Virus record (IMG/VR): IMGVR_UViG_3300021959_000103
Span: 1-41,843 of that record
Origin: a virus
Reading direction: 5' to 3' (one strand)
Length of the DNA stretch: 41,843 nucleotides
A program made the translations under genes and the position numbers. The notes beneath the pieces were generated by a model, which worked only from the letters and a program-made list of their open reading frames with translations, was not told the DNA's origin and did not search any database. This document shows, piece by piece, positions 1-41,843 of this stretch. Numbering within the stretch: position 1 is the first letter of the stretch; every line of letters starts with the position of its first letter.

Positions 1-37
1 GCTTGTAGCTGATGGCATAGAATTTGGAGACTTTTAG
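1..37 (+). CDS. 3' end of an upstream gene (partial)
   Basis: An open frame enters from the left edge (codons from position 2) and ends at TAG 35-37, directly abutting the next ATG at 38. Only the last 11 residues are present, ending in GDF. The product cannot be recognised. The tight junction suggests that it belongs to the same early operon. Confidence 0.55.
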   Translation, partial: LVADGIEFGDF

Positions 38-223
38 ATGGATACTTATCATGTAGGCATTACTATGCACAACTCTTTTTATATTGATGCGTCCTCGCCA
101 GAGGAAGCTCAACAAAAAGTAAGAGACATGGAATCTGTTGACCTGCTGTTTGATGTAGACTTTAACATTACTTATACAGACATAGACAACAGTTATTTTT
201 ATAGAGGAAAAGATAATGACTAA
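38..223 (+). CDS. hypothetical protein, 61 aa
   Basis: This is a small acidic protein with no family that I recognise. The start is well supported: GGAGA lies just upstream and the ATG follows the preceding stop codon directly. Its 3' end overlaps the next small gene by 8 bases, as expected for translationally coupled early phage genes. The N-terminus has an alternating hydrophobic pattern consistent with a small beta-alpha fold. The function is unknown. Confidence 0.7.
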   Translation: MDTYHVGITMHNSFYIDASSPEEAQQKVRDMESVDLLFDVDFNITYTDIDNSYFYRGKDND

Positions 224-341
224 AGAAAAAGAAGATGAAGTAAGAGAACTAGTAGGCGATCTATTAGGTGAAGTGTTTAACCTGACTGATGAGGGTAGGA
301 AAACATTAGACAAGTTAGCAGATACGTTAGGACTACAGTAA
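216..341 (+). CDS. small hypothetical protein, 41 aa
   Basis: The 41-codon frame starts at ATG 216 inside the end of the previous gene, with AGAGGAAAAG as a plausible ribosome binding site. It stops at TAA 339-341, which shares its last base with the next ATG. The product is highly charged (MTKEKEDEVRELVGDLLGEV...) and probably helical. No family was recognised. The support is the chain of overlapping starts and stops rather than similarity. Confidence 0.55.
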   Translation: MTKEKEDEVRELVGDLLGEVFNLTDEGRKTLDKLADTLGLQ

Positions 342-493
342 TGGATAACAAATATTTTAACGTGACAGAACATGAGCGTAAAGAAAAAAGAAAAGAAATA
401 CTAGCCACCACCTTTGTGTGGTCAGTGTTAGGGTTCGCAGCCATAGGTGTATTGGCTACGTTTAGTTTACTATTAACTATGATATGGAGTTAA
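341..493 (+). CDS. small single-span membrane protein, 50 aa
   Basis: This 50-codon frame starts at ATG 341 in a TAATG overlap. The first 20 residues are very charged (HERKEKRKE). Residues 22-49 form one hydrophobic segment (TTFVWSVLGFAAIGVLATF...), predicting a C-terminal membrane anchor with a cytoplasmic N-terminus. Its role is unknown. An early host-takeover or superinfection function is possible but is not shown by the sequence. Confidence 0.6.
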   Translation: MDNKYFNVTEHERKEKRKEILATTFVWSVLGFAAIGVLATFSLLLTMIWS

Positions 494-496
494 GAC

Positions 497-691
497 ATGG
501 ATATGAATAAATACTATGGTCAACTGGTTGGCTTTAAGATTACAGACTTTAAGTTTGAGAAGGGTGCTATGGAATGGGATAAACATTTCCCAGTATTTAC
601 ATTAACAAATAAGTTAGAAGAAATTAAATTTGTAATATCTCAAGATGAGGAAGGTAATGGCGGTGGCTTTGCTTTCATAGAGAATAAGTAA
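497..691 (+). CDS. hypothetical protein, 64 aa
   Basis: The gene is preceded by GGAG at 486-489 and overlaps the next gene by one base (TAATG). A second in-frame ATG at 503 could be the true start. The product has alternating hydrophobic and charged residues and a Gly-rich stretch (NGGGF) near the C-terminus. I recognise no family. It lies in a run of small early genes. Confidence 0.65.
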   Translation: MDMNKYYGQLVGFKITDFKFEKGAMEWDKHFPVFTLTNKLEEIKFVISQDEEGNGGGFAFIENK

Positions 692-894
692 TGGCAGAGA
701 ATAAACAACCTTGGTGGAAGGATACAGTAGTTACACATTGTCCTTACTGTTTTACTAAGATGCGTACTATAGATACTAGACCTTATCATAAGCTTGGATA
801 CCCAAGTAATAGACGAAGAAAATACTGCAGCCAGTGTGACTACGAAGCGCAGACTGTAGAGATACCTATAGAACTAGGTGTTGCAAATATGTAA
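691..894 (+). CDS. small zinc-ribbon protein, 67 aa
   Basis: Two cysteine pairs, CPYC near residue 18 and CSQC near residue 46, are separated by a basic linker (SNRRRKYC). This is the layout of a treble-clef or zinc-ribbon fold, as in Ogr-type activators or NrdR-like ribbons. It may bind nucleic acid and could be a transcription modulator, but that is inference. It is the last gene before a 79-base AT-rich gap that holds a possible promoter. Confidence 0.65.
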   Translation: MAENKQPWWKDTVVTHCPYCFTKMRTIDTRPYHKLGYPSNRRRKYCSQCDYEAQTVEIPIELGVANM

Positions 895-912
895 CGTGAC
901 ATATTAGTAACA

Positions 913-941
913 TTGACTAACATTAAAACTAATAATATATC
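913..941 (+). promoter_or_regulatory. possible sigma70-like promoter
   Basis: TTGACT (913-918) is followed after 17 bases by TATATC (936-941) in the 79-base AT-rich gap before the winged-helix gene. TATAAC at 952-957 is an alternative -10 box. The -35 box matches five of six consensus bases, while the -10 box is weak. This is the largest gap among the left-hand early genes, which makes it the likeliest internal promoter there. Confidence 0.35.
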
Positions 942-973
942 TTACACATAATATAACATAGAGGAATATAAAT

Positions 974-1204
974 ATGAAAAATACAAACAAGAAAATGTCT
1001 CAACACACTATGATACTCAAGCACCTTCGTGCATCTAAGGGTCTAACCCTACGCGAGGCTTTGCTAGACTATAGCATACAGTCTTTCCCCAAGCGTATCT
1101 CTGAGCTACGCAAGTCAGGCCATCGTATTGATGGTATTCCAGGAAGACACCCAGTTACAAACCAAAGATACACACGTTACACATTAGTAGAGGAGAATGC
1201 ATAA
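974..1204 (+). CDS. small winged-helix DNA-binding protein (HTH_39-like)
   Basis: Residues 8-60 resemble the helix-turn-helix family found in many phages: a helix (MILKHLRASKGLTLREALL), then SFPKRISELRKSGHRI, and a hairpin with Arg and Tyr residues. The pattern 'RISELRKxGxxI' is characteristic. The protein is basic and 76 aa long, typical for this family. It is the only obvious transcription-factor-like gene in the early block and sits behind a possible promoter. GAGG lies 9 bases before the ATG. Its target is unknown. Confidence 0.7.
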   Translation: MKNTNKKMSQHTMILKHLRASKGLTLREALLDYSIQSFPKRISELRKSGHRIDGIPGRHPVTNQRYTRYTLVEENA

Positions 1205-1362
1205 TGACTAAAGTACAACTAACACCTGAGTGGACTGCTACTGCCTTAGAGGATGGTAGTATGTTAATAGAGTGTGATGTGGCAGAGCCCATAACACTAC
1301 CCAAAGAAAGTGTTGCTAGGTTGCAGAAAATCTTTAAGCAGATAGAAGAGGAGAGTGCATAG
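1204..1362 (+). CDS. small hypothetical protein, 52 aa
   Basis: The 52-codon frame starts at ATG 1204 in a TAATG overlap and ends at TAG 1360-1362, which overlaps a GTG start by one base. The protein (MTKVQLTPEWTATALEDGSM...) appears to combine a short beta hairpin with a C-terminal charged helix. No family was recognised. AGGAG precedes the start. Confidence 0.6.
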   Translation: MTKVQLTPEWTATALEDGSMLIECDVAEPITLPKESVARLQKIFKQIEEESA

Positions 1363-1496
1363 TGCATAAGCTTAACATCTATAATACCCTAACAGGTGAG
1401 CATATATGTTATCACACCGCGCGTAGCAGGGAAGAGTTGCTACGCCTATATAAAATGTATGATAAAATTAGAGACATAAGGATGGAAATAAAATGA
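1362..1496 (+). CDS. small hypothetical protein with GTG start, 44 aa
   Basis: There is a TAGTG junction: the GTG at 1362 shares a base with the previous stop codon, and GAAGAGGAGAG lies upstream. The frame runs 44 codons to a TGA that overlaps the next ATG (ATGA). The sequence VHKLNIYNTLTGEHICYHTA, with a basic helical C-terminus, resembles small phage proteins that read 'YNTxTGE', but I cannot name it. Without this gene the window would have an unexplained 130-base gap. Confidence 0.55.
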   Translation: MHKLNIYNTLTGEHICYHTARSREELLRLYKMYDKIRDIRMEIK

Positions 1497-1732
1497 CATT
1501 TATGATTGAGAAGAACGTACCCTTACCATCAACTAAGGATGGACGCGGTGCACCTAACAAAGGTTATGAAGCACTACTAAACCATATGAAGGTAGGCGAT
1601 AGTGTCGTAGTAAAACGTGCTGCACTAGCTAGTATCTACACTCACGCTAAGAAGATAGGCTGTAAGGTTGTCACTCGTAAGGTGGATCAAATCAACAGAC
1701 GTGTGTGGATGTTAAACAAAGGAGATACATAA
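1493..1732 (+). CDS. small conserved phage protein (DUF7303-like)
   Basis: The 79-residue protein has the pattern 'IEKxVPLP...MKVGDSVVV...A..IYTHAKKIGCKVVTRKV...RVWML'. I associate this with a small phage and plasmid family in which a short beta strand, helix and arginine-rich strand may bind DNA. The assignment is from memory of the pattern. It overlaps its upstream neighbour (ATGA) and shares a TAATG junction with the next gene. Its function is not established. Confidence 0.65.
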   Translation: MTFMIEKNVPLPSTKDGRGAPNKGYEALLNHMKVGDSVVVKRAALASIYTHAKKIGCKVVTRKVDQINRRVWMLNKGDT

Positions 1733-2217
1733 TGCCTAACTGGTGTGAGAATAGAGTAGTAATTACAGGCGATGTAAAAGTATTAACGTCTATCAAAGAC
1801 GCGGCAGATAGGGGTGGGCTACTGGAACATCTAGCACCAATAGGTGAATATGATTATGGTGTTGCTAATTCTACATGGAATACCAAGTGGGAAGTACATG
1901 ATGTAGAGGTTAGTTTGTTTGAGGATGGTAAGACATCCAACCTACACCTAGGCTTTGACAGTGCATGGGGTCCACCTACAGGTGCATACGATATAGGTTC
2001 TAATAGATTAGGTATCAGCATCGAGGCATCCTACTATGAACCAGGCATAGGTTTCATAGGTGAGTACGATAGTACCTTAGATATAAACAATACCTACTCT
2101 GTTGAGTTCAACAAAGAAGATTGGAAAGATAGTGTACCTACTGAGTTGATAGAAGAGTTTGACTTAGATGGCGAGTACGTGTGCTACCAAGAATGGCAGG
2201 AAGAAAATGATGAGTAA
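1732..2217 (+). CDS. YubB/DUF1281-like protein, 161 aa
   Basis: The start at 1732 is chosen over an upstream in-frame ATG at 1705 because it gives the family's typical N-terminus MPNWCENRV, preceded by AAAGGAG and in a TAATG overlap. Members have a ferredoxin-like fold and are common on plasmids and phages, with unknown function. Motifs visible include the AWGPP segment (SAWGPPTGAYD), which is highly typical of the family, and the acidic C-terminus. It may act in early infection. Confidence 0.7.
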   Translation: MPNWCENRVVITGDVKVLTSIKDAADRGGLLEHLAPIGEYDYGVANSTWNTKWEVHDVEVSLFEDGKTSNLHLGFDSAWGPPTGAYDIGSNRLGISIEASYYEPGIGFIGEYDSTLDINNTYSVEFNKEDWKDSVPTELIEEFDLDGEYVCYQEWQEENDE

Positions 2218-2311
2218 TAATATATTAATGCATCTACTACCATTAACTGTTATTGCTGCTTACATCGGCGGTGCTTTATATCTCTGGTACAAAAATGTGA
2301 AGGGAAGGTAA
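2207..2311 (+). CDS. small membrane protein, 33-34 aa
   Basis: Two adjacent ATGs (2207, 2210) open a frame of 33-34 codons that ends at TAA 2309-2311. The segment LPLTVIAAYIGGALYLWY is one hydrophobic span and a basic tail (KNVKGR) follows, so the C-terminus is probably cytoplasmic. It overlaps the end of the preceding gene and is followed after one base by the integrase ATG. The function is unknown. Confidence 0.5.
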   Translation: MMSNNILMHLLPLTVIAAYIGGALYLWYKNVKGR

Positions 2312-2312
2312 T

Positions 2313-3230
2313 ATGAAAATACCCAAGGGTAATGCTAAACTGTGTGACATTATAGAGTTCTATCTTGTGTCACCTGCTTTTGCTAGGCTATCTGGTGCAT
2401 CTCAAAAAGATTATGCAACACATCTGGAGTCTGTGATCAGTACCCCTGTGGAAGGCAGGTCCCTTGGTGAGTATCGTTGTACTAATGTTAAGGTAAGACA
2501 TCTTATACAGGCGTATGATATATGGCTCAAGACAGGGATACGTACAGCTAACTATCGTAAGGCTGTGTTGTCTGCTGCTTGGAAGTATTCCATGAGACAG
2601 GATGTAATGATACATAACCCAGTAGCACTCGTACCTACTAAGTCTAGTAAACAAAGACGTGTATACTGGAGTAGAGACCAGATCAAAACCTTTCTTGAGA
2701 CAGGGTATAGTGACTTTAGATGGCGTAGCATTAGTCTTATAGTACACATGGCATACGATTGGGGTCAGCGCATAGGCGACATGAGAGTTATGACTTGGGA
2801 TACCTTAGACTTAGATCAGTGTCGCTTAGACTTGACACAAAGTAAACGTAATGCTGAGGTACACCTACCTATATCTAATGGTTTGTGTGATATGTTGAGA
2901 CAACAAAAGGAAGACTTTGGATTCCAGGAATATGTAGCACCTAGAGTTAAGCCGAGGGCAGGTGCATACACACCATACGATAAGGGTGAAATATCCTTAC
3001 TTATCAATGAGGTACTGGACGAAGCTAATCTACCTAGTGAGCTTACAGCTATGGACTTACGCCGTACTGCCGTGACTGAGATGATGGAAGGTGGGGTTGA
3101 CTTAGCTAATATCATGCAGGTAACAGGACATAAGAATATACAATCAGTAAAACCTTATATAGTAAATACATTGAGTGGTGCATCTAAGGCGCTATCAGCG
3201 AGAGGGAATGAAGATGAGAGTGAGAAGTGA
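2313..3230 (+). CDS. int: tyrosine recombinase / integrase, 305 aa
   Basis: This is a site-specific recombinase with an N-terminal core-binding domain (about 1-110) and a C-terminal catalytic domain. Visible active-site residues are Arg153 (GQRIGD), Lys178 (TQSKRN), Arg250 (MDLRRTAV), His273 (TGHKN) and Tyr282 (KPYIV). The usual box II His three residues before Arg250 is Met247 here. The length is normal for the family. The start follows GAAGGTAAT. Nearby are HNH nuclease genes, and no repressor gene of the CI type was recognised. It may act in integration or in resolving multimers. The att site was not found. Confidence 0.88.
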   Translation: MKIPKGNAKLCDIIEFYLVSPAFARLSGASQKDYATHLESVISTPVEGRSLGEYRCTNVKVRHLIQAYDIWLKTGIRTANYRKAVLSAAWKYSMRQDVMIHNPVALVPTKSSKQRRVYWSRDQIKTFLETGYSDFRWRSISLIVHMAYDWGQRIGDMRVMTWDTLDLDQCRLDLTQSKRNAEVHLPISNGLCDMLRQQKEDFGFQEYVAPRVKPRAGAYTPYDKGEISLLINEVLDEANLPSELTAMDLRRTAVTEMMEGGVDLANIMQVTGHKNIQSVKPYIVNTLSGASKALSARGNEDESEK

Positions 3231-3558
3231 AGAGAGTAAAGAAAAAGATAATATACGCAGAAGAAAAAAGTATGATGAAGGCATGGCTATACTGCATAGA
3301 TATAAGTTGATTAAGGGTTGTAACATTTGTAAGTACAAAGAACATGCAGCGGCATTAGAGTTTGATCATGTTAATCCTAAGGATAAGAAGTTTGAAATAG
3401 CAAAGAGAGCACACTACCTACGCTATGGCAAGAAGACTAAGAGTAACAAGAAAATAAAAGAAGAGATATTCAAGTGTCAGGTGTTGTGTTCTAATTGTCA
3501 TTCTATAAGAACTAACACTGAAGAACACTATGGTATAAAGAAGTTGGCTAGAGTATGA
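3214..3558 (+). CDS. HNH endonuclease, 114 aa
   Basis: This is a compact HNH nuclease with the structural zinc cysteines CNIC and CSNCH and the catalytic segment LEFDHVNP, in a basic Lys-rich protein. I chose the ATG at 3214 because GAGAGGGA (3200-3207) lies about 6 bases upstream; ATGs at 3208 and 3175 are possible but fit less well. It overlaps the end of the integrase gene and the start of a second HNH gene (ATGA). It could be a free-standing homing endonuclease or a packaging or repair nuclease. Confidence 0.8.
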   Translation: MRVRSEESKEKDNIRRRKKYDEGMAILHRYKLIKGCNICKYKEHAAALEFDHVNPKDKKFEIAKRAHYLRYGKKTKSNKKIKEEIFKCQVLCSNCHSIRTNTEEHYGIKKLARV

Positions 3559-4058
3559 GTAAGCGCAGAAAAAGATGTGAATCGTGCAAAGTCTTAACAG
3601 ACTATAGAGAAGCACATCATATAGTACCCGTATCTTTAGGGGGGTCAGATGAAAAGTCTAATATAATTAGACTGTGTGTTGACTGTCATGGGAAAGCCCA
3701 CAACGCACAGTTTACTAGAAAAAAAGGAGTAGTCAGTAAGGGTCAACAAAAATCTAAAGATAGACATAATTTTTTTCACTCTTTTGATGATGGTCTTTGG
3801 ATAAATTTTTTGCAGGAAATTGAGGGTATAGATATAGACTATTATAATTTTATACATGGTGGTCTAATGACAGGTATATTATCGTCTTCCGACATGGTTA
3901 GGATAATATTCCCTGAGCATAGAACTCGTAAAAGTGTTTCAATAAATATACCCCATAGATTAATGCATCTTTGTAATGAGATTTTTACTGAGCAAGAAGA
4001 GGCTTGGGAAAGAGACAAGAGTATGACAAGTGAACTAGAGTTACATGGGTGTATATAA
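3555..4058 (+). CDS. HNH endonuclease, 167 aa
   Basis: The N-terminal 55 residues form an HNH nuclease domain: CESC, then EAHHIVPVSLGGSD, NIIRLCVDCHGKAH. Residues 60-167 match no family I recognise and may be a DNA-recognition part. The start overlaps the previous HNH gene's stop (ATGA). Two unrelated-looking HNH genes in tandem between the integrase and primase suggest an insertion hotspot. Confidence 0.8.
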   Translation: MSKRRKRCESCKVLTDYREAHHIVPVSLGGSDEKSNIIRLCVDCHGKAHNAQFTRKKGVVSKGQQKSKDRHNFFHSFDDGLWINFLQEIEGIDIDYYNFIHGGLMTGILSSSDMVRIIFPEHRTRKSVSINIPHRLMHLCNEIFTEQEEAWERDKSMTSELELHGCI

Positions 4059-4074
4059 AGGGAGATCATAGCTA

Positions 4075-4869
4075 ATGAGCAAACATAATTGGCAACAGCA
4101 CAGGCAATATGCTGAGTCTGTAACAGCACATGGATCACACCGAGGTGACTGCCCCTTCTGTAGGGGTAAGAATACTTTCTCTGCCTCTTGCGAGTATGGT
4201 ACGTTGATGTATAACTGTTACAAGCTAGGCTGTAATGTAGGTGGTAAGTTTGATACAGACATGACTGCATCTGAAATACGCAGACACTTACGCCCAGCGC
4301 AAGAACAAACTAAGAGAGAGGTAGAAACTATGGAGTTACCAGCGCAGCTAGTAGAGCCAACACGACAGCACACTAAGCACAATAGATTTATGAGGCGTTG
4401 GGGTATAGTAGGTAGCACCTTCTATGACGTACAACAAGAGCGCGTAGTCTTTCCTATATACAATAACCATCAGATGATTGACGCTATAGGTAGGGCAGTA
4501 GGTGCTACTCAAACCCCTAAGTGGTATCGTTATACAGGTGCAGCAGACTACTACACAGTAGGCGTAGGCTCTACTATAGTTATTGTAGAGGATGTTGTCT
4601 CTGCCTTAGTAGCTTACCAAGAGTTACCTGACGTTACTTGCATGGCAATCCTAGGTACTAGCATGAATCATAAACACTTTGAAAAGATAGGTGAGTATGA
4701 TAGGGCTGTGATTGCACTAGACCCTGACGCAGTATCAAAGACTATTGAGTATCGCAGAGAAATAGAACTGTGGACAGGTAACAAAACAATAGCACTAAGT
4801 TTGTCTGATGATATTAAGTATCGTATGCCAGAGGACATGGAAAAACTACAGGAGATATGTCATGGATAA
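4075..4869 (+). CDS. DNA primase, zinc finger plus TOPRIM, 264 aa
   Basis: Residues 20-60 hold a zinc-binding module (CPFCRGKNTF, then NCYKLGC). The C-terminal half has TOPRIM features: the Glu motif VIVEDVVSA and the Asp motif ALDPDAV. It would make RNA primers for lagging-strand synthesis. T7 fuses primase and helicase in gp4, whereas here they are separate genes (helicase at 5460). The gene follows a GGGAG site and its 3' end overlaps the next ATG. Confidence 0.85.
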   Translation: MSKHNWQQHRQYAESVTAHGSHRGDCPFCRGKNTFSASCEYGTLMYNCYKLGCNVGGKFDTDMTASEIRRHLRPAQEQTKREVETMELPAQLVEPTRQHTKHNRFMRRWGIVGSTFYDVQQERVVFPIYNNHQMIDAIGRAVGATQTPKWYRYTGAADYYTVGVGSTIVIVEDVVSALVAYQELPDVTCMAILGTSMNHKHFEKIGEYDRAVIALDPDAVSKTIEYRREIELWTGNKTIALSLSDDIKYRMPEDMEKLQEICHG

Positions 4870-5083
4870 CGTAAACAATCCAGTACACTACGGCAAAGGT
4901 AACATTGAATGTATAGATTACATAGAAGACTTCTTAACCCAAGAAGAATACATAGGATACCTAAGAGGTAACATCGCTAAGTATCTACACCGCTGGAGAT
5001 ATAAAAATAAACAAGAAGACCTATTGAAATCTCAGTGGTACTTAGATAGGTTAATAAAACTAACAGGAAAGGATAGTGTATGA
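4862..5083 (+). CDS. DUF3310 family protein, 73 aa
   Basis: The start at ATG 4862, which overlaps the primase stop and is preceded by AGGAG, gives MDNVNNPVHYGKGNIECID. This is the characteristic opening of DUF3310 (SaV-like) proteins: 'NPxHY...IExIDYI...YLRGNxxKYLxRWR.K'. These small helical proteins occur in many phages near replication genes and are sometimes called nucleotide kinase-like, but no reaction is proven. An upstream in-frame start at 4808 would overlap the primase by 62 bases and is less likely. Confidence 0.85.
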   Translation: MDNVNNPVHYGKGNIECIDYIEDFLTQEEYIGYLRGNIAKYLHRWRYKNKQEDLLKSQWYLDRLIKLTGKDSV

Positions 5084-5208
5084 TACCATTATCAATGCTA
5101 AGAGTATTACTTACTAAGGAAGGCTTGGAGTTTAAGATAGTTAAAGTTGTAGGTAATGTAGCGCAAGTAAATATAATTGTAGCGGAGGGATCAGATGTTC
5201 ACAGTTGA
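5080..5208 (+). CDS. small hypothetical protein, 42 aa
   Basis: The frame starts at ATG 5080 (ATGA overlap with the DUF3310 gene, with AGGAAAGGA upstream) and ends at TGA 5206-5208, inside the next gene. It fills the gap between the two genes. The protein (MIPLSMLRVLLTKEGLEFKI...) looks like a small alpha-beta unit. No family was recognised. Confidence 0.5.
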   Translation: MIPLSMLRVLLTKEGLEFKIVKVVGNVAQVNIIVAEGSDVHS

Positions 5209-5434
5209 GTTTGAATCTGATGCATCGATCATAACCACCCTTGATCACTCTGATCAGCACGAAGACATAGAGATAATCTTTGGTGATGAAGGTACTGTTT
5301 ACATGAGACAATTTGAACCTGAGATGGATGCATATCAAATGTTAATAATGAGTAGCCAACAATGGTTAGACATCATGGCTGCGTATAAGAGTAGTGCAGG
5401 TTCATATTACTTAGCACCAAAGGAAGACGTATAA
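5195..5434 (+). CDS. hypothetical protein, 79 aa
   Basis: This acidic protein has strand-rich N-terminal residues (FTVEFESDASIITTLDHSD) and a helical C-terminus (QQWLDIMAAYKSSAG). A good ribosome site (GCGGAGG, 5181-5187) lies 7 bases before ATG 5195, which supports the start despite the 14-base overlap with the preceding small gene. No family was recognised. It lies between the primase and helicase genes. Confidence 0.65.
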   Translation: MFTVEFESDASIITTLDHSDQHEDIEIIFGDEGTVYMRQFEPEMDAYQMLIMSSQQWLDIMAAYKSSAGSYYLAPKEDV

Positions 5435-5459
5435 TATATTGTTGTAGGAGACATAAATA

Positions 5460-6680
5460 ATGATGGAATTAGCACTGATTAAAACGTTACTAGATCGTAA
5501 CTTTTATGATCAACACAAGGGCATACGTTGCCCAGATAAAATATTTAGTAAGGATGTACGCAAGATTAAACAGGCACTTGATGGTGCTATGGAATCCTAT
5601 GAGGGTGACCTAACTGTTGCGGATCTAGAGGCTGTGTTTAATAGAATGAATGCTAGTCTTACTACTGCTACTCGCGGAGCATATGAGGATTTGTTTAAGC
5701 GTATAGCAATCACTGAGCCTATCAAAGAAGAGATAGCACAAGACACACTATCACAGTTGTTTCAACAGCATGTTGGTGATCGTGTAGCAAACCTAGGGTT
5801 TGATTTTGTTAATGGAACAGAGGATAGTTTAGAACCTCTGCGACGACTACTAGAGGAATACAAAAATGATTTTACTCCTAATCTACGTGTTGACTGGGAC
5901 GACAATAGCCTTGACACAATACTTGATGCAACGCTTCTGGAATCCAAGTGGAGCTTTAACATATCTTCCTTGGCTCGTAGGGTGGAAGGCGTTAGTGGTG
6001 GTCACCTTGTGTTGGTTGGCGCTCGTCCCAATACTGGTAAAACTTCTTTCCATGCCAGTATTATAGCAGGTGCTCAAGGCTTTGCACATCAGGGTGCTAA
6101 GTGTATTGTACTGTGTAATGAGGAAGCATACACACGTGTTGCTGCACGTTATATAAGTGCATCATCTAACATGACAATGAAAGAAGTTAGAGAGAACAAA
6201 GCCCTGGCACAGAAACGTTATGAGCCTATTAGAAGTAACGTCTTGTTCAAGGATAGTACAGGTAAGGGTATGGCATGGGTTGAGTCTGTTGTTAAACAAG
6301 AGAAGCCTGACGTTGTAGTATTAGACATGGGCGATAAGTTTGCTGATATAAGTAGTGAGAGAAGTGACATCACACTCAAGACTGCTGCTATCCATGCACG
6401 TAACATAGCTAAGCAGTATGATTGCTGTGTGATCTGGATGTCACAACTATCTGCTGAAGCAGAAGGTAAGGCTGACCTCAACCAAGCAATGATGGAAGGA
6501 TCTAAGACAGGTAAGGCAGCTGAAGCTGACCTGATGGTCCTGATAGGTAAGACACAACAAACTGAGGGAGAGGACGAAGATCCAGTTCGTTATCTAAACT
6601 TAGCCAAGAATAAGTTGAATGGGTATCAGGGTAAGATCACCTGTGTATTAGATGGATCACGCTCTATCTTTTCAGCTTGA
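5460..6680 (+). CDS. replicative DNA helicase (DnaB/RecA-type), 406 aa
   Basis: The P-loop GARPNTGKT lies at residues 187-195, followed by a Walker B-like strand (DVVVLDMGD) and the segment VIWMSQLSAEA that suits the DnaB sensor loop. The first 150 residues are helical and would form the ring-forming or primase-contact part. It is smaller than bacterial DnaB (about 470 aa), as is normal in phages. It unwinds the fork for the polymerase encoded 9 bases downstream. Two ATGs in a row (5460, 5463) follow GTAGGAG. Confidence 0.85.
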   Translation: MMELALIKTLLDRNFYDQHKGIRCPDKIFSKDVRKIKQALDGAMESYEGDLTVADLEAVFNRMNASLTTATRGAYEDLFKRIAITEPIKEEIAQDTLSQLFQQHVGDRVANLGFDFVNGTEDSLEPLRRLLEEYKNDFTPNLRVDWDDNSLDTILDATLLESKWSFNISSLARRVEGVSGGHLVLVGARPNTGKTSFHASIIAGAQGFAHQGAKCIVLCNEEAYTRVAARYISASSNMTMKEVRENKALAQKRYEPIRSNVLFKDSTGKGMAWVESVVKQEKPDVVVLDMGDKFADISSERSDITLKTAAIHARNIAKQYDCCVIWMSQLSAEAEGKADLNQAMMEGSKTGKAAEADLMVLIGKTQQTEGEDEDPVRYLNLAKNKLNGYQGKITCVLDGSRSIFSA

Positions 6681-6688
6681 GGTAAGAC

Positions 6689-8737
6689 ATGAGAATAGTA
6701 TTAGATGTTGAGAACAGCACAACAAAACGTAATGGCAAAGACCACATGGACCCGTTTGAGATTAACAATCATCTCGTCCAAGTTGGTATGGTTAATGCAG
6801 ACAACCATGATGAACTACACATTGTAAACATAGACCATGACGAAGCAAAGGATACGTCAGGCGCTGGGCATAAGCTAGTGCAGGATATATTAGACTTAAC
6901 AGAGCTTTTAATTATGCACAATGCACAGCACGATATGATGTGGCTGTGGGAGTCAGGCTTCAAATATGATGGCTTGATCTATGACACTATGTTAGCAGAG
7001 TATATACTTGATAGAGGGCAGCGCACACCACTAAGCCTAGGTGCTTGTGCTGAACGCAGAAACCTAGAGGTACAGAAAGATGATACACTTAAAAGATATT
7101 TTAAAGAAGGATACACAACAAATGAAATACCGTTGGACGAGCTTACCTTTTATCTTAGGTGTGACCTGCTCTCTACTAGCTGGTTGTTCCACAGTATCGA
7201 AGCTGACTATGCCAAGCCCGAATCCACAGGTCTCAAAGTCATTAGAGATACAACCTTTACCACCTGTAAAACCCTCACCCGAATGTATATGTCAGGGATC
7301 AGGGTGGATAGATCAGCCCTTGAAGAAGTAAGAGTAGAGTTTGAACAAGAGAAGGCAGAGATTGAAGACAGGATGCAGAAGAAGATACGTAAGCTTATGG
7401 GTGATACACCTATAAACCTTAACAGTCCTGAGCAAATGTCACAGGTTGTATTCTCGCTGCGCATGAATAACAAAAAGGAATGGGCAGATTTGTTTGAGTT
7501 CACGTCTACAGTGGATGAATATAAGGATGCTGTTAGGGCAAACTCTACGCCTGTATACAGAACAAAAGCATTTACATGCCCAACCTGTGAGGGTGTAGGC
7601 AAAACATATAAACTAAAGAAGGATGGCACAAAGTATGCTAGACCTAACAAGTGTAAAGACTGTGACACGCGAGGCTTTCAACTACAAGAAACAAAACAGA
7701 TTGCAGGTCTAAGGTTTACTGCGCCTAATAAGAAATGGATTAGTGCCAATGGTTTTAGTACAGGTAAGGATAACCTAGATGTACTTGCGGCTACTGCCAG
7801 AAGTAATAACATGGAAGAGGCAGAGGCATTTCTTACAGATCAGAAACGTCTGTCTGCTATCAGTAGCTACCTGAGTTCTTTTGTTGAGGGTATATCAAAT
7901 TACACTAAGCATGATGGCTTCTTACATGTAGGCTTAACACAACACATAACAGCTACTGGACGTTTCAGTGGACGTAACCCTAACATGCAGAACATGCCTC
8001 GTGGTGGTACGTTTCCTGTTAAGAAAGTCTTTGTTTCACGGTGGGAAAATGGAAAGATAATGGAAGCTGACTTTGCTCAACTTGAGTTTAGAGTTGCTGC
8101 GTTTCTTGCTCAAGATGAAAAGGCTATGAAAGAAATTAGCACAGGCTTTGATGTGCACAGTTACACAGCAAAAGTTATAACAGATGCAGGTCAGAAAACC
8201 TCAAGGACCTCAGCTAAGGCACATACATTTGCGCCCCTCTTCGGGGCTACAGGATATGGTAGATCTAAGGCTGAAGCCGCTTACTACAAACATTTTATTG
8301 AGAAGTATGAGGGTATTGCTGCATGGCATAAGGAGTTAGGTGACGAGGCATTACGCTTATTGAAGATCACTAATAAGTCAGGGCGACAGTATGCTTTCCC
8401 TAATGTAAGACGCAGAGACAACGGTATGCCAAGTCACTTCACAATGATTAAGAACTACCCAGTACAAGGGTTTGCTACAGGTGATATAGTACCTATTGTG
8501 TTGAACGAGCTTCACGAATTGTTACAACCATACAATTCTGTAGTGGTTAATTCAGTACACGATAGTATGGTAGTTGACATACACCCTGACGAAGAAAAAC
8601 AAGTCATTGATATTATTGAATATCTTAACGACAACATCAATGATCTTGTAGAGAAAACATATAATGTGGTGATGAATGTACCATTACTACTTGAAGCAAA
8701 AATCGGATCAAACTGGCTTGACACAGTTGACGTATAA
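6689..8737 (+). CDS. DNA polymerase, family A, with DnaJ-like zinc knuckle
   Basis: The 682-residue protein has an N-terminal 3'-5' exonuclease domain (Asp6 and Glu8 in LDVEN; HNAQHD; FYLRCD). A zinc knuckle follows at 297-329 (Cys297, Cys300, Cys322, Cys325 in a CxxCxGxG...CxxCxxxG pattern). The palm has motif A Asp461 (EADFAQLEFR), motif B Lys510 (SAKAHTF) and motif C His624-Asp625 (VHDS). The residue equivalent to E. coli 762 is Phe514, and the conserved Tyr766 position is Phe518. The DnaJ-like insert is, from memory, typical of HMO-2011-type phages. The gene lies between helicase and recombination genes. A second frame is embedded at 7122-7331. Confidence 0.93.
   Translation: MRIVLDVENSTTKRNGKDHMDPFEINNHLVQVGMVNADNHDELHIVNIDHDEAKDTSGAGHKLVQDILDLTELLIMHNAQHDMMWLWESGFKYDGLIYDTMLAEYILDRGQRTPLSLGACAERRNLEVQKDDTLKRYFKEGYTTNEIPLDELTFYLRCDLLSTSWLFHSIEADYAKPESTGLKVIRDTTFTTCKTLTRMYMSGIRVDRSALEEVRVEFEQEKAEIEDRMQKKIRKLMGDTPINLNSPEQMSQVVFSLRMNNKKEWADLFEFTSTVDEYKDAVRANSTPVYRTKAFTCPTCEGVGKTYKLKKDGTKYARPNKCKDCDTRGFQLQETKQIAGLRFTAPNKKWISANGFSTGKDNLDVLAATARSNNMEEAEAFLTDQKRLSAISSYLSSFVEGISNYTKHDGFLHVGLTQHITATGRFSGRNPNMQNMPRGGTFPVKKVFVSRWENGKIMEADFAQLEFRVAAFLAQDEKAMKEISTGFDVHSYTAKVITDAGQKTSRTSAKAHTFAPLFGATGYGRSKAEAAYYKHFIEKYEGIAAWHKELGDEALRLLKITNKSGRQYAFPNVRRRDNGMPSHFTMIKNYPVQGFATGDIVPIVLNELHELLQPYNSVVVNSVHDSMVVDIHPDEEKQVIDIIEYLNDNINDLVEKTYNVVMNVPLLLEAKIGSNWLDTVDV
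7122..7331 (+). CDS. possible embedded lipoprotein, Rz1-like outer-membrane spanin
   Basis: A 69-codon frame lies wholly inside the DNA polymerase gene in its +1 frame. It starts at ATG 7122 with AGAAGGA (7105-7111) 10 bases upstream. Residues 2-5 (KYRW) are basic, 6-18 hydrophobic, and 19-22 are a perfect lipobox (LAGC) followed by Ser, which would direct an outer-membrane location. The mature 48 residues hold nine prolines (MPSPNPQ, LPPVKPSP), as in Rz1-type spanins, and two more cysteines (CIC). Rz1 genes are often embedded out of frame, but normally in Rz and not in a polymerase. No partner inner-membrane spanin was recognised. It could be a chance frame. Confidence 0.4.
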   Translation: MKYRWTSLPFILGVTCSLLAGCSTVSKLTMPSPNPQVSKSLEIQPLPPVKPSPECICQGSGWIDQPLKK

Positions 8738-8779
8738 TGTATAACTAGGAACTCTTTGAATCTATAGAAAGGTATAGAA

Positions 8780-9658
8780 ATGAGCAATGAACTATCAATC
8801 GCAAATGAACGCGGTCAATCAATGGCAGAACTTATGGGCGTGTCAGCGTCTAGCGGAGATGCAACACCATCCATATCACGTATGGGTATGCTGCACTCAC
8901 CCCTAATGGGTGAACTAGAGGTAGCAGGTAAGTCAATCAAGACTGAGGTAGTACCAGTAGGTGCATTCATCCTCAATCGTGGTGACGAAAAGGTCTACAG
9001 TAATGGGGTCACTATGCGTATCTTCGCCCAGCGCCAACAGTGGCAACGTTGGAACAGTGAAACAGAAGAGATGGAGAAGTCTGTCTTAGCTAACTCACTC
9101 AATGGTGATATGAAGGACAGCATAGGTGGCTTCAACTTGGGTAGACCGTCAGGTTGGATCGAAGACTTCCAAGCTTTAGATGATGCTACTAAGCAAATCA
9201 TCCGTAGTGTTAAGCGTGTCAACGTCTACTATGGTACAGTAACACTTGATGATCCTATCAATGAGAAGGGTGAACCTATTGATAAGGCTTCTTATAAAGA
9301 CGTACCATTTGTAATGGACGTTAAGAACCGAGACTCACTCAAGAGTATCAATGGTGTGTTGAGTGTACTCAAGCGCAAGAACTTACTACCTATCATGTCT
9401 ACTGTTAAGTTTATGGGTGTAGAAGATAGCATCCCAACAGGTGCTAAGTTTGGTAAGATCAAAGCAGCATCAGGCGATAGGGTTGATCTTGCTGAGGGTG
9501 ACAATGAGATGTTAAAAGATTTCATTGAGCTTATTGAATACAGCAATGGTAAGATCTTAGACTTATACCATGAGAGGTTTGATAAAGCTATGTCTGAGGA
9601 TGATGAGTCTGTAGTGTCTGACATTATCAACAATGACTTTGTTGAGGTAGGCCAATGA
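8780..9658 (+). CDS. unknown replication-module protein, 292 aa (possible ssDNA-binding protein)
   Basis: No family is recognised with certainty. The protein is soluble and acidic at its C-terminus (SEDDESVVSDIINNDFVEVGQ), with a central part rich in strands and aromatic residues (MRIFAQRQQWQRW). An acidic C-terminal tail and a position between DNA polymerase and a RecB-like exonuclease are what one sees for phage ssDNA-binding proteins such as T7 gp2.5. This function is inference. AAAGG lies before the start, and the 3' end overlaps the exonuclease gene by 4 bases. Confidence 0.75.
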   Translation: MSNELSIANERGQSMAELMGVSASSGDATPSISRMGMLHSPLMGELEVAGKSIKTEVVPVGAFILNRGDEKVYSNGVTMRIFAQRQQWQRWNSETEEMEKSVLANSLNGDMKDSIGGFNLGRPSGWIEDFQALDDATKQIIRSVKRVNVYYGTVTLDDPINEKGEPIDKASYKDVPFVMDVKNRDSLKSINGVLSVLKRKNLLPIMSTVKFMGVEDSIPTGAKFGKIKAASGDRVDLAEGDNEMLKDFIELIEYSNGKILDLYHERFDKAMSEDDESVVSDIINNDFVEVGQ

Positions 9659-10521
9659 ATCACCCAGCAGAATTAGCAATCTACAGTTTTCTGCAGAAGG
9701 CTTTGGCTGGTGAAGCAAACATGACAGAGGCGGTAACCAAGCAGGTTGCCGCTGATGTTGAGGCGGCGTTGAACAAACAGTTTAACTCACCTCCGCGTGG
9801 CGACTTCCGCTTACGTATGTCTAACATTGGTAAAGCACCCTGTCAGCTGTGGTTTGAAAAGAATGATCCAGAAGATCGTAGACCTTTCCCACCGCACTTC
9901 TTAATGAACATGATCCTTGGTGATATAGTTGAGGCTGTGTTCAAGGGGTTACTACGTGCAGTAAACCAAGACTTTAAAGATAATGAGATTGTCACACTCA
10001 AGCTACCCAATGGTCAAGAGATCAAGGGTGAGTACGACATGGAGATGGATGGAAAGATTGACGATGTTAAGTCTGCATCCCCTTGGTCATACACTAATAA
10101 GTTTGAAAGCTTTGATACACTCAACAACAAGGATAGCTTCGGCTATGTATCACAGCTTGTAGGCTACGCAGAAGCCGCTGGAAAGGACGTAGGTGGTTGG
10201 TGGGTAGTCAACAAAGGCAACGGTGAGTTTAAGTATGTAGACGCATCTGAGGTGGACAAAGAAGCTGTCATAGATAGCATTCAATCTACTGTGGATTACA
10301 TTGAGAGTGATGCACCCTTCAAGCGTTGCTACGAAGCAGTACCTGAGACTTACTTCAAGAAGCCTAGTGGTAACTTAGTACTGGATAAAAATACTTGTGG
10401 CTGGTGTGACTTCAAACATAAGTGTTGGGACTTAAACGAACAACCCTCTCGTGTATACAAGGGTAAGAAAGAACCACCTATGGTAGAGTATGTACACATA
10501 GGAGATGGGCGTGGTTCGTAA
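9655..10521 (+). CDS. Cas4/RecB-like PD-(D/E)XK exonuclease, 288 aa
   Basis: Visible features are Cys63 (KAPCQLW), a probable active-site Glu93, Asp136/Asp137 and Lys139 (GKIDDVKS), the QxxxY motif (Gln167 to Tyr171), and a C-terminal cluster Cys248, Cys251 and Cys257. This arrangement of four cysteines around a nuclease core is that of Cas4/AddB nucleases with an iron-sulfur cluster. In phages such proteins degrade DNA ends during replication or recombination (the T7 gp6 role). It is coupled by ATGA to the 292-residue upstream gene and overlaps the resolvase by 17 bases. Confidence 0.85.
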   Translation: MNHPAELAIYSFLQKALAGEANMTEAVTKQVAADVEAALNKQFNSPPRGDFRLRMSNIGKAPCQLWFEKNDPEDRRPFPPHFLMNMILGDIVEAVFKGLLRAVNQDFKDNEIVTLKLPNGQEIKGEYDMEMDGKIDDVKSASPWSYTNKFESFDTLNNKDSFGYVSQLVGYAEAAGKDVGGWWVVNKGNGEFKYVDASEVDKEAVIDSIQSTVDYIESDAPFKRCYEAVPETYFKKPSGNLVLDKNTCGWCDFKHKCWDLNEQPSRVYKGKKEPPMVEYVHIGDGRGS

Positions 10522-10939
10522 ACACAATAGAAGAAACTACCGTAGTGGCCTTGAACTAGAGGCCGCTACATTCTTAGAGACACGACAAAAGATTGTATCC
10601 TATGAAAAGCTAAAGATAGAGTGGGAAGATTTAAAGTATCGCACCTATACACCAGACTTCGAATTGGACAATGGTATTATAATCGAGACGAAAGGGTTAT
10701 TCAGTGCTGGAGATCGCCGCAAGCATATAGAAGTACAGAGGCAACACCCTAAACTAGATATACGTTTTGTATTTAGTAACGCAAATGCTAAACTATATAA
10801 GGGTGCTAAGAGTAGGTACTGTGATTGGTGTGAGAAGAATGGTTTCAAGTGGGCGCACCGAGTCATACCTGAAGGTTGGCTAATAGAAAAAGGTAAGCGT
10901 ATGAAGGAACAACGTGTTAAAGTAAAGAGGAGACTATGA
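10505..10939 (+). CDS. T7 gp3-like endonuclease I (Holliday junction resolvase), 144 aa
   Basis: The sequence aligns well with T7 endonuclease I as I recall it: YRSGLE, YTPDF, then IIETKGLFSAGDRRKH, and the C-terminal KLYKGAKSRYCDWCEKNG. The catalytic residues Glu17, Asp51, Glu61 and Lys63 match T7 Glu20, Asp55, Glu65 and Lys67 with nearly the same spacing. It cleaves four-way junctions and branched DNA before packaging. It follows the exonuclease gene and is coupled to the next gene (ATGA). Confidence 0.92.
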   Translation: MGVVRKHNRRNYRSGLELEAATFLETRQKIVSYEKLKIEWEDLKYRTYTPDFELDNGIIIETKGLFSAGDRRKHIEVQRQHPKLDIRFVFSNANAKLYKGAKSRYCDWCEKNGFKWAHRVIPEGWLIEKGKRMKEQRVKVKRRL

Positions 10940-11286
10940 TGGGTTATGAAGTAAAGCCTGGCGACATCGCTATTATACTACACCCTATCATGGACGAGGG
11001 TGAGTGGACAGGTCACATTAAGACAGGTCTAGTATTTGGTGAGGCTGAGTCACACGAAGGTATGAAGGCAGCACTAGAGGAAGCTCTTACTATGGCAGCA
11101 GCACAGTCGTTCTTAGATTTATACCCTGATGCATGGGATGATTTTGTAGAACTACGAGGCGATCTGATGAAGGAGATGTTCCCAGAACAATATGAAGAAG
11201 CTGTAAAACAAACAGACACTGGGTATAAGGTAGACGATAATGTTATCCTACTTAACAGATGGACGAAGACAAAGGGTAATGCATGA
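10936..11286 (+). CDS. hypothetical protein, 116 aa
   Basis: The protein has a strand-rich N-terminus (EVKPGDIAIILHPIMDEGEWTGHIKTGLVFG), then a long amphipathic helix (MKAALEEALTMAAAQSF). I recognise no family name, though small proteins of this plan are frequent in phage replication modules. It starts by ATGA overlap with the resolvase, with GAGGAG upstream, and overlaps the next small gene by 4 bases. Confidence 0.7.
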   Translation: MMGYEVKPGDIAIILHPIMDEGEWTGHIKTGLVFGEAESHEGMKAALEEALTMAAAQSFLDLYPDAWDDFVELRGDLMKEMFPEQYEEAVKQTDTGYKVDDNVILLNRWTKTKGNA

Positions 11287-11450
11287 AAAAGTTTAACGTT
11301 AGCTTTGTAGCAAAGGTAGATGATACTAATAATTTATTATCTTCTAGTAAGGATAGCCATGAAAAAGATGTACACGATCTGATAACAGATGTTATATATG
11401 ATGTGGACGATATGAATATAGAAAATTTAAACGTGAAGGAGAGAAAATGA
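11283..11450 (+). CDS. small hypothetical protein, 55 aa
   Basis: The frame starts at ATG 11283 (ATGA overlap) and ends at a TGA at 11448-11450 that overlaps the MazG-like start. The protein is acidic: MKKFNVSFVAKVDD, then HDLITDVIYDVDDMNIENL. This is a beta-helix-beta pattern seen in several tiny phage proteins of unknown role. It fills the space between its neighbours exactly. Confidence 0.6.
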   Translation: MKKFNVSFVAKVDDTNNLLSSSKDSHEKDVHDLITDVIYDVDDMNIENLNVKERK

Positions 11451-11761
11451 ATAGCTTTAGAGAGTATCAGATTAAGGCAGTTAGCTTTGCTATATACCCT
11501 GCAACACACAAGGTTTTGTACCCAACGCTAGGTTTATGTGGAGAGACAGGAGAGATAGCCGAGAAGGTTAAGAAACAAGTACGTGATAATAATTTTAACA
11601 GACATGAAGTAGCTAAGGAGCTAGGAGATGTACTCTGGTATTTGGCTAATTTGGCTAATGATATAGGGTATAACCTAGATGAGATAGCAAACATTAATAT
11701 TGAGAAGCTTTCATCACGTAAGGAACGAAACAAAATACAAGGATCAGGAGACAATAGATGA
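11447..11761 (+). CDS. mazG: MazG-like nucleotide pyrophosphohydrolase, 104 aa
   Basis: The MazG fold signature is present: GLCGETGEIAEKVKK (the ExxE metal motif), then ELGDVLWYLANLAND (the ExxD motif). The enzyme hydrolyses nucleoside triphosphates. In phages it is thought either to clean nucleotide pools or to affect (p)ppGpp signalling, and the substrate cannot be read from the sequence. GAAGGAGAG lies before the start. It is coupled to the ribonucleotide reductase by a 4-base ATGA overlap, which supports a role in dNTP supply. Confidence 0.88.
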   Translation: MNSFREYQIKAVSFAIYPATHKVLYPTLGLCGETGEIAEKVKKQVRDNNFNRHEVAKELGDVLWYLANLANDIGYNLDEIANINIEKLSSRKERNKIQGSGDNR

Positions 11762-13677
11762 GTAACCAATTACCAACAGACTATCAGGCGTTCATTCACA
11801 AGTCACGCTATGCCAAATACTTTGATGGCAAAGGACGTGAGTCTTGGGGAGAGACAGTAGAACGTTACATGGACAATGTAGTTCGTAAGGCGCTGGGTAA
11901 TGAAGTAGATAGAATTATAAATAACAATGAGGTGTATGATCTAGAACAGGCTATACTTGGTCAAGAGATTATGCCTAGTATGAGAGCTATGATGACAGCT
12001 GGTCCTGCCTTGGATCGAGACAATACAGCTGGATATAACTGTAGTTACTTACCAGTAGATGATCCTAAATCTTTTGATGAGGCTATGTATATACTACTCT
12101 GTGGTACTGGTGTTGGCTTCTCTGTTGAGAGACAGTTCATAAAGAAGCTACCAGAGATACCTGAGTTGTTTGATAGTGAGTCTACTGTGGTTGTTAAGGA
12201 TAGCAAAGAGGGCTGGGCTAAAGGATTCCGTCAGGTTCTAGCACTACTATGGGCTGGTGAGATACCTAAGTGGGATGTATCTCAGGTTAGACCTGCAGGT
12301 GCTAGACTTAAAACGTTTGGTGGTAGAGCATCAGGACCAGCGCCGTTAGTAGAACTGTTTAACTTCGCTGTAGCTACCTTCAAGGCAGCACAAGGTCGTA
12401 AGCTTAGCTCTATGGAGTGTCACGACCTTATGTGTTTTATAGGTCAGATAGTTGTTGTAGGTGGAGTACGCCGTAGTGCTATGATTTCATTGAGTAATTT
12501 ATCTGATGATAGGATGCGTCACGCTAAGTCAGGGCAGTGGTGGGAAACTGCAGGGCATAGAGCATTGGCTAACAACTCAGTAGCATATAGTGAGAAGCCA
12601 GATATGGAAACATTCATGCGTGAGTGGTTGTCTCTGGTTGAGTCTAAGTCTGGTGAGCGTGGTATCTTTAACCGAGAAGCATCTAAGAAACAAGCGGCTA
12701 AGTTTGGAAGACGTGACCCTAACTATGAGTTCGGAACTAATCCTTGCAGCGAAATAATTTTACGCCCGTATCAGTTCTGTAACTTAACAGAATGTGTGGT
12801 AAGAGCTACCGATACACTAGAGGATCTGGAGCGTAAGGTTAAGCTTGCTACTATCTTAGGTACAATACAATCTACTATGATTAAGTTTCCTTACCTACGT
12901 AAAGTATGGCAGAACAATACAGCAGAAGAGAGGTTGCTTGGTGTATCTATGACAGGTATCATGGACAACCCATTAATGACACAGAAGAATAGAGGTCTGA
13001 AGAAAACACTAGAGCACCTGCGTTCTGTCGCTGTATCTACTAATGCTGAGTGGGCTAATCTATTAGGTATACCTGCTAGTACTTCTATCAGCTGCGTAAA
13101 ACCTAGTGGAACGGTTTCACAGCTTGTAGATAGCGCCAGTGGAATCCATGCGAGACACAGCCCCTACTATATTCGTACTGTAAGAGGTGACAATAAAGAT
13201 CCGCTAACACAGTTTATGATTGACAGAGGTATACCTAACGAGCCTTGTGTTATGAAGCCTGACTCTACAGTTGTGTTTAGCTTCCCAGTTAAGTCACCTG
13301 AGAAGTCAGTGACACGTAACGATATGTCTGCTGTCGAGCAGTTAGAGTTATGGTTAGCTTATCAACGTCACTGGTGTGAGCATAAGCCTTCAGTTACTAT
13401 AACAGTACGTGATGAAGAGTGGATGGATGTAGGTGCATTTGTGTATGAATACTTTGATGAGATGTCAGGTGTGTCATTTTTACCACACTCAGATCACTCA
13501 TACCAGCAAGCACCTTACCAAGAGATAAATAAGAAAGCATACAAAGCATTACTAGCAGAGATGCCTACAAGTATTGATTGGTCAGAGCTATCAGATTATG
13601 AGAGTGAAGATAACACAGTGTCTATGCAAACAATGGCTTGCTCTGGAGACTCTTGTGAAATTGTGGATCTGGTGTAA
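11758..13677 (+). CDS. nrdJ: class II (B12-dependent) ribonucleotide reductase, 639 aa
   Basis: This is an adenosylcobalamin-dependent ribonucleoside triphosphate reductase of the monomeric Lactobacillus type. Cys330 (NPCSE) is the radical cysteine with Glu332 beside it. Cys95 (NCSY) and Cys341 (QFCNL) form the reducible pair, with the same 11-residue spacing from the radical Cys as in L. leichmannii. Cys628 and Cys633 near the C-terminus (CSGDSC) fit the shuttle pair. It is shorter than the 739-residue model enzyme. It makes dNTPs, depends on host B12, and is followed at once by glutaredoxin. Confidence 0.93.
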   Translation: MSNQLPTDYQAFIHKSRYAKYFDGKGRESWGETVERYMDNVVRKALGNEVDRIINNNEVYDLEQAILGQEIMPSMRAMMTAGPALDRDNTAGYNCSYLPVDDPKSFDEAMYILLCGTGVGFSVERQFIKKLPEIPELFDSESTVVVKDSKEGWAKGFRQVLALLWAGEIPKWDVSQVRPAGARLKTFGGRASGPAPLVELFNFAVATFKAAQGRKLSSMECHDLMCFIGQIVVVGGVRRSAMISLSNLSDDRMRHAKSGQWWETAGHRALANNSVAYSEKPDMETFMREWLSLVESKSGERGIFNREASKKQAAKFGRRDPNYEFGTNPCSEIILRPYQFCNLTECVVRATDTLEDLERKVKLATILGTIQSTMIKFPYLRKVWQNNTAEERLLGVSMTGIMDNPLMTQKNRGLKKTLEHLRSVAVSTNAEWANLLGIPASTSISCVKPSGTVSQLVDSASGIHARHSPYYIRTVRGDNKDPLTQFMIDRGIPNEPCVMKPDSTVVFSFPVKSPEKSVTRNDMSAVEQLELWLAYQRHWCEHKPSVTITVRDEEWMDVGAFVYEYFDEMSGVSFLPHSDHSYQQAPYQEINKKAYKALLAEMPTSIDWSELSDYESEDNTVSMQTMACSGDSCEIVDLV

Positions 13678-13680
13678 GTT

Positions 13681-13908
13681 ATGTATATAGTATTAGGAAA
13701 AAGTAATTGTGAGTTCTGTAACAAAGCAAAGAGCTTACTAGAGGAGAAAGGCATAGCGTTTATGCCTTACTCTGTTGATACAGTTAGTAGTAGGTGGTTG
13801 TTAACACTGATGTTACAGGCAGGTATGACTACTGTACCCCAGATATGGGATAATGAAGGTCACCATGTTGGTGATTATAACAAACTAAAGGAACGGATAA
13901 ATGGTTGA
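13681..13908 (+). CDS. glutaredoxin, 75 aa
   Basis: The thioredoxin-fold redox motif CEFC lies at residues 10-13, followed by a helix (NKAKSLLEEKG), the cis-Pro TTVPQIW and the glutathione-site segment HHVGDYNKL. It probably supplies electrons to the reductase encoded just upstream (3-base gap). The length is typical of phage glutaredoxins. Confidence 0.92.
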   Translation: MYIVLGKSNCEFCNKAKSLLEEKGIAFMPYSVDTVSSRWLLTLMLQAGMTTVPQIWDNEGHHVGDYNKLKERING

Positions 13909-14053
13909 AGTATTAGTAATGTTTTTCGTAGGTATCGCAGCGGTTGAAGTAGCTGGTGATATAGGTAGTACAACATATAATTATGTAGAGCCTAAGGTAA
14001 CACAAGGGGTAGACTATGTAAAAGATAAATTCGAAGGGGAAGAGGACGAATAG
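13901..14053 (+). CDS. small protein with N-terminal hydrophobic segment, 50 aa
   Basis: The 50-codon frame from ATG 13901 overlaps the glutaredoxin stop by 8 bases and ends at TAG 14051-14053. Residues 2-18 (VEVLVMFFVGIAAVEVA) are hydrophobic, and the rest is charged and acidic (KDKFEGEEDE). This resembles a small signal-anchored membrane protein. The function is unknown. Confidence 0.6.
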   Translation: MVEVLVMFFVGIAAVEVAGDIGSTTYNYVEPKVTQGVDYVKDKFEGEEDE

Positions 14054-14253
14054 TGTACGTCCTTGTACTGATAGCATATATGATAGGTGAGGAGCCAACA
14101 ATAAAAGCCTCACCTGTCCTGTATGAATCATATGAGAGTTGCATTGATGGTGCGGCACGTGCTATGACAGACGTATATAGGTATTTACCGAAAGAGATTA
14201 AACAAAAGGTTTATATATTACCTATGTGTAACGCTTTACCAGAGGACTTATGA
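14053..14253 (+). CDS. small probable exported protein with GTG start, 66 aa
   Basis: The GTG start overlaps the previous TAG by one base (TAGTG). The short hydrophobic N-terminus (VYVLVLIAYMIG) is followed by a polar part with two cysteines (SYESCIDGA, LPMCNALPED), which suggests a periplasmic domain with a disulfide. Such small proteins recur in marine phages, but no role is known. It overlaps the endonuclease start by 4 bases (ATGA). An earlier ATG is not available. Confidence 0.6.
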   Translation: MYVLVLIAYMIGEEPTIKASPVLYESYESCIDGAARAMTDVYRYLPKEIKQKVYILPMCNALPEDL

Positions 14254-14705
14254 TGCAACTAAAGTTTGACTTGTTTGAGAATATAGAAGAGAAAGATCCA
14301 GAAGATGTTAGGTATAAAAAATGCACAGCCTGTAAAGAAGTACTACCTGAGACAAGGGAATACTTTCACGTAGCTGCTCGTCATCTATCACAAAAGGGTA
14401 TTATCAAAGAACACTTACATAATAAATGCCGCCCTTGTGGAAGTAAAGCTTTTGGTATGCAGTATTATCTGGGCAAGATACACGGGCATAAAGCCTTTGG
14501 TACTTGTGCTTGCTGTGGTGTAGATTCTAAAGAACTCAAAGGTCAGAAGCTACACTTAGATCACTGCCATCAAACAGAAGCATATAGAGGGCATCTCTGT
14601 AGTAGCTGTAATCGTGGCATAGGTTTACTAGGTGATGATATTGAAGGCGTACAACAAGCAGTAAATTATCTAAAGAAAGTAGAACTAAAGAATGAAGAAG
14701 ATTGA
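14250..14705 (+). CDS. endonuclease VII-like HNH nuclease, 151 aa
   Basis: An N-terminal zinc module (KKCTACKEVLP, CRPCGSKA) is followed by CACCGVDSKE, LHLDHCHQTEAYRGHLCSSCNRGIGLLGDD. This is the His-Me finger signature of recombination endonuclease VII (T4 gp49 type). It would cleave branched DNA or act as a homing nuclease. Together with the gp3-like resolvase, the phage would have two junction-type nucleases. GAGGA precedes the double ATG at 14250/14253. Confidence 0.87.
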   Translation: MMQLKFDLFENIEEKDPEDVRYKKCTACKEVLPETREYFHVAARHLSQKGIIKEHLHNKCRPCGSKAFGMQYYLGKIHGHKAFGTCACCGVDSKELKGQKLHLDHCHQTEAYRGHLCSSCNRGIGLLGDDIEGVQQAVNYLKKVELKNEED

Positions 14706-14898
14706 GCTAGAGGCAACTAACTTTGTTAAGACTAAGAGTGATAAGTTTGACACAGGGCTTAACAAAGAAGTACGCAGTCTAGACAGTTACATCTTAAACA
14801 CCTTACATGATTGTAGGGAAAGGGAGAGGGTAAGGGAGAAGATACTGGAAGCAAAGATGTGGGCTAGATTAGCAGCAGACAGACACGGAATAAAATAA
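14692..14898 (+). CDS. hypothetical basic protein, 68 aa
   Basis: This is the last gene of the + block, starting inside the end of the endonuclease gene. The protein is very charged and helical (CRERERVREKILEAKMWARLAADRHGIK). No family was recognised. Its stop codon abuts the hairpin terminator. Confidence 0.65.
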   Translation: MKKIELEATNFVKTKSDKFDTGLNKEVRSLDSYILNTLHDCRERERVREKILEAKMWARLAADRHGIK

Positions 14899-14925
14899 GG
14901 GGGCTTCTTAGCCCCCTCTCTCTTT
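14899..14925. terminator. bidirectional rho-independent terminator
   Basis: The arms GGGGGCT (14899-14905) and AGCCCCC (14910-14916) pair perfectly over 7 bp around a TCTT loop. TCTCTCTTTG follows on the + strand. On the - strand the hairpin is followed by TTATTTTATT. It lies between the last + gene and the last - gene (stop at 14928-14930), so it can end both convergent transcripts. Confidence 0.88.
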
Positions 14926-14927
14926 GT

Positions 14928-17900
14928 TTATAACTGACCTGCTTCGTCATAGGCATCTTTGAGATGCTCACTATAACTTATAAATAAATCTAGCTCAGCA
15001 AAAGAGTAGTCTTCTATAGCACCACTCACACCAAACTTTTCTTTCATTACTTTCTGAGCTTCGGATGTTATCTCTTTAGAGAACTTTGACTGTGCTTTAT
15101 ATGCAGCTCTTAGTTGCAGGTTTTCACCTGTAGTATAGCCATCATCTAACCTCTCACGTATCTGCTTCTTAGCACTACGTAGTACAGCCTTTAACATACC
15201 GCGTCTTTCAGGCAGGTCACCTTTCATAAACTTCTCTGTCTTTAAAAGTCTCTGTGTTGATCTCTCCAAAATAGGTGCTAACATACCGTTGAAAGCTTTA
15301 TCATAGGCAGGTAGTTTAGATCTTTCACTAGCAGTCCAGGCTTGCATCTCGGACATAGAGTATGCTTTCTCAGTAGCTGTACGACCCTGCTTTATAGTTA
15401 AACCAAAGATCTTAGCAAAGGGGTTAGCGTCATATATCTCACCCTCTCTTGCTGCTACTTTTAAATCTTCACCAGTAATAGTATCTGTCTTACCTATGAA
15501 TGCCTCAAGAATGTTATCAAAGTATTTTGTAGAAGTCTGAGTAAACAAACCTAAACCGTCAGCTTGTCTTACGTCTTTAGCTGTGTCTGTACCCATAGCA
15601 AAACCTACAATCTTATTGACAGCATCTAAAGGTCTAGTAGTACCTGCTAATAGATTACCAAAGGTTTTTTGGAAGGCATTAAACTGTGCACCACGTGCAC
15701 CTTCATCTTGGTTTATCAATACATCTAATAGATTGTTTAGATCATTACCAAACTGAGCGTCTTTTGCTAATTGTCCTACAGCAACTTGAGTACCTATCTC
15801 TTGTATAAGCTCTGGTGGTACTTTCTCGTCGTTACTTAGCATATTGACTATACGCCCAGCGGCAAGGAAGGCAGAGAAAGGGTAGGTGTTTTTAGCATCT
15901 ATAATCTTACCACCACCTACATTAATCTCATATACACCTAAGCCATCATCCCTACGTTCTTTATCATATTGAGAGGCAAGTATTAAACCAGCTATACCTA
16001 CAGTTGTACGAGCAGCTGCATCCATTTCTGAAACACCCATACCTTCATTTTTAAACATGCGTTTATACATAGGTTTAAGTAGCGTTTCAGGTGCAGAGAA
16101 AGGGCCCCATTGATAAGCGGTAGCAACAACGTTGTTAAAGAAGCGACCAAAGGGTAGTATAGTACCTAAGAAAGGTGTATTAGATACAGTCTCTACAAAC
16201 TTTGCTGCTGTTCTAATAAGCTCTGGTTGTTCTGTTGTAGTGTAATCTTTAGCAAACACAGACTTGAGAGTAGTATCTAGTGCACCTGATATAACCTCAT
16301 CATCAATAATTATATCATCAGATAGTAAGGCTTCTTTAAGAGTAACACCTCTCTTTAATCTGAGATATTTATCCATATCAGTCATAAACATTTGAGACTT
16401 AGTAAATGTATCTTGTATACGCACACCTGTTATCTGATTCATAGCTCTAGTAAAAGCTTCTACATTACGAAAGGATTTACTGTCAGGGTTCATACCATAA
16501 CGTTTAGCTGATGCATCTACACCACCTGCCATAGTTTCAAACAATACCTTTTGTGCATCTAAGTTGTCAGGGTCTTCAAGAAACTTCATGTATGCATCGC
16601 GTGTGGTATATGGGTCCATCAAGTTACGAATCTTTTGTACTTGTAGTGAGCTAAGAGCACGTGCTTGTCTAAAGGATTCCTGTGCAGCTTTACGATTTGT
16701 AACACTCTGTGCTACACCTAAGGTCATTAAAGCTGTTGAACTAAACAGATCAGCAACAGTTTGACCTACATAGTACTGGCTAAAACCAGCAACGTTTAAT
16801 GCTGTAGTAGCAGGTGAAGAAACAAGTAATCGTTTCCATACAGACTGACCATAACGTAATGGCTCAGCTGGCTTAGGTTCTTTAATCTTTGTACCATCAG
16901 GTAATGTAGTTTCTATATCACCTTCAGCTTTCTTAATAACCCCTGACTGTAACTTTATCTTTGTCTCAGCTGCTAATAAACCAGCGTTTAAAGTCTTACT
17001 AACCTGCGATGCTATCTGTAGAGTTTTACCAGCCTCACTAAAACGGTCAGCCATAAGATCTCCTAGTTTAACACGTGCACCAGTAAGGTTTCCAAAGCTA
17101 AATCCTGTATGCTTACCTATAGATACGTTAATATCTTTGAGTTCTTTTTGTGTAAGTGAGTTAGCTACGTTAGTCATAACGTCAGATATATGAACCTCTT
17201 TACCAACCTTGTACCCCTTAGATCTGAACACCCCAACAAGGCCACCTATCTCACCTGCTTTTAACTCATCGGGATCACCAAACATAATCTCTCTAATAAG
17301 TTGAGAGTCGTCTATAGTGCCTCTACCCTTCTTACCTCTAGCTACCTTAGCATTCCACTTATCTGCCGCTTTACGTATAGCTTTAGCCGCCTCAGGTGTG
17401 TCTGCTTTCTTTAGAATAGGAGCATATAAATCTATTGTATTCTGTGCTAACTTCTCTGTCTCTGTGCGTGTGTCTTCAAAGCCAGATTTACCAGCGCCTA
17501 GCTTACGTGCAACAAGCTGTGCACCACCTGCAACACCACCAAGGAGACCAGAAAAAGCACTCTGTGTTTTACTAAATGTTTCTTGCGCTCCTACGTCTAT
17601 CATAATATTTTGATTTGCAATATCTTGATAGACCGCAGCTGTAGCGTCCAACGCTGTAGTAGCATACAATGATTTAGTTGCGGCTGTCTTAAACAGATCC
17701 TGCTGTGCTTTTTTCATAGCATCTCTAGGCATAGTCTTCATAGCCTCTGTCTCAACAAGCTTAGAGACTTTATCATATACGCCTTTAGTTCTTGTCTTGG
17801 TCATACCTCTAGCCGCCGCACGTGCCGCCGCTTCTCTACCAGCTTTACGACCCGCATCTATAGCTGCTTGTTTTGTAGCACCTGATTGTAAGGCTTCTCT

Positions 17901-18437
17901 ACCAGCCCTGCGTACTGCCGCTTTGATAACTTGTTTACCACTTACTTGAGCACCACCAGCCGCAGCTCTACCTATACCACCAGTAAGTATACCTAAGTAG
18001 TTAGTAGGATCTGATGCCGCTGCAAACACGTAGTCGCCTACACCTTTTACTGCACCCATTAAACCATCATTAACAAAGACATTACCTAGCTGATCATATA
18101 TCTGATAAGCTTTACGCGCTGTTTCTTTTTGTCTCTTGTTTGCTTTAGTTACAAACCTAACTTCACCTGCAGTCATTACAGTATTAGAGTTAAAGTAACG
18201 CATGTGCTTTACGAAATCATCTACTACTTCTTCGTCAGACTTATCATTATAATCTACACCCATACGCTCAATCATATAGTCACGGATAGGTTGATTGTAC
18301 TTATAGTCTTGTCGTATATCGTCTACAGATAAAGTTTCTTCTGGATCAAACGATAGAGTTTCATACTCTCTTTTAGGAGAAGTGTCTGCACCACCATAAA
18401 GGTTTTTCATATATTCTTTTTGTTCAAAGTAATTCAT
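14928..18437 (-). CDS. large internal virion (ejection) protein, 1169 aa
   Basis: This is the last gene of the late block and the longest in the window. It is a mostly helical, Ala-, Lys- and Arg-rich protein with a very Ala-rich stretch near residues 155-210 (KAGREAAARAAARG) and no clear enzyme motif. Its size and its place beside other internal proteins match the large ejection proteins of podoviruses (T7 gp16 role), which pass into the cell with the DNA. That role is inferred from position and composition. Only two bases separate it from the 465-residue gene. Confidence 0.8.
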   Translation of the reverse strand: MNYFEQKEYMKNLYGGADTSPKREYETLSFDPEETLSVDDIRQDYKYNQPIRDYMIERMGVDYNDKSDEEVVDDFVKHMRYFNSNTVMTAGEVRFVTKANKRQKETARKAYQIYDQLGNVFVNDGLMGAVKGVGDYVFAAASDPTNYLGILTGGIGRAAAGGAQVSGKQVIKAAVRRAGREALQSGATKQAAIDAGRKAGREAAARAAARGMTKTRTKGVYDKVSKLVETEAMKTMPRDAMKKAQQDLFKTAATKSLYATTALDATAAVYQDIANQNIMIDVGAQETFSKTQSAFSGLLGGVAGGAQLVARKLGAGKSGFEDTRTETEKLAQNTIDLYAPILKKADTPEAAKAIRKAADKWNAKVARGKKGRGTIDDSQLIREIMFGDPDELKAGEIGGLVGVFRSKGYKVGKEVHISDVMTNVANSLTQKELKDINVSIGKHTGFSFGNLTGARVKLGDLMADRFSEAGKTLQIASQVSKTLNAGLLAAETKIKLQSGVIKKAEGDIETTLPDGTKIKEPKPAEPLRYGQSVWKRLLVSSPATTALNVAGFSQYYVGQTVADLFSSTALMTLGVAQSVTNRKAAQESFRQARALSSLQVQKIRNLMDPYTTRDAYMKFLEDPDNLDAQKVLFETMAGGVDASAKRYGMNPDSKSFRNVEAFTRAMNQITGVRIQDTFTKSQMFMTDMDKYLRLKRGVTLKEALLSDDIIIDDEVISGALDTTLKSVFAKDYTTTEQPELIRTAAKFVETVSNTPFLGTILPFGRFFNNVVATAYQWGPFSAPETLLKPMYKRMFKNEGMGVSEMDAAARTTVGIAGLILASQYDKERRDDGLGVYEINVGGGKIIDAKNTYPFSAFLAAGRIVNMLSNDEKVPPELIQEIGTQVAVGQLAKDAQFGNDLNNLLDVLINQDEGARGAQFNAFQKTFGNLLAGTTRPLDAVNKIVGFAMGTDTAKDVRQADGLGLFTQTSTKYFDNILEAFIGKTDTITGEDLKVAAREGEIYDANPFAKIFGLTIKQGRTATEKAYSMSEMQAWTASERSKLPAYDKAFNGMLAPILERSTQRLLKTEKFMKGDLPERRGMLKAVLRSAKKQIRERLDDGYTTGENLQLRAAYKAQSKFSKEITSEAQKVMKEKFGVSGAIEDYSFAELDLFISYSEHLKDAYDEAGQL

Positions 18438-18439
18438 AC

Positions 18440-19837
18440 TTAGTCACCTTTAAGTTTCTTAGGAGTACCATCTACGTTGTGGGTTTTCTTATATTTTCTA
18501 TCCCACGCTTGTTGTGCGTTCTTTTCTTGATCCTTTTGTGAATATTTATTCTTAACCATGACTGTTGCTTCTTTGTCTGTAGGTCTCGGCTCAACTATAA
18601 TAGGAGTACCATCTGCGTTGTAACGAGCACCATACTGTCTATCCCAGCGTCTAGCATCTGCATTCCCAAAGTCTCCAGTTTCCTCAGTTCCACCTGGCCT
18701 GTGCTTCTCTGGCGGTAAAGACTCTGCAGTAGGTTGTACTACAGTAGTTTCTGTGTACGGTAATTCTTTCATCTTAGCTTCTTCAGTAGCTGAGTCTTTA
18801 ACCTCATCAGTAACTGCATCAGCATCAGCTTCATCTTTCTTTGGATCTAACCCATAATCACCTTTGAGTATATCCAGATAACCCTTACCCATAATGTTTT
18901 CAATCTGATCCGTAGCTATCTGCTGATTAAAGAAGCCGCCAACAGCACCATATTGTCTTACATAGATCTTTATGTACTTTTGAACTTCGTCCCTAGCATA
19001 CAGTTGTATAGCATTCCTTCTTACATCAGCTATTTGTGCATCGGTTATATAGCTTATTTCTTCACCTTCAGGTCTATTATCAATTAACCTCTTTTGTGCC
19101 TCAGCCGCTTTGGCTAGTGCTTCCTTAGAATCTTTTGCATCATCGTACATCTCACTTATATCTTTAGCAAAAGTAAAAGCTTCTGTCTTACTAAAAGTTT
19201 TTATATCAGAGAATGACATTACAGCATTAGGTATAAGAGAATTAAACTCAGCTAAACGAGAAGCGGCATTTATATCTGCAACAGACATACCATCACCAGC
19301 ATCTCTTTTACCTAGTTCTTCTCTCGTTCTATCCATAGCACCGAAGCCAAACAATCTACCAACGATACTAGTGTCGTCTTTAAACTTAGCAGCTTTTGCA
19401 GTTGCACCATATGTCTCTTTAGCAAACTGCTCTAGTGGCATGTCAATATACTTTGTATCAATGTCAGGTATATTAGGCATATTAATAATAGCTTCAACAT
19501 CGTTAATAGATAGTTTTTCACCTGCGGATAGACCTGCGTTAGCGTGTGCCTTAGCAAGTTTATTTCTAAGCTCACTTACACCTGTCATACCAGAAGCCAT
19601 AGCAGTACGTATAATACCTTTAGACCTAGCACCTTCTGGTAAATACTGGAGAGCTTCTCTACCTAAAGATACAGCTGCACTGGCTCTAGCAGTACGTGTA
19701 CTTATTAGTGCTCTGTTACGCTCACTAGCCTCTATCTGTTCCTGCTTAAAGGCTTCAGCTTCCTCACGCATATCAACCATATTATCTGTTACTTGGTTGA
19801 GAAAACCTGCTGCAAACTCTTTCTTATTAAACGCCAT
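18440..19837 (-). CDS. probable internal virion protein, 465 aa
   Basis: The N-terminal half is helical and charged (DMREEAEAFKQEQIEASERNR). The C-terminal part is low-complexity and polar with a short duplicated element: RRWDRQYGARYNADGTP and QAWDRKYKKTHNVDGTP. No catalytic motif was seen. Its location between the 185-residue gene and the large ejection protein suggests a virion component. The repeat of about 48 residues may be a binding element. Confidence 0.75.
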   Translation of the reverse strand: MAFNKKEFAAGFLNQVTDNMVDMREEAEAFKQEQIEASERNRALISTRTARASAAVSLGREALQYLPEGARSKGIIRTAMASGMTGVSELRNKLAKAHANAGLSAGEKLSINDVEAIINMPNIPDIDTKYIDMPLEQFAKETYGATAKAAKFKDDTSIVGRLFGFGAMDRTREELGKRDAGDGMSVADINAASRLAEFNSLIPNAVMSFSDIKTFSKTEAFTFAKDISEMYDDAKDSKEALAKAAEAQKRLIDNRPEGEEISYITDAQIADVRRNAIQLYARDEVQKYIKIYVRQYGAVGGFFNQQIATDQIENIMGKGYLDILKGDYGLDPKKDEADADAVTDEVKDSATEEAKMKELPYTETTVVQPTAESLPPEKHRPGGTEETGDFGNADARRWDRQYGARYNADGTPIIVEPRPTDKEATVMVKNKYSQKDQEKNAQQAWDRKYKKTHNVDGTPKKLKGD

Positions 19838-19843
19838 TGTATA

Positions 19844-20401
19844 TTAACCCTTTGCCATCAAGCCCATAGGCTTTTGTTCTTGTGTCATTTCTTCTTCTTG
19901 TGGCATCTCTTCCTCCGCAGGTTCTCCCTCCTGCGTTTCAACCATAGATTCAACCATCTGTTGCCCTTCATCTGGTGTATCTGTACCTTCTTTATCTAAC
20001 ATACTGTTAGCAATCATAAGGAAGCGTTGCATCTCTGCATCTTCTGCTTTCTTCTGTGGGTTATCATTAGTATCTTTAACATCAATACCCATATCTTCAA
20101 GCGAGGCTTTTATGTATGCGTGTATAACAGGTGCTACAACAACCCCTGCATCTATTGAGTGTAGCCCTCGCATAACTCCCTGCATATATGTAGTCTCTAC
20201 AATAGGAGCTAAGGATGCACCAGCTTGTATCATAGATCCAAAGTCTTGTAACACCTCTTCATTGTCTAGTCTATCAATGTAGTATTTAGCTACTTCGTTA
20301 ACGTCTGACATTTGCGCTGGTTGTTCCCAAGGGTTATTACGCGGTTCACCTGTGAGTGACTCACCAGGAATTGGTCTATCAAATGGTCCTGCTATTGGCA
20401 T
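19844..20401 (-). CDS. conserved marine podovirus protein, 185 aa
   Basis: The N-terminus MPIAGPFDRPIPGESLTG, followed by a segment with MRGLHSIDAGVVVAPVIHAYIK, resembles a protein I have seen in T7-like cyanophages and other marine podoviruses near structural genes, with no proven role. The last 50 residues are acidic and Gln/Glu/Met-rich. It lies between holin-like and internal virion genes. Confidence 0.75.
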   Translation of the reverse strand: MPIAGPFDRPIPGESLTGEPRNNPWEQPAQMSDVNEVAKYYIDRLDNEEVLQDFGSMIQAGASLAPIVETTYMQGVMRGLHSIDAGVVVAPVIHAYIKASLEDMGIDVKDTNDNPQKKAEDAEMQRFLMIANSMLDKEGTDTPDEGQQMVESMVETQEGEPAEEEMPQEEEMTQEQKPMGLMAKG

Positions 20402-20410
20402 ATTATTATC

Positions 20411-20833
20411 CTATTTGGTAAAGCCAGCGCCAAAGTATAGGCCGACTATTGCTGAAACTATGTGTGTGTCTAGTGGGGTTATAACAAAGCCACGAGCTGC
20501 TTTCCAATGTATAGCATCTGGTGCACCTAGTAGCCAGTTGATGAAGCCACCTTGTACTTCTGTATAACCAACGATTACACTTACGTCAGGATACCATACT
20601 GCTACTAGCTTTGGCAACACAATAATAGAGAAGACTGCAGATAAAGCTATGATCCTACGTGTCCATGCAAAGTGCTTATCTGTCTTGCCATGCTCTCTTG
20701 CATCGCTGACTGCCCCTACTAGGGCTTTCTGATGTTCTGCTTTATTCTTATTGCTTTGCCCCCACATGGACATAACTCCACCTAAGACAGTGGAGAAAAG
20801 CATTGTTATTAATTCTAAGGGAAGTCCAAACAT
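20411..20833 (-). CDS. putative holin, three membrane spans, 140 aa
   Basis: Three hydrophobic segments are visible: residues about 3-25 (LPLELITMLFSTVLGGVMSM), 60-80 (RIIALSAVFSIIVLPKLVAVW) and 115-137. A basic and polar loop lies between the first two. The plan matches the 3-TM holins found with gene-transfer-agent and phage lysis genes. Next to it is the LysM/transglycosylase-like gene, with which it shares a TAATG overlap, so lysis is the likely role. It is not proven. Confidence 0.7.
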   Translation of the reverse strand: MFGLPLELITMLFSTVLGGVMSMWGQSNKNKAEHQKALVGAVSDAREHGKTDKHFAWTRRIIALSAVFSIIVLPKLVAVWYPDVSVIVGYTEVQGGFINWLLGAPDAIHWKAARGFVITPLDTHIVSAIVGLYFGAGFTK

Positions 20834-22074
20834 TATGGGAACTCAAACGTTGTTGTATTATCGGATGGTGATTTGTTTAACTGAGATTGGCTTGCTCTAA
20901 ACGCTCTTATTCTAGCCTTCCTCTGCTTCTTAGGGCCACTCCACCAATGATCAGCCCATACATCCTCTATAGATTCTTTACCTGACAGGACTTTACCTAT
21001 ATCTATATCTTTGTGCTGTAACATATCGTACACAGCTAAGGCCATTTGTTGATCCGCTGACAGAGAAACTACCTGACTTGGTAAATCTTTAGATAAATCT
21101 ATATTATCAATCCACTCAGGTACATCTTGACTTAGATCTTTATACTGCCGCCTAGCTCTTATAACTGAGGATTTAAAACGAGCAGGTTCATACTGCATAA
21201 CACCTCTACCAGGACCTCCACCATACTGAGCTAATGTAGGGTCCATTGTGCCAGCAGATTCATGGTAAGCCACAGGCTTAATAACCTTATTGAGTATATC
21301 TTCAGGCTTTGCATTCTTTATATTAGCTGCTATAGCTAAAGCATTTTCTAAACTGTCATCTGTAGGATTTTTTTGTAATGTAGCCTCTGCCATTTTAGTA
21401 TCTTCAACAGTAGGTTCTACCTGAGGTTTAGACATGAGACCTACCTGACCGCCTTTTAGTGTAGAAGTATCCTCTTGATCTACAACAGGTGTCTCTTCTG
21501 TACTTGGTATGTTTATTTTCTGCCCAGGAAAAATCAAATCAGGGTCATCTATCTGTGGATTAGCATCTATCAACTCTTTTAAAGATACATCTTTATCCTT
21601 AGCTATAGCTGTTAGTGTATCTCCAGCCTTAACCTCAACATCATCTACTTCACCTGTATATACTTCTGGCACAGCCATACGAGCCATGTCAGCTGCGATA
21701 GCATCTTCAATATCAACACCACGCAAGTAATCTTCTAGTTCTGTCTGCATCTCTTGCATGTTCTTTTGATCATACAAGTTCATAGGAGTTATTCTAGTTT
21801 CACTATTTTTAGCTAACCTAGCACCAGCATCAGCCAAAGAAGCAGCAGTAGAACTGTACAAGGCAGTTACTGGTGTTAACCTTTTGTCTGAATTGTCATT
21901 GTTATCATTACTAGAATACGTAGGCTTTGGTGCAGAGAAGACTGCAGAACTACCTTTTTTATCTGCTGTACTAGGACGTGAGCCTAGACCTGAGGGTCTC
22001 AGCTTAGGTGTTGGAGTACTACTGGGATTGTAGAAACTCGATACAGCGTTTGGATCATAACCTGGTTCTGGCAT
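20833..22074 (-). CDS. LysM plus lytic transglycosylase-like protein, 413 aa
   Basis: I place the start at ATG 22074, one base after the preceding gene's stop, rather than at 22281, which would overlap by 206 bases. A Pro/Ser-rich N-terminal region is followed by a LysM domain at residues 147-191 (VKAGDTLTAIAKDKDVSLKE...FPGQKINIPS), which binds peptidoglycan. A lysozyme-like domain with probable catalytic Glu272 (AYHESAGTMDP, GRGVMQYEP) comes next. It would cut peptidoglycan at entry or lysis. Its neighbours are internal virion and holin-like genes. Confidence 0.78.
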   Translation of the reverse strand: MPEPGYDPNAVSSFYNPSSTPTPKLRPSGLGSRPSTADKKGSSAVFSAPKPTYSSNDNNDNSDKRLTPVTALYSSTAASLADAGARLAKNSETRITPMNLYDQKNMQEMQTELEDYLRGVDIEDAIAADMARMAVPEVYTGEVDDVEVKAGDTLTAIAKDKDVSLKELIDANPQIDDPDLIFPGQKINIPSTEETPVVDQEDTSTLKGGQVGLMSKPQVEPTVEDTKMAEATLQKNPTDDSLENALAIAANIKNAKPEDILNKVIKPVAYHESAGTMDPTLAQYGGGPGRGVMQYEPARFKSSVIRARRQYKDLSQDVPEWIDNIDLSKDLPSQVVSLSADQQMALAVYDMLQHKDIDIGKVLSGKESIEDVWADHWWSGPKKQRKARIRAFRASQSQLNKSPSDNTTTFEFP

Positions 22075-22075
22075 A

Positions 22076-23962
22076 TTATAACTTTCCGAATAATAGTTTT
22101 GCTGCGTTAGTGGCGATCTCTCCAAGGAACTTTCCTGATGCCGCTGATAGGCCACTAGAGTCAGTGTTGCCCCCAGCAGAAGCACGTGCCTCAGCTTGAA
22201 TCTTAGCAATGGCAATGTTAGCATCCCTTTCAGCAGCGTTTTCACCTGACTGCCAAGCCCAAGCAAGAACGTCACGTTCACGTTGAACCATATTATTATA
22301 TGCAGTCATAGTTAAGTTGTTAGCGGCAAGAGCCGCGTCACGATTAGCTTGGTTGTCAGCTGCGTTTTCAGCTGTTGTTATAGACTGCGCCCACTGAGCG
22401 TTAGCCTGTGCTACAACTAGATGGTTAGTAGCGTTGAACTGATCACGTGCATTCTCTTGATCTGTGTTAAATCTAGATAAAGCATTAGCTTCACCAGCGT
22501 TGAAACGAGACATAGCATTCTTTTGCTCAGAGTTAAACTGTGATACCTGCGTAGCAAGTGTAGCAAAGAATTGATTAGTCTGATTTTCAGATGAAGCGTT
22601 AAACTGTTTAGCTGCATTCTCTTGTGCTGTATCAGACAGAATAGTATTAACACGCTCTTGAGCTTTGAACATGTTTGTCTGTTGCTCATTGCTTAGGTTA
22701 GTCATATCCATCTGTAAGAAAGCTTGAGCATTCTGTAGCTGTGCTTGCTGTCTATTGTTTAGATTAGCCATATCCATCTGAGACATAGCCGCTGCATCAG
22801 CCATAACCTTAGCTTGACGATTACTTAGATTAGCTAGGTTCATAGTCTGAGCCATCTTAGCATTCTCAAGAGCTACCTGCTGTTGTGCTGTAAAGTTCAT
22901 GTTAGCTATCTCAGATACCTTAGCCGCGTTCTGAACCTTAGCTTGGAAGTCTTGAGTAAATTCCATGTTGAGGAAGCCAGCACGTTGACGTGCAGATTCC
23001 ATAGCAACCTCTTGTTTGTTAGATGCATCCATCTGTGCTATAGGTAACGCAGATTCCATAGCCGCTTGTACGATAGCCATACCCGCCATAGATGAAGCAG
23101 ATAAACCTCTAGCTGCCATCCTTGCGGTAGCACCTCTCATAGCTCCTGCCGCCCATGCTGGTGTAGAGCCACCCTCAAAGTCTGCCATTAGGGAAGACAT
23201 CTCGTCCTGAACACTAGCCGCTTCTAGCTTCTCTGTCCCATATATGTCTTGTACTTTTTGTTGATCTACAGATGAACCATCAATAGTCTCGCCTGTCTCA
23301 AGTACACGTGTAGGAGCATTTTCTACTTTAGCTGCCTCACCCTGAGCCGCCTCTAACTTTAGCTGTGCTAACTTTGTAGGATCTCCTGTAGCTGCTGTCA
23401 TAGTAGCTTCGTCACTTACAGTACCTGTAGCTGCGGTAACACCTGCAAGTGCTTTATCTACAGCTGGAGCCGCAGTAGCTGAATCTATAGTAGATACGGG
23501 TGTGGTTGGTGAAGCTACTGCTTCTGGTGCTTGTTCAGCTGTTACATTTGTAGCTGTATTAGCGTCACCTAGTTGACCTGTACCTGTAGCAATCTCTGTA
23601 CCCGTACCAGTATTAGCTACTGTATCGGCTTTGATAGTTAGCTTACGAGGGTCTGTTGTTATAGCAGAAGTCATAGTACTTGCGCCACTATTAACTACAG
23701 TACCTTCATCTGTAGTAGTTTCATCTGTAGTAGTTTCTTCTTCCTCTGTAGTAGTACCACCTTCAGCCATCATCTTAACAGGATTACCTTCTATGGTTCT
23801 CCTAGCCGCTAGTGTGAACTTACCCATTCTAGCCGCCGCCGCAGGGTTGGATGATAGAAAGAGGTTAATAGATTTTTGATCCGTAGGGCCGTTATATCCC
23901 AGCGCTGGTAAAACCTTATTCTTTAATGTTTCAGGCTTAAACCCTACAAACTTTTTTGCCAT
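22076..23962 (-). CDS. internal virion protein with helical repeats, 628 aa
   Basis: The N-terminus (MAKKFVGFKPETLK) leads into a Thr/Ala/Glu-rich low-complexity part (about 65-240). From about 290 there is a long helical region of recurring short units such as QMDMANLNNRQQAQLQNAQ, and SRFNAGEANALSRFNTDQEN, with Asn/Gln/Ala at regular spacing. No enzyme motif is seen. It is probably an ejected internal protein or a coiled-coil part of the tail core. That is inferred from composition and neighbours. Confidence 0.78.
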   Translation of the reverse strand: MAKKFVGFKPETLKNKVLPALGYNGPTDQKSINLFLSSNPAAAARMGKFTLAARRTIEGNPVKMMAEGGTTTEEEETTTDETTTDEGTVVNSGASTMTSAITTDPRKLTIKADTVANTGTGTEIATGTGQLGDANTATNVTAEQAPEAVASPTTPVSTIDSATAAPAVDKALAGVTAATGTVSDEATMTAATGDPTKLAQLKLEAAQGEAAKVENAPTRVLETGETIDGSSVDQQKVQDIYGTEKLEAASVQDEMSSLMADFEGGSTPAWAAGAMRGATARMAARGLSASSMAGMAIVQAAMESALPIAQMDASNKQEVAMESARQRAGFLNMEFTQDFQAKVQNAAKVSEIANMNFTAQQQVALENAKMAQTMNLANLSNRQAKVMADAAAMSQMDMANLNNRQQAQLQNAQAFLQMDMTNLSNEQQTNMFKAQERVNTILSDTAQENAAKQFNASSENQTNQFFATLATQVSQFNSEQKNAMSRFNAGEANALSRFNTDQENARDQFNATNHLVVAQANAQWAQSITTAENAADNQANRDAALAANNLTMTAYNNMVQRERDVLAWAWQSGENAAERDANIAIAKIQAEARASAGGNTDSSGLSAASGKFLGEIATNAAKLLFGKL

Positions 23963-23963
23963 G

Positions 23964-24221
23964 TTATTTATTCCCTAACTGCATCCACACTGCACCAGCG
24001 ATGAATGTTAAAATAGCGATTGTTGTTACCTTGACGAATGTAGACCATATACCTCTACGTGTATCGCGCCATACGTCAAGTAGATCTCTCATATCATTTA
24101 TATCTTTAGCAGCTGTAGCATCGTGTAGGCCAATAGAGGACAGAGCTTGTTTAGCTCCACGCTTAGCTGAACGGTCTAGCATAGATTCTAACTCATCTGG
24201 TGTCAAGTTAATGTCAGCCAT
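23964..24221 (-). CDS. DUF6127-like small membrane protein, 85 aa
   Basis: The pattern 'AKRGAKQALSSIGLHD.TAAKDINDMRDLLDVWRDTRR' followed by one C-terminal membrane span (about 60-82) matches the small phage family DUF6127 as I recall it. Such proteins sit near lysis and structural genes, so a holin-accessory role is possible but unproven. It overlaps its neighbours at TAATG and is one base from the internal virion gene. Confidence 0.75.
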   Translation of the reverse strand: MADINLTPDELESMLDRSAKRGAKQALSSIGLHDATAAKDINDMRDLLDVWRDTRRGIWSTFVKVTTIAILTFIAGAVWMQLGNK

Positions 24222-25543
24222 TAGATAGTACCATTAGTATTAACATCACCTGTTACAGTGAGGTTTCCGTTTGCATCTAACTTCATCTTGTTAGTACCGC
24301 TTGTAGCAAAGTACAAAGTACCAGAACTCTCTGTTACAGTCCAGTTACCTAGGTCTACAGTAGTAGCGTTAAGTGTTGAAGCAGAAAAAGCTTGAGATGA
24401 AGAACCTGCTAGTTCTGCTTTAGTATCTATTTCTGTTTGTAAGCCCACAACATCGTTTATAGCTAAAACTTGTGAAGGAACAGTTGCTGCTATAGTAATA
24501 TCAGACGTGCCATTAAAAGAAGCTGTACCTGTAACGTCACCCGATAAAGTAATACTACGTGCTGTAGCTAACGCTGTAGCTGTTGATGCATTACCTGTAA
24601 CAGCACCTGTAACATCTCCAGTTACATTACCAGTTAAGTTACCTGTAACATTTCCTGTATGTACCCCTGCCGTATTACCAGTTACATTACCTGTAACGCC
24701 ACCCGTTATGTTACCTGTTAGGTTTCCTGTTACATTACCTGTAACATCGCCTGTCACGTTACCTGTAACATCACCCGTTAGATCTCCCGTAACATCACCT
24801 GTAAGATCACCTGTAACACCACCAACTAAACCACCTGTTAAGTTACCTGTAACATTTCCAGTTACATTACCTGTTACATTACCTGTTACATCACCAGTAA
24901 TATCTCCTGTGACATCACCTGTTAGGTTTCCTGTGACGTTTCCTACAACACCACCTGTTGCTGTTGTAACACCTGTTATACCTAGTGTACCTGCTACTGT
25001 AGCATTTTCATCTACTGTAAGAGTGTCCACATTAGCAGTACCATCTAGCCACAAGTTCTGCCATTGCTGTGTAGAAGTACCCAAACTAAAAGTACCTGTT
25101 ACTTCTGGTAATATGTTACTATTCACATCAGCATTAAAATCTACAGTATCTGTAGCTGCATCTCCGAAAGTAAGATTACCAGCAATAGTAGTATTACCTG
25201 TAACACTAAGGTTACCACCTACAGAGACATTGCCTGTGGCGGTAACAGTAGCGGCATTAACACCACCTGTAAAGAAAGCGTTTTTAAACTTAGCTCCTGC
25301 AGAGCCTACATCTAAAGTGTTTGTTGTCTTAGGTAGAACTGTTGTAGAAGAAACAACTAAGTTTTGAGTTGGTCCTACTTTAGTAATAGGTGCACCTTCA
25401 CCAGATGACCCATCATGCTTGTGTCCTGTTGATGCGTTAAATCCTGCTTCAAGAGCATTGTATTCTGCATCAAAGTCATCAGCATCAATAACGTTTCCGT
25501 TAGCAATGTTGTTACCAGTGTCTTGACGTGTATAACCTGCCAT
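24221..25543 (-). CDS. fibre-like virion protein with GNVT tetrapeptide array, 440 aa
   Basis: The N-terminus (MAGYTRQDTGNNIANGNVID, later KHDGSSGEG) is typical of phage tail fibre or appendage proteins. The central third is an array of about 30 tetrapeptides of the form G[N/D]VT, expected to form a beta-helical shaft. The C-terminus resembles repeats of fibre ends. It sits directly after the nozzle-like gene, so it is likely a tail or appendage protein. See the repeat entry. Confidence 0.8.
   Translation of the reverse strand: MAGYTRQDTGNNIANGNVIDADDFDAEYNALEAGFNASTGHKHDGSSGEGAPITKVGPTQNLVVSSTTVLPKTTNTLDVGSAGAKFKNAFFTGGVNAATVTATGNVSVGGNLSVTGNTTIAGNLTFGDAATDTVDFNADVNSNILPEVTGTFSLGTSTQQWQNLWLDGTANVDTLTVDENATVAGTLGITGVTTATGGVVGNVTGNLTGDVTGDITGDVTGNVTGNVTGNVTGNLTGGLVGGVTGDLTGDVTGDLTGDVTGNVTGDVTGNVTGNLTGNITGGVTGNVTGNTAGVHTGNVTGNLTGNVTGDVTGAVTGNASTATALATARSITLSGDVTGTASFNGTSDITIAATVPSQVLAINDVVGLQTEIDTKAELAGSSSQAFSASTLNATTVDLGNWTVTESSGTLYFATSGTNKMKLDANGNLTVTGDVNTNGTI
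24590..24945 (-). repeat. 12-bp tandem repeat coding for GNVT units
   Basis: About 30 imperfect 12-base units. The + strand text repeats ACCTGTAACATT and variants such as ACCTGTTACATC. On the coding strand each unit encodes Gly-Asn/Asp-Val/Leu-Thr. Units differ mainly at the Asn/Asp and Val/Leu/Ile codons and at third bases, so the array has aged and is no longer a fresh exact repeat. Confidence 0.88.
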
Positions 25544-25553
25544 GTTTTAGTCC

Positions 25554-27092
25554 TTACTGTCTATCGTTTTGTCTATACTCTAGCAGGGCTGTGTCTAGAG
25601 TGAATGTGGGATTAGTAGAGTTATCCTCTACACGTAGTGCTATAGTCTTACCTGACCCAACAAGATTAGTATTATATACTACGTCAAGTTCACCCCCAAA
25701 GGTAGCGGTGTCAAACACAGAAGCTGAAGAGCCATATATAAATACAGATGTACCTGTGCTTTGTATTCTTTGTGTTTCTGGTTGTACAACACCTGTATTT
25801 GTTCTAGTATCAAAATCATATTTTATGTTTAACCCTATATCCATAGGACCTGTAGGGACAGCATACAGGGTTATCTTATAAAAAGATTTACGTAGCTGCG
25901 GATCAGAGAGAGGCATGAAAGGTGATTCGTATATACCGTCAATGTTATCACCATCAAAGCTAGAACCTGTATCCATAATATAGACGTAGCCATCTCCATT
26001 AGCAAAAGCAATAGTCTCTGCTGTACCTGAGTAGCGACTGTCAGCTATGTGAGCTTTTATACCAAAGGTAGTAGACCAACTCATACCAGAAGCACCCTGT
26101 GCTATAAGTTTAGTAGCTATCAAACCTTTAGCCACTTCCTTTTGTTCGGACTCAATAAATGCAAATATTCTGTACTGAGATTTCTCACGTAAAATGACAG
26201 AAGTAAAGTTAGGGGTACTAGCCAAAAAAGTAGTAGCATCTTTAGTAATAGGATCAGATGCAATATCTAAACCAAAGTCACCAATACGATCAGTAGCACT
26301 TAGTAATCTAATACCGTCAGCTGCTAGGTACATAATGTCACCACCAACTTCTTGTATAGTATCTCCGTTTATACAACCCATCTTACTTGCTATAGGTGAT
26401 ACTTGAAAATCAGATGATGTACTACCTGTTAATCGTTTTATACTATCTGCTGTAAAGATAATAAGTTGATCACGGAATACAACTAAACCTGTTACGTCAG
26501 AGGAAGCACTTATAGAACCTGCACCATCTCCTGCTGCGAAGTTATCAACAGTAGAAGGGGCGGTAAAGAATACGTTATTACCCTTTGCATAGAATGCTGT
26601 ATCTTTAAACACAGCTACATGTGAAGCTCCTAACACATCTGTACTACCAGTTATTGCTGTAAGAGAATTACCAGAAGTGTTATAACTAGCAGGGTAGTTA
26701 ACTCCATCAACAAACAGAACTTTGTCATTACCGTCTAGGTTGTAAAAAGAACTACGTGCCTTAGTGCCTAACAAAGGTCTAGCACCCATAGAAGTCCATG
26801 AAGTACCTGTACCATAATAGTACTCTGTTACATTATTAGCGTTCTTTCTAGCAACTACAATTCTTCCAGAGCTTATAACTTTTAAAGCTAAGATAGAGCC
26901 TGTGCCAGGAACTGTTGTAGTACTATACTTTTCATAACCTTTTATCTTAGAGTAACCACCTTCTTTAGTAGCTTCAAAGTTCTGTAAAATAGTAGCAGAA
27001 CCAACAGCATTAGTACCATGCTGCAAGGCACTGAGATTAGAGATGAGACCACCCTTAAACTCAATAGGAAATGTTTGCCACTGTGTAGCCAT
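25554..27092 (-). CDS. tail nozzle / stabilisation-like protein, 512 aa
   Basis: This is a strand-rich protein with many Gly/Thr/Asn turns and a recurring blade-like pattern (GSILALKVISSGRIVVARK; VLFVDGVNYPASYN). It looks like a beta-propeller tail component. It is encoded directly after the tail adaptor gene, as T7 gp12 follows gp11 and as P22 gp10 follows gp4. I infer the role from position and fold, without a clear motif. It overlaps the adaptor gene by one base. Confidence 0.75.
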   Translation of the reverse strand: MATQWQTFPIEFKGGLISNLSALQHGTNAVGSATILQNFEATKEGGYSKIKGYEKYSTTTVPGTGSILALKVISSGRIVVARKNANNVTEYYYGTGTSWTSMGARPLLGTKARSSFYNLDGNDKVLFVDGVNYPASYNTSGNSLTAITGSTDVLGASHVAVFKDTAFYAKGNNVFFTAPSTVDNFAAGDGAGSISASSDVTGLVVFRDQLIIFTADSIKRLTGSTSSDFQVSPIASKMGCINGDTIQEVGGDIMYLAADGIRLLSATDRIGDFGLDIASDPITKDATTFLASTPNFTSVILREKSQYRIFAFIESEQKEVAKGLIATKLIAQGASGMSWSTTFGIKAHIADSRYSGTAETIAFANGDGYVYIMDTGSSFDGDNIDGIYESPFMPLSDPQLRKSFYKITLYAVPTGPMDIGLNIKYDFDTRTNTGVVQPETQRIQSTGTSVFIYGSSASVFDTATFGGELDVVYNTNLVGSGKTIALRVEDNSTNPTFTLDTALLEYRQNDRQ

Positions 27093-27781
27093 TAGAAATG
27101 TACTCTTGTATCTCGTAAATATTCTGTGCGATTGATATGTAAACTACGTAGCTGTTTAATACCTTGTTCAAACTTTTGTAATGCTAATTGTGCTGCTTGA
27201 TTATCACCTCTAAACTGGTAAACATAATACATAGCACCATCTACAATAGTATGCTTGTACTGTTCTGGTAGGTTTGGTACATCTGTTGCACTCTCTAGTT
27301 CAAACCCTACACGAAAATATTCATATACTACTTCATATTCTTTATCAGGTGCTGGGTAAAATACTAATTCTCTACTAGGTGTTCTTACAATATGAGTAGG
27401 TGTACCAAAGGTACTTGATGAAGAGTTATACTCAGAATCAGCATGTTTGTCAAGCCATTCCTCATACGTAAGTACTTTTAGTTTAACAGTTTTTACGTTT
27501 AAACCAGAGTTACGTTTAATACGAAATGTATTCATATTGATAGTCTTACTATCGTGGGGCATACTATAACGTACTTCACCTACAGCAAGTACTTCTGTTT
27601 CTTCTACATGATTCCAAGGCCACTCAAACTCTTCTTGGTTTATGTGTCTTATAGATGCATTAATAGAATCTTTAGCAAAACTATAATAACCTGTAGCTGT
27701 AGCAAAGTTTGAAGTAGTAAGTTCTACCTCGTTAAGTCTTCGATTAATATCGTTAACTAAGTTTATGTAGTCATAATTCAT
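27092..27781 (-). CDS. tail adaptor protein (head-tail connector), 229 aa
   Basis: The N-terminus (MNYDYINLVNDINRRLNEVEL) and the middle (EFEWPWNHVEETEVL, PSRELVFYPAPDKEYEVVYEYFR) are typical of gp11-like or SU10-type adaptor proteins that ring the portal. The order adaptor then nozzle supports it. The length is near T7 gp11 (196 aa). It is separated by two bases from the 105-residue gene. Confidence 0.78.
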   Translation of the reverse strand: MNYDYINLVNDINRRLNEVELTTSNFATATGYYSFAKDSINASIRHINQEEFEWPWNHVEETEVLAVGEVRYSMPHDSKTINMNTFRIKRNSGLNVKTVKLKVLTYEEWLDKHADSEYNSSSSTFGTPTHIVRTPSRELVFYPAPDKEYEVVYEYFRVGFELESATDVPNLPEQYKHTIVDGAMYYVYQFRGDNQAAQLALQKFEQGIKQLRSLHINRTEYLRDTRVHF

Positions 27782-27783
27782 AC

Positions 27784-28101
27784 TTACTTCTCCCTTACAC
27801 GTAGGAAGATACTACGCTCATATTGCAAACCTGAACCTGTTGAGATTCTACATATAATTGTGTATCGTATGTTGTTTGTACCTAAAGAAAATCTAGCAGT
27901 AGAAACCTTACCAGAGATTGTACCAGTAACAAACTGAAGTCCATTAACAACACCAGAGTCTTCTACTAAAGTTGTAATATCTGATGCATCCTTGATAAAC
28001 CATGTAACTGCAGAAAGAGTGTCTTCACCTAAGAATCGTGACCAATCTACACTATAGTCTACAATCTCATCTTTATCTTTATCAGGCCATCTATATGACA
28101 T
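27784..28101 (-). CDS. small Ig-like structural protein, 105 aa
   Basis: The motif VDWSRFLGEDTLSAVTW followed by a beta-rich segment to the C-terminus (ERSIFLRVREK) is seen in small phage proteins that probably join fibres to the tail. It lies between the tail adaptor and fibre genes. Its exact role is not known. Confidence 0.7.
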   Translation of the reverse strand: MSYRWPDKDKDEIVDYSVDWSRFLGEDTLSAVTWFIKDASDITTLVEDSGVVNGLQFVTGTISGKVSTARFSLGTNNIRYTIICRISTGSGLQYERSIFLRVREK

Positions 28102-28110
28102 ATTTTATCC

Positions 28111-28938
28111 TTACGCTGTAATATATACAGTATTGTTTGTATCTTGTTTATCAATAAACAAAGTGCGCTGTGTGTTGTATTGATCTGCATAATCTACATA
28201 AGGAAATACTACAAAGGTAGGATCTTCTAAGTTTGCAGATAGTGTAGCAGATATTGAACTCAGTGTTAGTCTAGCCTGTGCGTCTTCATCAGTAAAGTCA
28301 AAATTGTTTAGTGTTAAAGATACACCTGTTACTGGTGTTACTGCCTTAGCATTAAATCCTAAAATGCCTGAGGTAGTAGAAGCAGGAATACTATCAAACA
28401 CTGTAGAAGCTTTAGCATCTACATCTGTAAAAGTATTAATACTAAAAGATGCCGTTACTGAAGGTAGGGTTGTACTAGCTTGTGCATCCTCATCAGTAAA
28501 GTTATAGTTGTTTAAAGCTAATACTACACCCGATAGAACACTAGAAGCCTGTGCATCAAAACCTAGTACACCAGAGTTAGATGTAATTGTAGCTGAAGGT
28601 ATTAACCTATTAGCTTTAGCATCTATATCAGCAAAAGCATTAGCAGTAAAGGAAGCACTAACTGCAGTAGGTATAGTACTAGCCTTACCAGATGAACTTA
28701 CAGAATTAATACCTGTAGTAGCGTCTACATCTGAGATGAATACAAAGCCTTGTGCATCAACCTCAATATTAACATTACCTGTAGCAGTCACACTAGGTAT
28801 TGTTCTAAATGCCTTAGCGTTATAATCTAAAGCACCTGCGTTAAACTGCGCTAATACTCCTGGCAAGAACGAGTTTGCATTTACTGCAGTTGCGCTCTGT
28901 GAAAGAGGGGTCTCTGATAAAGCTGTAAAGCCTAGCAT
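28111..28938 (-). CDS. fibre-like protein with 68-residue repeats, 275 aa
   Basis: A beta-rich, Ala/Ser/Thr-rich protein. Nearly two copies of a 68-residue unit are visible (ASF.xN.F.D.DAKA ... SG.LGF.A.A ... LNN..FTDEDAQA). It begins MLGFTALSETPLS, a common start of small phage tail proteins. The C-terminus is more polar (VDYADQYNTQRTLFIDKQ). It probably forms a fibre or cap. It sits in the receptor-binding gene cluster. Confidence 0.72.
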   Translation of the reverse strand: MLGFTALSETPLSQSATAVNANSFLPGVLAQFNAGALDYNAKAFRTIPSVTATGNVNIEVDAQGFVFISDVDATTGINSVSSSGKASTIPTAVSASFTANAFADIDAKANRLIPSATITSNSGVLGFDAQASSVLSGVVLALNNYNFTDEDAQASTTLPSVTASFSINTFTDVDAKASTVFDSIPASTTSGILGFNAKAVTPVTGVSLTLNNFDFTDEDAQARLTLSSISATLSANLEDPTFVVFPYVDYADQYNTQRTLFIDKQDTNNTVYITA

Positions 28939-28976
28939 GTTATTTAACCCCTCTCAATAGTACGGGTTTATTGTTA

Positions 28977-29195
28977 TTATTCAGGTTTAGTAGGCCATGT
29001 TATATCAGTCGGAAATCCTGATTGTTCTGGTACAGCCCTTAACGCTTGACGATATGCTGTTTGTGCATCTGTCATAGTTAAATCGGAAACTGCCCACCAA
29101 TCTGTCTCTGATAGTTTTTTATTTCTATCTGCGCGAGCTATAGCTTTGTTTCTATCTTCAACGCTAAACGTATCTGTTACTTCTAAAGATTGCAT
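28977..29195 (-). CDS. phage tail assembly chaperone-like protein, 72 aa
   Basis: The sequence RNKKLSETDWWAVSDLTMTD, followed by AYRQALRAVPEQ and FPTDITWPTKPE, matches the small family of tail fibre assembly chaperones (Phage_tail_APC type) as I recall it. Such proteins help fibres trimerise or attach. It lies within the tail-fibre gene cluster. Confidence 0.78.
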   Translation of the reverse strand: MQSLEVTDTFSVEDRNKAIARADRNKKLSETDWWAVSDLTMTDAQTAYRQALRAVPEQSGFPTDITWPTKPE

Positions 29196-29215
29196 TATTT
29201 TACTCCAAAATAGTA

Positions 29216-30193
29216 TTAAGGTAAAAGTGTAAGTGATGCCAGAACCAGAGAATCACCACTTGTAGTTGACGTTGTTGTTGTAGTCATGCTAGGAGTTGGC
29301 GCTTTACTAGTAAACGCACCTGTGAATATAGTACTCAATGCAGTTCCGCTATTATTCTGGGTAGTATCATCAAAGCCTATTGAACTATCAATAGTCGCGG
29401 TTCTATTAGAAACCCCACAAGCATACATTACTACGCCTATAGTAGCATAATCAACGCTTCCTGCATGAGTTAAACTATATGAATGTGATGAAAAGCTCGA
29501 CGATGCACCCACGCCTGTATTTTCACTTTGTACAGAATGCTCTACACTAGACACAGAGTATGTCGGTCTAAAAACATATAGAGTTCTATGTCCCCTCGGA
29601 TACCCAACATTACTCTGGTTTTGACAGCTAAAACCCCCTATAGTAGTATTAGATTCATTTCCCTGTGCAATTTTATAGCTCATTTGTTGTTGGCACATAT
29701 CATAATTGGAACCTCCGGGTTTCCAATACCAGTGACCAGGTGCCAAAGAACCGCCAACATAAGGAGTAGTACCACCGTTTCTCGTTATCCGAGTAAAACC
29801 AGTACCTACATTAGAATCATCCCCACTAACCCCATAACCAGGTCCAGTTACCATACCCACAGATTGACACATTACCAATATATCACCTGCTTGAATACCA
29901 CTTGGCATAGTATGGTTTCTGTCATTATTAGAAGCAGCCTCAACACTTTTAGTTACATAGGTTGCAGACCTGAGAAGGAGAGTATTTGATGTAGAATCAG
30001 GATATTGTAATACTGGTGGGTATGTCGAACTGTCTATTTTTAGCCCTCCAGCAATAACAAAAGGAGATGCAGATTTAAAAACAGTAGGCTTCATGCCAGC
30101 CAGTTCAGCTGGTGTATAAACCACTTCTACAGTACTATTATCTGCTTTATAGGCTGTTATTCCATTTGATCCATTAATAGTTACTTTAGACAT
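29216..30193 (-). CDS. probable tail or receptor-binding protein, 325 aa
   Basis: The N-terminus (MSKVTINGSNGITAYKADNS) is fibre-like. The middle has many aromatic and Gly/Ser/Thr/Asn residues (GHWYWKPGGSNYDMCQQQ; SFSSHSYSLTHAGSVDYA), typical of beta-sandwich tip domains. No enzyme motif is seen. AAGGAG lies before the start. It lies between the 90-residue fibre-like gene and the chaperone-like gene. Confidence 0.7.
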   Translation of the reverse strand: MSKVTINGSNGITAYKADNSTVEVVYTPAELAGMKPTVFKSASPFVIAGGLKIDSSTYPPVLQYPDSTSNTLLLRSATYVTKSVEAASNNDRNHTMPSGIQAGDILVMCQSVGMVTGPGYGVSGDDSNVGTGFTRITRNGGTTPYVGGSLAPGHWYWKPGGSNYDMCQQQMSYKIAQGNESNTTIGGFSCQNQSNVGYPRGHRTLYVFRPTYSVSSVEHSVQSENTGVGASSSFSSHSYSLTHAGSVDYATIGVVMYACGVSNRTATIDSSIGFDDTTQNNSGTALSTIFTGAFTSKAPTPSMTTTTTSTTSGDSLVLASLTLLP

Positions 30194-30205
30194 ATTATAA
30201 TCTCC

Positions 30206-30478
30206 TTATACAATAGACCAGAAACCGCCGTCTGGTACTGTTATTGTTGCTGAGTTTCCTATGGTTACAGGGCCGATAGTCATTGTGGATCTTGTAGTGC
30301 TTACAGTCTTATTAGAGCTAATACTTTCGGCGTTTTCAAAATATATATCATCTACAGCTCCCGCAGAAATATCTCCACTTCCTAGCAGGGAAGTACCTCC
30401 TACTGTCTTTAATCCACTTATGTTTGAAATAACCCTACTGTCATTAATAACAGTTGTACCATTTACTTTTATAGCCAT
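30206..30478 (-). CDS. short tail fibre-like protein, 90 aa
   Basis: MAIKVNGTTVINDSRVISN, then LKTVGGTSLLGSGDI, recalls N-terminal parts of tail fibres ('vGGtSLLGsGdI'). The C-terminus is ITVPDGGFWSIV, as in tips of short fibres. It may be an accessory fibre or a stand-alone fibre tip next to the S74 fibre gene. Confidence 0.7.
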   Translation of the reverse strand: MAIKVNGTTVINDSRVISNISGLKTVGGTSLLGSGDISAGAVDDIYFENAESISSNKTVSTTRSTMTIGPVTIGNSATITVPDGGFWSIV

Positions 30479-30497
30479 CTTCGTTTTCCTTTTACTA

Positions 30498-33377
30498 TTA
30501 GCTGTTAAGTTTTTGCTTTAGCTCATCTATCTGAGTCTGTTGTTCTTTAATTGCCTCTATGAGTAAACCAACCATGTTGCCGTACTGCACAGTCAAATGA
30601 CCTTCATCACCTTCTTGTACTAACTCAGGTAGGACTTCTTGTACTTCTTGTGCTATAACACCAGATGACTTTTCATCGGTATCTTTAAAGGTAAAGTTAT
30701 AACCACCTAGTTGTTGCACTTTTCTTACTGCATCTGCGATGGGCGTAATATCTTTTTTAGTATTTCGGTCAGACGTGGTGTTAAAATTTGTAGCTGTTAC
30801 GGTAGTAAGTGTAATATTAGCGTCTAGATTAACAGTAACACCCCCACTAGAACCACCACCATTAAGGTTTGTCCCAGCCGTTACACCTGTTATGTCACCT
30901 ACGTTTGCGGTAGCACCTGTAGCTACACCGTCCAGTTTTGCTTTATCCGCAGCAGAGATAACACCTGCAGCTGACGTTGTAGCACCAGGAACTGTTGTGT
31001 TAGAACCTGAACTTGAAACTATAGTAACATCTGTCGTTGACGTACCACTACCTAAGTTTGTAGGCACGTTTACTTGTGCACCTGATGCTATACCATCTAA
31101 CTTAGATTTAAGAGTAGTAGTAAAGTTTTTCTGTGTAAGACCACCATCACCTACAGAGTATGTTGTGTCTGTAACTGTTTCTGTGGCTGTAGCTAACCCA
31201 GTGACGTGTCCATAAGTATCAAGTGTTACGTCTTGTATATACGTTCTACCTGAGCCATTAACAGATGCTTGAGAAGAAGTATCGTCATGGCTAATACTTA
31301 TTGTAGCATTACCACTTTGGTTAGCTGTGAATGTACCACTGCCACCAAGTGCACCAGTACCTTGTACTGTTAATGTGCCATTCCCTACAGACACAGTGCC
31401 AGTTCCTACTGATTGAACGTGACCATATGTATCAAAGGTAATGTCTTGTATGAATGTATTGCCACTATTGTCACTGTTACTAACGCTACTTGTATCAGCA
31501 TGGCTTAGTGTTACATCTCCAGTACCACCACCTGATAAGCCAGAACCAGCAGTAATAGTCTGGTCATTCTTAGCGTTAGCCTCAATACCATCTAGCTTAG
31601 TACCATCAGTAGCTACGTCACGTCCGTCTACTGTACCTGATACAACTACGTTGCCAGTTACGTCAATGCCTGTTGATGATGTGGAAAGTTTGGATGCGTT
31701 GTTGTGGTAAAGATTTACACCTGCATCTTCAGTTGCAGTAATTAAATACTCTAAAGAAGTGGGAGAACCGCTAGTAACTGAAAACGACCTACTTGAATCA
31801 TTATCATCACTATCAATATTAATTACAACACTTTCTTTGGCGCTTATCTTCATACCATCAGCGGCAGTAAACGCAAAATCACCTGATGAATTAATACCAT
31901 CAGCGGTCACTGTGCCTGTTACGTCAATGCCTGTTGCTGTTGTGGCTAGTTTTACGCCGCCGTTATGGAAAGCAGTTACAGCCCCGCCAACGGCAGCGGT
32001 AATCATGTTTGCAGTATCAGCAGGGTTATTTACCGCAAAATCCTGAGCTAAAACTTTTAAACTACCAGTACCAGTTTCTTTGATAAAACTATGATTATTA
32101 GACCCATCATGGTAAATCTGTAGGTCAGAGCTTGCACCAAAGGTAGCTTTTACACTATCTGAAAAGTTTAAATCGCCAGAGCTTTTTACGTCAGCGGCAT
32201 TACTTCTTATAAAAGCATCACTGCTCAATCCATCAATTAAATCCGCATCTAAACCACTTCCAGAGCCATCAACAGTTTTTAGTGCTGTTAATATCTGAGC
32301 CGCTGTTTGGTCTGCTGTAGCGTTAGCCTCAATACCATCTAGTTTTGAGCCATCTACACTAACATTACGACCATCAAAGGTAGAATTAGTAGTTACTGCC
32401 CCAGTTAACGCACCGCCAGCTAAAGGTAACTTAGTAGCCAATGCTGTTGTGAGTGTAGAATTATAATTAGCATCATCATTGATAGCCGCCGCTAACTCAT
32501 TCAAGTCATTGAGTGTGCTTGGTGCGCCACCAATAAGTGTTGTGATCTTATCAACTACATAAGCTGTTGTAGCTATCTTAGTGCTATCATCGCTTTCAGC
32601 TTGTGTTGTTGCTGTAGATAAACGAGCCGCTGGGATTGTTCCTGTAAGATTAGTTGCTGGAACATCAATGCCAAGGCCTTCTATATCAGCTTTAGTTTGA
32701 TCTGCCGTAGCGGCTGTTTCAATTCCATCCAATTTTGTATGGTCAGCATCCGTAAAGACATTACTATCCGTAGCACTTCCAACCAATGTTTTTATTTCTG
32801 CGGCTGTTTGATCAGCAGTAGCACCTGCCTCTATAGCATTAAGCTTAGTGTGATCAGCGTCTGTAAAGACATTACTATCACTTGCAGATTCAACAAGTGT
32901 TCTTATCTCTGAAGCAGTTTGATCAGCAGTAGCTGCTGTTTCTATACCATCTAGTTTAGTACCGTCTGCTGCAACATCACGCCCATCAATAGTACCTGAC
33001 GCTGCAACATTACCTGTAACAGATATTCCTGCAGGAAATGCTACACTTCTATCTGGCTCTTCTATAACAGCCCTGTCTGCAGGGTATGTCATAAATATAT
33101 CTTTAGTCCCAGAAGAGAAGCTTACCGCATTCCCACTATTGGAACTACTTAAAATTGTAGTACGGGTAAGAGTGTTACCCGTATTAAATGTACCTAGTCC
33201 TACTTCCCATTCGTCAACACCAGAAGCGGTATGCACAACAGCGTAGTAAGCCGTATCACCATTTGACATATAAGAGTTGAAGGCTTCAAAGGTAGAGGCC
33301 GCCCCACCTAGAGCAAATGCGCCAGTACCTGTAGTAACTGTTCCTTCTTTTACACGATCTTTAATAATGAATGCCAT
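30498..33377 (-). CDS. tail fibre with C-terminal S74 chaperone domain, 959 aa
   Basis: The N-terminus (MAFIIKDRVKEGTVTTGTGA) is an attachment domain seen in many phage fibres. The middle contains repeats (GTKLDGIE in several copies, a 37-residue repeat near residues 135-230, and 'xIQDxTxDTYGHV' twice). The last 91 residues are an S74 intramolecular chaperone: SDRNTKKDITPI, SSGVIAQEVQEVLPELV, VQYGNMVGLLIEAIKEQ. Ser869 should be the self-cleavage site. It is the main host-recognition candidate. Confidence 0.92.
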   Translation of the reverse strand: MAFIIKDRVKEGTVTTGTGAFALGGAASTFEAFNSYMSNGDTAYYAVVHTASGVDEWEVGLGTFNTGNTLTRTTILSSSNSGNAVSFSSGTKDIFMTYPADRAVIEEPDRSVAFPAGISVTGNVAASGTIDGRDVAADGTKLDGIETAATADQTASEIRTLVESASDSNVFTDADHTKLNAIEAGATADQTAAEIKTLVGSATDSNVFTDADHTKLDGIETAATADQTKADIEGLGIDVPATNLTGTIPAARLSTATTQAESDDSTKIATTAYVVDKITTLIGGAPSTLNDLNELAAAINDDANYNSTLTTALATKLPLAGGALTGAVTTNSTFDGRNVSVDGSKLDGIEANATADQTAAQILTALKTVDGSGSGLDADLIDGLSSDAFIRSNAADVKSSGDLNFSDSVKATFGASSDLQIYHDGSNNHSFIKETGTGSLKVLAQDFAVNNPADTANMITAAVGGAVTAFHNGGVKLATTATGIDVTGTVTADGINSSGDFAFTAADGMKISAKESVVINIDSDDNDSSRSFSVTSGSPTSLEYLITATEDAGVNLYHNNASKLSTSSTGIDVTGNVVVSGTVDGRDVATDGTKLDGIEANAKNDQTITAGSGLSGGGTGDVTLSHADTSSVSNSDNSGNTFIQDITFDTYGHVQSVGTGTVSVGNGTLTVQGTGALGGSGTFTANQSGNATISISHDDTSSQASVNGSGRTYIQDVTLDTYGHVTGLATATETVTDTTYSVGDGGLTQKNFTTTLKSKLDGIASGAQVNVPTNLGSGTSTTDVTIVSSSGSNTTVPGATTSAAGVISAADKAKLDGVATGATANVGDITGVTAGTNLNGGGSSGGVTVNLDANITLTTVTATNFNTTSDRNTKKDITPIADAVRKVQQLGGYNFTFKDTDEKSSGVIAQEVQEVLPELVQEGDEGHLTVQYGNMVGLLIEAIKEQQTQIDELKQKLNS
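32699..32965 (-). repeat. 111-bp tandem repeat in the tail fibre gene
   Basis: Units begin at 32699, 32810 and 32921, giving two full units and a partial third, each marked by GATC[A/T]GC[A/C]GTAG on the + strand. They encode the 37-residue unit with SNVFTDADHTKL. The copies are imperfect. The array lengthens the fibre shaft. Confidence 0.82.
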
Positions 33378-33399
33378 TGTGCAGTACCTATCTTATGAA

Positions 33400-33837
33400 T
33401 TAACTGATGCGAATTACAGCGTTAGTAGCGTCTGCCGTTGGGAAGACGATAGTAAAGTCGCCGCTAGTAGATGTAACAGTACCACCAAAATCAAACACAG
33501 CAACAGCTTTGTTAGCCTGTGATGAATTATAGATAATTGCGCCATCTGCAGCAATAGTAAGGTTAGTGAATACTTCATCAGCAAAGTCTACAAAGGCAGT
33601 AGTACCTGACAAAGTAATAGTAGCACTATCAAGTGCCTGACCTCCTGCTGTGTAGTTTGTACCAGTAGCTTCATCCGATGCTCCTGTTACTGTAGAGTAG
33701 TTAGTTGTAGCTGCACCATAGCTCGCTGAAGGTGAAGCTTTTATAAGAGCTACTTTTAGTGTATCTGTATCCAAGTCGTGAACACCCCCAAGAAGCTCTT
33801 GCTTGAAGCTGTTGCACATTGCAGTTGTAATAGCCAT
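33400..33837 (-). CDS. small virion protein next to capsid gene, 145 aa
   Basis: The sequence MCNSFKQELLGGVHDLDTDTLKVALIKAS followed by YTAGGQALDSATITLSGTTA matches a family common in phages beside the capsid gene and usually labelled as a structural protein. The rest is strand-rich (FVDFADEVFTNLTIAADGAII). A decoration or tail-completion role is possible. AAGGGACAT lies upstream of the start. Confidence 0.75.
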   Translation of the reverse strand: MAITTAMCNSFKQELLGGVHDLDTDTLKVALIKASPSASYGAATTNYSTVTGASDEATGTNYTAGGQALDSATITLSGTTAFVDFADEVFTNLTIAADGAIIYNSSQANKAVAVFDFGGTVTSTSGDFTIVFPTADATNAVIRIS

Positions 33838-33874
33838 CTTGTGATGTCCCTTTTATGTGTTAAGAAAGTACAAA

Positions 33875-33897
33875 GGGGCCAGCGTATAGCCAGCCCC
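33875..33897 (-). terminator. possible terminator or attenuator after the capsid gene
   Basis: On the - strand GGGGC (33897-33893) and GCCCC (33879-33875) pair around a 13-base loop, and TTTGTACTTTCTT follows. It begins 13 bases past the capsid stop codon. A partial terminator here would give more capsid than tail mRNA, as in T7 after gene 10. The stem is short, so it is provisional. Confidence 0.5.
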
Positions 33898-33910
33898 AAT
33901 GTTAAAGTTT

Positions 33911-34978
33911 TTATGCAGCGTTGTAGTGTGCTGTGATTAATGCTTCAGGGCGAAGAATCTTGCGCCCGTAAAGATGCATACCGCGAACAATGTCAGCGAA
34001 TGAATCTGGGTCACGATAGTTCTCGACCTTACTGATCTGCTCAGCAGATGCAACAGCATCGTCTTGTCCAGCTACGATAACACCAAAGTTTACGTCTTGT
34101 GCTAATGCACCAGAAGTTCCAGCCCCTGTACCTTTAGCAGGTAATGAGTTAGATTGGTATATACGGAAGCCGTGTAGGTTGTTTAGCACCAAGCCGTTTT
34201 GTAGACCTGCTCCACCGAAGTCAGCATTCAACATACGTGAATCTTCGTCTTTGAGCATTTCGATAAACACTGGGTCTAGGACCAGCCATCTACCTCTTGA
34301 GTCAACATTTGCTTGATCCATTTGACGTGCCATACGAGCAACCACTGTCAAAGGTGAAACAGTCGCTGTAGACAACGCTGTTGCGCCTGGAAGACGTGGA
34401 GCCAATGGGATTGAATCACCATTAGCATATGCTGTTGAAGCAGAGTCAGCTGAACCCAAAGAACCGAAGTCCGTTGCATCCAAATGGTTAGCAGTTAAAA
34501 ACTCACCTGTTAGGTTTCCAGCTGTGTCATGCTGTGCATCACCTGCTGTTGCAGTAATATAAGCACCTGCAGTTGTGTGACCTGACATATAAGATAAAAC
34601 GTCTGCATCCATTGAGTCTGCCATCTTAAACGCTGCGCGGTCAGCAGCTAAGCTAACGTAGTCAACATTTGAGAATTGATCCTCGATGTCATCCATCTTG
34701 AACGCAAAGTAGTTAGCTTTGTCAATAGTCAAAGAGAAGTCTTCATCATTCAACTTTTCAACAGAGATAGCTGTGTGACGCTCAAGAGCGTTTACAGTTA
34801 CATCTGGTTCTTTCTGAATGCGAACAACATCGCCTTGGTTTGCAATCTCACCAAAGTAAGAGTTATTAGTGATTGCGTTAGCTACAGCTGCACGACGAAG
34901 TGCGATCTGTGCTTGTTTTGAGTAGATAATTGGGGAAAAGTTTCCGTTAAATCCACCACTTGCGGAAGTAATAGCCAT
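33911..34978 (-). CDS. major capsid protein, 355 aa
   Basis: The sequence (MAITSASGGFNGNFSPIIYS, SYFGEIANQGDVVRIQKEPDV) and the C-terminal 'REDPDSFADIVRGMHLYGRKIL'-like segment match T7/HMO-2011-type capsid proteins with the HK97 fold. The length is typical. Its position after the scaffold gene supports the call. AAGGAG 8 bases upstream sets the start. The 245-base leader upstream holds hairpins and a -10-like box. Confidence 0.88.
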   Translation of the reverse strand: MAITSASGGFNGNFSPIIYSKQAQIALRRAAVANAITNNSYFGEIANQGDVVRIQKEPDVTVNALERHTAISVEKLNDEDFSLTIDKANYFAFKMDDIEDQFSNVDYVSLAADRAAFKMADSMDADVLSYMSGHTTAGAYITATAGDAQHDTAGNLTGEFLTANHLDATDFGSLGSADSASTAYANGDSIPLAPRLPGATALSTATVSPLTVVARMARQMDQANVDSRGRWLVLDPVFIEMLKDEDSRMLNADFGGAGLQNGLVLNNLHGFRIYQSNSLPAKGTGAGTSGALAQDVNFGVIVAGQDDAVASAEQISKVENYRDPDSFADIVRGMHLYGRKILRPEALITAHYNAA

Positions 34979-35008
34979 TGTGTAATCTCCTTATAGATAT
35001 GGCGTGAC

Positions 35009-35014
35009 ATTATA
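35009..35014 (-). promoter_or_regulatory. perfect -10-like box before the capsid gene
   Basis: TATAAT on the - strand (35014-35009) lies 31 bases before the capsid ATG. No good -35 box is found 16-18 bases upstream (GCCTCT), so it may be a chance box, a phage-modified promoter or part of an activator-dependent one. Confidence 0.35.
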
Positions 35015-35069
35015 CGCTTCATACCAACTAAAGAGGCTCTTACTATTAGGGTAGTCAGCTTTACTTTTG

Positions 35070-35081
35070 GGATTGCAATCC
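35070..35081. repeat. 12-base palindrome in the capsid leader
   Basis: GGATTGCAATCC reads the same on both strands. AGCGCT, another palindrome, follows 4 bases later (35086-35091). A dimeric protein could bind here. It is not a complete tRNA anticodon arm. Confidence 0.6.
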
Positions 35082-35133
35082 TTAGAGCGCTGGGCCTTTA
35101 GTCTGAGGTAGTTCTTTTTCGTGGATAGAGCTT

Positions 35134-35198
35134 AGTTATAAGCATGTGCAGTACAGGGACAAATCTCAATAAAACCCTCACTGCACATGCCCATAGTT
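35134..35198 (-). promoter_or_regulatory. long hairpin in the capsid gene leader
   Basis: GCATGTGCAGT (35142-35152) and ACTGCACATGC (35180-35190) pair perfectly over 11 bp. AGGG/CCCT adds 4 bp towards a 16-base loop, and AGTTAT/ATAGTT adds 6 bp outside with two wobbles. No T-run follows, so a simple terminator is unlikely. It could be an RNase processing site, an mRNA stabiliser or an attenuator. Confidence 0.62.
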
Positions 35199-35223
35199 GT
35201 ACCCATCTTTTAACAGATGTCAA

Positions 35224-36171
35224 CTATTTCTTTGATAAATCGTAAATAAATTTACCGTTACGTTGAGCGTCCATAATTTCTTCTTGACGCTTCTCATATT
35301 CTTTAATGCTCATCTTAGCAATTTGTGACTCACGTAAGTAAGATGAACTGTCTTCTGGCTCTGGTGCAGCTGAGCGTTTACTCTTTACAGAACTCGCTGC
35401 GCCCTTATCTGATGAAGCAGTTTTACTTTTAGTAATACCCATATCAGATTTGTATAGGTCAATAACACGAGATACAGATTTAGCATCGTCTACATTTTCA
35501 TAGAGAGCATCTTGTACCCACTTAGGCTGATTGTCTGCCCATGTGTGGAAAGCATCATCATCTCTGATAGATATAAAGTCAGAGTGCATACCTAGTAACT
35601 CTGCCTCAGCCTTCTCTCTTTTTGCAGTAGACCTTAGTTCTTCTATCTCAAGAAGCCTAGCATCTAAACTAGAAGACTTCTTATCAGCTTCTTTTGCTGC
35701 AATAGCTTCTACAATACCTGCAACGTCTGGGTATTTTCTAGCCCATGCATCTATCTCTTCTTCAGACTTAGGAAGTACAAGCTCATTCTTTGTTGCCAGA
35801 TCTAACTGCTTTTCTAGCTTCTCAAGCTTAGCACTAAAGTCTTTCTCTTTATCCTGCATGTGTCGGCGTATATCAGAGTAGCGTTGCTTGAAGGTTTTTT
35901 CTTCAGCACTTAGCTCAGCATCGTCTTCTTGTGCTTCACCTTCGGGTTCTTCTTCTTGTTTGGTACTACTCTCTGTCTGAACTTTGGGTTCGACAGGATC
36001 TTCGCTACTGGGTTTCGCTTCAACAACTTCTTCTGTTTCATCTGTCTCGCCACGTGCTTGTTTTAGCAGTGCCTCTAGTTCTTCTTGATCACGCTTAACA
36101 CGTGCATCATTCCTTTGATGTGAAGCCGATGAAGTTTTAATCATCGTAGTTTCTTGTGGCTCTTGTATCAT
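35224..36171 (-). CDS. capsid scaffolding protein, 315 aa
   Basis: This very acidic, charged protein has low complexity at residues 25-90 (EEVVEAKPSSEDPVEPKVQT) and then a long coiled coil (QRYSDIRRHMQDKEKDFSAKLEKLEKQL). Its C-terminus is short and basic (AQRNGKFIYDLSKK). This is the plan of T7 gp9-like scaffolds, and it lies directly before the major capsid gene. AAGGAG 6 bases upstream supports the first ATG. Confidence 0.82.
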   Translation of the reverse strand: MIQEPQETTMIKTSSASHQRNDARVKRDQEELEALLKQARGETDETEEVVEAKPSSEDPVEPKVQTESSTKQEEEPEGEAQEDDAELSAEEKTFKQRYSDIRRHMQDKEKDFSAKLEKLEKQLDLATKNELVLPKSEEEIDAWARKYPDVAGIVEAIAAKEADKKSSSLDARLLEIEELRSTAKREKAEAELLGMHSDFISIRDDDAFHTWADNQPKWVQDALYENVDDAKSVSRVIDLYKSDMGITKSKTASSDKGAASSVKSKRSAAPEPEDSSSYLRESQIAKMSIKEYEKRQEEIMDAQRNGKFIYDLSKK

Positions 36172-36192
36172 GTTATACTCCTTATGATGGGG

Positions 36193-36206
36193 CCAGCCTA
36201 AGCTGG
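36193..36206 (-). promoter_or_regulatory. small hairpin before the scaffold gene
   Basis: CCAGC, loop CTAA, GCTGG (5 bp) lies in the 70-base gap before the scaffold gene. It is not followed by a T-run. GGGGCCAGC at its edge also occurs at the hairpin beyond the capsid gene. Its role is unknown; mRNA processing is one possibility. Confidence 0.3.
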
Positions 36207-36241
36207 GTAGCCTTATAGTTATTTGGATGTCTTATAGATAT

Positions 36242-38446
36242 TTATTTTTTCTTTGCTTTTTTCATCAGTCCACCTTTAGCTCTACCGCCTTTAGCATTTC
36301 CGCTAGAATCAAACTGACCTGATTTTATTCTGTCTTGAATAGTTTTTTGTGACTTTGCATAATCTGCCATTTTTTCTGTTCTTGTCTTTTGATCTTGAGT
36401 TTTTGCAAGTTTTTGACCATAAATATTTTCGCCTTTATCTCTGGCTCTTCTGATCTCAGCTTCTGTGGCAAAGTTACCAGCGTCTTTTTGTGCTTTAAGA
36501 CTAGCTAGTCTTGCAGATTCTGCCTCTTTTGCCTTACGAATATCTCTAAGTCTTTTACTCTCCTCTGGAGTAATAGTGTCTACTAAGTTCATATCAAGAC
36601 GAGTTGTTTTTATCTGGCTAGGATCATTAGCGTCTGTAGTATATGGAAGAAGATCATAAGCTTCTTTAGTAAAAACCTCACCTGCAGGATTTTCTATGGC
36701 AGGTGTTTCACTATTTTCAATCAGATTCAAAATCTCTTGTGCCTCAGCATCTTGATCTTTTACTTCAGGTTTTTCAACTTTTACTTCAGGCTCTTTGACT
36801 TTTACTTCAGGTTCCTTAACCTGTTCTAAGACCTCGCCATATGTAAGCGTTGGGCTATAGTCGTTTTTCTCATTAGCTTCTTTTGCCTTCATAGCTGCGA
36901 ATGATTCACTCGCACCAAAGCTACCTGTTGTGATAAAGTCTATCCAATCGCCATCATTAGCTGATCCTTTTGTTGATGCAAACTCACTACCTTCTTCCAT
37001 AGATACTTCAGCTATCTTAATAAAAGTATTTCGATCTTCTATATTACCATACCCAAGTTCTGTTGCTACAATAGTTTCTTGACCTAAATAATTATCTTCA
37101 CCTTCACCTGTGTACCTTCTACCTAAGACAGGTGAACCATCACTGCTTTTTATATCTGTTGCATACCACTCAAACCCGTCACCAGCATACACACCAAACT
37201 TAGTAACCTGACCATAAGATTCAAACTGCGTTTCTTTTCCAGTTTTAGGGTCTGTGAATGTGGATACATTACCTGTTGTAGGAGCTATTGTATTCTCTGC
37301 TACCTCTACAGGCGACTGTGTTTTTTCTAAATCCATACCTGTTATTGCAGGGTCTCCAGGCGAAATAGCATCTCCAGTAATGTTACCTTCAAAGTCATAC
37401 ACTTCACCAGCTTCCATAGCTATTGCTTTTTCAAGAGCCTCAGCTTCTGCCGTAGTCTCTGGTACAAATGCTTTTACTACTGCACCATATATTTTCTTGA
37501 TAAGACCAGGTTTACCATCCTTAGATGCTTTTAGCATATCTTCAAGAACACCTTTATCTCCTGCGTATTCTTCTGATGCAATCCTTCGTTCTATTTCTTT
37601 CTCTAAACTTCTAGCGCTATTCATCATAGCAGCCTTAACAAAAATACCTAGTACAGGATTAATAACACCTGCACCAAACGCTATTGCTGTAGACTTAGCA
37701 GAAGATTGATCTTCTAACATATTAGCAATTTCTTCAGTAGTAAGCTCTTTATAATTTACAGGATCGGGAGCTACCATTGGTCTACTACTCTTACCGCCAG
37801 ACGCTACAACCTGTGGCTCTGGTTGTGCTTCTGCAGCAGGTGCTTCTTCAACAACTTCTGCCTGTAATGTATATCCAGGAGGTATAGAAGTCTGAGGGCT
37901 ACCATTAATAAATGTAATATATATAGAGTGACCAGCTTCGTTAACATAGGTACGTACTTCTACAGTAGGTGCACTACCTGTTGACTCATAACCTGAAGTG
38001 ATGCCTGTGCTACCTAAGCCAAGAGCACCCATTTCGTCATAACCTTCATCTCCTGGAGATAGCGCATAACCGCCCTCATCCATTTTCATAGGCTTACCAT
38101 CATCTTCTACTTCTAATTCAGATACATCAAACATCATTTCCATATCAGGTTCATCTGTAGGTTCACCGCCAATGCGTCCGTTCTCGGCCATATCTTGAAA
38201 GCCAAACTTAGCTTTAGCGCGTAATTGTTCAAAGAACCTAACGCCATAGTATCGTACTACGTCAGCAGGTACGACATATTCACCTTCACTTAGTTGTGCT
38301 GGTATATCGTCACGAACCTCTTCTGCTGTAGAACCTATAGGAACTTCATTACCTGAAACAGGATCAATACCCTGAGTATTGTCTGGTACTGTATCTAAAT
38401 CTATGCTACCGCCCAGTGCAAAAGCCATTCTTGTTTGTTCATCCAT
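36242..38446 (-). CDS. structural protein of marine podovirus type, 734 aa
   Basis: The motif 'LSEGEYVVPADVVRYYGVRFFEQLRAKAKFG' (about residues 52-85) is conserved in many marine phage proteins encoded between portal and scaffold. Most of the chain is low-complexity and acidic. The middle has a Lys/Glu/Pro repeat (KEPEVKV in several copies) and the C-terminus is basic and Gly-rich (GRAKGGLMKKAKKK). The role is unknown; a virion component is likely. It overlaps the small upstream gene by 8 bases. Confidence 0.78.
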   Translation of the reverse strand: MDEQTRMAFALGGSIDLDTVPDNTQGIDPVSGNEVPIGSTAEEVRDDIPAQLSEGEYVVPADVVRYYGVRFFEQLRAKAKFGFQDMAENGRIGGEPTDEPDMEMMFDVSELEVEDDGKPMKMDEGGYALSPGDEGYDEMGALGLGSTGITSGYESTGSAPTVEVRTYVNEAGHSIYITFINGSPQTSIPPGYTLQAEVVEEAPAAEAQPEPQVVASGGKSSRPMVAPDPVNYKELTTEEIANMLEDQSSAKSTAIAFGAGVINPVLGIFVKAAMMNSARSLEKEIERRIASEEYAGDKGVLEDMLKASKDGKPGLIKKIYGAVVKAFVPETTAEAEALEKAIAMEAGEVYDFEGNITGDAISPGDPAITGMDLEKTQSPVEVAENTIAPTTGNVSTFTDPKTGKETQFESYGQVTKFGVYAGDGFEWYATDIKSSDGSPVLGRRYTGEGEDNYLGQETIVATELGYGNIEDRNTFIKIAEVSMEEGSEFASTKGSANDGDWIDFITTGSFGASESFAAMKAKEANEKNDYSPTLTYGEVLEQVKEPEVKVKEPEVKVEKPEVKDQDAEAQEILNLIENSETPAIENPAGEVFTKEAYDLLPYTTDANDPSQIKTTRLDMNLVDTITPEESKRLRDIRKAKEAESARLASLKAQKDAGNFATEAEIRRARDKGENIYGQKLAKTQDQKTRTEKMADYAKSQKTIQDRIKSGQFDSSGNAKGGRAKGGLMKKAKKK

Positions 38447-38627
38447 TTACTTTATCCCTCAAGTATTGAAGTTGACGCAGAGCGCGTATAGCACCTTGAT
38501 GCCTGTATAGTTCAGCAGTATCTGTAACAGTTTCCATACTACGTTGCTGTGTAGAAATGCGCTCCTCTAACTCAGAGAGAAACGCTTCCCACGATGTTTG
38601 ATTGTTTACAAAACCTTTAAGCGACAT
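38439..38627 (-). CDS. small coiled-coil protein between portal and structural genes, 62 aa
   Basis: I prefer ATG 38627 (AAGGA 10 bases upstream); the GTG at 38633 is an alternative. The sequence SWEAFLSELEERISTQQRSM... and RALRQLQYLRDKVNG form two helices. Small proteins of this kind follow the portal gene in many podoviruses. The function is not known. It overlaps the portal gene end by 11 bases. Confidence 0.7.
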   Translation of the reverse strand: MSLKGFVNNQTSWEAFLSELEERISTQQRSMETVTDTAELYRHQGAIRALRQLQYLRDKVNG

Positions 38628-40746
38628 TACCACTGAATCCTTGCTCGCCTGGAACTGGTGCTGTACCCATACCTATCTGACCACCGCCACCGCCTGATGT
38701 GTCCTGTACGCCTCCCTGAGGTGTCTGTGGCGCTTGTTGGCCTCCCTCAGGTGCAGGTACACCCTCAGGTGCTTCTGGAGGCTGTGCTGGTTGCTGGAAG
38801 CCTTTGAGGATCTCAGCTTGTATAGCAGCGTCAGCCATAGAGTTAGTAACCTTGTCAGGATCAAGATCCATAGACTTAGCAATCTCTCGTATAATATAAT
38901 CCATCTTAGCAAAAGGAGCTAGTACTGGATTCTGTGCAACTTGTAAGAACTGCATTAAGCGCTGGGATCTTACTTCGTTAGCCATTAAGCTTTCAGTACC
39001 TGATGCATGTACTTCTAAATCACCACGTATTTGTTCATCAAAGTCAAACTGCATGTTGAAAGAGAAGAATGCTTTACCTAGTGGGCGTAGTAAATAATCA
39101 TCAACGTTTTTAACTACTGTACGGATAGAACCGTTAGCAGCAGACATAAGCATACTAATACCTGATGCTGTACGCCCAACGCCTGATACACCTGTTTGAC
39201 CATGAGCAAAGCTAGGGAAGCCAGTACTTTCATCTGCTAGTACTCGCGCCTTATCAAAGAGTTGCATATTTTCTTGTGCAACGTTTGGGAACTTAGTACC
39301 AAAGATGGCTTGTCCTGGTGCACCCCCAGCTCTGCGGAAGACCTTGCCTGGGTATACAGATAAGTCTTGTCCAGGCGTTAGATTGGTCTCATCTACTTCT
39401 ATAATCAGATTACCAGATAAGGCAGCATTGTCAATAGCCATACGCATAAAGCCATTCATTAATGTCTGTGTATCATCCATGTTCTCAGCAATACCTACGC
39501 CAAAGAAACTGTAAGGGTTATGCTCGTAAGGAACAGCATAGTAAGGAATACGTGTAGGTTTAAATGGGTTTAGTACAAAACGTAGTACTTCACCATTACA
39601 TATCCAAACATTACAGTTAACCTCATCTAAGTTTTTCAACTCGCTGGGTATTTTAACTCCATGTTCTTCAAGAATCTCTATGTCTACATAACCCCAGAAC
39701 TCTAATACTTCCCAACGCTCAGAGGTTGGTTGTGTATCATCATCCTCCATAGTCATTTCCCAATACTTCTGTACATAGTCAGGGCCTTTATCTACAGCCA
39801 TCTGAACTGAATCAGACATGAAGTAAGGACGACTACGTAAAGAACGTAATTGTGTACGGGACATCTTATGACGTTCAACAGTATATTCTGCATCATTCAT
39901 AGACTTAGCTTCTGGGTCTGGGTAGAAATCCCAAGATGAAACATGGCTACATTCTGGTACTGTCTTAACTAATGGATCATATTCGCCATCATCATTCCAG
40001 TTAGGGTATTCTTTATCTACAGCAAAAGGACCCTTCATAACACCTGTGCCGAGTAATGCCATCTCAAACGCCATAGAGCGTAAGTGTGTAGATGCACCTG
40101 ATTCTTGCAGTTGGTCATGGATTTTCTTTTCCATCTTCTTAGCTGAGATCATAGCTGGGTGGAAGGATACAGTAGATGGTGTAGTACCATCACCCTCAAT
40201 AATCTTATCTGATACAGCTTCTAACTTACTGTTTAAACCACCCATTCGTGCCTGTAAGTCCATAAGGGTCTCGCCAGGTTTTAGTGTAGTATCACCATTA
40301 AGAAGGTAAGAGCCAGAAGCTTTATCTTCAGTTACGGGTTTGAGTGCATCACCTGCCGCTTGAGCTTTAGGGTCTATATTAATATGTACTGCTTCTGCTA
40401 CACCATCAGGTAATACAGAAGGATTAACAGATAGTGGGAACTTGTTGTTACCAAATAGTACATCTACAATCTGTCCGTAGGCAGCAAGAGTCTTAGTCTT
40501 GGTAACTTTAACAAACACGCGAGACTTCTCAGTATCTGTAAAAGAAACATCTGTACCGTATATACCACGATAGTTACGATATGCTTTTAACCAGCGCTGT
40601 TCGTCTGAATGTCTAGCATCTTCTGCTCGTCTGTAGCGATCTTGTACAAAAGCTACTACACTATCTTTTTGCTCAAAGAGTTTATCCGTACTGTCTTCTG
40701 CAGCTACGACTTCATCTGTTTCAAACATTTCTTCTTGTTCTGCCAT
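38617..40746 (-). CDS. portal protein (head-tail connector), 709 aa
   Basis: The length is close to P22 gp1 (725 aa). Portal-like features include an N-terminal segment (RYRRAEDARHSDEQRWLKAYRNYRG), a central 'KSRVFVKVTKTKTLAAYGQIVDVLF', and a stem helix part near 'LTPGQDLSVYPGKVFRRAGGAP'. The C-terminal 60 residues are Pro/Gln/Gly-rich. It starts 3 bases after the terminase stop. It forms the ring through which DNA is packaged and ejected. Confidence 0.88.
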   Translation of the reverse strand: MAEQEEMFETDEVVAAEDSTDKLFEQKDSVVAFVQDRYRRAEDARHSDEQRWLKAYRNYRGIYGTDVSFTDTEKSRVFVKVTKTKTLAAYGQIVDVLFGNNKFPLSVNPSVLPDGVAEAVHINIDPKAQAAGDALKPVTEDKASGSYLLNGDTTLKPGETLMDLQARMGGLNSKLEAVSDKIIEGDGTTPSTVSFHPAMISAKKMEKKIHDQLQESGASTHLRSMAFEMALLGTGVMKGPFAVDKEYPNWNDDGEYDPLVKTVPECSHVSSWDFYPDPEAKSMNDAEYTVERHKMSRTQLRSLRSRPYFMSDSVQMAVDKGPDYVQKYWEMTMEDDDTQPTSERWEVLEFWGYVDIEILEEHGVKIPSELKNLDEVNCNVWICNGEVLRFVLNPFKPTRIPYYAVPYEHNPYSFFGVGIAENMDDTQTLMNGFMRMAIDNAALSGNLIIEVDETNLTPGQDLSVYPGKVFRRAGGAPGQAIFGTKFPNVAQENMQLFDKARVLADESTGFPSFAHGQTGVSGVGRTASGISMLMSAANGSIRTVVKNVDDYLLRPLGKAFFSFNMQFDFDEQIRGDLEVHASGTESLMANEVRSQRLMQFLQVAQNPVLAPFAKMDYIIREIAKSMDLDPDKVTNSMADAAIQAEILKGFQQPAQPPEAPEGVPAPEGGQQAPQTPQGGVQDTSGGGGGQIGMGTAPVPGEQGFSGNVA

Positions 40747-40749
40747 TTA

Positions 40750-41843
40750 TTAATACCCGAATGTTGTGTCACTAGCTTGAAAGCCTGTGCGTTGTGTTGC
40801 TGGGTTAAAGTCCCAAATGCTGCTGCGTGGACGTGTCATAACACCATAACGTAAAGCATCATATAAGTGATCCTCTGCGTGAGTGTCTACATCTTCTGGA
40901 TTTCTTTTATCCAAAGGAATACTTGGTATCTGCGCTATAGTGTTTGTGCAGTTATTCATAAATACTAATCTAGGCTTCTCAGTAAACTCATCGACTTGTA
41001 ACCGCCTATGTATTTCGTTTTTACCTGCGACACGCGAACCCCTAGACCGATCCGAAGGCCGCCAACGGCAACCCTTCATAATCATTTGCTCAGCTAGTGA
41101 TGGTCCCGTGTCGCCTCGGTTGTGCCACAAAGAAGAGTCTAGCACCCCGTATCTCATACCACCATCTTTTTTCTCTAAGTCTAAAATCATATCAGCTAAA
41201 TCTGTAGCTGTAACCTTAGAACAATATAACTCTCTGTAAGCAATGAGCTGCTCATCGGGTGCGACAGCAAACCAGATAACTCCTGTATAAGATCCGTAGC
41301 CGTAGTCACAAGCTCTAAACTTAGCCCAGCTTTCGGGAACTTCAAAAGCGTCAATAACATGCTTGGTTCTGTCGAACTCTGGGAAAGCTGCTCCATCGTT
41401 AATATCCCAGTTACCTTCTAAGAGTTGTTTTCTTTGGTGCTCTGGTAGTGACAATAGCATCGCTTCATAGTCACCTGCCTCAGAAAGATAAGGGTTATCA
41501 AATAGTGATGCAGGTATAAACCTACGTTTGAACAAAGGCTGTCCAGCTTTACTGTGTCCCACAGGATACGTAATAGTATCACCTGTTTCAACATTAGTAG
41601 CCCAGAAAGGCTCGTTAGACGGACCAGGATCAATAAACATTTTCTTAACCCACTGGTGACCGCTGCCACCTGGGTTGGTAGTAGCTCTCATGTACAAACC
41701 TAAGTTCTTTGCTGAGCTACGTAAACGTGATCTCATGTAATCCCAAGCGTAAGGACTTGACCATTGTGTAAGTTCGTCGAAGCCTATCCAGTTAAACGCC
41801 TGTCCTTGGTATCTTGTAACGTCTGTGTCTTTATCCAAGTAAG
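40750..41843 (-). CDS. terL: terminase large subunit, C-terminal part (partial)
   Basis: The frame runs off the right edge, so the Walker A ATPase part lies outside the window. Visible are a Walker B-like segment (FNWIGFDELTQW) and the RNase H-like nuclease domain: RACDYGYGSYTGVIW, GVLDSSLWHN, and a last acidic motif EDHLYDALRYG. It cuts and pumps concatemeric DNA into the procapsid. No true start codon lies in the window. Confidence 0.92.
   Translation of the reverse strand, partial: YLDKDTDVTRYQGQAFNWIGFDELTQWSSPYAWDYMRSRLRSSAKNLGLYMRATTNPGGSGHQWVKKMFIDPGPSNEPFWATNVETGDTITYPVGHSKAGQPLFKRRFIPASLFDNPYLSEAGDYEAMLLSLPEHQRKQLLEGNWDINDGAAFPEFDRTKHVIDAFEVPESWAKFRACDYGYGSYTGVIWFAVAPDEQLIAYRELYCSKVTATDLADMILDLEKKDGGMRYGVLDSSLWHNRGDTGPSLAEQMIMKGCRWRPSDRSRGSRVAGKNEIHRRLQVDEFTEKPRLVFMNNCTNTIAQIPSIPLDKRNPEDVDTHAEDHLYDALRYGVMTRPRSSIWDFNPATQRTGFQASDTTFGY

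Follow-up and report, generated by a model that had tools for sequence, protein, structure and literature searches.

We propose that the DNA polymerase gene of a marine podovirus carries, overprinted in its +1 frame, a lipoprotein gene whose product is an o-spanin or has a very similar role in lysis. That the frame is a genuine gene seems to us nearly certain from the comparison of homologous sequences, while the function of the product, including a disruption of the outer membrane at lysis, is inferred, and we give this reading a probability of about 0.6. The window, by which we mean the whole stretch of 41,843 bases that was analysed, is a virus record and apparently a fragment. Its genes identify it as coming from a marine podovirus of the HMO-2011 type, since its polA has a DnaJ-like insert and is best matched by CRP-207, CRP-603, CRP-2 and HMO-2011. 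The window meets the definition of this phage group, which has been described previously (PMC9038755), in having a polymerase with a partial DnaJ CxxCxGxG domain and a matching gene order. The host gene polA (6689-8737, plus strand; Pfam DNA_pol_A, E 2e-49) encodes a family A DNA polymerase of 682 amino acids with a DnaJ-like CxxCxGxG zinc-finger insert, and is 85.6% identical to that of roseophage CRP-207, 71% to those of CRP-603 and CRP-2 and 56% to that of HMO-2011, with CRP-345 also among the best matches. In the window the plus strand carries the replication genes and the minus strand the structural genes.

The overprinted ORF (7122-7331, plus strand) encodes 69 amino acids followed by a stop codon, and its translation is MKYRWTSLPFILGVTCSLLAGCSTVSKLTMPSPNPQVSKSLEIQPLPPVKPSPECICQGSGWIDQPLKK. 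Its product runs from a basic N-terminus through a hydrophobic core to the lipobox LAGC (7176-7187), with the Cys codon at 7185-7187 and Ser at +2, and then to a predicted periplasmic mature part of 48 residues (7185-7328) that has nine prolines and a C-x-C near the C-terminus and is short and probably disordered. The basic N-terminus, the hydrophobic stretch, the lipobox with Ser after the Cys and the nine prolines in 48 residues had been named in the original prediction, made from the window alone, and each was found on translation; the AGAAGGA that it placed 10 bases before the ATG is likewise present at 7105-7111, as a Shine-Dalgarno-like sequence match without experimental data. An alternative in-frame ATG upstream, at 7080 (segment 7080-7124), would give an 83-residue form. 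Among 118 distinct polymerases that carry the ORF (carriers, defined below), the start codon at this position is ATG in 100 and GTG in one, and the remaining 17 begin at the ATG equivalent to that at 7080, in most cases preceded by GAGGT at a distance of 5 nt. When the six frames of the 41.8-kb window were scanned for lipoproteins by strict criteria, this ORF was the only one returned. The ORF was located by tblastn in the cultured phages CRP-207, CRP-2 and CRP-603 (E 1e-11 to 2e-13), and is absent from the annotation of all three records. Across carriers the product is 64-71 residues long, Pro-rich and usually has two periplasmic Cys; the C-x-C is present in most copies and missing in about 11 members of one subclade.

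Homologues of the polymerase were taken from IMG/VR and from cultured phages and analysed by codon alignments, trees and comparison with synonymous shuffles. Carriers were picked by the open frame and the Cys only; the lipobox, hydropathy, start codon and proline content were not used. Over the ORF, 79 homologues had 0.06 stops per sequence in the +1 frame where synonymous codon shuffling predicted 4.19, and 100 distinct carriers had 0.01 (4.36 expected), while the same region of 84 polymerases outside the clade had 3.45 (4.27 expected). Codons at which a synonymous change can produce a +1 stop were used as stops in 1 of 1128 cases in the 118 carriers, compared with 25-56% in the other parts of polA that were tabulated, and the carriers' tree requires at least 1345 codon changes within the ORF stretch. 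When the five alternative frames of polA were scanned, windows with zero stops were found in this stretch only. Furthermore, synonymous change at codons 145-213 was 0.67 of that expected (z -11.5, 50 disjoint pairs), compared with 0.97 on both flanks and 0.99 at the same codons in the sister clade. The overprinting in polA that had been predicted is thus well established by both the frame and the synonymous tests, the frame being kept in nearly all members of the clade. Other parts of polA are recorded here as separate observations. At codons 486-540 the +1 frame has few stops in both carriers and the sister clade (about 0.1-0.2 where about 1 is expected), which may be due to codon bias or another constraint, and in the HMO-2011/CRP-1 clade synonymous change is about 0.70-0.77 of expected (z about -6) at codons 16-65 and 566-615, which is not seen in carriers.

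The sequences further show selection on the +1 frame as a protein with a predicted type II signal peptide, a lipobox and a Pro-rich mature part. By sequence rules, the lipobox is conserved in 118/118 carriers, as LVSC, LAGC, LASC and similar variants ending in [GASN]C, compared with 0.05 of synonymous shuffles. Mean hydropathy is 2.06 (-0.16 in shuffles), the first 37 mature residues contain on average 6.6 prolines (1.7 in shuffles), and all signal features occur jointly at a frequency of 1.000, compared with 0.0004 in shuffles. What is expected of an o-spanin is also satisfied, in that the +2 residue is Ser, Thr or Met and never Asp (a rule-based call), and the Pro-rich mature part, of about 43-50 residues, has no TM segment. 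Since the third base of each polA codon occupies the second position of a +1 codon, it largely sets hydrophobicity. In the h-region this base is T at 0.57 (expected 0.38) and A at 0.05 (expected 0.24), and in the mature part it is C at 0.41 (expected 0.23), which is the source of the proline excess; neither shift is found in the sister clade. The lipobox Cys and the C-x-C were dropped as stand-alone evidence, since both largely follow from polymerase codons, the Cys having a frequency of 0.85 in the sister clade and the C-x-C mirroring the polymerase residues M-Y-M. These two features are what could be said for the view that there is no gene and that conservation of the polymerase protein, codon bias or RNA structure merely happens to keep the frame open, but this is very improbable, since stop avoidance and a sharp synonymous constraint are confined to the ORF, base choice spells a hydrophobic core and then prolines, none of this is seen in the sister clade, and together with the feature shuffles it rules out an origin by chance or codon bias.

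A tree built from 242 polymerases places the carriers in a single clade, within which there are several branches without carriers (L048/L197/L198, L297-L313, L265/L331, L041 and L333-L342). The first two are nested among carriers with node supports of about 0.90-0.98. To count L333-L342 as a loss hinges on the weakly placed carrier L271 (support 0.56), and this branch may instead represent ancestral absence. The clade of HMO-2011, CRP-1 and CRP-345 has no such open frame. On this tree, the ORF apparently had one origin and several losses. Homologues that keep the polymerase and lose the frame would have spoken against the original prediction, and they are met in a few lineages only. In 3/3 of the frame-loss lineages with a contig covering the relevant late region, the holin-like gene of the carriers is missing as well.

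This holin-like gene was identified in a genome-wide, ORF-by-ORF comparison between 10 carriers, with long or complete genomes, and 12 non-carriers, in which it and the overprinted ORF were the only families present in 10/10 carriers and 0/12 non-carriers. It encodes a multi-TM protein (20411-20833, minus strand; MFGLPLELI..., PHROG 38283, function unknown), and its function is inferred from topology and position. It abuts the gene of a peptidoglycan hydrolase with LysM (20833-22281, minus strand; LysM E 3e-13, with matches to PHROG transglycosylases/endolysins). The hydrolase ORF as listed begins 206 nt inside the upstream gene and its apparent N-terminal TM falls in the overlap; the true start is likely the Met near 22074 (MPEPGYDPN). 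In the wider set, 17 carrier contigs had the holin-like gene and none of the non-carriers did. The five carrier contigs without it also lack its neighbours, and the non-carriers G012, G024, G050 and G052 have both neighbours and no holin-like gene. The MFGLPLELI family is possibly a new holin family, but the assignment is unproven. A profile comparison with the 3TM protein of HMO-2011 showed no homology, and a different 3TM protein occurs in eight records, all of them non-carriers. Two further observations concern the late region. A DUF6127 protein with a C-terminal TM (23964-24221, minus strand) is present in 10/10 carriers and, among the 12 non-carriers, in CRP-1 only, which makes it a family of weaker co-segregation, and in the 80-kb contig behind L145 (L384-L387) the holin-like and coiled-coil genes are each present in two copies some 55 kb from one another, which resembles a concatemeric or over-extended assembly.

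The remaining lysis genes also differ between the two groups. M15 or GH108 endolysins are found in about 8-9 of the 12 non-carriers (G012, CRP-1, CRP-345, G043, G037, G051, G052, G053 and G036), and none of the ten carriers has a stand-alone endolysin of either kind. A u-spanin-like protein, with a lipobox and a C-terminal TM, is encoded by CRP-1, CRP-345, G028, G044 and G012, all non-carriers, and by no carrier tested; its match to NF037952 (E 3e-14) is below the curated cut-off. L048, whose contig is G012, is nested among carriers and represents a secondary loss of the ORF; the lysis cassette of this contig combines an M15 endolysin with a small coiled-coil membrane protein and the u-spanin. 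Within the clade this is a single clear case of replacement, making the functional argument good but not closed. Since most non-carriers other than these five show no recognisable spanin, the reciprocal pattern of ORF and u-spanin is clear only this once. The ORF comes and goes with lysis genes, and the likeliest role of its product is to break the outer membrane of the host. It could be that the lipoprotein is real and works with the holin-like protein in some other envelope or lysis role, rather than as half of a classical spanin. The fact that these two families alone separate carriers from non-carriers would agree with such a role, as would the lack of a proven classical i-spanin, but we consider it decidedly unlikely, since an o-spanin would be expected to look like the predicted protein and a u-spanin cassette is present in the nested loss lineage.

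If the product is an o-spanin, the following sequence of events may be envisaged. Ribosomes would start inside the polA message by internal initiation, and the product would be lipidated and sorted to the outer membrane, all of these steps being inferred. As the outer-membrane half of the spanin complex it would remain idle until the holin-like protein released the hydrolase and the peptidoglycan was degraded, and it would then, together with an inner-membrane i-spanin, help to fuse the two membranes. Lineages that gained another lysis cassette would no longer need the lipoprotein and the frame would be lost. With polA in the replication module and the late genes on the opposite strand, the timing of expression would be unusual for lysis. 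Early synthesis need not harm the cell, however, since in a published model spanin complexes accumulate in the peptidoglycan meshwork and act only after its removal (PMC6139136). The i-spanin is probably encoded elsewhere, and CRP-603 gp76 and CRP-207 gp73 are among the candidates for it. Coiled-coil proteins with an N-terminal TM, encoded outside the tail module of carriers, are candidates and are found in nine carriers, in two versions, but they are also found in some non-carriers, including u-spanin phages, and were not accepted as clear i-spanins for that reason. The o-spanin function that had been predicted is thus likely, being supported by the co-segregation and by the one u-spanin replacement, but it is still an inference for which no i-spanin partner has been proven.

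The window's copy of the lipoprotein had no family match in PHROGs, Pfam or NCBIfam and no similarity to solved structures in the PDB. The CRP-207 copy weakly matched PHROG 11621 'Rz-like spanin' over residues 6-63 (E 0.004) and another single copy weakly matched PHROG 456, an Rz-like spanin family (E 0.016); these matches are partly driven by the signal peptide and are a lead only. No lipoprotein gene was found outside polA in the window, G004, CRP-2, CRP-603 or G021, and no other convincing hidden lipoprotein was found in non-carriers. Some carriers have a second small unannotated lipoprotein with LLAGC and several Cys (L092, at 52956-53171 on the minus strand of the CRP-207 record, and L104, at 1645-1860 on the plus strand), which resembles part of a neighbouring gene. 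It was found in G001, CRP-207 and G002, with a possible relative in G003, and was rejected as an alternative o-spanin as it is missing in CRP-2, CRP-603, G004 and others.

Two-component spanins have been surveyed and grouped as embedded, overlapped or separated, with unimolecular spanins as a further type (PMC6139136). The ORF matches none of the known o-spanin layouts, whether embedded, overlapping or separated beside the i-spanin gene, since its host gene is a DNA polymerase. This bars it from being filed as a standard o-spanin, but not from working like one. Lambda Rz1 is likewise a small Pro-rich outer-membrane lipoprotein (10 Pro in 40 aa; PMC6139136) whose gene lies in the +1 frame of a longer one, but that longer gene is its partner Rz in the lysis cassette, whereas the ORF lies in an unrelated polymerase gene of the replication module. 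The T4 genes PseT.2/PseT.3 also lie away from the holin and endolysin genes, and their o-spanin has two Cys and their i-spanin none, which is the commonest pairing among systems of which 507/528 have at least one periplasmic Cys in the o- or i-spanin (PMC6139136); they belong, however, to the separated class and are not overprinted. Unimolecular spanins such as T1 gp11 and CRP-345 gp68 (NF037952 spanin2_3-like) are lysis lipoproteins that apparently replace the ORF in relatives and in G012, but they combine the lipobox and a C-terminal TM in one protein. The ORF product has no TM after the lipobox and was rejected as a unimolecular spanin. Lysis by the ssRNA leviviruses differs in depending on a single gene within a tiny RNA genome and on another mechanism, and the proteins are not lipoproteins, nor are these dsDNA phages. 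Their embedded lysis genes nevertheless resemble the ORF in having arisen de novo within other genes of the phage, from which they are read in a different frame (PMC7693330).

The main rival is that the lipoprotein is real but serves to exclude superinfection at an early stage, as T5 Llp does, and would for this purpose occupy the host receptor or some other protein of the outer membrane. T5 Llp is also a small phage-encoded outer-membrane lipoprotein, although its gene is not known to be overprinted and it has no known link to lysis type. An early role would suit a small lipoprotein, usually with a Cys pair, that is encoded in the replication (early/middle) module, and exclusion of superinfection by small lipoproteins of phages is a known phenomenon (PMC9586334). 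Blocking of a receptor does not explain the co-segregation with a late holin-like gene and with lysis type, however, and a mature part selected to be Pro-rich is unlike a compact folded blocker. No family or solved-structure match was found for the ORF product either. We therefore regard this explanation as unlikely, though not to be discarded, and retain the o-spanin as the preferred reading. A bolder form of the o-spanin reading, which we put forward only tentatively and think doubtful as a whole, is that an o-spanin was born de novo by overprinting of a replication gene, has the holin-like MFGLPLELI protein as a non-classical inner-membrane partner and is swapped for a u-spanin upon exchange of the lysis cassette, which would constitute a fourth spanin gene architecture.

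It had been stated in the original prediction that embedded o-spanins are known inside the i-spanin gene but not inside a polymerase, and this agrees with the survey, which describes no o-spanin inside a polymerase gene (PMC6139136); a search of the HMO-2011 and RCA phage literature found no mention of such a gene. The carriers belong to a large group of marine bacteriophages that occurs worldwide and in abundance in the ocean. The tree resolves the case well, with what is apparently a single origin followed by several losses, and there are natural controls as well as cultured carriers in CRP-207, CRP-2 and CRP-603. The case would represent the birth of a gene inside a conserved enzyme, in which synonymous freedom was used to spell a hydrophobic core and prolines. 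In the survey no spanin was found in 91/677 phages, and 196 systems had an o-spanin that was missing from the annotation (PMC6139136). Should the replication module be a place where lysis genes can hide, some phages that apparently lack spanins may have them elsewhere.
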